Source: an uncultured Verrucomicrobiota bacterium (GTDB lineage Bacteria; Verrucomicrobiota; Verrucomicrobiia; Chthoniobacterales; JACTMZ01). Taken from it: a DNA stretch of 41,339 bases. The position numbers and the translations under genes were made by a program. The notes under the pieces are model-generated. The model searched no databases. It was not told the origin of the DNA and saw only the letters and a program-made list of their open reading frames with translations. The first letter of the stretch is position 1. Each line of letters begins with the position of its first letter. The stretch is taken from contig CAIZMQ010000090.1 in assembly GCA_903934135.1 (NCBI GenBank), positions 1-41,339 on the forward strand, read 5' to 3'. Positions 1 through 41,339 of the stretch are shown here, piece by piece.

Positions 1-451
1 ACCAAGCATTGTTTCCCGTAGTGTTGGTAGTCGCATTTACTTGCGTGTCCGTATGGTATCCAGCTCCTCCACCCCCGCCCGCGACTGCGAGGGGAGTGTT
101 AGTTGCACCAAGCACGACGAAGCTTCCGCCACCGCCGCCGGCAGGGTAAATCCCGAGGCTGCCGTTCCCTTGGCCGCCAGCCAAGAGCGAAAGGACTTCC
201 CCGGCGTTTAGCTGAAAGCTCCCGGAGACCACAGCTCCCAGACCTCCAGAACTGGTCGCGCCAGTTCCGCCCGCAGCACCGTAAGCCGTGATGCTGTACA
301 TGGTGGTTTGCGGCACCGTCCACTGGACGATCGAACCGGAGAAGTTGAAGTTCCAGATGTTGGTAGTCTGGGCATGAAGGGTGGACGTGCCATTGAAAGC
401 AGCGAAACAGCCGGCAAGGGCAAGCAACGGATTAAGGATGGTTTTTTTCAT
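1..451 (-). CDS. Secreted Gly-rich protein, C-terminus cut by window edge
   Basis: This gene is not in the ORF track because it runs off the left edge. Reading the minus strand from the ATG at 451 gives 150 codons without a stop, beginning MKKTILNPLLALAGCFAAF and a signal peptide that probably ends at the ALHAQ-like sequence near residue 28 (TLHAQ). The mature part alternates beta-strand-like stretches with glycine runs (AAGGTGATSSGGLG, AGGGGGSF, AVAGGGGGAG). This is the pattern of bacterial glycine-rich surface domains resembling the Gly-rich domain of ALK-type receptors. The function is unknown. All complete secreted neighbours on this strand carry a PEP-CTERM tail, so one is expected here beyond the edge, but it cannot be seen. 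Reading frame and start are well supported; the product name is descriptive only. Confidence 0.75.
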   Translation of the reverse strand, partial: MKKTILNPLLALAGCFAAFNGTSTLHAQTTNIWNFNFSGSIVQWTVPQTTMYSITAYGAAGGTGATSSGGLGAVVSGSFQLNAGEVLSLLAGGQGNGSLGIYPAGGGGGSFVVLGATNTPLAVAGGGGGAGYHTDTQVNATTNTTGNNAW

Positions 452-484
452 GGCGATGGGTTTGTCTTTTTTCAAATTAATGGA

Positions 485-1477
485 TTAGCCGAGTTTGCGA
501 CGACGAAGTGCGATCAGCACCCCAAGCACACCGAGCCCGAGCAGTGCATAAGTCGAGGGCTCGGGGACGGTGGCGAGGCGGAATCCCAAGGAGTAGGTCT
601 CGCTCTCGGGCACGTAGTCGAGGCTGAAGGAGGACCCGAGGGAAACATAGTTGAAGTTGACGGTCCAGGCACCCCCGCGGAGACCACGATACGGACCTTG
701 GATCGAGTCATTCCACTCAAACACATTTCCTCCCTGGTCATAAGTGTCATAAAAGCTTTCCGAGTCGACGAAAGCTCCCGATTCCGTGAGGTAGTTCTGG
801 GTATTGCTGGCTTCCGCGCTTTGCGTTACCGAATAGACTCCGTTGTTGTAATTCGCCTGATTCGAATCGCTGCCGACCATGTTCCCGGGCTGGTTGTCGC
901 TCTGCGTCGGATACAGCCAGTAACCGGAGTTCGTGCCGCCGCCCTTGTAGTAAGCTGCTTTATACCACTCGTCCTCGCCCGGGATCCACCAAGTGGCGCC
1001 CGCGTTTTTCGTGATGATGCCACTCGTCGCCCCGTCGAGCGTGTAGGCACCGGTCTCGGTGCTCGAGCCGGCGGTGGCTCCATTTTGCATCCAGTTGGCG
1101 AAACGTGCCGCGTCGAACCAGCTCACATAACTCACCGGACGGCTCCCGCTGCCGACCAGCACATAGCTGTAGCTGCCGCTGCTCCCGGTCCGCGAGATGC
1201 CGGCGGTGTTCATAAACGTCGCCATGTCTGCGTTGTAAAGGCTGTAGGTATCCGTTGCCGCCACGGCATTGAGGAAGGTCGCGTATTGCGAAAGGCTCAC
1301 CTCGTATTGGCCGATGGCAAACACGTTGGTCACGGCTCCGTAGCCCGTGTTGTCCATGGTATTGCCCGCATCTCCCACGGTGACCAAGTCGATCGTGACC
1401 AGCGGTTGGGCTTGGAGGCTGGGCGTGAAGGCGAGGGCGACACAGAGCGCCATAGCGAAATGGGATTTTTTTCTCAC
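485..1477 (-). CDS. SUMF1/FGE-fold PEP-CTERM secreted protein
   Basis: The protein is about 330 residues long. It resembles the formylglycine-generating-enzyme (SUMF1/PvdO) fold: the N-terminal IGQYEVSLSQYATFLNAV, then RPVSYVSWFDAARFANWMQ, WWIPGEDEWYKAAYYKGG, GGNVFEWND and RGLRGGAW...LGFRLA are the family's usual landmarks in order. The last 28 residues are a PEP-CTERM sorting tail (VPEPSTYALLGLG, hydrophobic helix, RRRK). The mature chain contains no cysteine, so the copper- and substrate-binding cysteines of true FGE are absent. A catalytic sulfatase-modifying role is therefore unlikely, and a structural or binding role on the surface is more plausible. The ORF track starts at 1522. I prefer the in-frame GTG at 1477 because it puts the signal peptide RKKSHFAMALCVALAF at the N-terminus. 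No clear Shine-Dalgarno sequence is visible. Confidence 0.85.
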   Translation of the reverse strand: MRKKSHFAMALCVALAFTPSLQAQPLVTIDLVTVGDAGNTMDNTGYGAVTNVFAIGQYEVSLSQYATFLNAVAATDTYSLYNADMATFMNTAGISRTGSSGSYSYVLVGSGSRPVSYVSWFDAARFANWMQNGATAGSSTETGAYTLDGATSGIITKNAGATWWIPGEDEWYKAAYYKGGGTNSGYWLYPTQSDNQPGNMVGSDSNQANYNNGVYSVTQSAEASNTQNYLTESGAFVDSESFYDTYDQGGNVFEWNDSIQGPYRGLRGGAWTVNFNYVSLGSSFSLDYVPESETYSLGFRLATVPEPSTYALLGLGVLGVLIALRRRKLG

Positions 1478-1584
1478 GGTTCGAGTTCGATGCTGAGGAC
1501 GCCATCTTGGATCGATGACCAAACACGCGCAAGATGCTTATCGGGGTACTTCCGGGGTGTTGGCCTGCAAAAAAGTTCCCGCTT

Positions 1585-1606
1585 CCCGAGCGCCTGTGCG
1601 CTCGGG
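1585..1606 (-). terminator. Hairpin downstream of the 1624-3105 gene, related to repeat module B
   Basis: A perfect 9-bp stem (CCCGAGCGC / GCGCTCGGG) with a 4-nt loop lies just 3' of the stop codon of the minus-strand gene. A T run sits a few bases further on in the reading direction and another lies before the hairpin, so it could act as a weak or bidirectional terminator. The same stem is the core of the longer intergenic repeat module B found at three other places in this window, so it may be a shortened copy of that repeat. Confidence 0.45.
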
Positions 1607-1623
1607 TGATTTGTCAAAAAAAC

Positions 1624-3105
1624 TCAGCTCAGGCGCCGACGACGCAGGACGTACGCACCGAGGGCAACGGCCGAGATACCAAGCAGCGCATAGGTCGAGG
1701 GCTCCGGCACAGCTTCGACCCGGATAAGACCGTGCTCCGTGCCTTGGTAGAGCACGCCATCGGGACTGATCATGCTGACCATCTGCAGCGGGTTGTCGCC
1801 GGATGAGGAACCGTAGGGAGTGCTGCTGAGCACTGCACCAGTATCCGGATCGATCGTGATCATGCTGTAGACGCGGGTGTTGGTGTCGACACTCATGGTG
1901 TAGATGAGGTTGTCGAAAACCGACAAGCGCGGCTCCGCAGCCGAGGTGATCGTGTTGTTCGACCAGACGGTTTGAAGGCTGCCGTCGGGCAACACATCCA
2001 CGCGTTGCATGCCGCCAACGAACGGTGCGGATGCGGGGTCGCTCGGACCGCTCTCCGCCGACGGCGGATACGGGTAGCCGTAGGTGCTCGGGTAATAAAT
2101 GCTGTTGCCCACGGCGATCGCCGCATCCTCGTTGCCGCTGTTCACGCCGGCGGTCAGGAAGGGCACCGAGCCGACCAAGGCGCCGGAAATTGTCTGGTAA
2201 ACCAGGATGTTCTCTTGCGGTGCGGCGTTGTCGGTAATCGTCAGGTATTCATAGCCGTTGGTAGGTCCGAAAAAGGCCGGCGTGGCACCCGTGCCCCAAC
2301 TCAACTGCCCGGGCTTGCGGGCCGGACCTGCGTCATAGGTTTCACGCCAAAGTTGCTCCGGTGCGTTGGTGCCTGCATTGAACATGTAGAGCGCGGCGGT
2401 GGAGGCAACGGCCACACCGGCGGGTGAAGACGAAATGCTGTTGGCGACCTGCTCGCCGGTCGGCAGGGTGACGTGTGCGGTCTGCTCGGTGGAAGGGTCG
2501 TAATAGCCGACCACCGCCCCCGAACCGGCCGATGTTCCCTGGGCGGTGGCGAACCAGACCCTCCCTTGGTAGTCGGGAACAAGGCCGACGACATCGGGAT
2601 AGCCGATTTGCACCGATGACTCGACGTTGAGCGACCACGAACCGCCGGCCGCTTGGGTGTGGGAAATTCGCTGGAGAAAGCCGTTGGCGTTGACCAGCAC
2701 CAAGCGGTCGTCGTTGTCCAAGTAGGAATAAATCCCGCCGGCAAGTTCGCTCGTGGTGGACCTGACGAGCTCCATCGGAGTGGCCAGCGACTCGAGGGTG
2801 GTCGGGTCGAGGAGGTAAACGTAGGGAGTCCGGTTTTCCAGCCGGGTGGCGACCGACACGATCAGTCCGTCCGATCCCATGAGAATGGTCGGAAAGACAG
2901 CGCCGTAATTCGTATTGATGATCGAGACAGGTCCGGAGCCGGGTCCTGGATTCGTGGTGGCGTCGGACGACGCCGCGTTGGCGTGCATCGTGGCGGTGCC
3001 GGGTGGTCCCATGAAAGGGTTGGCCGGGGGAAAAGTTTGCGCCGCGGCATCGATGGCCAGAAGGAAAGCACAGATCCCGAGACATGGCCGCACGTGAGAA
3101 ATCAT
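1624..3105 (-). CDS. PEP-CTERM secreted protein, beta-propeller-like
   Basis: The protein has 493 residues. It starts with a signal peptide (MISHVRPCLGICAFLLAIDAAAQ) and ends with VPEPSTYALLGISAVALG and an RRRR tail, so it should be exported and handled by a PEP-CTERM/exosortase system. Between these, repeated four-strand-like stretches (for example PYVYLLDPTTLESLATP, RVWFATAQGTSAGSG, NLIYTMSVDTNTRVY) look like blades of an SMP30- or PQQ-like beta-propeller. I see no catalytic signature and do not assign an activity. The start is ATG at 3105, which directly precedes the signal peptide. The next gene on the same strand follows after about 150 bp containing a hairpin, so it is probably a separate transcription unit. 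Confidence 0.8.
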   Translation of the reverse strand: MISHVRPCLGICAFLLAIDAAAQTFPPANPFMGPPGTATMHANAASSDATTNPGPGSGPVSIINTNYGAVFPTILMGSDGLIVSVATRLENRTPYVYLLDPTTLESLATPMELVRSTTSELAGGIYSYLDNDDRLVLVNANGFLQRISHTQAAGGSWSLNVESSVQIGYPDVVGLVPDYQGRVWFATAQGTSAGSGAVVGYYDPSTEQTAHVTLPTGEQVANSISSSPAGVAVASTAALYMFNAGTNAPEQLWRETYDAGPARKPGQLSWGTGATPAFFGPTNGYEYLTITDNAAPQENILVYQTISGALVGSVPFLTAGVNSGNEDAAIAVGNSIYYPSTYGYPYPPSAESGPSDPASAPFVGGMQRVDVLPDGSLQTVWSNNTITSAAEPRLSVFDNLIYTMSVDTNTRVYSMITIDPDTGAVLSSTPYGSSSGDNPLQMVSMISPDGVLYQGTEHGLIRVEAVPEPSTYALLGISAVALGAYVLRRRRLS

Positions 3106-3156
3106 GGCGAGACTCTCGCCTTGCCCTTCCCAAATTCAAGAGCAAATCCCGGACGC

Positions 3157-3250
3157 ACGTTCCTCTCTTCGTTTCGTTGACTCCCTCGCCTTCGGTGGCC
3201 TCTGGCCATCTGCCCCGAGCGCCCGTGCGCTCCGGTGCTCGTTACCTTGT
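3157..3250 (-). repeat. Dispersed intergenic repeat, module B (copy 1)
   Basis: This stretch closely matches 16655-16752 and 11333-11427. Shared blocks on the plus strand include GTTGACTCCCTCGC, GGCCATCTGCCCCGAGCGC and GCGCTCCGGTGCTCGTTA. It contains the GAGCGC...GCGCTC hairpin. It lies in the gap between the gene starting at 3105 and the gene ending at 3427. Confidence 0.75.
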
Positions 3251-3271
3251 GTTCAAAAAATTCCCGCCATT

Positions 3272-3381
3272 CCCTCCTCCGTGATCTCCGTGCCTTGGTG
3301 AGAGCAATGTCCGCTCCCTGCCTCCCGAGCCTTGGCCCGGGAACTTGAGAACTCTCACGGAGACACGAAGCGCACGGAGCC
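3272..3381. repeat. Dispersed inverted repeat, module A (copy 1)
   Basis: The left arm CCTCCGTGATCTCCGTGCC (continuing TTGGTGAGAG, about 3275-3304) and the right arm CTCTCACGGAGACACGAAG (continuing CGCACGGAGC, about 3352-3380) are approximate reverse complements of each other. About 47 bp including CCTTGGCCCGGGAA lie between them. The same structure recurs at 16505-16610. The arms consist of short CTCCGTG-like units. It could fold into a long imperfect hairpin. It resembles a non-coding, MITE- or REP-like element; no transposase is present nearby. Confidence 0.75.
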
Positions 3382-3426
3382 GTGCGGCGACGGCGCGGAG
3401 GAGTCCCCCGGAAGTTTCAGACCGGG

Positions 3427-4260
3427 TCAGACCGAAGAATTCTTCATCCGCCTGCAGACCACGAAGAACAAGGAGAGGATGCCGAAGGCAAAATAATGGA
3501 AAGTGGCCGGCTCTGGAACCACCGCATAAGCCGAATGAATATAATAGTCGTTGCCCGCATACTGGGCGATCGAGAAATAATTGACCCCATCATAAGCATC
3601 CCAAGCATGCGCGCTGGCGAAACCCGCTCCGGCACCCGGAACGGCGCCATGCAAAGGATCTTGCGGATCAACGAACGAAATGGTGGCGTTGTCCGTCTCG
3701 CTGACGTAACCCAGATTATTTAGGTCGGTCCAGTTGAAGCCGCCAAAAGAAACCGCGTGCCCGATGGTGGCTGCGCTGCCCGGCAGGGGAAAGAGCAACA
3801 GCTGCACGGTGGCCGAAAGCAAAGCGGACTGATACAAGTCGGACAGCCGGGGAAAAGTATATTTGGTGACCGACAAATCGGAAAAACCTTTCGACTGGAA
3901 ATAGCTTTCCATGCCGGAAGTAATATTAGCCGAGTCTGTCCCCTGCGTCGGCGTGGTATTCAAGTAGGATGGCCCGGATAAATTAATGGCAGACTGGATC
4001 CAGTCGCCATACGTGGCGCCGACGAGGGCTGTCTGGAAGGTTTCGGGGTATTGGTTTTGCAGTTTGACCATCAGGTTGACCCAGGAGGTCGGATTGCAAC
4101 CATTTTGCCCGGTGGCTTGGACAATCTGCGGCTCTCTCTGGTCGAGCCATCCGAAGTTCGCGACGTTCTGCAATGCGGAATACGTCGTCTGGGCCTGTGC
4201 GGTCCAAGGGCAACTGGCGAGGCAAACAACAACCGCAAAACTTGCCATGATTTTCTTCAT
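3427..4260 (-). CDS. PEP-CTERM protein with C39-like cysteine-peptidase-like domain
   Basis: The protein has 277 residues from the ATG at 4260 (MKKIMASFAVVVCLASC, signal peptide ending at AQAQ). The ORF track starts upstream at 4500, but the signal peptide fixes the start at 4260. The mature part has the order expected for a papain-fold C39-like peptidase: a Gln-rich segment and Cys55 in GQNGCNPTSWVNLM, His168 in GHAVSFGG and an Asp in ISFVDPQDP (about residue 198). The tail is an unusual PEP-CTERM: VPEPATFHYFAFG, a hydrophobic helix containing a Cys, then CRRMKNSSV. The activity is inferred from residue spacing only; a non-catalytic relative is possible. Its GC content is visibly lower than that of the housekeeping genes to the right. 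Confidence 0.75.
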   Translation of the reverse strand: MKKIMASFAVVVCLASCPWTAQAQTTYSALQNVANFGWLDQREPQIVQATGQNGCNPTSWVNLMVKLQNQYPETFQTALVGATYGDWIQSAINLSGPSYLNTTPTQGTDSANITSGMESYFQSKGFSDLSVTKYTFPRLSDLYQSALLSATVQLLLFPLPGSAATIGHAVSFGGFNWTDLNNLGYVSETDNATISFVDPQDPLHGAVPGAGAGFASAHAWDAYDGVNYFSIAQYAGNDYYIHSAYAVVPEPATFHYFAFGILSLFFVVCRRMKNSSV

Positions 4261-4421
4261 ACGAAGGGGCACCATAAGCTTCGGAGAGACCAAAGTCCAG
4301 TTGGGTGGCATCGGCGAGGGAAAGCTGCCCTCAAAGCCAGCACCGATGGCACAAACCGGCGCGACACATAGGGCGGCCCGCTGAGCCGTGGTCTTTGGCC
4401 GCGGACGAAGATAACCCAAGT

Positions 4422-4442
4422 CAGCGCACCTACCCTGCGCTG
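4422..4442. repeat. Short perfect inverted repeat upstream of the 3427-4260 gene
   Basis: CAGCGCA and TGCGCTG flank a 7-nt spacer about 160 bp upstream of the start at 4260. It could be an operator or a leader hairpin; there is no further support. Confidence 0.35.
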
Positions 4443-4459
4443 CATGAATGTGGCCGAGC

Positions 4460-4494
4460 ACAAACGAAACACCCGCACGTTGCCGCGCGGGTGT
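4460..4494 (-). terminator. Rho-independent-type terminator of the giant repeat-protein gene
   Basis: Reading the minus strand just after the stop at 4525, an 8-bp stem ACACCCGC / GCGGGTGT with a loop of about 10 nt is followed by a T-rich tail (TTCGTTTGTG). Position and orientation fit termination of the 6.6-kb gene. Confidence 0.6.
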
Positions 4495-4524
4495 CGCCAT
4501 GAATTACCACCCCCCGATGGTTAT

Positions 4525-7500
4525 TCAGGAAACTTGCTTCCGCCGGCGCCACGCGTGTGCGCCCCATCCCGCCGCGGCCAAGGCCAGCAACGCGTAGGTG
4601 CTCGGCTCGGGAACGACCTGGACTTGCATGACCTGCCCGTTGACGTCGCCACTGCCGAAGTTTGCCGTCTGGGCCACCGTTGTGACGGTGATGTTCATGT
4701 TGGTGCCCAAGACGAGGGATTCGTATTGGGCTTTGTTGTAGTAACTGACCCCGTTGTAGGTGGTGGGGCCGTTGGTATTGGCGAAGTAATAATTGTACGT
4801 CGCGCCGCTAATCGAACTGGCGAAACTCGCTGACTGGTCGGTGAAAAAGCCGCCTTGGTATTGCACCGCGGTGCTTCCGGTGAAGAGCGCGGCTCCGCTG
4901 AAGTAAATGAAGACCCCATTGCCCGCGGCGAGGGCCTGACTAAATGGAGTTGCACCCGTGATCCGGATGACATCGTTCACGCTGTTGGATGCATTGTTGT
5001 AGGTCGGAGCAGTGCCGGTCATTTCAAAGTTGAAATCCGTTCCCCCAGAGGGATCCACTTGCGGGGTGGTCAGGATGCCGGGGCTGTTGCCCGGATTGAT
5101 CGCGCCCGCGCCGCCGATCGTGCCGACCGAACCGTAGCCACTGAGGCTCGCGCCGGAGGCCACGGTGACCGCCGAGTTGGCGATCGATCCGCCGGAGAGG
5201 TTGAGGTCGCCGGCCGAGACCGCCGTCGCCCCATTGTAACTGCTGCTCCCGCTCAGACTCAGGCGGCCGATGCCGGTTTTGCTCAGGGAGCCACTGCCAC
5301 TCATCGCCCCGCTGTAAGTGCCGGCCGTGCTCTGATCGAAGGTCACTGCCGCATTGTTGGTGATCGCGCCCTGCAAACTTGTCGTCGTTCCGACGAGTGA
5401 TCCCGCCGAGACCACCGTGCCACGCGTGTAGGTGTTGGCTCCGCTCAGGGTCGTTGTCCCCGTGCCGAGTTGGTTCACTGTGCCGTTGCCGGAGATGACG
5501 GCAGACAGCGTCGTGCTGTTGCTCTGGTTGAAGTTAATCACGCCCGTGCCCGATCCGAAGGCGATGGTCGGTGCAGTGATCGTGCCAGCCGCATCATTGG
5601 TGCCTAAGCGGCCGATGTTCAAGGTGCCGGAGGAACCGGCGTTCGCGGCGATGCTGATAGCCGAGGCCGCGAGGGTGCCACCATCCGATACGGTCAGAGC
5701 GTTGTTGGTGTTCCCGCGCCCCACCGACAGCGTGCTACTGTTGGTCCAAAGCGAGCCTGCACCGCTGACCAGCACGCTGTTGTTTATGGAAGAAAAGCCG
5801 ATGTAGCTGGAAGAAACCGCCACCGTGCCGCCGTTGGAAATGACCAGGCTGTTGCCGCTGCCAGAGCTGCCGACATAAAGCACACTGCGGTTGGTCCAGA
5901 GCGAGCCCGCACCGGTGACCAGCACGCTGTTGTTCGAGGAGGAGCCATTCGCTCCAATGAAAACCTGACCAGCTGTTCCTTCGTCTGACACCGTCCCGCC
6001 GTTACTAATCACCAAGCTGTTGCCGCTGCCCGAGTTGCCGACGTAGATGTCGTAGTAGTTGATCCAGAGCGAGTTCGACCCGGTCACCGTCGCCTTGTTG
6101 TTGCTCGCCGTTGAATTCCGGCCGATGACGGCACCCAAAGTCCTCACCGTCCCTCCATTGCTCACCACCAGCTGGCCGCCGCTGCCAGAGTTGCCGACAT
6201 TGAACTGGCTGGAGAAGTTGTTGGTCAGCACCGATCCCGCCCCGGTTACCGTCACTGTCCCGGCATCGGCCAGCGTGTTGGCCCCCGAGAGGCCCAGCGT
6301 GCCGCCATTGACCGTCGTTCCCCCGGTGTAGGTATTGGTCCCCGAGAGGATCAGCGTGCCAGCGCCCGCCTTGGTCAGACTGCCCGGTCCACTAATCGCA
6401 ATCATCTGGGTCAGGCTGCCCGAGCGGTTGAAGATCAGGCTGGCGTTGTTCACCATCGAAGGGAAGTTGGACCAGTTCAGCGATCCGGTCGTGCCGCCGT
6501 TGCCGATTTGCAACGTGCCCTCGTTGATCGTCATGGTCCGAGCATAGTTCTCTGCCGTGAGGATCAAGGTGCCGGCGCCGGATTTGGTCAGGCGGCCTGG
6601 GCCACCCTCGATTTCGCCGGAGTTGGTGAGGATGATGTTCGCGCCCACATCCATGGTGCCATTGCCAATGAGCGACCAGTTGTTATTCACCTGCACGCTA
6701 GCCAAGGCCGCCACTGTCGCGCCATTGCTAGCGAAGGTGACCCTGTATGAGCCGATCAAGAACGAGCCGAATGCCGATCCGTTGCTGATCGCCACGGTCC
6801 CCTCATTGATCGTCGTGCCGCCGGTGTAGGTATTGGCTGCGCCGAGAACCATGGTTCCAGCACCCGCTTTAGTCAGACTGCCTGCGCCCGAGATCACGCC
6901 GGAGTTGGTGAGGATGTTCGCGCCTACATCCATCGTGCCATTGCCAGTGAGCGCGGAGTTGTTGGTCACCTGCACGCTAGCCAAGGCCGCCACCGTCGTG
7001 CCATTGCTGGCAAAGGTCACGGTGTTACTGCCGAATGACGACCCGTTACTGATCGCCACGGTCCCGGCGTTGATCGTTGTCCCGCCCGTGTAGTTGTTGG
7101 CCGCGCCGAGAACCATAGTCCCTGCACCCGCTTTGGTCAGCCTGCCTGCGCCCGAGATTACGCCGGAATTGGTCAAAACATTCGCACCAACATCCATCGT
7201 CCCATTGCCGGTAAGCGCATAGTTGTTGGTCACCTGCATGCTGGCCAAGGCCGCCACCGTCGTGCCATTGCTACCGAAGGTGACGGTGTTCGATCCAAAC
7301 GACGACCCGTTGCTGATCGCCACGGTCCCCGCATTGATCGTCGTTTCGCCGGTGTAGGTGTTCGCTGCGCCGAGAACCATGGTGCCCGCGCCCGCTTTGG
7401 TCAGGCTGCCTGCGCCCGAGATTACGCCGGAATTGGTCAAAACATTCGCACCAACATCCATCGTCCCATTGCCAGTGAGCGCGTAGTTGTTGGTCACCTG

Positions 7501-10500
7501 CACGCTGGCCAAGGCCGCCACGGTCGGGCCATTGCTGGCAAAGGTCACGGTGTTCGATCCAAACGATGCCCCGTTGCTGATCGCCACCGTGCCCGCATTG
7601 ATTGTCGTCCCGCCGGTGTAGGTGTTGGAGGCGCTGAGCGTCAGCGTGCCCGCGCCATCTTTGGTAAGCGTGCCCGTCGTCGTGCCGATGATGCTTGCCG
7701 CTGTGATGTTGCCCGCGCCACCGAAAGTCAGGCCGAAGGTCGCGCCGGTGATCGTTCCGGTATTGGTCAGGATCAGAGTTCCGGCATCCGCATTGATGCG
7801 GGTGGAATTGGTCAGGGTGATCAAGCCGCCGTAGGCGTTCGATCCCGTGATGTTGCGCAGGGCGCCGCTGGAACTGATGCCCGTGCCCGCCAAGGAGAGC
7901 GACTCGGCTCCGATGCTGAGGTTGCCGCCGACATTGTTCGTGGTGAGCTCCAAGGCCGAGCCGCTCACGATCACCGTGCCGCTGTTGGTCGTGCCCAGGC
8001 CGCTGTCGTTGCCCACGCGGATGGCCCCGGCGTTGTTCGTGACGATGCCGGTGAAGGTGTTGGCCGCGCCGAGCACCATGGTGCCCGCGCCCGCCTTGGT
8101 CAGGCCGCCTGCGCCCGAGATCACGCCCGAGTTGGTCAGGATGTTCGCTCCCACATCCATCGTGCCGCTGCCGGTGAGCGCGTAATTGTTCGTCACCTGC
8201 ACGCTAGCCAAGGCTGCCACGGTCGTGCCATTGCTGGCGAAGGTCACCGTGTTGTTGCCGAACGACGACCCATTGCTGATCGCCACGGTGCCCGCGTTGA
8301 TCGTCGTCCCGCCGGTGTAGGTGTTGGCTGCGCCGAGAACCATGGTGCCCGCGCCCGCCTTGGTCAGGCCGCCTGCGCCCGAGATCACGCCCGAGTTGGT
8401 CAAAACATTCGCGCCCACATCCATCGTGCCGCTGCCGGTGAGCGCGTAGTTATTCGTCACCAGCACGCTGGCCAAGGCCGCCACGGTCGTGCCATTGCTG
8501 GCGAAGGTCACCGTGTTCGAACCGAACGAGGCTCCATTGCTGATCGCCACGGTCCCCGCGCTGATCGTGGTGGTTCCCGAATAGGTATTGGCGCCCGAAA
8601 GGATCATCGTGCCCGCGCCCACCTTGGTCAGACTGCCGCCGCCGCTGAGGATACCCGAGTAAGTCGTGTTGCTGTTGTTAGCTCCCACGTTGAGCGCCAC
8701 CGCTCCGCCCGAGGCATTGGTCAACGCGAGGTTGGTCGAACCCTGCAAACCGCCCAAGTTCGCGCCGGTCAAGTTGCTGAAGGAAACCCTTCCCGCGCTC
8801 GAGTAGTCCAGCGTGCTGGCGCTCAGCGCATTGGTGTTGGCCAAGGAGAGCACCCCGGCGCTCACTGTGGTCGTGCCGCTGTAGGAGTTGGACGCGGACA
8901 GGGTCATCGTGCCCGTGCCACTTTTGGTCAGTCCGCCTGCTCCGCTCAGGACGCCCGACTCGGTTGTCGTCGTTCCCGCAGCGACATTGTAAGTCGTTCC
9001 ATTGAGCGTCTTGCTGCCACTCAGGGTAACCGTTTGCAGCGTGGCTATGTTGTAGAGACTCATCGCGTTGGCCACCGTGCCAGTCGCATTGATCTGCAAG
9101 GTCGAAGCTGCATTGCTTTGCGTGATCGCACCGCTGCCCGCCGCATTGGCGTGGTCGAGCCGCAGCGAGCCCTGCTGCAGGAGGGTTCCTCCATTGTAGT
9201 CATTGCCGGAGTAAGTGAGAACGAGCGCGTTGCTGCCGGTCTTGATGATGCCCGTGTTGGTCATCCCGGAGCTGGTGATCCACGAGTTGATCAGGATATC
9301 GCCGCCGCTCGCATCGATGGTCAGCTTTTGCCCTCCTTCCCAGAGCCAGATGGTGTTCGCGGTGGCGATGGTGGATGCGTAGCTGTCGCTGTTGCGCAGC
9401 ACGCCGCCGGGCGCGGATGCTATCAGATTGCCCCAGCTGTTGGTATCCATGGACCACCCTCTCAGGTCCACGGTGCCCCCATTGCCCACGAAGAGGTTCA
9501 GCCCGGCGCTTCCCGTGCCGCCATTGAAGTTGATCAGGCTGTTGGTGCCATCGGCCGAAAGATGCCCGCCGTTGCCGCCGCGGAGCACGCCGCCGGTGTT
9601 GACGTTGATCGTACCCCCGGAGGCAACGACAAAGGAACCAGCCACCGCCATGGTTCCACCGTTCAGATTCAGCGTGCCGGCGGCCGCACTGTTGCCACTG
9701 ACGGCCAGGTTTTGCGCGGATAGGCTCCCGCTATTGAGATTGAGGATGCCGGTTCCTCCGCTGTGCCCGATGGACACGTTGAGATTCGAGTAGGTCCCGC
9801 CGCTGATGTTGAGCGTGCCGGAGCCGCCGGAACCGACCAGCGTGGTCGCTCTGTTGGAGACAACGCCCCCGGCATTGATCTGCAACGTTCCCGCGCTGAT
9901 TGTCGTGCCGCCCGAGTAGGTGTTGGCTCCGGTGAATATCACCGTGCCCGCGCCGGATTTGCTCAGCGCACCCGTGCCGCTGACCACATTGGTCAGGGTC
10001 AAGCTGTTGGTGCGGTTGATGGAAAGCGTGGCGTTATTGGTGATGTTGCCCGCCACCGAGCCGGTGTTGTCCAACTCGAGCGTGCCCGCGCTGATCGTCG
10101 TGCCGCCGGTGTAGGTGTTCGACGCGCTCAAGGTTGTCGTGCCCGCGCCGAGCTGCTTTACGACACCATTGCCGGAAATGGTGGCGGTGATCGTGGTCGC
10201 ATCGCTCTGGTTAAAGTTGATCACGCCCGTGCCCGCGCCGAAAGCAATGCTCGGCGCAGTAATCGTTCCCGCGGTGTCATTGGTGCCAAAGCGACCGATG
10301 TTCAGCGTGGCAGAGGACCCGTTCGACGCTGCGATGGTCAGACCCGAGCCGGCCGAAGCGTTGCCACCGTTGGCTACTGTGAGAATGTTGCTGAGGCCCG
10401 CGTTGCCGACAAAGAGGCTGAGGGCGTTGCTCCAGCGGGAGCCCGCACCCGTGACCAGCACGCTGTTATTGTCGGCGGGCACATCTCCGCCGATGTAGCT

Positions 10501-11121
10501 GTGAATCCCGACAGTGACCAATCCGCCGTTCGAGATGACCATGCTGTTGCCGCTGTTACCCGAGCCACCGACGAAGAGATAGAGCGCGTTGTTGAAAAGA
10601 GTGTTTGTTCCCGTGACCAGCACGCTGTTGTTCAAAGAAGAACCGAAGGTTCCGATTTGGCTGATCGAGGCCGCCACCGTGCCTCCATTGGAGACGACGA
10701 GGCTGTTGCTGCTGCCGTAAGCTCCGACATAGAGGTAGCCGCTGTTGGTCCAGACGGAATTCGCCCCCGTGACCAGCGCGCTGTTGTTGGAGGAAAAGCC
10801 GGTGTAGCCGATGCTGCCTTCCACATTGGCGACCTTGCCCCCGTTGCTGATGACCAAGCTGTTGCCGCGGCCGTCAAAGCCGACAATCAAGGCGTTCGTG
10901 TTGGTCAGAACCGTGCCGGCACCAGAAACGTTGAGCAGGTTGTTCGTCGCGTTGGTCGTGTAGCCGACATAAGTGTTATTGAAGCGGTTGGTGCCCGAGG
11001 TGAAGTTCGTCGTGACGTTGGCGGCATTGGAACCAACGTAGAGGTCTTGGGCGCGACCGCGCGCCATGGGCAGAAAGAGAACGGCGCAGAGCACCGCGGC
11101 GAGGGAGATGGAGCGTTTCAT
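4525..11121 (-). CDS. Giant PEP-CTERM autotransporter-associated beta-strand repeat protein
   Basis: This is a 2198-residue secreted protein. A signal peptide (MKRSISLAAVLCAVLFLP, cut near RAQ) is followed almost entirely by beta-helix-type repeats, then a unique C-terminal domain (about residues 2000-2165) and the PEP-CTERM tail VPEPSTYALLALAAAGWG with RRRK. Two repeat types alternate. One is the autotransporter-associated unit LTKAGAGTMVLGAANTYTGG, part of an 88-residue period. The other is a unit of about 50 residues with YVGSSGSGNSLVISNGGTV, near both ends. There is no C-terminal autotransporter barrel, so export should be by Sec plus PEP-CTERM sorting rather than type V secretion. Asn, Thr, Ser and Gly dominate. 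It is probably a long, rod-like surface or matrix adhesin. The gene is complete, with its own terminator. The long antisense ORFs over it are shadows of its biased codons. Confidence 0.9.
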   Translation of the reverse strand: MKRSISLAAVLCAVLFLPMARGRAQDLYVGSNAANVTTNFTSGTNRFNNTYVGYTTNATNNLLNVSGAGTVLTNTNALIVGFDGRGNSLVISNGGKVANVEGSIGYTGFSSNNSALVTGANSVWTNSGYLYVGAYGSSNSLVVSNGGTVAASISQIGTFGSSLNNSVLVTGTNTLFNNALYLFVGGSGNSGNSMVISNGGLVTVGIHSYIGGDVPADNNSVLVTGAGSRWSNALSLFVGNAGLSNILTVANGGNASAGSGLTIAASNGSSATLNIGRFGTNDTAGTITAPSIAFGAGTGVINFNQSDATTITATISGNGVVKQLGAGTTTLSASNTYTGGTTISAGTLELDNTGSVAGNITNNATLSINRTNSLTLTNVVSGTGALSKSGAGTVIFTGANTYSGGTTISAGTLQINAGGVVSNRATTLVGSGGSGTLNISGGTYSNLNVSIGHSGGTGILNLNSGSLSAQNLAVSGNSAAAGTLNLNGGTMAVAGSFVVASGGTINVNTGGVLRGGNGGHLSADGTNSLINFNGGTGSAGLNLFVGNGGTVDLRGWSMDTNSWGNLIASAPGGVLRNSDSYASTIATANTIWLWEGGQKLTIDASGGDILINSWITSSGMTNTGIIKTGSNALVLTYSGNDYNGGTLLQQGSLRLDHANAAGSGAITQSNAASTLQINATGTVANAMSLYNIATLQTVTLSGSKTLNGTTYNVAAGTTTTESGVLSGAGGLTKSGTGTMTLSASNSYSGTTTVSAGVLSLANTNALSASTLDYSSAGRVSFSNLTGANLGGLQGSTNLALTNASGGAVALNVGANNSNTTYSGILSGGGSLTKVGAGTMILSGANTYSGTTTISAGTVAISNGASFGSNTVTFASNGTTVAALASVLVTNNYALTGSGTMDVGANVLTNSGVISGAGGLTKAGAGTMVLGAANTYTGGTTINAGTVAISNGSSFGNNTVTFASNGTTVAALASVQVTNNYALTGSGTMDVGANILTNSGVISGAGGLTKAGAGTMVLGAANTFTGIVTNNAGAIRVGNDSGLGTTNSGTVIVSGSALELTTNNVGGNLSIGAESLSLAGTGISSSGALRNITGSNAYGGLITLTNSTRINADAGTLILTNTGTITGATFGLTFGGAGNITAASIIGTTTGTLTKDGAGTLTLSASNTYTGGTTINAGTVAISNGASFGSNTVTFASNGPTVAALASVQVTNNYALTGNGTMDVGANVLTNSGVISGAGSLTKAGAGTMVLGAANTYTGETTINAGTVAISNGSSFGSNTVTFGSNGTTVAALASMQVTNNYALTGNGTMDVGANVLTNSGVISGAGRLTKAGAGTMVLGAANNYTGGTTINAGTVAISNGSSFGSNTVTFASNGTTVAALASVQVTNNSALTGNGTMDVGANILTNSGVISGAGSLTKAGAGTMVLGAANTYTGGTTINEGTVAISNGSAFGSFLIGSYRVTFASNGATVAALASVQVNNNWSLIGNGTMDVGANIILTNSGEIEGGPGRLTKSGAGTLILTAENYARTMTINEGTLQIGNGGTTGSLNWSNFPSMVNNASLIFNRSGSLTQMIAISGPGSLTKAGAGTLILSGTNTYTGGTTVNGGTLGLSGANTLADAGTVTVTGAGSVLTNNFSSQFNVGNSGSGGQLVVSNGGTVRTLGAVIGRNSTASNNKATVTGSNSLWINYYDIYVGNSGSGNSLVISNGGTVSDEGTAGQVFIGANGSSSNNSVLVTGAGSLWTNRSVLYVGSSGSGNSLVISNGGTVAVSSSYIGFSSINNSVLVSGAGSLWTNSSTLSVGRGNTNNALTVSDGGTLAASAISIAANAGSSGTLNIGRLGTNDAAGTITAPTIAFGSGTGVINFNQSNSTTLSAVISGNGTVNQLGTGTTTLSGANTYTRGTVVSAGSLVGTTTSLQGAITNNAAVTFDQSTAGTYSGAMSGSGSLSKTGIGRLSLSGSSSYNGATAVSAGDLNLSGGSIANSAVTVASGASLSGYGSVGTIGGAGAINPGNSPGILTTPQVDPSGGTDFNFEMTGTAPTYNNASNSVNDVIRITGATPFSQALAAGNGVFIYFSGAALFTGSTAVQYQGGFFTDQSASFASSISGATYNYYFANTNGPTTYNGVSYYNKAQYESLVLGTNMNITVTTVAQTANFGSGDVNGQVMQVQVVPEPSTYALLALAAAGWGAHAWRRRKQVS
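6590..7670 (-). repeat. Tandem 264-bp coding repeat array (four units)
   Basis: The landmark GAGAACCAT recurs at 6844, 7108 and 7372, giving an exact 264-bp period (88 codons). The encoded units differ at only a few residues, except the last one, which carries a short insertion (FLIGSYR). The near-identity at DNA level indicates recent tandem duplication or gene conversion inside the giant gene. Confidence 0.8.
8105..8632 (-). repeat. Second 264-bp coding repeat array (two units)
   Basis: Two further copies of the same 88-codon unit lie here, separated from the four-unit array by about 430 bp of different repeat sequence. Each contains the TVAISNG, TVAALASV and GTMDVGAN landmarks. Confidence 0.75.
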
Positions 11122-11332
11122 CGAGGACTTTTATCCGGCCGCGCGTGACATCGTTTCCACAAAAAAACGCTGTCAAACAAAGGGGTCGGCAGCCGGCAGA
11201 CCCGCAACGATGACAACGGGAACAATATTGCCCTCGAAATTCCTACCCGCAAGCGGTTTTCGGCTCTGGACGCCGCACCGGCCTGACCCCGGATCGGGAC
11301 AAATGATAACAAAGAAAACTCCCCGGGAGACT

Positions 11333-11427
11333 GTTCCTCTCTTCGTTAAGTTGACTCCCTCGCTCCCACTCCTCTCGCCTGGCGTGGCCTGTGACCATCT
11401 GCCCCGAGCGCTCGCTCCAGTGACCTG
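11333..11427 (-). repeat. Dispersed intergenic repeat, module B (copy 2)
   Basis: GTTGACTCCCTCGCTCCC, CATCTGCCCCGAGCGC and neighbouring bases match copies 1 and 3. The hairpin core is partly decayed here. It sits directly 3' (on the minus strand) of the broken PEP-CTERM tail at 11437-11500. Confidence 0.7.
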
Positions 11428-11436
11428 CGAAAAAAC

Positions 11437-11500
11437 TCAGGCCAACTTCCGCCGGCGCCACGCGTGCGCGCCCCATCCCGCCGCGGCCAAGGCCGTCCAC
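11437..11500 (-). pseudogene. Remnant of a PEP-CTERM gene 3' end
   Basis: On the minus strand this reads ALAAAGWGAHAWRRRKLA followed by a TGA stop. It is nearly the same as the tail of the giant repeat protein (ALAAAGWGAHAWRRRKQVS). At DNA level, 11446-11494 matches 4537-4585 at 48 of 49 bases. Upstream of it there is no VPEPST motif and no open frame resembling a PEP-CTERM protein. It is therefore a duplicated or recombined gene end without its gene. The stop followed by a T run and then module B copies the arrangement at the 1624 gene end. Confidence 0.8.
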
Positions 11501-12149
11501 GTTCCGTCCCTCCATGGGCCGCCGCCTTACTGATCGCGAGACTGTTGCCGATATTCGGGAGTCCATCGACTGTTTAACTCAGCGAAAGATGCTGCCAAAG
11601 AGGGAAGGGCGTAAGAGTCCGAGGGTAGGAGATATTCCGGGTAAAGTATTCCAAACCTGGCTTGCTCGAGCGAATGTGCACGGTGGCTGCGGTCTCCCTT
11701 CGAAGAGTGACAAGAGGCGACCTTCATACACTGCATTGGAGCGGTTTTTTGCAAAGCGAGGCAGAAAAGGTATGAGGGCAGCTTTGCCCAACTATCGCTC
11801 AAAGGACGTTCATCCACCTCATGAAGTGCCGAGAACAAAAGATTTCGAGAGCCTGGTGCGTGAGCGGAAGGAATTCTTTCCCTCGTTTGAGGCGGACAAG
11901 ATCTTCTTGAGGGCCTGATGGGTCGAGCAGCGGAACAAGAGATAAGACTTGGGTCTTTCGAGGTTGCTACGGATTGACACGGCATCGTCAGCAAAACGCA
12001 GGAGACTCAAAGCTCGGAGCAGGAATGCTCAAGTAATCGTCTGAGTCGGACAGCAAAGAAGCAAAGCAATCCTCCTTCAGCACCGTTTCCAACAGTTGCT
12101 CCAGAGTTTTTATCCTCGTAGAAGTGGATTCTCTATACCTCTACAGAGC
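11501..12149. other. Orphan lower-GC stretch with no recognisable gene
   Basis: About 650 bp with clearly lower GC than the flanking housekeeping genes. Both strands have open frames (for example 11514-11918 plus, 11527-11994 minus), but none shows a signal peptide, a known motif or convincing amino-acid composition, and they overlap one another. I cannot assign a gene. It may be a decayed gene or transferred DNA, lying next to the PEP-CTERM remnant. Confidence 0.4.
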
Positions 12150-12181
12150 AAAAAAACCCACCCCCGATGAAGGGGATGGGT
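12150..12181 (-). terminator. Rho-independent terminator of the small PEP-CTERM gene
   Basis: On the minus strand a 10-bp stem ACCCATCCCC / GGGGGTGGGT (one G-U pair) with loop TTCATC is followed by TTTTTT. It lies 25 bp after the stop of the 12206-12817 gene. Confidence 0.85.
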
Positions 12182-12205
12182 CTTTGGTGTCAGTCTGAAA
12201 GATAC

Positions 12206-12817
12206 TTAAGCGGTTTTCTTCTTACGAAGAACCATCAGCAATCCCATGGCTCCGATGCCGAGGAGTGCGTAGGTGGAGGGCTCGGGGACGGCTCCGACCG
12301 GGATTGAGCCTCCGGTGTTGTCGTAGGCGTACGAATTCAGAGTGAATGTAACGTTGGGAACGGTTGAGGTGGTCTTGGCTCCAACCACGGTGACATTCAT
12401 CCAGCCGTAGTAGACGGCATTGCTGTTCGACTGATCCTTCACATCAAACGCGACGTAACGGGTTCCATCGCTGAGGTCGATTCCCGTGTTCGATGATGGG
12501 ACAAGAGAGGCATCCACGATCTGGTCCAGGAGGGCCACAATGAAATGACTGTCGCTGTATGACGAAAGTCGGGAAGAGCTCGGCTGGGTAAAGCCCGAAT
12601 TAAATGGGGGCATTGGTGGGAACACCCTGACAGCATTTTGGATTAGATAGAATCCCCCTCCATTGGGGTCGGGGTTGCCCAATATGTTGTGTGTACTAGA
12701 AAAATCCCCAGATTGGGAAAAGCCAGGAGACGGGTTGTAAACGATCGCCGCCGTCGCGTTCTGCGCGAAGGAAGTGATTCCTGCCACGAGGGCAAGCATG
12801 AGTAGGGTTTTTTTCAT
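12206..12817 (-). CDS. Small PEP-CTERM secreted protein
   Basis: The protein has 203 residues. The signal peptide MKKTLLMLALVAGITSFAQ ends near ATAA. A compact beta-rich domain follows, containing GTRYVAFDVKDQSNSNAVYY, GWMNVTV and AYDNTGGSIPVGA. The tail is VPEPSTYALLGIGAMGLLMV with RKKK. The combination of a GW-type strand and a YDNTGGSI segment just before the tail is common in small verrucomicrobial PEP-CTERM proteins of unknown role. It has its own strong terminator and is transcribed divergently from the two-component pair. GC is lower than in the neighbouring regulators. The start is ATG at 12817, fixed by the signal peptide. Function unknown. Confidence 0.85.
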   Translation of the reverse strand: MKKTLLMLALVAGITSFAQNATAAIVYNPSPGFSQSGDFSSTHNILGNPDPNGGGFYLIQNAVRVFPPMPPFNSGFTQPSSSRLSSYSDSHFIVALLDQIVDASLVPSSNTGIDLSDGTRYVAFDVKDQSNSNAVYYGWMNVTVVGAKTTSTVPNVTFTLNSYAYDNTGGSIPVGAVPEPSTYALLGIGAMGLLMVLRKKKTA

Positions 12818-12969
12818 AGGATAGTTTTCTTATTTGGTTGGTTGGATTTGAGGCAGAGGCGCCGCGTGCCTTCCCTCTCGCGGGCCCGTCAACGTGGGGA
12901 CCGAAAAGCTGAAAGAACGGTGCCTTGGTAGCCATCCCCAGCCCCTTTCCAATAAAAATCACAAAAAAT

Positions 12970-13002
12970 GCGACGAAATGGCCAAAAAGCGCGACGAACT
13001 GG
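12970..13002 (+). promoter_or_regulatory. Candidate LytTR direct-repeat binding site
   Basis: GCGACGAAATGG (12970-12981) and GCGACGAACTGG (12991-13002) match at 11 of 12 bases and start exactly 21 bp apart, about two helical turns. LytTR response regulators are known to bind paired direct repeats on one face of the helix at about this spacing. The site lies about 70-100 bp upstream of the LytS/LytTR genes and about 155 bp upstream of the divergent PEP-CTERM gene. Binding is inferred. Confidence 0.45.
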
Positions 13003-13069
13003 TCATGCGCCCTCTCCGTGGGGCTTTTCGCCGACCGCGCACAGATCATAAGATGTCCCATCTTCGGCC

Positions 13070-14176
13070 ATGCACGACGGGCAAACAAAGAAACCGGAAA
13101 CACCTGCGCTGCGCCCGCCGAGGGCGGCGGGCCTGCAGCCCGATTTGCTGCAGAGATTGTCCTTCTGGCCGCTGCAGGTCGGGGGCTGGACGCTCTACAC
13201 GATCTTTCCGCTCGCCGCATATTTTGCGGGGGGCGTCCATAGCCCGGATTACCTGTGGTTGGCCTTGACCAGGGGGGTCTCGGGCCTCCTGCTCACCTCG
13301 GCGCTGCGACCCCTCTGCCAACGCATTTTCAAGGCGAAGATCCGTTATGCCGTCCTCTTGCCGCTGCTGGTGGTGGCCGCACTCGTCCTCGGCGTCCTCG
13401 AGCTGGATGCCATGCGGCGCATCGGAACGTTGCTGGGAATTCCTTCTTACGGGTTCGCGCAAAGCGAGGTGTACACGGGCTTCGTCCTACTGCGGGCGAT
13501 CGTGCTGCTTCTCTGGCTCCTGCTCTATTTCGGCATCAAGACGCTGCGGCAGACCGCCGAGACTGAACGGGAATTCCGGAAAGCGGAGGCCAGGCTGCTG
13601 CGCTCGCAGATGAACCCGCATTTTCTTTTCAACGCGCTCAACACGATCATGGCGGTGCGCAACGACGCGGACAAGGTGGAGACAGTCACCCAATCGCTGG
13701 CTGACTACCTGCGCTTCTCGCTGCAACAGGAGGAGGGCGAGGAGCACGGGTTGTCGACACATCCGCTCGGCGACGAACTGGCCGCCCTCGAGGATTACCT
13801 GAGGGTGGAGAAGGTGCGCTTCGGCGACGACCTCGTCTGGCGCATCGATGCGGGGGAGGATGCGCGCCGCACGCCGGTGCCCTCGGCCCTGGTGCAACCG
13901 CTCTTGGAGAACGCGATCAAATACGGGCAGGAGACCGGCCCGCGGCCGCTCCGCGTCTCGATCACCGCACAGGTTGCGCAGGGCAAGCTGCAACTTGCCG
14001 TGGAAAACTCCGGCCACTGGGTGGAAGAAGGGTCGCCGCAAGCGGGCCGCATCGGCCTGAGCAACCTGAAGCGGAGGCTCGCTTTGATCTACGGCCGCAC
14101 CGCCTCGCTCGACGTTCGCCACACCCCTGCCATGGTCAAGGTGTGCATCGCCCTCCCCGCCCGACCATCGCCATGA
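13070..14176 (+). CDS. LytS/AlgZ-type sensor histidine kinase
   Basis: The 368-residue membrane kinase belongs to the His_kinase (PF06580-type) family. Four hydrophobic segments lie at about residues 32-55, 61-80, 93-112 and 134-156. A short linker follows, then the H-box QMNPHFLFNALNTI with His184 as phosphoacceptor. The ATPase part shows the N-box QPLLENAIKYG (Asn281) and the glycine-rich IGLSNLKRRLALIYG. There is no periplasmic sensor domain, so the signal is probably sensed in the membrane. It overlaps the response regulator by an ATGA junction, so the two are translated together and form a pair. The 21-bp-spaced direct repeats upstream suggest autoregulation. The length fits the family. 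Confidence 0.93.
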   Translation: MHDGQTKKPETPALRPPRAAGLQPDLLQRLSFWPLQVGGWTLYTIFPLAAYFAGGVHSPDYLWLALTRGVSGLLLTSALRPLCQRIFKAKIRYAVLLPLLVVAALVLGVLELDAMRRIGTLLGIPSYGFAQSEVYTGFVLLRAIVLLLWLLLYFGIKTLRQTAETEREFRKAEARLLRSQMNPHFLFNALNTIMAVRNDADKVETVTQSLADYLRFSLQQEEGEEHGLSTHPLGDELAALEDYLRVEKVRFGDDLVWRIDAGEDARRTPVPSALVQPLLENAIKYGQETGPRPLRVSITAQVAQGKLQLAVENSGHWVEEGSPQAGRIGLSNLKRRLALIYGRTASLDVRHTPAMVKVCIALPARPSP

Positions 14177-14952
14177 GCACGGTGGCCAAGGGCACCGTGA
14201 TCCGCGCCGTGCTCGTGGATGACGAACAACCGGCGCGCCAGCAAATGCGCGAGCGCCTCGATGCCCATCCCGGCATCGTCGTCGTGGGCGAGGCGGACCG
14301 CGTGAAGTCCGCCGCCGACTTGATCGGGAAAACAAAGCCGGACGTGATCTTCCTCGATGTGCAAATGCCGGGCGGCACGGGCTTCGCGCTTCTTCCCCTG
14401 CTCGCCGACCTGGACCCGCCACCCGCCGTGGTATTTGTCACCGCTTATGACACCTACGCGGTGAAAGCTTTCGAAACCAATGCGCTCGATTACCTGACCA
14501 AGCCGGTCAAGGCGAGCCGGCTTGCCCTCACCATCGATCGTTTGCAGAAACGGCCGCTGCCCGGCACTGCACCCGCACAGGACGAAACGGCGCCGGGCCC
14601 GGCGGCAGGACGGTTGGAACTGCGCGACCTCGTGCTCCTGCGGGAAAAGAACTCCACGCGCATGGTCGAGGCGGGAGAAATCTGTGCGGTGGAAACGGAG
14701 GCCGACTACACACGCATCCATCTCAGCGGCGGACATACGGTGCTCATGCGCAAAAAGATGACGCAATGGGAAGAGGAATTGCCTGCGCCGCCCTTCCAAA
14801 AAATCAGCCGCCGCCTGCTGCTCAACGTGCCGCGCATCAACGGCATCGTGGCACACGACCGCGAGAGCGCCGAGGTTCGTTTCGAAGGCACGGAAAAGAT
14901 CGTCGTGGTCAGCCGGATGGAATTGCGCCGCATCCGGCAGGCGTCGCAATAA
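14173..14952 (+). CDS. LytTR-family response regulator
   Basis: The protein has 259 residues from the ATG at 14173, which overlaps the kinase stop codon (ATGA). The ORF track's start at 14143 lies deep inside the kinase gene and is less likely. The receiver domain (about residues 10-125) has acidic VDDEQPARQQM, phosphoacceptor Asp62 in VIFLDVQMPGGTG, Thr90 in VFVTAYD and Lys110 in LTKPVKA. The C-terminal LytTR DNA-binding domain (about 150-255) shows ICAVETEADYTRIHL, VLMRKKMTQWEEEL and FQKISRRLLLNVPRINGI. It should bind paired direct repeats and is the partner of the upstream kinase. Target genes are not known; the adjacent PEP-CTERM gene is a candidate. Confidence 0.93.
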   Translation: MSTVAKGTVIRAVLVDDEQPARQQMRERLDAHPGIVVVGEADRVKSAADLIGKTKPDVIFLDVQMPGGTGFALLPLLADLDPPPAVVFVTAYDTYAVKAFETNALDYLTKPVKASRLALTIDRLQKRPLPGTAPAQDETAPGPAAGRLELRDLVLLREKNSTRMVEAGEICAVETEADYTRIHLSGGHTVLMRKKMTQWEEELPAPPFQKISRRLLLNVPRINGIVAHDRESAEVRFEGTEKIVVVSRMELRRIRQASQ

Positions 14953-14964
14953 AAGGCGCAAGCC

Positions 14965-15666
14965 TCAATCCGGCGACCACTGGTAGCCGCAGGATGCGGG
15001 AGGATCTTTGGCCAGGGTGTTGGCGCCGCCGAAGGAATGGATGGGCAGGAACCCGCTATGACCATCGACGAAGAAGACCCAGCATTTCGCATCGGGCACG
15101 GCGACGGTGCCTGTGAACGGATGGTTGGAGAAAGGCACACTCGCCCCGGCCTCGGCCATCAATACGGTGCGCGCAGGCCTCTTGACGGCCGGCAAACGAA
15201 CCCCGGAAAGCCCGCAAAGCGCGGGTGAGATGTTGTTTGCCCCACTGAAAACATAATGCGGAGACTGGAAGTCGCCATTGGTCGCGGCGGTGCGTGACGG
15301 GCAGCAAAACAAAGGGCGCCGCTGCCGGGCCTGTTCTTCGGTCAGGCCGAGATAGGGCAGGATGTCCCGCGTGTAGGTGTAGGACACGGACGTGAGCGGG
15401 TTCCCGGTGGGCGGCTGGCCCGCACCGGGCAGGGCCATGTCATGATCCTGGGCGCAGACGAGAACCGCGTGCCCGAGTTTGGCCAAACGCGCCTGGCACT
15501 GCACGCGGCGCACGCGTTCGAGTATGGATGGCACGGCACTCGCAGCCGAGCCCGCCAGCACGGCAATCAGCACGATCGTGACCAAGAGCTCGATGAGGGT
15601 GAAAGCCGAGTAAGTGATGCGGCGCGTTGCCAAAACAATTACGGTCTTTGCCGGGGCGTTACTCAA
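14965..15666 (-). CDS. Type IV pilin-like pseudopilin with H-X9-DG C-terminus
   Basis: The protein has up to 233 residues. The prepilin motif SAFTLIELLVTIVLIAVLAG gives cleavage before Phe and a hydrophobic N-terminal helix, as in type II secretion pseudopilins and the DUF1559-like family. The C-terminal half ends with KCWVFFVDGHSGFLPIHSFG and CGYQWSPD, the 'processing-associated' end typical of planctomycete and verrucomicrobial pseudopilins. No ATG is available: the frame opens with TTG at 15666, and another TTG at 15633 would give a more usual short leader (MATRRITYSA before the cleavage site). It converges with the response regulator with only 12 bp between their stops. Confidence 0.85.
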   Translation of the reverse strand: MSNAPAKTVIVLATRRITYSAFTLIELLVTIVLIAVLAGSAASAVPSILERVRRVQCQARLAKLGHAVLVCAQDHDMALPGAGQPPTGNPLTSVSYTYTRDILPYLGLTEEQARQRRPLFCCPSRTAATNGDFQSPHYVFSGANNISPALCGLSGVRLPAVKRPARTVLMAEAGASVPFSNHPFTGTVAVPDAKCWVFFVDGHSGFLPIHSFGGANTLAKDPPASCGYQWSPD

Positions 15667-15762
15667 AATGACTGCAATTTACTGCGCGAAGGGCAATGCG
15701 CAATGACAGCCGCAGCCAAAAGCAGCCGCCGAAGTCTGCCCACGCTAGTAGCAGACGCTCGG

Positions 15763-15797
15763 TTGACATACGAAGCTGCTTCGCATAAGTTGGCCAA
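15763..15797 (+). promoter_or_regulatory. Promoter with embedded palindrome, likely leaderless start
   Basis: TTGACA (15763-15768), a 17-bp spacer and TAAGTT (15786-15791) form a sigma70-like promoter. The palindrome CGAAGCTGCTTCG (15771-15783) fills the spacer, a typical place for an operator. Initiation about 7 bp after the -10 box would fall on the ATG at 15798, so the mRNA may be leaderless. Confidence 0.5.
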
Positions 15798-16157
15798 ATG
15801 CCGACATTCGACAAGCTGACTGCCCATTACTCGCGGATCGGGCGCAAGGGTGGACGCGCGAAGAGCCCTGCCAAAAGTCATGCCGCACGTTTGGCTGCAC
15901 TAGCCCGCTGGGGCGACAGCGGCACCGCATCCATTCCTGCGGGGGAATTGAAAGACAGACAGTGGTATGGCGGAAAAGGTCGCAATGCCGATATCGCCCT
16001 GTGGGACGGACGAAACAAGACCTTCTGGGTGACTTGCATCAATGATTTTATCTCCCCCATCGACTACCCGCGCCCAGGAACCCGCGCGGTGCGCCTCAAG
16101 GGCGAGAAGCATTACGATGACGGGGGAACCTTCCGTCCTCTTCGGGAGATTCGGTGA
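15798..16157 (+). CDS. Small basic protein, possible partner of an AbiEii-like protein
   Basis: The 119-residue protein is not recognised as a named family. The N-terminal third is basic and rich in Lys, Arg, Ala and Gly (IGRKGGRAKSPAKSHAARLA), suitable for contact with nucleic acid. The remainder has WYGGKGRNADIALWDGRNK and PRPGTRAVRLKGEKHYDDGG, which reads like a compact beta domain. Its stop overlaps the GTG start of the next gene (GTGA), so the two are translationally coupled. A palindromic operator-like site inside its promoter would suit an autoregulated pair such as a type IV toxin-antitoxin unit, but the family assignment is not established. Confidence 0.65.
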   Translation: MPTFDKLTAHYSRIGRKGGRAKSPAKSHAARLAALARWGDSGTASIPAGELKDRQWYGGKGRNADIALWDGRNKTFWVTCINDFISPIDYPRPGTRAVRLKGEKHYDDGGTFRPLREIR

Positions 16158-16669
16158 GCTTCTCGACAGGAGAGCAAGCGTTGGCGGCTTTGGCCGCACT
16201 TGGCCATAAGCTCGATGAACACGGGACGGAGCCGGTCTCCCTGCTCATTTGCGGCGGGGCTGCCATGAACATCTCCGGCTTGCTGACACGCCTCACGGCT
16301 GATGTTGACGTGCTTGGTGATATGCACGCGAATGGCGAACTCGGCGAAATGCCAGATTGGATTCACGCTATCGCGACGGAAGTGGCAGAGGAGTTGGGTT
16401 TGGAGAGGCATTGGCTCAACGACGCCGCTGCTTCGGTGACTTCCATGGGACTTCCTTCGGGAATTATTCTGCGCGCAACATCCGGGCAAAAACTCAGGCC
16501 ATTTCCTCTCCGTGATCTCTGTGCCTTAGTGAGAGAAAAATCGGCTCCTTGCCTCCGACCCCTAGCCCGGGAACCGGAAACCTCTCACGAAGACACAAAG
16601 AGCACGGAGGCAGCGAGGACGGAGAGACGGTGCATCCGGGGCCCCAGTCCTCCCCCTTCGTTACGTTGA
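16154..16669 (+). pseudogene. AbiEii/DUF6036-like nucleotidyltransferase, truncated by a repeat element
   Basis: It starts at a GTG overlapping the preceding stop. Residues 1 to about 112 look like the N-terminal part of a nucleotidyltransferase-fold protein (AbiEii or DUF6036-like): LLICGGAAMNISGLLTRLTA followed by DVDVLG gives the GG...DxD active-site signature, then HWLNDAAASV and LPSGIILRA. After about position 16488 the frame runs into repeat module A (the CTCTCCGTGATCTCTGTGCC sequence). The remaining 60 residues, including LRDLCALVREKS, are translated repeat DNA, not family sequence. The C-terminal helical half is therefore missing and the protein is probably inactive. The open frame itself is intact. 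Confidence 0.65.
16505..16610. repeat. Dispersed inverted repeat, module A (copy 2)
   Basis: The left arm CCTCTCCGTGATCTCTGTGC (about 16505-16535) and the right arm CCTCTCACGAAGACACAAAG (about 16581-16610) form the same imperfect inverted repeat as at 3272-3381. The spacer again contains a CCCGGGAAC block. The copy interrupts the nucleotidyltransferase-like gene. Confidence 0.75.
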
Positions 16670-16752
16670 CTCCCTCGCTCCCGCTCATCTCGCCTGCGGT
16701 GGCCTGTGGCCATCTGCCCCGAGCGCCCGCGCGCTCCGGTGCTCGTTATCTT
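16655..16752 (-). repeat. Dispersed intergenic repeat, module B (copy 3)
   Basis: GTTGACTCCCTCGCTCCCGC through GCGCTCCGGTGCTCGTTA matches copies 1 and 2. It begins 14 bp after the stop codon of the 16766-17752 gene on its strand. Its CCGGAGCGC / GCGCTCGGG hairpin (one mismatch) could end that transcript. Confidence 0.75.
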
Positions 16753-16765
16753 TTGTTTAAAAATT

Positions 16766-17752
16766 CTAAACCAACCCCTCGCGCTGGAACCACGCGAGGG
16801 TGCGGGCCAGGGTATCTTCCAAAGTGGCGCGGCCGCGCCAGCCGGTGGCTAGGTGGAAAGGGTCGGGGTCGATAACCCAGCGATCCGGCCAGATTTCGCG
16901 GGCGCGGTCGGCGGTGAGGGACGGGACATTTTCCCCGATCGCGGGGATGAACTTCGAGGCAAAGGCGACGGGCTTGAGGAGGAACTGCGGGACGGGCAGC
17001 AGCCTGCCTTTCTTTCCGCTCACTTTGCCGGCGGTGAGCATGAGTTCCGCGTCGGTGATCGTGCCGGGCGATGTGACGTGCGCGACATCCAATCCTCCGC
17101 CGCGCTCGAACCACGCGTCGATCGCGTCGGCCAGATCGTCGGAGGAGACCCAACTGAAATGTTTCAAGGCGCGCCCGGGCTTGGTCCAAATCTTTCCACG
17201 GACCATGCGGAAGAGCGGCAGCGTGGCCTGGTCGCCGGGACCGAGCACCATGGGGGCGCGGAGGAAGCGGACGCGTTGGTGGCCGGCCGCGCGCACGGCG
17301 CGCTCCATTTGCAGCTTGGACTCGCCATACCAGGAGATCGGACGGTCAGGGTGGTCCAACTTTTTGGCCGGGTGGCCTTCAGGAGTTGGGCCGCCGGCCG
17401 ATTGCGAGGAGAGGACAAGCACTTCGGGTGCATCCCCGAGTTGCCTGAGGAGGTCGAGGGTGCCGTCGACATTGACCCGGAAATATTCGTCGCGGGAGCG
17501 GCCGAAAAGGACGCCGGCGCAGTGGACGACGCGATCCACGGAACCGAGATCACGCAGATTCCAGGCGGGGGCGGCGGCTTTAATCATGCGCAGCTTGCGC
17601 ATGCCGGTGGCACCTTCGCGGGCGAGTTGCGCGCGGAGTTTGTCCGCCGAACGGACCGGGGCGATGATTTCATCGACGGCGTCATCGGCCAAGGCACGCA
17701 GGACAAGGGTACGGCCGATGAATCCGGTTGCGCCGGTGACGAGCAGTCGCAT
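16766..17752 (-). CDS. cerR: SDR-family ceramide reductase (CerR-like)
   Basis: The 328-residue extended short-chain dehydrogenase has the NAD(P)-binding TGATGFIG at residues 6-13, VDRVVHCAG, Ser115/116 in VLVLSSQSAGG and catalytic Tyr142 and Lys146 in WYGESKLQMER. On its own it would be annotated as an NAD-dependent epimerase/dehydratase. Its position as the last gene of an spt - GNAT - SDR operon matches the known bacterial ceramide pathway (Caulobacter CerR), in which this enzyme reduces the keto group of 3-oxo-ceramide. Its start lies 2 bp after the stop of the preceding gene. Family assignment is firm; the ceramide role is inferred from context. A UDP-sugar or sterol-type substrate is the alternative. 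Confidence 0.75.
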   Translation of the reverse strand: MRLLVTGATGFIGRTLVLRALADDAVDEIIAPVRSADKLRAQLAREGATGMRKLRMIKAAAPAWNLRDLGSVDRVVHCAGVLFGRSRDEYFRVNVDGTLDLLRQLGDAPEVLVLSSQSAGGPTPEGHPAKKLDHPDRPISWYGESKLQMERAVRAAGHQRVRFLRAPMVLGPGDQATLPLFRMVRGKIWTKPGRALKHFSWVSSDDLADAIDAWFERGGGLDVAHVTSPGTITDAELMLTAGKVSGKKGRLLPVPQFLLKPVAFASKFIPAIGENVPSLTADRAREIWPDRWVIDPDPFHLATGWRGRATLEDTLARTLAWFQREGLV

Positions 17753-17754
17753 GG

Positions 17755-18909
17755 TCAGAGTGGTTTTTCCCAGATGGTAAAGTCCTTCGACCGGCGGCCG
17801 CCGAGGATTTCGATGCTGCGGACGATCTGTTCGTTGTTCGCCTCGATCCAGGAGACCTCGGAGACCGGGTAGTCGACACCGACTTGGCGGAAAGTTTCGC
17901 GGTAGAGAAAGGGTGCGATGCCGCGGCGGCGGCGGAATTCGGGCTCGATCCCGAGGATGAGATGACGGGCGCGGCGGGGACGGCCGGTTTTGATCATCCA
18001 GAGCATGGGGAGCAGACGGAGAAAGCCGCGCGGCCAGGACAGCGAGCGGCGGAGGAACTCATTGATGTCGGGCAAAGAAATGGAATAGCCGACCTCGCGT
18101 CCTTCGTGCATGACGAAAAAGAGCATGTTTGCCGCGGCAATGGTGCGCAGGCCGGCGGCGGAATGTTCCAGTTCTTCCCAGGTGACCGGGACATAGCCCC
18201 AGTTGCGGTCGAGGGTGACATTGTAGAGACGTTGCAGAATGCGCAGTTCCCGTTCCGGCTTGCGCAGGTCGAAGGGACGGGTGTCGAGCCCGCTTTTCTC
18301 CCTCGCGTGGTCGGAAAGCCGCACCATGACCGGGCTGGCCGGCGCGGTCATGTCCATCTCGAAAGCACAAAGCCGCCGCACCTCGGACAAGCCGAGCCGT
18401 TCGTAGGTCGTGACATAGCGCGGCGGGTTCCAAGGCATGAAAACGCACGGCGGATCCTCGAACCCTTCGCTGAGCAGGCCGCAGGTGTCGTTGATGCTCG
18501 GCGAATAGGGGCCGCGCACGGAGGTAAGTCCGCGCTCCCGCAGCCAGCGGCAGGCGGCGGCGAAAAGCGCGTCGGCCACCTCGTCGTCGGCAAAGTCGAA
18601 AAAACCGAAGAATCCGGTCAGGTCGCGGTGGGTTTCGTTGTGCAGCGGATTGCGGATCGCGGCGATGCGACCGACGGGGCGGCCGTCGCGCAGGGCGAGG
18701 AACGGGGCGAGTTCGCCGCCGGTGGCCAGGAACGGCGAACGCGGTAGGAAGGTGTCGACGATGCTTCCCGGGATCGGCGGGACGAATTGCGGGAAGCTAC
18801 CTAGGACGTCCTCGGCGCAGTTCTCAAACCGCCGCAGTTCGGACCGGCTGCGGCAGGGAAGTATCGTGATGCCTTTGGGGGATTTCCCCGGCGGCTCGCT
18901 GGTAGACAT
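17755..18909 (-). CDS. bcerS: GNAT-type bacterial ceramide synthase (bCerS/YghO-like)
   Basis: The protein has 384 residues from the ATG at 18909; the track's first M at 18918 is a TTG. It resembles the YghO/BcerS-like family of GNAT-fold proteins. The family core is visible: VRGPYSPSINDTCGLLSEGF, then PCVFMPWNPPRYVTTYERLG, an internal ETRPFDLRKPERELR-type segment (DTRPFDLRKPERELRIL) and EFRRRRGIAPFLYRET near the end. In Caulobacter this family N-acylates the sphingoid intermediate made by serine palmitoyltransferase. The gene overlaps the 3' end of spt by 86 bp in another frame and is followed 2 bp later by the SDR gene, so all three form one operon. Without the context it would be called an N-acetyltransferase of unknown substrate. 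Confidence 0.78.
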   Translation of the reverse strand: MSTSEPPGKSPKGITILPCRSRSELRRFENCAEDVLGSFPQFVPPIPGSIVDTFLPRSPFLATGGELAPFLALRDGRPVGRIAAIRNPLHNETHRDLTGFFGFFDFADDEVADALFAAACRWLRERGLTSVRGPYSPSINDTCGLLSEGFEDPPCVFMPWNPPRYVTTYERLGLSEVRRLCAFEMDMTAPASPVMVRLSDHAREKSGLDTRPFDLRKPERELRILQRLYNVTLDRNWGYVPVTWEELEHSAAGLRTIAAANMLFFVMHEGREVGYSISLPDINEFLRRSLSWPRGFLRLLPMLWMIKTGRPRRARHLILGIEPEFRRRRGIAPFLYRETFRQVGVDYPVSEVSWIEANNEQIVRSIEILGGRRSKDFTIWEKPL

Positions 18910-20164
18910 CGTCTTCAAAGATATGGAGTTCCCGCGCGATGCGCTCGAAAGTCTCGAGCACGTATTCGAGTTGCTGCGGGGTGTGGGTGGCCATGTAGCT
19001 GGTGCGAATGATGGCCTGGCCGCGGCGCACCGCAGGATAAATAGCCGGCGTGGCGAAGACGCCGTTGTCGAAAAGGCGCTGGGCGAAGAAGAAGGCTTTT
19101 TGCTCGTCTCCGATCAGGATGGGGACGATCGGCGTCTCGGTCGTCCCGATGTGGAAACCGAGTTCGCGGAAGCCGCGGTGCATGCGGCGGGTGTTCTCCC
19201 AGAGTTTCACCATGCGCCACTGCTCTTCCTGCATGACCTCGAGCGCTTTGAGCACGCCGCCGGCCACGGCGGGGGTCGGCGAGGCGGTGAAAATGAAGCA
19301 ACGGGCCTTGTGGCGGACGAATTTGATCACGTCCTTGTCGCCGGCCAGGAACCCGCCCATGCAACCGAGCGATTTGGAAAACGTGCCCATCATGAGGTCG
19401 GCCCGGTCGGCTGTTCCCGTATGGTGGGCGCTGCCCTTGCCGCCTTCGCCCATCACCCCGAGGGCGTGGGCTTCGTCGACGTAGAATTTGGCTCCGAATT
19501 CGCCGGCCACGTCCATCAACTCGGCGAGACGTGCGATATCGCCCGACATGCTAAAAACGCCGTCGATGACCACCATCTTGCCGGCTTCGGCCGGCAGGCG
19601 GGAAAGACGCCGGCGCAGGGATTCGGGAGAATTGTGGGAAAAAGGGATGATTTTGGCCGGCGACATGCGGCAGCCGTCGATGATGCTGGCGTGGTTTTCC
19701 TTGTCGCAGAGGATGAAATCACCCTCCTCGAAAAGGCAGGTCAGCGCACCCTGATTGGCGAAGTAGCCGGTGGAAAAAAGCAGGGCGGAGTCCTTGCCAA
19801 TGTAGTCGGCCAGGCGCTCTTCGAGCTCTTCGTGGATGACGAGGTTGCCGCTGAGGAAGCGCGAACCCGTGCAACCCAGACCATATTTGCGGGTGGCTTC
19901 GACCGCAGCCTCGACCACGCGGGAATCGTTGGCCAGGCCGAGATAGTTGTTCGACCCGACCATGAGGACGCGCTTGCCCTCGCAAATGACTTCGGCGCCG
20001 TCCATTTCCTCGATGGGGCGGAAAAAAGGGTAGATGCCCAGCGCTTGGGCCCTTTCGGGCTCGTCGTAAGCCACGCACTTGGCAAAGAGATCATTGTCTC
20101 CATCCCAGGGATGGCCGTTGAGGGAAGGTGTCACTTCCTCCCCGTTGATGCTGATGATTTTCAT
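18824..20164 (-). CDS. spt: Serine palmitoyltransferase (sphingolipid pathway)
   Basis: The protein has 446 residues from the ATG at 20164; the track's start at 20167 is a TTG. It is an alpha-oxoamine synthase, a PLP enzyme of the KBL/BioF/SPT group. SNNYLGL, TGSRFLSG, His158 (ENHAS), Asp230 and His233 (VDEAHALGVMG) and Schiff-base Lys264 (GTFSKSLGCMGGF) are present. These lie one position from the corresponding residues known in Sphingomonas SPT (H159, D231, H234, K265). IIRTSYMATHT near the C-terminus also fits SPT-type enzymes. It condenses serine with an acyl thioester to 3-keto-sphinganine. No biotin or threonine-catabolism genes are nearby, while a GNAT and an SDR gene follow directly, which favours SPT over BioF or KBL. 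No dedicated acyl-carrier protein gene is in the window. Confidence 0.85.
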   Translation of the reverse strand: MKIISINGEEVTPSLNGHPWDGDNDLFAKCVAYDEPERAQALGIYPFFRPIEEMDGAEVICEGKRVLMVGSNNYLGLANDSRVVEAAVEATRKYGLGCTGSRFLSGNLVIHEELEERLADYIGKDSALLFSTGYFANQGALTCLFEEGDFILCDKENHASIIDGCRMSPAKIIPFSHNSPESLRRRLSRLPAEAGKMVVIDGVFSMSGDIARLAELMDVAGEFGAKFYVDEAHALGVMGEGGKGSAHHTGTADRADLMMGTFSKSLGCMGGFLAGDKDVIKFVRHKARCFIFTASPTPAVAGGVLKALEVMQEEQWRMVKLWENTRRMHRGFRELGFHIGTTETPIVPILIGDEQKAFFFAQRLFDNGVFATPAIYPAVRRGQAIIRTSYMATHTPQQLEYVLETFERIARELHIFEDDVYQRAAGEIPQRHHDTSLPQPVRTAAV

Positions 20165-20270
20165 CAAGGTTGCGCCGAAACGAGAAAACTAATGGCCCGG
20201 TCCCGCCTTGGCAATCATGCATTTGAGGCTGTTCCGGGCCTCCAGCCCGAAGGCCGAAAGGGCGGAAAGA

Positions 20271-21122
20271 TCAATTCCGGCTGGTGGCCGGGGTGGCCGA
20301 GCGACCGGTCTCGGCGAAACGCACATCGCCCCGCCTTCTCTGCTGCACAAACGTGTTATTGTCGCCGTATTTTGCCCACGGCCCGCGCGGCACCTCGCGG
20401 AACTCGACAAAACGCCAGCTGGCCACATCTTTTCCTCCCCGCATCCCGATGTAGTCCCGCACGGCGGGTGAAACGTCGAGGCCGGCCGCTTGGTTGAGGT
20501 TGGGGAGCGGACGCTGGTTCCCGAACACATATTGCCAGTGGTCGGTCCGGAACGGCCCGCAATCTTCCCACTGGGCGTAAGCCTCGCGGGTGCGGCCGCG
20601 CACCACAACCCAGCGGCCTTTGCAGACCGATTGGCCCGCTTTGACAAAGGCCTCACGGAACCAGGGAATGACCCGCGGGGCTTCGGGCTTGGTCCGTCCC
20701 TTGGTCACGTCATTGTAGGGAAGGGCAACATAGAAAGGGTTCTGCCTCGGGATGAAGGCGGCCGGCAAATAACCGCGGCGGGTGCGCGGTTCGGGATTGT
20801 CGTAGCCGCCGAAGTTGCGCGCCCACTCGACATCCCAAGAGCTTTTGCAATTCGGAACCGGATTGTTCTGCGTCGGTTGCTCGCCGACCCAGAAGACGGT
20901 GGTGACAATATTGTTTTTCCACGAATGGGAGCGCGAATTGCCCGCCCGCGGCGACGTCTTGACCGAAGGTCGCGAGATACGGGGTTCGACCCGCAGAAGC
21001 ACGCTCTCCCGCAAACGCAGGGCTTGATCCTCGAACGAAGTCGAAGCCTCGGCGCCGGCGGCCAGGGCGGCCAGAAAAAGTCCGGTCAGCGCTGCCCTCA
21101 AGAAGAAATCGGAATTCCGCAT
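20271..21122 (-). CDS. Secreted protein with double-psi beta-barrel-like domain
   Basis: The protein has 283 residues from the ATG at 21122, which places MRNSDFFLRAALTGLFLAAL at the N-terminus as a signal peptide ending at AEAS. The track's longer start is not needed. The C-terminal half has CKGRWVVVRGRTREAYAQWE, DCGPFRTDHWQYVFG, AGLDVSPAVRDYIGM and SWRFVEFREVPRGPW. The 'D-x-GPF ... LDVSPAVRDYLG' order is that of RlpA-like double-psi beta-barrels. The N-terminal part has NNIVTTVFWVGEQPTQNNP and CKSSWDVEWARNFGGYDNP. It may act on or bind the cell wall, consistent with rodA next to it (116 bp upstream), but no activity is assigned. Confidence 0.7.
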   Translation of the reverse strand: MRNSDFFLRAALTGLFLAALAAGAEASTSFEDQALRLRESVLLRVEPRISRPSVKTSPRAGNSRSHSWKNNIVTTVFWVGEQPTQNNPVPNCKSSWDVEWARNFGGYDNPEPRTRRGYLPAAFIPRQNPFYVALPYNDVTKGRTKPEAPRVIPWFREAFVKAGQSVCKGRWVVVRGRTREAYAQWEDCGPFRTDHWQYVFGNQRPLPNLNQAAGLDVSPAVRDYIGMRGGKDVASWRFVEFREVPRGPWAKYGDNNTFVQQRRRGDVRFAETGRSATPATSRN

Positions 21123-21238
21123 GGGTGGAATTGGTAAATATCCGGCCGATCGTCGGACCGCGCAAGCAAAAGACCCCTCCCCCGTTTCAAGGATCCGGCC
21201 CAAAGAGCGGGTCCTCAACGGTTTGGCGGGCGCGCAAT

Positions 21239-22375
21239 TCAGCTCCGCCAACCGGCCGCCGGCCCACGATCACCGTTGCCACGGTGCACCCAGATACTTT
21301 GGAGCAGACCGACACTGAAGAGCACAGCGAGAACAAACGATCCGCCGTAGCTGACCAAAGGCAGGGGCAGACCGGTGATCGGGGTGACCCCGATGGTCAT
21401 GCCGATATTCATGAAGGTGTGGGTGAAAATGAGCGTGGTCAGCCCCACCCCGAGCAAACGGCCGAGGTCATCCCTGGCCTTGAGCGACACGTAGAGGCCC
21501 AGGCCGACAAAGGCGAGGAAGGCAAGGAGCAGAAGTAACCCGCCGATGAAGCCATGTTGCTCGCCGATGACCGAAAAAATGAAATCGTTGTGCACGATCG
21601 TGCTCGGCAGAAAACCCAACTCATTGAGCGTATTCTCCGCCTTGAAACCCTTGCCGTCCCAACCACCGGAGCCGATGGCCGTGAGCGACTGGTTGATCGT
21701 CCAGCCCGCACCCTGAGGATCGAGTTCCGGATCGAGGAAGGTGAGGATGCGCTGCCGCTGGTAGGGTCGCAGACCGAAGTTGACCACCAGCGGGATGACC
21801 GCGACGACGACAAGGATCAGCGTGAGGAGGTAGCGCGCCGGGATACGCGCCGCATAAAGCATGGCCATCATGACCGGCAGCCAGACAATGGACGACCCGA
21901 GATCCGGTTCCGCGAGGATCATCAGGCAGGGCAAGCCGGTGATGGCGCCGCAAAGGGCGATGCGGAGAGGCGAAGGCATGTCCTCGTGGCCGGAAAGGAA
22001 GAGGGCCATGAGCATGATGCCCGCCAGGATGGCCAGCTGCGAGGGTTGGAAGCTCATGAAACCGAGGTCGAGCCAGCTGCCGCTCCCGTAGACCGTTTTG
22101 CCGAAAAGGTGGACGGCAACCAACCCGGCCAAGCCGGCCAGATAAACCGGCAGGGCGCCACGCCGGATCCACCGGTAGTCAAAAAGCGACACCCCGAGGC
22201 AGACCACCAAACCGAGGGCCAGCCAGACGAGTTGGCGGCTCCAGAAGTCCTGGTCTCGGACCCAAGTCGCGCTGTAAATGGCATAGACGCCGAACAGCCC
22301 GAGCAGGATGACAAGGACAAGCAGCGGCCATTGCAGGCCGGTCATTTTGCGGAAAAGATGGGTGATCGTTTTCAT
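21239..22375 (-). CDS. rodA: Rod-shape-determining peptidoglycan polymerase RodA
   Basis: The 378-residue polytopic protein of the SEDS (RodA/FtsW/SpoVE) family polymerises lipid II glycan strands in the elongasome. About ten hydrophobic segments are visible. Diagnostic RodA stretches are AIGSGGWDGKG, LGFLPSTIVHNDFIFSVIGE with EQHGFIGG, and the C-terminal FMNIGMTIGVTPITGLPLP with PLVSYGGSF. The ORF track's N-terminal extension is not SEDS-like. The ATG at 22375 (MKTITHLFRKM) lies 1 bp after the stop of the upstream ABC ATPase and is preferred. No mreB or pbp2 gene is in the window, so the gene is detached from the usual mre cluster. RodA rather than FtsW is favoured by the NDFIF motif and length. 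Confidence 0.92.
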   Translation of the reverse strand: MKTITHLFRKMTGLQWPLLVLVILLGLFGVYAIYSATWVRDQDFWSRQLVWLALGLVVCLGVSLFDYRWIRRGALPVYLAGLAGLVAVHLFGKTVYGSGSWLDLGFMSFQPSQLAILAGIMLMALFLSGHEDMPSPLRIALCGAITGLPCLMILAEPDLGSSIVWLPVMMAMLYAARIPARYLLTLILVVVAVIPLVVNFGLRPYQRQRILTFLDPELDPQGAGWTINQSLTAIGSGGWDGKGFKAENTLNELGFLPSTIVHNDFIFSVIGEQHGFIGGLLLLLAFLAFVGLGLYVSLKARDDLGRLLGVGLTTLIFTHTFMNIGMTIGVTPITGLPLPLVSYGGSFVLAVLFSVGLLQSIWVHRGNGDRGPAAGWRS

Positions 22376-22376
22376 C

Positions 22377-23168
22377 TCAGGCCACCAACTTGGGCACGGC
22401 AGACAACAGTTTCCTCGTGTACTCGTGCTGCGGGTTTTCGTAAATCTCCCCGGCGGGCGCGGACTCCACAATTTTCCCGCGGTGCATCACGATGACATGG
22501 TCACTCACGTGCTCGACCACGGCAAGATCGTGCGCGATGAAGAGGTAGGCGACACCGAGCTGCTCCTGCAAGTCCTGGAGAAGATTGACGATCTGCGCCT
22601 GCACGCTGACGTCGAGCGCGCTGACCGGCTCGTCGCAGACGATGAATTTCGGTTTGACCGCGAGGGCCCGGGCAATGCCGATGCGCTGGCGTTGGCCGCC
22701 ACTGAACTCGTGCGGGTAGCGACCCATGGCATCGGCGGGCAAGCCGACCAACCCGAGCAATTCCGCCACCCTCTCACGCCGCTCCTCTTTGCTCATGGCG
22801 GGAAAGTGAATCTCCAGCGGCTCGGCCAGGATCGCACCGACCGTCATCCGCGGGTTGAGCGATCCGAAAGGGTCCTGAAAAATCATCTGCAGATCTTTGC
22901 GCATCGGACGGAACTCCGCTTCGCCCAACGGCAGGATGTCGCGCCCTTCGTAGAGCGCCTGGCCCGACGTGGCCGGAATCAGCTTGAGCAAGGTCCGCCC
23001 CACCGTCGTCTTGCCGCTGCCGCTCTCGCCGACCAGACCGACGGTCTTGCCCGGCTCGATGTCGAAGCTCACGCCGTCCACCGCCTTGATTTCACCGGTC
23101 TGACGGCGCAGGACGCCGCCATAGACCGGAAACCACGTGCGCAGGTTGCGGACGGAGAGCAGAGGCAT
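22377..23168 (-). CDS. Oligopeptide-type ABC transporter ATPase (OppF/DppF-like)
   Basis: The 263-residue nucleotide-binding subunit has Walker [10 protein letters not shown] (about 47-55), Q-loop [13 protein letters not shown], signature [15 protein letters not shown], Walker [13 protein letters not shown] and the switch His in [10 protein letters not shown]. The [14 protein letters not shown] stretch and the [12 protein letters not shown] end are typical of the OppF/DppF group. It stops where most family members continue into a C-terminal peptide-transporter extension, so it is short. No permease, binding protein or OppD is in the window; it may serve a transporter encoded elsewhere. It is followed 1 bp later by rodA. 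Confidence 0.88.
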
Positions 23169-23253
23169 CCGCGCAATGTGCCCTCACGGGCGTTCCGCCG
23201 CAAGAACGACGGTGACGGCGGGGCAGCCGGCAAGTTTGGCCGCCACCACGACG

Positions 23254-23685
23254 CTACCCGAGCCAGGCGTCGAGCAGCCCGGCGAATTCCGCGGGCGTGG
23301 CAGCGGCAAGCAGGGCGTCCGTTTTTTCCGGTTCGCGACAAATCCGGGCCAGGGCCCCGACATTGCGCAAATATTCCTCCGACATCGTGGCGGGGATGGC
23401 GAAAACGAAAACCAGACGCGGCCCGGCCGGCGCGGCCCACCGGGCCGCGGCCAAGGCAACTTCCCGCACGGCTTGACCGCGGCCGTGGGCAAGAATGACG
23501 CTGCCGGCGGCATCGGCTAATTCCACCACTTGGCGGCTCCCGATGGACAACCAGAATTCCTCCCAATTCCCGACACGCGGATCGGCGGACAGCAATTCGG
23601 CGGTGCGGCGCAAGGCGGTCTCGCGGTCCGGCGCTTCCAGATCGAGTCGCGCCAAGGACGGGCCAATAATCGAAGAGCCGTCCAT
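23254..23685 (-). CDS. PTS EIIA-type domain protein (PtsN-like)
   Basis: The protein has 143 residues from the ATG at 23685, whose A is the last base of the nadK stop (TGATG); the track's start at 23706 would overlap nadK by 22 bp. Its fold pattern matches PTS EIIA of the fructose/nitrogen type: TALRRTAELL, then AHGRGQAVREVALAAARW with a His in the place of the phosphorylatable His of the usual 'LPHGR' motif, LVFVFAIPATMSEEYLRNVG and TDALLAAATPAEFAGLL. It may be a regulatory phosphoacceptor rather than a sugar transporter part, as no EIIB or EIIC is near. The 'PH' of the motif is 'AH' here. Family call moderately sure. Confidence 0.7.
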   Translation of the reverse strand: MDGSSIIGPSLARLDLEAPDRETALRRTAELLSADPRVGNWEEFWLSIGSRQVVELADAAGSVILAHGRGQAVREVALAAARWAAPAGPRLVFVFAIPATMSEEYLRNVGALARICREPEKTDALLAAATPAEFAGLLDAWLG

Positions 23686-24539
23686 CACACGTTGCTTCCA
23701 CTCCATTTCAACTTGTCCCGCAGCACGCCGCTGAAAGTGCGGCCCGGCAGGGTGGCCAGACGCAGTTTTTCCGCGGCGCGCGAAATGCGCAGCACGTCAC
23801 CCGGACCGAAGTCGCGGATCTCCTGTCCGTCCACATTGACCGTGACCCCGGGGCCGCCCCCGACCAAACGCAATTCGAGCCGTGCGTGGTCGGAGACCAC
23901 GGTGGAACGGTTGGTCAGCACGTGCGGGCAGATCGGGGTGATGACAAAGCATGCGCTGTCGGGCAGGAGCAGTGGACCACCGGCCGACATGGAGTAAGCG
24001 GTCGATCCGGTCGGGGTGGCCACGATGAGGCCGTCGGCATGATAGACGGAAAGTTCCTCGTCATCGATGTGCACCGCCACCTTGATCAGTTGCGAATGCT
24101 GGCCTCGGCTAACCACGGCATCGTTCAGGCCGGTCAATGCCTCCACCGTTGCGCCCCCGCGCACCAGTTCAACCCGTAGCATGGTGCGCGCGCTAAGGCG
24201 GAAGTCGCCGGCCGCGATACTTTCCACCGCCTTGGGCCATTCTTCGCCGTGCACGCCGGTGAGAAAACCAAGCGAGCCGACGTTGATGCCGAAAATGGGA
24301 GGCACCTCGCCGCGCACGCGGTGCAAGGCTCGCAGGATCGTGCCGTCGCCGCCGAGCACAATGAGCAGGTCACACGCCGCACCAAGTTGCTGCTCGTCCA
24401 CCCCGCGGGCCCCGACCGCTTCGGCCGTGCGCGCCTCAAGCAGCACTTCGACACCGCGCGTGCCGAGAGCCTCCATGAGGGAGCGGGTCAGAGCGGCTGC
24501 TTCCGGCTTGTCGGCCCTTGCTACGATGCCGGCTTTCAT
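23685..24539 (-). CDS. nadK: NAD kinase
   Basis: The protein has 284 residues from the ATG at 24539 (MKAGIVARADKPEAAAL). It phosphorylates NAD+ to NADP+ in the cytoplasm. LIVLGGDGTILRALH carries the GGDG motif with catalytic Asp65. GINVGSLGFLTG, LNDAVVSRG and VATPTGSTAYSMSAGGPLL are the other family landmarks, and VNVDGQEI follows. Length is normal. The start overlaps the tlyA stop (ATGA) and the stop overlaps the EIIA start (TGATG), so the three genes are translationally coupled. The tlyA - nadK order is widespread in bacteria. The longer ORF-track start lies inside tlyA and is rejected. Confidence 0.95.
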   Translation of the reverse strand: MKAGIVARADKPEAAALTRSLMEALGTRGVEVLLEARTAEAVGARGVDEQQLGAACDLLIVLGGDGTILRALHRVRGEVPPIFGINVGSLGFLTGVHGEEWPKAVESIAAGDFRLSARTMLRVELVRGGATVEALTGLNDAVVSRGQHSQLIKVAVHIDDEELSVYHADGLIVATPTGSTAYSMSAGGPLLLPDSACFVITPICPHVLTNRSTVVSDHARLELRLVGGGPGVTVNVDGQEIRDFGPGDVLRISRAAEKLRLATLPGRTFSGVLRDKLKWSGSNV

Positions 24540-25264
24540 GGTTTGAGCAGAACAAGAAGTTCGCGGTTGCCGTCCGCCCCGGCCACCGGTGAATCGACAA
24601 CCCCGCCCCAACTCCAGCCGAGGCGGATGGCGAAATCGCGGATTTTATCGACAGCCCGCTGGCGTGCGCCGTCATCGCGGACCACACCGCCGCGGCCGAC
24701 TTCGGCCCGGGATAATTCGAACTGCGGCTTGATCAAGGCAACGATCATTCCGCCGTCAGTAAGAAGCCCCGCCATCGGCGGCAAGACCAAAGTCAGCGAA
24801 ATGAAACTCACATCGGCCACGGCGAACTGCACTTTCTCCGGCAAATCACCGGGCTGGAGGTGCCGCGCATTGCAGTGTTCCATGACCACGACACGGGGGT
24901 CGCTGCGGATCTTCCAATCGAGCTGCCCGTGGCCGACGTCCAGCGCGTAGACTTTCGCCGCCCCGTGCTGGAGGAGGCAATCGGTGAAACCGCCGGTCGA
25001 TGCCCCCACGTCGAGGCAGGTCAGCCCGGCCGGATCAAGACCGAAGTGGGCCAGTGCCCCCTCGAGCTTCAATCCTCCCCGTCCGACGTAGCGCTCCGCC
25101 GCCCGCACCTCGAGCGGCGTGTCATCCGGCAAGGTCTGCGAAGCTTTGTCCATGCGGGTGCCACCGGAAAAAATGCCGCCGGCCATGATGAGGCGTTGCG
25201 CTTTTTCCCGCGAGGGGCAAAGGCCCCGCTGCACGAGCAGGACATCCAGACGTTCTTTGGCCAT
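24536..25264 (-). CDS. tlyA: TlyA-family rRNA ribose methyltransferase
   Basis: The protein has 242 residues. An N-terminal S4 RNA-binding domain (RLDVLLVQRGLCPSREKAQR, LIMAGGI) is fused to an FtsJ-type Rossmann methyltransferase: LTCLDVGASTGGFTDCLLQ for SAM binding, VYALDVGHGQLDWKIR, then FAVADVSFISLTLVLP and MIVALIKPQFELSR. These features match TlyA/'hemolysin A' proteins, known 2'-O-methyltransferases of 16S and 23S rRNA. It starts the tlyA - nadK - EIIA string. The start is ATG at 25264, immediately before the S4 domain. The haemolysin name is historical and not implied here. Confidence 0.92.
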   Translation of the reverse strand: MAKERLDVLLVQRGLCPSREKAQRLIMAGGIFSGGTRMDKASQTLPDDTPLEVRAAERYVGRGGLKLEGALAHFGLDPAGLTCLDVGASTGGFTDCLLQHGAAKVYALDVGHGQLDWKIRSDPRVVVMEHCNARHLQPGDLPEKVQFAVADVSFISLTLVLPPMAGLLTDGGMIVALIKPQFELSRAEVGRGGVVRDDGARQRAVDKIRDFAIRLGWSWGGVVDSPVAGADGNRELLVLLKP

Positions 25265-25276
25265 GGCGCGAGGCGC

Positions 25277-25804
25277 CTAACCGGCGGGGAGTCCGGCATC
25301 CTGCAGGCGGCGTTCGAGTTGCCGGATGTGCACCTCGGCCATGTCGAGTTGCCGGTGCCTTTCCATGAGAAGCAGTTCCAGCTCGCGGATGCGTTGCTGC
25401 AAATTTTGCCGGATGCTAAGGCGTCCGGGTTCGTTCAGCGCGGCGGCCTCGGGGGCCGGCGGCTGGCCGTGGAAAAAGGCCGCATGACGCAAGGTCGTTT
25501 CGGCGCCCGTGCAACAGTTGATCACGATGCTCTCGGCCGTGATCTCGCCGCAGCGGAGAAATTCCAGCACAGCCTCCTCCGTGGTGGGACCGTAGTATGA
25601 GTCCTCGCCCAAATGAATAAGGTAATCCATGTGGAGTTCGGGAACCATGGGAGCCTTGAGCCAATGGGCGCGGTCATCACTCACCTGATCGAGGGGCGAG
25701 ACCTGCGCGGCGCGCGACCACTCCTTGAGCTTGGCGAATTCGACCGGACCGAAGACCTCGCCGTCCTCGTGCTTTTTCAAAAACCATTTCGCGGAGTGCT
25801 CCAT
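25277..25804 (-). CDS. GYF_2-domain protein with C-terminal coiled coil
   Basis: The protein has about 175 residues from the ATG at 25804 (MEHSAKWFLKKHEDGEVFGP). An upstream ATG at 25840 is also possible. The track's start at 26044 is unlikely because it would overlap the divergent small gene. The N-terminus resembles the GYF_2 (DUF4339) domain: WFLKK, GEVFGPVEFAKLKEW, AAQVSPLDQVSDD and HWLKAPMVPEL. A second similar unit follows (DSYYGPTTEEAVLEFLRCGE). The last 60 residues (RQNLQQRIRELELLLMERH onward) are a predicted coiled coil. It probably binds proline-rich partners or assembles complexes. It lies 12 bp upstream of tlyA on the same strand. Confidence 0.72.
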   Translation of the reverse strand: MEHSAKWFLKKHEDGEVFGPVEFAKLKEWSRAAQVSPLDQVSDDRAHWLKAPMVPELHMDYLIHLGEDSYYGPTTEEAVLEFLRCGEITAESIVINCCTGAETTLRHAAFFHGQPPAPEAAALNEPGRLSIRQNLQQRIRELELLLMERHRQLDMAEVHIRQLERRLQDAGLPAG

Positions 25805-25901
25805 CGCGTCGGACGCATTCTCGGACCGCCGGAGCGTCATGGCCAGCAAATCCCACGCGCCGCTTGCCTCCCGGCCCCGGCTGCGGCATGTTGTCGGTTC
25901 G

Positions 25902-26039
25902 ATGTTCAGGCTGACGCGCCAGGAACGCAGGCTCGTCGCTTTCATCCTCGCGGCCTTTCTCACCGGGCTTGGGATCAAGCACTGGCGGGAAACGCGGGAG
26001 ACGGAAGCGGCAGTCGCGGAATTGGCGCCGGCTCCTTGA
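25902..26039 (+). CDS. 45-residue single-pass membrane protein
   Basis: ATG at 25902 gives MFRLTRQERRLVAFILAAFL, followed by TGLGIKHWRETRETEA and an Ala/Pro end. A basic stretch, one hydrophobic segment (about residues 10-25) and a charged tail give a one-pass topology with the N-terminus inside. The longer ORF of the track (25725) would run antisense into the GYF_2 gene and lacks protein-like composition upstream. The gene lies 3 bp before the Minf_1886 gene and is probably co-transcribed with it. No function is known. Confidence 0.6.
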   Translation: MFRLTRQERRLVAFILAAFLTGLGIKHWRETRETEAAVAELAPAP

Positions 26040-26042
26040 TCC

Positions 26043-26480
26043 ATGCAAAAACCCGCTTTTCACGAAACCCTAGACCAATTGGTGGCCAACGATCCGCGCT
26101 ACACCCGGGAGGCTTACGGCTTCCTGCGCGAGGCCCTCGAATTCACCCAGAAGAGGCGCCGCAAATCCCGCGCCGAATCAACCCATGTCTCGGCCAACGA
26201 ACTCCTCGAGGGATTCCGCGAATATTCGCTCCAGCAATTCGGTCCGATGGGCCTGACCGTCCTCGAATATTGGGGCGTCCGCTCCACCGGCGATGTCGGC
26301 CGCATGGTTTTCAATCTCATCGAAGCCGGCGTCTTTGGCCGGGCCGAGGATGACCGCATCGAGGACTTCGAGAACGGGTTCAGCTTCGAGGAAGCTTTCG
26401 TCGAGCCGTTCCGTCCGGTCGAAAAGAAAACAGGCCGCCGCGCCCCGCGCACCCGCAAAGTCGCGCAGGAGGCCAACTAA
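26043..26480 (+). CDS. Minf_1886 family protein
   Basis: The 145-residue protein is recognised as the Minf_1886 family, small proteins conserved mainly in Verrucomicrobia and Planctomycetes and of unknown function. Characteristic stretches are DPRYTREAYGFLREALEFTQ, HVSANELLEGFREYSLQQFG, GLTVLEYWGVRSTGDVGRMV and FNLIEAGVFGRAEDD. The C-terminus becomes basic (KKTGRRAPRTRKVAQ). It follows the small membrane protein by 3 bp and precedes the M16 peptidase by 27 bp. Its presence is one of the better taxonomic hints in the window. Confidence 0.88.
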   Translation: MQKPAFHETLDQLVANDPRYTREAYGFLREALEFTQKRRRKSRAESTHVSANELLEGFREYSLQQFGPMGLTVLEYWGVRSTGDVGRMVFNLIEAGVFGRAEDDRIEDFENGFSFEEAFVEPFRPVEKKTGRRAPRTRKVAQEAN

Positions 26481-26507
26481 CGCGGCCGGCCGCCGCGCCG
26501 CCCGCCC

Positions 26508-29081
26508 ATGCCCGAGTTCCTGCCAGCACCCGATCCGGCCGCCTCGGCGCTGGCCCGCGGTCAGACCATCACCCGTGTGCTCCCCAACGGTTTCACCGTG
26601 CTGGTCGAGCCCGACCACTCCGCCCCGGTGGCCAGCGTGCAGGTCTGGGTGCAGAGCGGCAGCATTCATGAAGGCCAGTGGCTCGGCGGCGGATTGTCCC
26701 ATTTGCTCGAGCACATGATTTTCAAGGGCACGGAAAAACGCGGCCCCAACGAGATCGCCCGCGCCGTGCAGGAGGCCGGGGGCTACGTCAATGCCTACAC
26801 CTCCTTCGACCGCACGGTCTATTGGATCGATGTGCCGGCCGACGGCACGGCCACCGCGATCGAACTTCTGGCCGACGCCACGCTCAACTCCACCTTGCCG
26901 GACGGCGAATTCGCCAAAGAACAGGAGGTGATCCGCCGCGAGTTCGCCATGGGCTTCGATGATCCCAACCGCATGAGCACCGAACTCATGCTCTCGACCG
27001 CCTTCAGCACCAGCCCCTACCGGCACCCGATCATCGGGCATCTCGAGGTCTTCAACCGCCTGACCCGCGACGACCTCACCGCCTACTACCGCGCCCGCTA
27101 CACTCCGGAGAACATGTTCCTCGTCGTGACCGGCGACGTCGACACGGTGCAAATTTTTGCCGAGGCGGAAAAATGGTTCGGTCGTGCGCCGCGGCGGGTC
27201 CAACCCCCGCTTTTCATCCCGCACGAACCACCGCAACTCGGACGCCGCGAGGCGCACGAGGAATTCGGGACCGAGCTGACGCGTTGCTCGGTCGTCTGGC
27301 ATATCCCGCCGGTCACCCACCCCGACACCGCCCCGCTCGATGTGCTGGCCACCGTTCTGGGCGGTGGCCGCAGCACGCCCCTGCACCTGGAATTGCGCGA
27401 GAAACGCAACCTCGTCCATCACATTTCCGCCTACTCCTACATGGCGGGAGAGATGGGACTCTTCGGCATCGACTTCCTTTGCCAGCCGGAGAAGCGCGCC
27501 GAGGCGGAAAGCGCAGTGCTCGACATCGTCGATCGTTACCGCGGACAAGCGGCCTCGGGCAGCGAGGTGACCAAGGCCCGGAAGAGCATCCTCGCCGACC
27601 AAATCAGCAACCTCTCCACCGCGCGGGGCCGCGCCTCGGACATCGGCGGGAGCTGGTTGCTGGCCCGCAACCCGGATCTCGGCTCCGAATACCTCGGGCA
27701 TGTCGGGCGCGTCGAGGCCGCCGACCTGCAACGCGTGGCCTGCCAATACCTGGTAGAATCGAAGGCCACCATCACCTCGCTCAATCCCAAAGGTTCCCTC
27801 GACCGCACGGTCAAGACGGCCGCGGCCCCGGGGGCGCGCCGGATCGAGCGCTTCACCCTGCCCAACGGACTGCGCGTGCTGGTCTGCGAGGACCGCAAAC
27901 TCCCGCTGGTCAACTTCGTCTCCGTCTTCCGCGGCGGCCTTCTCGCCGAAACCGCCGGGACCAATGGCGTCACCGCCCTCGCCGCCCGCACCCTGATCAA
28001 AGGCACGGCACGTCGAGACGGCGAGCAACTCAACGACGAGATCGAAGCGGTGGGCGGGCAAATCCGCGCCGATTCCGGAAACAACAGCTTCAGTGTTTCG
28101 GTCGAGGTGATGAAACCGGACCTGCGGCTCGGCATGGACATTTTGTCCGACGTGCTGGTCCACGCAACTTTCCCCGAAGAGGAAATCACCCGCGAAAAGG
28201 AAGACCAGATTGCCGCGATCACGGCCGAGGACGAGCAGATCACCACGATCGCGCGCCATGCCATGCGCCGGGCCATATTCGGGGACCATCCTTACGGGCT
28301 GCGTTCGAACGGCACCGCGGAATCGGTCGGGGCCCTGACCCGCACCCAGTTGCTCGCCTTCCGCGACACCTGCGTCACCGCAAAAAACGGCGTGCTCGCC
28401 ATTTTCGGCGACGTTTCCCTGGAGGAAGTGCGCGCCTTGACCGCCGAAATGTTCGGTCCGCTCCCCACCGGGGAATTGCTCATGACCGATCCGCCGGCCC
28501 CCGCGGCGCTGACCGCCGCGGTTGAAGTGGTGGCCAATGAACCCAAGCAACAAGCCGTGCTCATGGCCGGCTTCCGCGGGGCGGACGCCCTCAGCCCGGA
28601 CCGCGTGGCCCTGGAGTTGATCGATACGGCAAGCAGCGACATGTCTTCGCGCTTTTTCCACCGCATCCGCGAAGAACTCGGGTTGGCTTATTTTGTCGGC
28701 GCCGCACAGATGATGGGCTTTGCCCCGGGCATCTTCACCTTCTACCTCGGCACCGATCCGGCCAAGGTCGACCTCGTGCGGAAAAATTTCGACGAAGAAA
28801 TCGCCTCGCTGGCCGAAGACGGCCTGACCGAAGCTGAATTGCTTCGCGCCAAGAAAAAGCTCATCGGCGGCGAAGCCATCCGCAACCAGTCGCTCGAGGC
28901 CTTCGCCCACATCGTGGCGGTGGACGAGTTGTATGGGCTCGGAGCCGACCACCACGCGCAGCGCACGACGGAGATCAACGCGGCCACGCTCGGGCAGGTG
29001 CGTGACGTGGCGCGGAAGTATTTCCGCGAAGCGTTCCGCGCGACGGTTTTGGTCACCCCCCAAGCCGCCGCCACGGAGTAG
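26508..29081 (+). CDS. Two-domain M16 (insulinase/pitrilysin-like) metallopeptidase
   Basis: The 857-residue protein has two M16 halves. The first half (about residues 20-430) has the inverted zinc motif HLLEH (His65, Glu68, His69) and a downstream Glu145 in EVIRREFAMG at the expected distance, so it should be an active zinc peptidase. The second half (about 440-850; FTLPNGLRVLVCEDRKLPLV, GTNGVTALAARTLIKGTARR) lacks the HxxEH motif and is the usual inactive partner domain. No signal peptide is visible, so a cytoplasmic location is likely, although many family members are periplasmic. It lies in a plus-strand run after the Minf_1886 gene. The large antisense frame over it is a codon-bias shadow. 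Confidence 0.93.
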   Translation: MPEFLPAPDPAASALARGQTITRVLPNGFTVLVEPDHSAPVASVQVWVQSGSIHEGQWLGGGLSHLLEHMIFKGTEKRGPNEIARAVQEAGGYVNAYTSFDRTVYWIDVPADGTATAIELLADATLNSTLPDGEFAKEQEVIRREFAMGFDDPNRMSTELMLSTAFSTSPYRHPIIGHLEVFNRLTRDDLTAYYRARYTPENMFLVVTGDVDTVQIFAEAEKWFGRAPRRVQPPLFIPHEPPQLGRREAHEEFGTELTRCSVVWHIPPVTHPDTAPLDVLATVLGGGRSTPLHLELREKRNLVHHISAYSYMAGEMGLFGIDFLCQPEKRAEAESAVLDIVDRYRGQAASGSEVTKARKSILADQISNLSTARGRASDIGGSWLLARNPDLGSEYLGHVGRVEAADLQRVACQYLVESKATITSLNPKGSLDRTVKTAAAPGARRIERFTLPNGLRVLVCEDRKLPLVNFVSVFRGGLLAETAGTNGVTALAARTLIKGTARRDGEQLNDEIEAVGGQIRADSGNNSFSVSVEVMKPDLRLGMDILSDVLVHATFPEEEITREKEDQIAAITAEDEQITTIARHAMRRAIFGDHPYGLRSNGTAESVGALTRTQLLAFRDTCVTAKNGVLAIFGDVSLEEVRALTAEMFGPLPTGELLMTDPPAPAALTAAVEVVANEPKQQAVLMAGFRGADALSPDRVALELIDTASSDMSSRFFHRIREELGLAYFVGAAQMMGFAPGIFTFYLGTDPAKVDLVRKNFDEEIASLAEDGLTEAELLRAKKKLIGGEAIRNQSLEAFAHIVAVDELYGLGADHHAQRTTEINAATLGQVRDVARKYFREAFRATVLVTPQAAATE

Positions 29082-29150
29082 GCTTGTCGCGGCGGTCTTG
29101 GCCCGGCCGCGGCAATTGCATTCGGCCCCGGCCGGGGGTAGAAACCAACC

Positions 29151-29546
29151 ATGGCTGAAGTCCAAAATACCCAACAATCCGGCGAGATGACCCGCCGCTT
29201 CATCGAATTCGTTCTCATGCAGGCGCAGCAGATTGCGCTCATGCTCGGGCAAATTCCCGGCCCCGACGGCAAGCCGATGGATCCGAACCTTCCCGTGGCC
29301 CGCATCTTCATCGACCAACTCGAAATGATCCGCGAGAAAACGCGGGGGAACCTGAGCAAGGAAGAAGAAGATATGCTGACCAAGGTGCTGGCCGATTTGC
29401 AGCTGGCTTTCGTCGAGGCGGGTCATCAGGCGGCCGGCCCCGCACCGGCAGTCACCGCGGCGGAGGAAAAGTCCGGCGCACCCGTCTCCGATACCCCGCC
29501 GGACGAGGACGACGGAAAAAAGAAGTTCAGCAAAAGCTACGGTTGA
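29151..29546 (+). CDS. DUF1844 domain protein
   Basis: The 131-residue protein matches the DUF1844 pattern: RRFIEFVLMQAQQIALMLGQ, PNLPVARIFIDQLEMIREKT, RGNLSKEEEDMLTKVLADLQ and LAFVEAG. A low-complexity acidic tail ends in KKKFSKSYG. The family is small, helical and of unknown function, common in Planctomycetes, Verrucomicrobia and deltaproteobacteria. It precedes the STAS gene by 33 bp and probably shares its transcript. Confidence 0.85.
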   Translation: MAEVQNTQQSGEMTRRFIEFVLMQAQQIALMLGQIPGPDGKPMDPNLPVARIFIDQLEMIREKTRGNLSKEEEDMLTKVLADLQLAFVEAGHQAAGPAPAVTAAEEKSGAPVSDTPPDEDDGKKKFSKSYG

Positions 29547-29579
29547 TCGCCGCCGCTCGGCCGCGCACTATCTGGCCTC

Positions 29580-29906
29580 ATGGAAATCACCGATTCGGTT
29601 TTGCACGGAACCCCTTTGCTCGCCCTCCGCGGGCGCCTCGACGGCACCGCCGCTCCGGCGGTCGAAGAAAAAGTCACCATCCTCCTGGCCTCCGGCGCGA
29701 CGCGTTTGGTCTTCGATTGTTCCGGTATCGAGTACGCGAGCAGTGCGGGCCTGCGCGTCTTCCTCTCGGCGGCGAAGAAACTAAAGACCGCCGGGGGCCG
29801 TTGCGGCTTTGCCGCGCTGACCCCTCCGCTGCGCGAAATTTTCAACATTTCCGGTTTTCTCGATGTGCTCGAGATCCATGACACCGTGGAGTCGGCTGCC
29901 GCCTGA
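29580..29906 (+). CDS. STAS-domain protein (anti-sigma factor antagonist-like)
   Basis: The 108-residue protein is a single STAS domain. LLALRGRLDG, TRLVFDCSGIEYASSAGLR, VFLSAAKKLKTAGG and FNISGFLDVLEI are the expected strands and helices, and the conserved serine region is ASSAGL. SpoIIAA-type proteins bind anti-sigma kinases in a phosphorylation-dependent way. No anti-sigma factor, kinase or phosphatase gene is near, so its partner is unknown. It lies 4 bp before the GPP34 gene, which suggests a shared role. Confidence 0.88.
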   Translation: MEITDSVLHGTPLLALRGRLDGTAAPAVEEKVTILLASGATRLVFDCSGIEYASSAGLRVFLSAAKKLKTAGGRCGFAALTPPLREIFNISGFLDVLEIHDTVESAAA

Positions 29907-29910
29907 AGCC

Positions 29911-30576
29911 ATGACCCAACTGACTTTCACCGAAGAAATCGTCCTTCTGGCCCTCGACGACAAAAGCGGGGCGCAGCTGCACCTGCCGGTCACCGCGCTG
30001 GGCTACGGGTTGGCCGGGGCCGTGCTGGCCGATCTTGCGGTGGCCGGAAAAATCGATACCGATCCCGAGCGCGTCACCGTTTTGGATCCATCGCCCACCG
30101 GCGACCCCCTGCTCGACCCCTGGCTCGCCTTGATCAGCGCGGAGACCACCGCGCATCCCGTGGCCTACTGGCTTTCCGTTTTCTCGGACCGGCGGACGGA
30201 GATCGAGCAGCCCGCTCTGGACCGTCTCATGACCCGGGGCATCCTGCGCCGGGAGGACAAAAAAATCCTCTGGGTCATCGGTCTCCGGCGCTACCCCACG
30301 GTGGACGGGCACGAGCGCACCGAGGTACGCACGCGGCTTGGGCAACTCATCCTCGGGGAAGACCTGCCCGACCCGCGCGACGCCATACTCATCAGCCTCT
30401 TGCATGGATGCCGTTTGACCGACCACATTTTCGACGGACCGGAGTTTGCGGCCCGCGAACAACGTCTGGCCACGCTGGCCAAGATGGATTTGGTCGGCCG
30501 CGAAGTGGCAACGGCCACGACCGAGGCGATCGTTGCGCTGACCGCCGCAATGAATGCGTCAGTGCCGCACATGTAG
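29911..30576 (+). CDS. GPP34 (GOLPH3/Vps74-like) family protein
   Basis: The protein has 221 residues from the ATG at 29911; the track's start at 29863 is inside the STAS gene. The GPP34 pattern is clear: LTFTEEIVLLALDDKSGAQL, LGYGLAGAVLADLAVAGKID, VLDPSPTGDPLLDPWLALI, ILRREDKKILWVIGLRRYPT and DPRDAILISLLHGCRLTDHI. In eukaryotes GOLPH3 binds phosphatidylinositol-4-phosphate and retains sphingolipid glycosyltransferases in the Golgi; bacterial homologues are uncharacterised. It probably associates with membrane lipid. A ceramide operon lies about 10 kb away. It follows the STAS gene by 4 bp. Confidence 0.88.
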   Translation: MTQLTFTEEIVLLALDDKSGAQLHLPVTALGYGLAGAVLADLAVAGKIDTDPERVTVLDPSPTGDPLLDPWLALISAETTAHPVAYWLSVFSDRRTEIEQPALDRLMTRGILRREDKKILWVIGLRRYPTVDGHERTEVRTRLGQLILGEDLPDPRDAILISLLHGCRLTDHIFDGPEFAAREQRLATLAKMDLVGREVATATTEAIVALTAAMNASVPHM

Positions 30577-30626
30577 AGACCGCCCGGCGGCTCACCTTAG
30601 TGCACGCCCTCGCGGCGCCCCCCTAC

Positions 30627-30661
30627 AAAAAAACCGGCGGCCTCTTGCGAAGCCGCCGGTT
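30627..30661 (-). terminator. Rho-independent terminator of the SWIB gene
   Basis: On the minus strand, AACCGGCGGC / GCCGCCGGTT forms a 10-bp perfect stem with a 10-nt loop, followed by a run of seven T. It lies 20 bp after the SWIB stop. There is no T run on the plus strand, so it serves the SWIB gene only. Confidence 0.9.
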
Positions 30662-30681
30662 GGTGAAGGATAACCGGGAGG

Positions 30682-31017
30682 TTATTTGAGGTGCTTGGAG
30701 ACGTGCTTGGTCATCTCGAACATGCTGACGAGTTTTTTGCCTCCGAAGATGACCTTCAGATTGTCGTCGGCGTGGATCATCGTCTTTTTGACTTTGTCCT
30801 GCAGTTTGTTCTTCTTGATGTAGTCCCAGAGCCTTTTCGTCATTTGTCCGCGGGCAGCGGGCTTGGCGCCAACAATGGCGGCGAGAGCGGCGGAAGGCGT
30901 CACCGGCTTCATGAGCGCGGGATTGGCTTTCCGTTTTTTCTTCACCACTTTTTTCTTGGCGACTTTTTTGACGGTTTTCTTGGCTGGTTTTTTCTTGGTT
31001 GGTTTTTTCTTGGCCAT
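30682..31017 (-). CDS. SWIB-domain protein with histone H1-like N-terminal tail
   Basis: The 111-residue protein has an N-terminal tail of about 35 residues that is almost all Lys with Ala, Pro, Val and Thr (KKKPTKKKPAKKTVKKVAKK), like histone H1 or HC1/HC2-type tails. Residues about 38-111 are a SWIB/MDM2 domain: KPVTPSAALAAIVGAKPAAR, MTKRLWDYIKKNKLQDK, MIHADDNLKVIFGGKK and VSMFEMTKHVSKHLK. Such proteins are known in Chlamydiae and Verrucomicrobia and are thought to bind DNA and compact the nucleoid, but the role is not proven. Single-gene unit with its own strong terminator. Confidence 0.9.
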   Translation of the reverse strand: MAKKKPTKKKPAKKTVKKVAKKKVVKKKRKANPALMKPVTPSAALAAIVGAKPAARGQMTKRLWDYIKKNKLQDKVKKTMIHADDNLKVIFGGKKLVSMFEMTKHVSKHLK

Positions 31018-31190
31018 AACAACCCGTTGTGTTGACAGATTCCCTTAGGGTCTGCAACCACAATTTATAGGGGTGCACCAAGGTAGGTCGCGCCATCCAT
31101 GCGCGATTCGAGAAGGAAATCGCGATGGGGGAGGTTGCGTGGTGCGGCCCGAGGTAGCCAGCGGGCCCTACCCGGGGGGGTGGCGAGGAG

Positions 31191-34100
31191 TCAGGGTGCC
31201 AGCTCGACTTGGACGCGGTAGAAGCGCCCACCGGTCGAGCCGAGGCCGGTTTCCGTCACGGTCTTGGTCGTGTCGTCGCCGGTCACGGGGTTGGCTTGGC
31301 CGTCCGCGATTTGGGTCACAGCGGTCCAATCATCACCGGAGGTGAGATGGGTGCGGGCCATGACCGTGTAGACGCGACCGGCCACGGTCGGGAATTGGAC
31401 GCGGAAGGTATCGCCGGTCGACTCGACGGCAAGGGCCGGGAAGCCGCTGGCGGCATTCATCGGATTCGAACCAACAATGTATTCCTCGCGGTCCGTCAGA
31501 CCATCGCGGTCAAAGTCGCCGGTGCCATCGCGGTCGAGATTGCCGAAGTTCTCCAATTCCCAGACATCGGGCAGGCCGTCGTCGTCGCGGTCGGGGTGCG
31601 TGCTGCCGCCGTCATCGAAGCCGAGGGTGACGAGGTGCGGGCCGGCGCCGGTGAGTTCGACTTCGACCTGGTGCGTTTGCGCTTGGTTGCGACGCTGCAC
31701 AGTAGTGGTCGCGGCAGTGTCGACGGCCGCGGTGTTGATCTGCGGGGCCTCGACCCAGGCGCGGACCACTTCGCTGCCGCTGGCGTTGGCCACGCTGACG
31801 CGAGTGCTGTTTTCGACCACTTCAGTGGTGAGGCCTTCGTGGCCGTGGAGCATGAGGTCAAGGAGGTTCGGCGAGAGGCCGAAGCGGATGGAGAGTTTGG
31901 AGGGACCGCTCAGCGTGTAGGACGCGGCGAGTTCGCCTTGCGTGGCGGACGTCAGGACGATGGTCTTGCTCACGCCGTCGGTGCTGAAGGTCCAGCCTTT
32001 GGCGCCCCCGGGGGCCGCACTGACGGCATAGTCGGCATTGACACCCGCGCTGCTCCCGGTCGAACCGGTGAGCGAATACCAATCCTTGAAGCCGCTGGTG
32101 CGGTAAGCCGTTTCGTTGCTCAAGCCTTCGTCCTCGGTATCCGTGTTGCCGTAAGAGGCGAAGTTACCCGCCACCTGCCAAATCTTGCCGGTGCCGTCGC
32201 GCAGCCAGGCCGCGGTCATGCGGCCGCCCTTCTTCTCGAAGACAGCGAAGACACGGCTGTTGAAGAGGAGGTATTCATTCTGTCCGTCGAGATCGACGTC
32301 CTCCTCCACCGCCTCGTGGGTGCCGGCGGCGGCCGACGCGTTCCACTGCTCGACGCGCGCGTAGACTTTGGCAAAGCGGGCTTGGCCTTGGGTGTTCCGG
32401 GCGAAGGGGGCCAGCGATTGGTTCTCGAGCGACGCGGGGTTGATGTAATCGCCGGTGCTGAATTTGCTCAGGTCGTTGGCTTGGCCCGCATTCGGCAGGT
32501 AGAACGCGGTTTGGAACATGGCGCCTCCGATGACCGCGCGGGCCACGTCCTGCAGGTGGCCGGAGGTGGCGGTCTTGGCGGCATTCCATGCCGCATTGGC
32601 ATGGCCGTCGCCGCCGACCCGGCCGAAGGCGCTGTCCGCGGTGAAGGTCTGGGTCTTCAGCTTGTTGAACCAATTGTCATAATTTTCCCGGGTGGCCCAG
32701 TCGACCCAGTCTTTGGCCGTCTGGCGCAAGTCGCGGCCGGTGCCCTGATCGACCGTGCCCCAAGTTCCGACAAGTTGCCCGTTGTCTTGCCGCGGGTATT
32801 GGATCTGACCCGCGACGATCTGCCCGGCGGTGACGAGGCGGACCCAAGGACGGCTGGCCAGCCAGCGGACGTTGGCGTCATAGCTGGTGGCTTTGGCGTC
32901 GCTGGAGAACTCATCGAAGTCGCGCCAGAGGACAACGACTTGGTCCTGCGTGCCGCTGCGGGAGCGGCGGGAGAGGAGTTGGCGGACGGGCAATGGCGTG
33001 CCCTCGTCGAGCGTGCTGTTTAGGTAATCGCTGGCCACGTCATGAATGGGGAAAATTTTCAGCCCATTGACTTCATTGAGGCGGTACCCCGAGGTGCTCA
33101 AAGCGTTGCTCCGGCCGAACCACTTGACGAAGTGACGCATTTGGTCGGCGAAGGTGTAGCCGTAGCCCATGCCCTGGATCATGGTCAGGGTCTCGTCGTC
33201 GAGGACGCGCTCAGCCGGCCAGAAGATGCTGCGCGAGGCGGCCGGCTGGTTGTCGCCGTAAATGGTATCGAGGAATTTTTCCGCAACCTCTTTGTTCGCG
33301 AGGTTGAACTCGGGGAGGAAATATTTCGGCACGTGGTCGGCGAAGGTCGAGCCGACGAGGGAAACTTTCCCTGCACCGACCAGTGCCTTGACCGCGCGGT
33401 TGAAGCTGGGTCCGTCGTTGTTCGGCCACGGGCCGGCATTCGGGTTCTTGGCCCATTGGAGCGCGGAAGCGAGCGTCGGGGTGATGTGGAGGGTGAGTGG
33501 CGCGTTGTAGGCCTCGTGAGTCTCGAGCAGGCGGGAGTAACCGACGGCGGGGGTGCCGCGGCGAACCCAGGTCTGCGCGGTCTCGGCCCGGTCGATAGCT
33601 TGGTTGCCGTGGGCGAGAAGCATGACTTTGGCGTTCCTGTTGCGGTCGTTGCTTCCGCTCCGGCCGAAGAAGCTGGAGAGCTTGCCGTTGAGGCGGATGT
33701 TGTCCTGATCCCGCCAGAAATCGGAGGCCAGCCAGTCGTCGTAGATGGTGTCGCGGATGTCGTTGCGGCCCGGAATGTCCCCGCTGCCGCTGCCGATAGT
33801 GTTCGGCATGGTGCTGAAGACTTGGAAGTTGAGCGTGTCCGGATTGCCGCCCCAGCCGGCATCGATGAGGTGCTGCCGGTCGACGGAAATCTCGACCGCA
33901 TCATAGCGACTGGACCAGGCGATGCGGTCGAGTCCGGTGCCGAAGCCGCGCGAAATAACGCCGAAGCTGGCCGGGTTCTGGAACTGGTCGATCGTGTTAT
34001 TGCCGCGGTTGGTGTCGATGAAGATCGAGCCGAAGTCTTGGCCATAGGCCGCGACGACCGCCTCCCAGCGCATGTCGGTGGCGATGTCGACCTCGTTGGG

Positions 34101-37100
34101 AATGGCGCGCTCGCCGACGGCGGGGCTGCCCATGTCGATGACGATGTAGGCAGCGACCTGGCCCTGCCAAGCATTCGGCGCGAGGTCCATGAAGTCGACG
34201 CGGAAGTAAACACGTCCGTCGGCGGCGCCGCCATCGCGGAAACTGAAGGCGACGGTGTCGCGCGAGCTGTCGCTGGCATTGGTGCGGTAGACATCGGCGC
34301 CCTGGCTGCCGCCTTCATTGTATTCATCGAGCACGAGCAGATCTTCGTGCGTCCAATCGGTGAAGCTGCCGATGGTGATGGCCCCCTCGCCCGCCCCGCC
34401 TCCGCCGCCAGTGTTGGACTGGTTCGGTTGCGTGCCGTTGGCAAGTTCGGAGGCGTTGTCGAGGTCGTCGTTGTCGGGATCGCCCGCCGGACCGTTGTTG
34501 ATGTTGCCGGGGCCGCCGTCGCGGAAGCTGTAAGTGCCGTTGTCGAGCGGATCAAGGCCGTGGTTGACCTCCCAGCCGTCGGGCAGTCCGTCACCGTCCG
34601 TGTCAGTGCGCAACGGATCGGTCTCGCTAATGACGATTTTCGGCCAACCGTCGGTCTGCGCGGTGCCGTTGCCGCCGGGCGCGTAGGCGGCGAACAGCGC
34701 GGTGTAATTGATCGCCCGCGAGGCGGCGGCGCCGAGGCGGAATTGCGGGTTGGCCGACAGGAGCAATTCGGTGAGCGTTCCGTCCTCAGCCTTGAGGAAG
34801 ATTTCGGTGCGACCGTTGAAATTCTGATCCTCGCCGGTGCCGTCGTTCAGCCCGTCACCATCGGAGTCGGTTTTGGCGGAAGTGGTCTCCTGCCAAGTCT
34901 CAAAAGACTCGATTGTGTTGTTGGGCCAGTCGCCGAGATTCGGGCGGTTCGCGCTGTCGGTGTATTGGTTGATCGTGGCGGCAAGTTGCAGTGGTTTGCC
35001 GTCTCCGTCGGTCCAACCGTTGCGGTTGGCATCCTCGACGCCATCGGAGAGACCGTCACCGTCGGTGTCGCGATTGAGCGGATCAGTCACCGAGCCGGCC
35101 GCTTGGCGGGCGCGGTCGTCGCCTTGGCTCTGCGAGCCGACGCCGGGCACCGCCGGATGGTTCTGCACCACGGCATAAAGCGGGGGATCCAGGTCGCCGA
35201 TGAAGTTGGGGGACCCATCGCCGTTGCTGTCGGCCGTCAAATCGGTCGGCGGCGAGGACGCCGTGCGCCAGCCGACCTCGAGAGCGTCAGGCAAGCCGTC
35301 GCTGTCGCTGTCGGGGCTGGTCGGAAGCGAGCGGCCGGTGGCGAAGTAGGTGTGGACGTCGCCGTTGCTCCACGTCTCGGCGTTTCCGGGCGGGAGCGCC
35401 TTGCGGTTGCTCTCGTCGATGTTGACCAATCCGTCGTTGTCGTCATCGCGGTCGTCGAAGCCGGAAGGCTCGACGATTTGGCGCAGGACGACGGAAGCAT
35501 TGCGCGACGTTCTGGTGACAACGCCGTCAAGCGGTGCTTCGGCTTCGATGACGTAGCTGCCGGGTGCGGTGATGTTCCACGTGTAGCTCCAAAGCCTGAT
35601 GTTGCCGTTTGTTTCGGATACGGGGTCTCCGCTGACGGCGATGCCGGTCAGCGCCGGTGCGTCGGTCACCCCGGAGTCGGTCTCCACTTGGACCACGTAG
35701 GCCATGGCATCGGGACCCGGACCGTCGGGAAGAATGAGTTCCGTCGGACGGCCGTCGGGGCCGACCACGGTCGGGCGGGTGATACGGAGGAAGGGTTTGT
35801 CGCTCGCGTTGACGGTGACGCGCCGGATGGCCGTGAAGGTGCGGTTGGTGTCGCCCGGATCGCGATAGACGACGCGGAACTCCTGCTGGGGCACGGCGGA
35901 GTTGTAAAGATTCGGCAAAGGGATAGAGAGCTGGTGAAAGGCGCTGCCGGGACCGAAGCTGCCGTAGTCGATGGACCAACTGTCGCGGTCCTGCGCATTG
36001 CCCTCGGCCAGGAACGTGAACCGCGCCATCATCTGCTCCGGCGTGATGGAGACATTGCTCCATGTCTTGGGGAACCAAACGCGCATGATGTAGTTGTCGT
36101 CGACCTCGTCGCCGTCATTGGCCGGGAAGGCGACAAGGAGGCGCTCCGCGTTGCCCAGGGTCTGGACGCTGCGGGTGATCTCGCGCACGTGGGCCGCGGC
36201 CGCCCCGAGGCTGAGATCGCGGGACGAGGAGGCCTCGAGGAGGCGGACTTTGATCGTCGCTGCACCGGAAACCGGGATGTTGTTGTAGGTGAACCGCCAC
36301 TCTTTCTGGTGGGGACTGTCGATCGACAGGCTGGGTGTCACCTCGATGGCCCGGGCCCAGGTCGGATTCAGGGTCGTGTCATAGCTTCCGTTGCCGTTGA
36401 GATCGGTGAAAGTTTCACCCTCGTTCCAAACGCCGTTGTTGTTGGCGTCGACAAAGGGCTCGAAGCCGGCTCCGTTTCCGTTCTGCCGGCGCGTGACTGC
36501 ATCGTCGTTGTCGGTCTCGGAGTCGGCGATGGAATACCAGACTTCCTCGACGGTCATGTCGGTGCGGACCACCATTTCGTAGCCGGATCCACCAACCGTT
36601 TCGCCGTTGGTGGCGGGGAAAGCCAGTTCGCCATCGGGCGTCTTTGCGTCATAGTAAAACGTCTGGACAAAGGTGTTGTAGAGCGCGGCTTCGTTATGGC
36701 TGGCATCGAGCGCCGGTTTGCCAGTCGTGGGATAGGCGTTGCGCTTGAGGAAGGCGCGGGCGCGCAGGACGTGGAAGCCCTCGCTCAGGCCGGTCTGCAT
36801 GGCGAAGGGCCATTGGTCGTAGGATTTGTCGACCTGCGGTGTGCGTGCGTAGTCGTTGTGCGGGAAAAATTGGACGGTTTCCGGATTGAAATCGGCCACA
36901 CGAAAGGTGGTCATCATCATTTTCTTGTAGGCGACCGAACCCGCGTCGCCCGGCCACCAGGCGGGGGCACCGGTACCCTCGTTTTTGCAGAAACCGATCT
37001 TGTAGGTGAACTTCGTGCCGGCCGGCGGCTTGGGAATACTGGCTGAACCCCACCAGTCGTCGGTGCTTTGGTTGTGACGGAAGTTGAGTTCGGCCGATTT

Positions 37101-39629
37101 GGTCGTGCCACGACCGATGCCGCCGGCTCCCTCGGGGAAGGAACCGTCGGTTGTGTAGTAGACGAAAGCTTTGAAACCACCGCCAACCGAGTTGCTTTTG
37201 GCCCAGACGACAAGGTCATCGGAGCCCTCGACGAGTTGCGGACCGTCGACGCCGTTGGTGCCAGCCGGACCGCCGACGGTCTGCGCGGGGTCGTGAAAAA
37301 TCCACTGGGCGACATTGCCGCTGTAGCTGTTGTAGTTGTTGGCGGCTGCCGGACCGTTGTTCACGGTCGCGCCGCCGCCGATTGTCTTGGTGTAGGTTTC
37401 GGCTCCGACGGAGCCGATCTTGTTACGCACCACGTCGCGCGCCGCGAATTTTTCCGGATGTTGGCGGTCGGCAAAGTCCGGCTGTTCGTAACCAAGGAAG
37501 ACGTCGGTGCGCAGACCGGGCGGGTTGTCCCGGAGGGCGGGATCGGTTCCTAGGCCCGTGCCGTTGAGGTCGACACCCCCGTCGAGCTTGAACAGGACGT
37601 TTTCGGCCGAACCATCGGCGCGCGCCAGGATGGTGACGGGGCCGCCTTTGACCACCGGCACGGTCGTGCGGTAAGTCAAGTCAGGCGGCGAGGTCCCGGC
37701 GGGAAAGCCTCGGTTATCCAGTCCGTAAGGGTTGAAATTTTTATCTCCATCGCGGCCGTCTTGGCGCGTGACCGTGATCTGCGGAACCTCCTCGCCGTTT
37801 TGGTGGAGCGTGATGGGACGTGTCCACAAGTCGGACGCCTCCGGAGTGCGGTAGCTGAAGACGAAGTAACCGCCCGCAGGAACGACGACGGCGGGCAGGT
37901 TGCTGGCGGCGACATAGAAGTCACCCATGAACGAGCCGTCCGGACCGCGCGCGTATTGGTGCAGCCAGGCATTGCCCGGAAAGCTGGTCGCAATGCCGCG
38001 CGACTGACCGGCCACCGTGTTGTCGTTCATCATCATGACCATGGTGATCTCGCCGGCGGCCGTGCCGCTGCGGGTCGAGCCGTCCGGGTTGCGGTTGTCG
38101 CGGCGCTCGAAGGCAAGATAATCGCCGTCGGCCCAGAGGCCTTGCTGCAAGCCGCGCGCGAAGTCGTTGTGGATTTTCAAGATGTTCGGGATACCCGGGT
38201 CGCCGAACTGTCCGAGATAATGCGTGTTGGCATGCCGCGGGAAGGCACCGCCCGACTCCCCGAGCGTCTCGGCTTTGTTGTAGCCGTCGGAATAAATGAG
38301 CCCCATGCCCTCGCGGGTCATGTAGAAAGCATGTTGCCATTCCTTCTGCGCGGCAAAGTCGCTGTCGTGGCTGTTGGCGTGGGTCACGCCCATGCCTTGG
38401 GGGAACCCGCCGGCTCCGGGCGCATCGAGGCCCTGCAAGCCGGCACTGGGATTGCCGAGAGTGCTGTTGAGTTTCGAGCGGAGGTCGTTGTCGACCAGAC
38501 GCATGCCCGCGTCCCAGTAGCCCCCGTAGCCGGGTGGCTGGCCGAGGTGCTCGCCGAAAAAAAAGCCGTCATCGCGCGGCTTCTTGTCTTCGAAAACGGA
38601 ATCGCGGTGGTTGGCGTCGCTGAAACCACGGGTGCGGTTGAATTGCCACTGCACCCCGCCGAGATATCCGGCATCGCTGGTGTCCTTACCGGCTCCGGAT
38701 TGCTGGCCGAAAAAGAAATCCGGCACGTGCTTGACCGCGTCGAGACGGAATCCGTCGGCCTTGGTGCGATCGATCGTCCAACGCGCCGCGCGAATCAAGT
38801 AGGCACCGACGTCCTCCACGAAAGCCCCGCGATTGGCCAGAATGTATCCGCGGGCTTTGAGGCGGATCTCTTCATCCGTCGCCCCGGCGCCCAACTCGGC
38901 CCGCGCCTGATCGAGCAGGATCCCGAAATAAGCCGTGTTGCCGTCCTTGTCTTTGTCATACTGTCCGGGACGTTCGAGGTCGCGGACGAAAGAAAACTTC
39001 GGGTGGGTCGAGCCTTCCGATGGTCCGAAGTTTGCGTTGGGTGTCTCGTGCGCGATGTCGATCAGGTCGGACAATCCCAGGTTCTGCACCTGCCAGGCGC
39101 TGCCCCAATCGCGGGTATTGTCCCACTTGCGGTAGAAGCCGTCTTCGGTCATCAGGAGGTGAAAATCCTCCGCCACCATGCCGGGATAGAGCTCGGTTTG
39201 CCCTTCGCCCCCGATCGGGGTGTTCTCATTGAAGCCGGGCACGTCGAAGGCCCGGTGGTTCATGATGTTGTCGAAGTAGACCCGGATCCCGAACCGATGC
39301 GCCACTTCCATCATGTGCCGCAACTCGGCTTCGGTGCCGTAGCGGGTGCGCACGGTGTTGCGTTGGTCCTTGGAGCCGAGGTCGTAGGCGTCCCAGAGAT
39401 CGTAGCCGACGGACAGCCCGCCGGAGGCTTTGGCCGCGGGCGGCAGCCAGAGGGAGTTGTAGCCGGCCTCGGCCAACTCGGGCATTTTCCGCGCCACCTC
39501 CGACCAGGAGACGTTGAAAAGCTGGAGCATCGCCTCGGCGTGGGCCGAAGGAGGGCGCCCCCCGGGGAGGACAAACAGAACACAGACGACAGCCAACAGG
39601 CGCCGCCAGACTGCGGGAGCAAACTTCAT
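31191..39629 (-). CDS. Giant secreted multi-domain amylase (GH13 + DOMON-like + GH57-like)
   Basis: The protein has 2812 residues from the ATG at 39629 (MKFAPAVWRRLLAVVCVLFV, signal peptide near residue 31). The track's start at 39683 adds 18 unneeded residues. Residues about 33-560 are a GH13 alpha-amylase: YFDNIMNH, nucleophile Asp297 in DGFRLDAVKHV, acid Glu360 in FFFGEHLG and Asp422 in NSHDSDF. Several beta-sandwich regions follow. Residues about 1390-1720 carry thrombospondin-3-like calcium repeats (DTDGDGLPDG type). Residues about 1745-1985 resemble a glucodextranase/DOMON-like domain. Residues about 1995-2360 resemble a GH57-type barrel (MLLAHGNQ, IFWPAERVLDDETL). Another calcium-repeat block (about 2680) and a C-terminal beta domain end the chain. 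It probably degrades starch-like glucans outside the cell. There is no PEP-CTERM tail. Confidence 0.85.
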   Translation of the reverse strand: MKFAPAVWRRLLAVVCVLFVLPGGRPPSAHAEAMLQLFNVSWSEVARKMPELAEAGYNSLWLPPAAKASGGLSVGYDLWDAYDLGSKDQRNTVRTRYGTEAELRHMMEVAHRFGIRVYFDNIMNHRAFDVPGFNENTPIGGEGQTELYPGMVAEDFHLLMTEDGFYRKWDNTRDWGSAWQVQNLGLSDLIDIAHETPNANFGPSEGSTHPKFSFVRDLERPGQYDKDKDGNTAYFGILLDQARAELGAGATDEEIRLKARGYILANRGAFVEDVGAYLIRAARWTIDRTKADGFRLDAVKHVPDFFFGQQSGAGKDTSDAGYLGGVQWQFNRTRGFSDANHRDSVFEDKKPRDDGFFFGEHLGQPPGYGGYWDAGMRLVDNDLRSKLNSTLGNPSAGLQGLDAPGAGGFPQGMGVTHANSHDSDFAAQKEWQHAFYMTREGMGLIYSDGYNKAETLGESGGAFPRHANTHYLGQFGDPGIPNILKIHNDFARGLQQGLWADGDYLAFERRDNRNPDGSTRSGTAAGEITMVMMMNDNTVAGQSRGIATSFPGNAWLHQYARGPDGSFMGDFYVAASNLPAVVVPAGGYFVFSYRTPEASDLWTRPITLHQNGEEVPQITVTRQDGRDGDKNFNPYGLDNRGFPAGTSPPDLTYRTTVPVVKGGPVTILARADGSAENVLFKLDGGVDLNGTGLGTDPALRDNPPGLRTDVFLGYEQPDFADRQHPEKFAARDVVRNKIGSVGAETYTKTIGGGATVNNGPAAANNYNSYSGNVAQWIFHDPAQTVGGPAGTNGVDGPQLVEGSDDLVVWAKSNSVGGGFKAFVYYTTDGSFPEGAGGIGRGTTKSAELNFRHNQSTDDWWGSASIPKPPAGTKFTYKIGFCKNEGTGAPAWWPGDAGSVAYKKMMMTTFRVADFNPETVQFFPHNDYARTPQVDKSYDQWPFAMQTGLSEGFHVLRARAFLKRNAYPTTGKPALDASHNEAALYNTFVQTFYYDAKTPDGELAFPATNGETVGGSGYEMVVRTDMTVEEVWYSIADSETDNDDAVTRRQNGNGAGFEPFVDANNNGVWNEGETFTDLNGNGSYDTTLNPTWARAIEVTPSLSIDSPHQKEWRFTYNNIPVSGAATIKVRLLEASSSRDLSLGAAAAHVREITRSVQTLGNAERLLVAFPANDGDEVDDNYIMRVWFPKTWSNVSITPEQMMARFTFLAEGNAQDRDSWSIDYGSFGPGSAFHQLSIPLPNLYNSAVPQQEFRVVYRDPGDTNRTFTAIRRVTVNASDKPFLRITRPTVVGPDGRPTELILPDGPGPDAMAYVVQVETDSGVTDAPALTGIAVSGDPVSETNGNIRLWSYTWNITAPGSYVIEAEAPLDGVVTRTSRNASVVLRQIVEPSGFDDRDDDNDGLVNIDESNRKALPPGNAETWSNGDVHTYFATGRSLPTSPDSDSDGLPDALEVGWRTASSPPTDLTADSNGDGSPNFIGDLDPPLYAVVQNHPAVPGVGSQSQGDDRARQAAGSVTDPLNRDTDGDGLSDGVEDANRNGWTDGDGKPLQLAATINQYTDSANRPNLGDWPNNTIESFETWQETTSAKTDSDGDGLNDGTGEDQNFNGRTEIFLKAEDGTLTELLLSANPQFRLGAAASRAINYTALFAAYAPGGNGTAQTDGWPKIVISETDPLRTDTDGDGLPDGWEVNHGLDPLDNGTYSFRDGGPGNINNGPAGDPDNDDLDNASELANGTQPNQSNTGGGGGAGEGAITIGSFTDWTHEDLLVLDEYNEGGSQGADVYRTNASDSSRDTVAFSFRDGGAADGRVYFRVDFMDLAPNAWQGQVAAYIVIDMGSPAVGERAIPNEVDIATDMRWEAVVAAYGQDFGSIFIDTNRGNNTIDQFQNPASFGVISRGFGTGLDRIAWSSRYDAVEISVDRQHLIDAGWGGNPDTLNFQVFSTMPNTIGSGSGDIPGRNDIRDTIYDDWLASDFWRDQDNIRLNGKLSSFFGRSGSNDRNRNAKVMLLAHGNQAIDRAETAQTWVRRGTPAVGYSRLLETHEAYNAPLTLHITPTLASALQWAKNPNAGPWPNNDGPSFNRAVKALVGAGKVSLVGSTFADHVPKYFLPEFNLANKEVAEKFLDTIYGDNQPAASRSIFWPAERVLDDETLTMIQGMGYGYTFADQMRHFVKWFGRSNALSTSGYRLNEVNGLKIFPIHDVASDYLNSTLDEGTPLPVRQLLSRRSRSGTQDQVVVLWRDFDEFSSDAKATSYDANVRWLASRPWVRLVTAGQIVAGQIQYPRQDNGQLVGTWGTVDQGTGRDLRQTAKDWVDWATRENYDNWFNKLKTQTFTADSAFGRVGGDGHANAAWNAAKTATSGHLQDVARAVIGGAMFQTAFYLPNAGQANDLSKFSTGDYINPASLENQSLAPFARNTQGQARFAKVYARVEQWNASAAAGTHEAVEEDVDLDGQNEYLLFNSRVFAVFEKKGGRMTAAWLRDGTGKIWQVAGNFASYGNTDTEDEGLSNETAYRTSGFKDWYSLTGSTGSSAGVNADYAVSAAPGGAKGWTFSTDGVSKTIVLTSATQGELAASYTLSGPSKLSIRFGLSPNLLDLMLHGHEGLTTEVVENSTRVSVANASGSEVVRAWVEAPQINTAAVDTAATTTVQRRNQAQTHQVEVELTGAGPHLVTLGFDDGGSTHPDRDDDGLPDVWELENFGNLDRDGTGDFDRDGLTDREEYIVGSNPMNAASGFPALAVESTGDTFRVQFPTVAGRVYTVMARTHLTSGDDWTAVTQIADGQANPVTGDDTTKTVTETGLGSTGGRFYRVQVELAP

Positions 39630-39852
39630 GGGGGAGAAGTCCAAAGTCCCAGATCTTTTTCTGTTGTCAAGGGTGGCGGCCATGGATTTAAAGAGAAAAT
39701 GGCCTGTGCGAAGACGTTTTTACTCTGTTAATTCAGACAGTCGTTTAACTTGTTTGTTCATTTTTACCAACAAAAATAGCGCTGCTCAGTGTCGCTGGGA
39801 CGGCGGGGTTGGCATCGGGGCTGGTTGGGCGTAAAGACATGGCCAACACCTT
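39630..39852. promoter_or_regulatory. AT-rich divergent promoter region
   Basis: This 223-bp gap between the divergent amylase and small membrane protein genes is the natural place for both promoters. It is AT-rich around 39710-39785 (for example TTTAACTTGTTTGTTCATTT) and contains a loose dyad CTGTTAATTCAGACAG with AATT at its centre. I cannot fix -35 and -10 boxes with confidence. Confidence 0.35.
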
Positions 39853-40209
39853 ATGCCTTGGGAACACCGCTCCGAACCGCTGGCGCCGAGTCATGTCTTC
39901 GCCGGGCGAGTGCTGCGGCAGATCCTGCTCGTCGCAGGAATCATCGCGGTCGCGCTGGCCATCGGGACGACCGGCTACATCCTGATCTCGGACCTCGACC
40001 TGGTGGATTCGTTCCTCGAGGCGAGCATGCTCCTGAGCGGAGCGGGCCCCCTCTACACGGAGCGAAGTTCGAGCAATGACCTGAAAATCTTTTCTTCGCT
40101 CTACGCGCTGTTCAGCACGCTGATTGTTGTGTCGAGCGTGGGCATCCTCGCCTCGCCCGTCGTGCACCGCGTGTTGCACCGGCTGCATCTCGAACGCGGG
40201 CAGGAGTAG
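39853..40209 (+). CDS. Small membrane protein with two hydrophobic segments
   Basis: The 118-residue protein has two hydrophobic segments, VLRQILLVAGIIAVALAIGT (about residues 20-45) and FSSLYALFSTLIVVSSVGIL (about 80-100), followed by a basic end VVHRVLHRLHLERG. Between them lies a mainly polar loop with LSGAGPLYTERSSSNDLK. The layout of two helices around a GxGP-like loop recalls small ion-channel-like proteins, but the motif is not a proper selectivity filter and I assign no function. It converges with the PPK2 gene. Confidence 0.6.
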   Translation: MPWEHRSEPLAPSHVFAGRVLRQILLVAGIIAVALAIGTTGYILISDLDLVDSFLEASMLLSGAGPLYTERSSSNDLKIFSSLYALFSTLIVVSSVGILASPVVHRVLHRLHLERGQE

Positions 40210-40250
40210 CGGAGCGCTCTGGCCATAGCGCCGCCGCTCCATTGGTCACC

Positions 40251-40994
40251 TTATTTCACGCCGAGCGCGGCGCCGACGCGTTTGCAGACCGTGTTGAGTG
40301 ACTTGACACGGGCATACCATTTGAAGTTCGCGGGAATGACCTGCCACGGAGCGAACTCGGGCGAGGTCTTGGCGAACATGTCCTCGGCGGCCTTGAGGTA
40401 CGCAGTCCATTTGTTGCGGTTGCGCCAGTCCTCCTCGGTGATCTTCCAATTTTTCATCGGATCGGTCGCGCGCTTCTTGAATCGCGCCATCTGCTCCTGC
40501 TTGGAAATTTGCAGCCACATTTTGATCATGATCGCCCCGTCATCGTGGAGGACGCGCTCGAATTCGTTGATCTCGCGATAAGCGCGCTGCCATTCGGTTC
40601 GCGTGCAGAAGCCTTCGACCCGCTCGACCAGCAAACGGCCGTACCACGAGCGGTCGAAGATGGCGATTTCCCCGCGGCGCGGGAGCTTGTTCCAGAACCG
40701 CCAGAGATAATGGTGCGCATATTCCTCGTCCGTCGGTTTGATCGTGGAGTAGACACGGATGTGACGGGGATCAAGACGCTCGACCAGCCGTCTGATCGTC
40801 CCGCCCTTGCCCGCGGCATCAGGACCCTCGACGACAATGATCACGCTGCGCTTCGCGTCCTTCAGGGCATGCTGCAACTCGAGCAGTCGCAAATGGCCGG
40901 CGCGGAGTTTTTCACGGTATTTCTCCGGGGTGTGGGACTTCGACTGGTCGAGTTCGGCGAGGCGGACCGGCCTGCTGGCGGAAGCGATGGGCAT
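40251..40994 (-). CDS. ppk2: Polyphosphate kinase 2 family protein
   Basis: The 247-residue PPK2-family protein uses polyphosphate and nucleoside phosphates. VVEGPDAAGKGGTIRRLVER is Walker A, EIAIFDRSWYGRLLVERVEG is Walker B plus lid sequence, and RRLVERLDPRHIRVYSTIKP, NEFERVLHDDGAIMIKMWLQ and RATDPMKNWKITEEDW are further family landmarks. The length fits the short one-domain class. Whether it phosphorylates NDP, NMP or both cannot be told from the sequence. It is followed on the plus strand side by a convergent small membrane protein gene. Confidence 0.93.
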   Translation of the reverse strand: MPIASASRPVRLAELDQSKSHTPEKYREKLRAGHLRLLELQHALKDAKRSVIIVVEGPDAAGKGGTIRRLVERLDPRHIRVYSTIKPTDEEYAHHYLWRFWNKLPRRGEIAIFDRSWYGRLLVERVEGFCTRTEWQRAYREINEFERVLHDDGAIMIKMWLQISKQEQMARFKKRATDPMKNWKITEEDWRNRNKWTAYLKAAEDMFAKTSPEFAPWQVIPANFKWYARVKSLNTVCKRVGAALGVK

Positions 40995-41047
40995 GGGTTT
41001 ACTTTTAGCGAGCGGTTGGGCTCAGGGCCAGACCGGGGGACGAACAC

Positions 41048-41083
41048 GAAAAACCCCGCGGGCCTTGGGGGCACCGCGGGGTT
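41048..41083 (-). terminator. Rho-independent terminator downstream of ilvC
   Basis: On the minus strand, AACCCCGCGG / CCGCGGGGTT is a 10-bp perfect stem with a 12-nt loop, followed by TTTCG, where the stem's TT and three more bases make a five-T run. It lies 23 bp after the ilvC stop codon. Confidence 0.85.
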
Positions 41084-41106
41084 CCTCTAGCGGGGGGGAA
41101 AGGAGA

Positions 41107-41339
41107 TCAGGCGTAGGATGCTTGCGCGCCTTTGAGGTTGCGCTTCTGGATCCAGGGCATGAGCGCGCGGAGACGTGTCCCCGTTTTTTCAATGCCGTGT
41201 TTTTCGCCTTTTTTGAGGAGCGCGTTGTATTTTTTGCGGCCCTTCTTGTCCTCGGCAATCCATTCGCGGGCAAATTTCCCGTTCTGTACGTCCTTGAGCA
41301 CACCCTTCATGCGCTTTTTGGTGCCGGCGTCGATGATCT
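41107..41339 (-). CDS. ilvC: Ketol-acid reductoisomerase, C-terminus only (window edge)
   Basis: The last 76 residues of a protein run off the right edge: IIDAGTKKRMKGVLKDVQNG, KFAREWIAEDKKGRKKYNAL, LKKGEKHGIEKTGTRLRALM and PWIQKRNLKG. This is the C-terminal 'KEIQDGTFAKEWI ... IEEVGEKLRAMMPWI' region of class I ketol-acid reductoisomerase (branched-chain amino acid synthesis). The track lists only internal-start fragments. The active-site part is outside the window. Confidence 0.85.
   Translation of the reverse strand, partial: IIDAGTKKRMKGVLKDVQNGKFAREWIAEDKKGRKKYNALLKKGEKHGIEKTGTRLRALMPWIQKRNLKGAQASYA

Follow-up and report, generated by a model that had tools for sequence, protein, structure and literature searches.

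An intact gene for a protein of 119 amino acids (gene A, positions 15798 to 16157 of the forward strand) is followed by the remnant of a second gene (gene B, 16154 to 16486, same strand) in the window, the whole 41,339-nucleotide stretch of DNA from an uncultured Verrucomicrobiota bacterium that was analysed here. Gene A is proposed to encode an antitoxin that is also an autorepressor. The GTG start codon of gene B at 16154 overlaps the stop codon of gene A by four bases (GTGA, 16154-16157), which is the coupling given in the preliminary description. The remnant encodes roughly the first 109-111 residues of a 192-residue polymerase-beta-type nucleotidyltransferase; its homology to relatives ends near 16481-16486, where a dispersed repeat (16479 to 16761) begins at about 16479 and cuts the gene, and the open frame continues inside the repeat to 16669. 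The "AbiEii-like" label given earlier to the second protein is only loosely right as to type, and the gene B of the window is truncated, not an intact AbiEii-like gene; this truncation makes it very unlikely that the window copy works as a toxin-antitoxin pair. The repeat, which is associated with gene truncation in the window, belongs to a family whose members reach about 280 bp; further window copies lie at about 3185-3379 and 11341-11415, and others lie on several other contigs; repeat-related sequence in the same genus adjoins gene A in genome G391 (locus L110, about 2548-3033, identified by eye). Just upstream of the unit, positions 13070-14952 hold the genes of a histidine kinase (His_kinase family) and a LytTR response regulator.

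The ATG of gene A at 15798 is not preceded by a Shine-Dalgarno sequence in the window, and an in-frame TAA at 15786-15788, 10-12 nt before this ATG, leaves no common start codon farther 5' in that frame. On the forward strand a -35-like TTGACA (15763-15768) and a -10-like CATAAG (15784-15789) are separated by 15 nt, and between them lies a 21-bp palindromic predicted operator box, CATACGAAGCTGCTTCGCATA (15767-15787), whose centre is 21 nt 5' of the ATG and whose right arm is overlapped by CATAAG. All elements of the promoter first proposed, TTGACA-N17-TAAGTT with a 13-bp palindrome in its spacer, are present: the palindrome core CGAAGC-T-GCTTCG occupies 15771-15783 and TAAGTT occupies 15786-15791, with a spacer of 17 nt. 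The 13-bp palindrome is real, but the conserved box extends to 21 bp; likewise the TAAGTT hexamer exists, but the conserved TATAAN/CATAAN motif, here CATAAG, is likelier as the -10 element. A stock promoter scan of the window does not call this site. Palindromes with arms of at least 6 occur in about 0.8% of the 17-bp stretches of this window, so the single-window palindrome is just mildly unusual, and its significance comes from comparison. A 38-aa upstream frame that ends at 15819 was rejected as non-coding, since most of its few differences from a near-identical relative change a residue.

That relative (L009) is a metagenome-assembled genome labelled Chthoniobacter flavus (contig CAMBUL010000035.1), whose neighbourhood is about 93-96% identical to that of the window. 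Its A protein is 98% identical to the window A, and its gene B is intact, encodes 192 aa and has the same GTGA overlap. A VapBC-like pair (including a PIN protein of 144 aa) that is absent from the window lies between gene B and an epimerase gene there (3648-4330), and very similar pairs occur in G395 (L107) and G391 (L051 and L110). The A-B pair was also found in four further genomes of the window's genus, with A proteins 42-49% identical to that of the window, and an A profile search added ten more loci in the class. Eight of these ten carry a B homologue behind A (that of L065 is truncated, and the A of L074 is cut by a contig end), while behind the A of L068 and L073 no B was found; the intact two-gene homologues called for by the preliminary description thus exist, in L009 and elsewhere. 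A phylum-level A match in L011 was set aside as chance because it runs opposite a longer, better-looking gene frame.

The paired B proteins keep residues that correspond to the catalytic motifs of a known toxin family. In AbiEii, the motifs hG[G/S], R and DxD (motifs I-II) and K and D (motifs III-IV) are catalytic, and their mutation abolishes toxicity (PMC3985639). All 11 paired B proteins share the residues G34, R46, D50, D52, K131 and D147, which correspond to these motifs, with the correspondence at motifs III-IV, whose spacing differs from AbiEii, made by eye. In profile comparisons the intact L009 B reaches 22.3 bits against DUF6036 (PF19502; cut-off 23.6), with an E value of 1.3e-4 that is the best among the members, and 16.5 bits against AbiEii/DUF1814 (curated cut-off 22.5); the protein is thus closer to DUF6036 than to the AbiEii of its earlier label, and it reaches no curated toxin cut-off. 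DUF6036, which is not mentioned in the literature searched, is the Pfam family most often matched by the paired B proteins (10 of 11 at E values up to 0.1), and AbiEii is matched by 6 of the 11 at the same threshold, the best at 3.8e-7, so that some relatives may pass the cut-off. No solved relative of A or of B was found, and plasmids yielded no tblastn match to B at E values up to 0.01.

A phylum-wide B search returned over 20 full-length relatives, all of them lacking an upstream A, and the resulting reading that the pair is not conserved was overturned by the genus search. When 384 genomes of the class were searched with a paired-B profile, the eleven intact paired B proteins scored at least 254 bits and everything else at most 191, a gap that is partly by construction because the profile was built from those eleven. 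In the tree the eleven cluster as a single clade (support 96/91) that is recovered as a group in 96% of bootstrap trees, and each of these eleven intact genes has A directly upstream, overlapping it or separated by a short gap; no intact B of this clade without A turned up in a search independent of A. More distant B relatives are common as solo genes and have neither A nor the palindrome. Genes for HsdM-type DNA methylases lie directly before the solo B relatives L090 and L095 (also L036 and L103, by eye), and these solo genes are probably located inside type I restriction-modification loci. Six solo B genes (L018, L022, L024, L026, L027 and L028) share a motif close to AAACCCATATTAAATAGGGG a short distance ahead of the start codon, and long inverted arms, AATGCTATTTATTAT/ATAATAAATAGCATT, lie upstream of the solo B of L089; the solo genes may have operators of their own.

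Within the genus, the A-B pairs are found at differing genomic places, and the neighbours of the G391 pair include genes for MazF, PIN and small nucleotidyltransferases. A search of G395 for a clean empty site showed that the entire left side differs there. Gene A is intact and gene B truncated at three loci (the window, L050 and L065), and together with the two loci at which no B was found, this makes five at which A has been kept and B is broken or not found. Although the cases are few, this is suggestive of the trace expected of a toxin held by its antitoxin. We consider it reasonably probable that the unit is an autoregulated toxin-antitoxin operon similar to AbiE and MenAT, in which A would repress its own synthesis through the box and keep the nucleotidyltransferase B in check. 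The principal alternative is an ordinary regulated operon, in which A is the autorepressor of a nontoxic nucleotidyltransferase whose target could be, for example, a protein, an RNA or a small molecule. The prevalence of distant solo B relatives, some directly behind HsdM-type genes and all persisting without A, indicates that an enzyme of this type can exist outside the control of A, and the scores of the intact L009 B below every curated toxin cut-off are in keeping with such an operon. It does not account well for the repeated loss of B with A retained and never the reverse, for the patchy, non-syntenic occurrence in the genus, or for the overlapping genes and the location of one pair among known toxin genes, and we regard it as possible but distinctly less probable than a toxin-antitoxin unit.

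The regulatory layout of the A-B unit is well supported by comparison of the homologous loci. Fifteen gene A homologues from seven genera share the palindrome, with the consensus TATACSAAG-N3-CTTSGTATA; these loci are not independent, as L009 and the window, L072 and L073, L067 and L070, and L065 and L069 are close kin. The 15 upstream regions align over the 21-bp box without gaps, its centre 20-22 nt before the start codon, and outside the box they do not align. The half-sites occur in forms that change symmetrically in both arms (ACGAAG, GCGAAG, GCCAAG and ACCAAG): counted from the centre, positions 3, 4, 6 and 8 never vary and are always paired, position 5 holds C-G in six loci, G-C in five and mismatched in four, and position 7 is A-T in nine, G-C in four and mismatched in two. 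In a shuffle test with nine representatives, the mean symmetry at the box is 7.44 of 8, and none of 2000 shuffled sets exceeds 4.67. The palindrome recurs at a fixed position ahead of gene A in 15 related loci that have otherwise diverged in sequence, which makes it very likely that it is a real control site, and the operator within the promoter that had been suspected from the window is supported accordingly. In L009 one core arm pair is broken: over about 50 bp this locus differs from the window at just two sites, and both fall inside the box, which is a point against the proposal; a perfect palindrome match therefore need not be required. In 11 genomes of the genus the strict box pattern occurs solely before A genes, while a looser pattern gives scattered further matches, mostly in larger genomes, so that the specificity for A is supported within the genus. 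A degenerate DNA pattern has no match in viral contigs.

The promoter motifs are kept with the box. TTG is conserved within 1 nt of its place in 14 of the 15 loci, and TATA or CATA in 14, with TATT in the remaining one; the hexamer is TATAAN or CATAAN in most relatives. The right-hand outermost A of the box is kept in 14 loci and its left partner is not, which is expected if the right side doubles as the -10 element. The half-sites resemble XerC/lox arm sequences, a likeness that we set aside because the -10 element already explains TATAA. The box is separated from the start codon by 9-11 nt at every one of the 15 loci, a Shine-Dalgarno-like string is found at only one, and the TATAAN hexamer ends 7-9 nt before the codon. 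By standard promoter geometry, this distance predicts that transcription begins at the codon or no more than about 3 nt from it, as had been predicted for the window from its sequence, and a leaderless or nearly leaderless gene A mRNA is likely. The spacer between TTG and TATAAN, 14-15 nt, is short for a sigma-70 promoter and counts against the explanation favoured here.

The same evidence bears on the possibility that the palindrome serves an outside regulator, or forms an RNA hairpin in a transcript from farther upstream, with A not binding to it. Half-sites that vary symmetrically are as compatible with a hairpin as with a dimer site, binding of A to the box is a prediction, and the -10 match of the window is imperfect. 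Several observations speak against this explanation: the box overlaps the TTG and TATA motifs at fixed spacing, and only the right-hand outermost A is kept, as the -10 role would have it; a regulon is at odds with a box that is tied to A genes, its strict pattern being found nowhere else in the genus; and the solo B genes lack the box. We judge this explanation improbable. The toxin-antitoxin layout proposed from the window alone stands as to the operator in the promoter and the coupled two-gene unit, both borne out by comparison, but it does not describe a complete pair in the window, where B is truncated; the palindrome probably switches off a two-gene unit of toxin-antitoxin type.

Protein A consists of a basic N-terminus with KGG/RW motifs (residues 1 to about 40), in which G-x-x-GG and RW are invariant, and a C-terminal domain (about 45-115) like that of phrog_18490, a phage protein family of unknown function. 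Fourteen of the 15 A members match phrog_18490 weakly, within the C-terminal domain (L.DG.WY.G..RN....WD....F). Phage proteins encoded at L075 (2887-3243) and L076 (2752-3249) have part of this domain; they differ from A in lacking the KGG/RW N-terminus, and no B gene adjoins them in the ORFs seen. The earlier statement that the first protein belongs to no recognised antitoxin family holds: A has no AbiEi match in Pfam, NCBIfam or PADLOC, and no sequence match to solved chains or curated antitoxin families was found. Its N-terminus shows no recognised DNA-binding fold, the protein has no recognisable winged helix, and tblastn with A found no match in plasmids at E values up to 0.01 or in phages at E values up to 1. 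Fold predictions of A and of the L009 B, made from shallow alignments, have a pLDDT of 44 and were not used. A reversal of roles, with A harmful and B modifying and silencing it as MntA silences HepT, would suit a nucleotidyltransferase B, given that a nucleotidyltransferase is the antitoxin of HEPN/MNT (PMC7641770), and an A that has a domain in common with phage proteins, but it is very improbable, as A is intact at the five loci where B is broken or missing and where a toxic A should do harm, and A has no HEPN family match in Pfam.

Among known systems, the toxin-antitoxin reading is closest to AbiE, a type IV toxin-antitoxin system of AbiEi and AbiEii (DUF1814; PMC3985639, PMC7319586). Both are two-gene units with the regulator first and, second, a nucleotidyltransferase in which G, R, DxD, K and D are kept, and in both inverted repeats overlap the promoter and autorepression is expected. 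The defining antitoxin AbiEi has a winged helix and a COG5340/DUF4095-type C-terminus, neither of which is found in the 119-residue A; AbiE has 23-bp repeats, whereas the A-B unit has one 21-bp palindrome and a start codon right beside the promoter; and B, with about 192 aa, is nearer to DUF6036 than to the AbiE toxin. Since A falls outside the AbiEi family and the L009 B below the cut-offs of both AbiEii and DUF6036, the unit is described as working like AbiE or MenAT and is not classed as a member of AbiE or DUF6036. In MenAT, MenT nucleotidyltransferase toxins of the same broad superfamily as B are paired with mutually unrelated MenA antitoxins (PMC11375011, PMC10435456). Because unrelated antitoxins thus serve related nucleotidyltransferases, it is plausible that A, which differs from them in having no match to solved chains or curated antitoxin families, represents an undescribed antitoxin family.

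We propose that the mRNA from which A is translated is leaderless or nearly so and that a dimer of A, or of an A-B complex, binds TATACSAAG-N3-CTTSGTATA through the basic KGG/RW N-terminus. As the box fills the space between the -35 and -10 elements, the bound protein would block RNA polymerase and so effect autorepression. B, a polymerase-beta-type nucleotidyltransferase, would probably inhibit growth by nucleotide transfer as MenT and AbiEii do, and A would keep it in check; in the window genome the repeat would have cut B, leaving A and its operator. The operator, its geometry, the gene pair, the catalytic motifs and the asymmetric decay are supported by comparison of the loci, and we infer the repressor role of A, the transcription start site, the toxicity of B and its neutralisation by A. 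A more speculative extension, which we judge improbable, is that A founds a new antitoxin family in which KGG/RW is an undescribed DNA-binding module, the C-terminal domain neutralises B, and phages carry this domain alone as an antidote to B-type defence enzymes.

If the proposal is true, A would represent an undescribed family of antitoxins and repressors for AbiEii-like nucleotidyltransferases in this phylum. The well-defined operator makes the binding of A directly testable, and the co-varying half-sites, together with the divergent N-termini of the A proteins, constitute a natural set for the study of residue-base recognition. The domain common to A and phage proteins suggests a testable link between defence and counter-defence.
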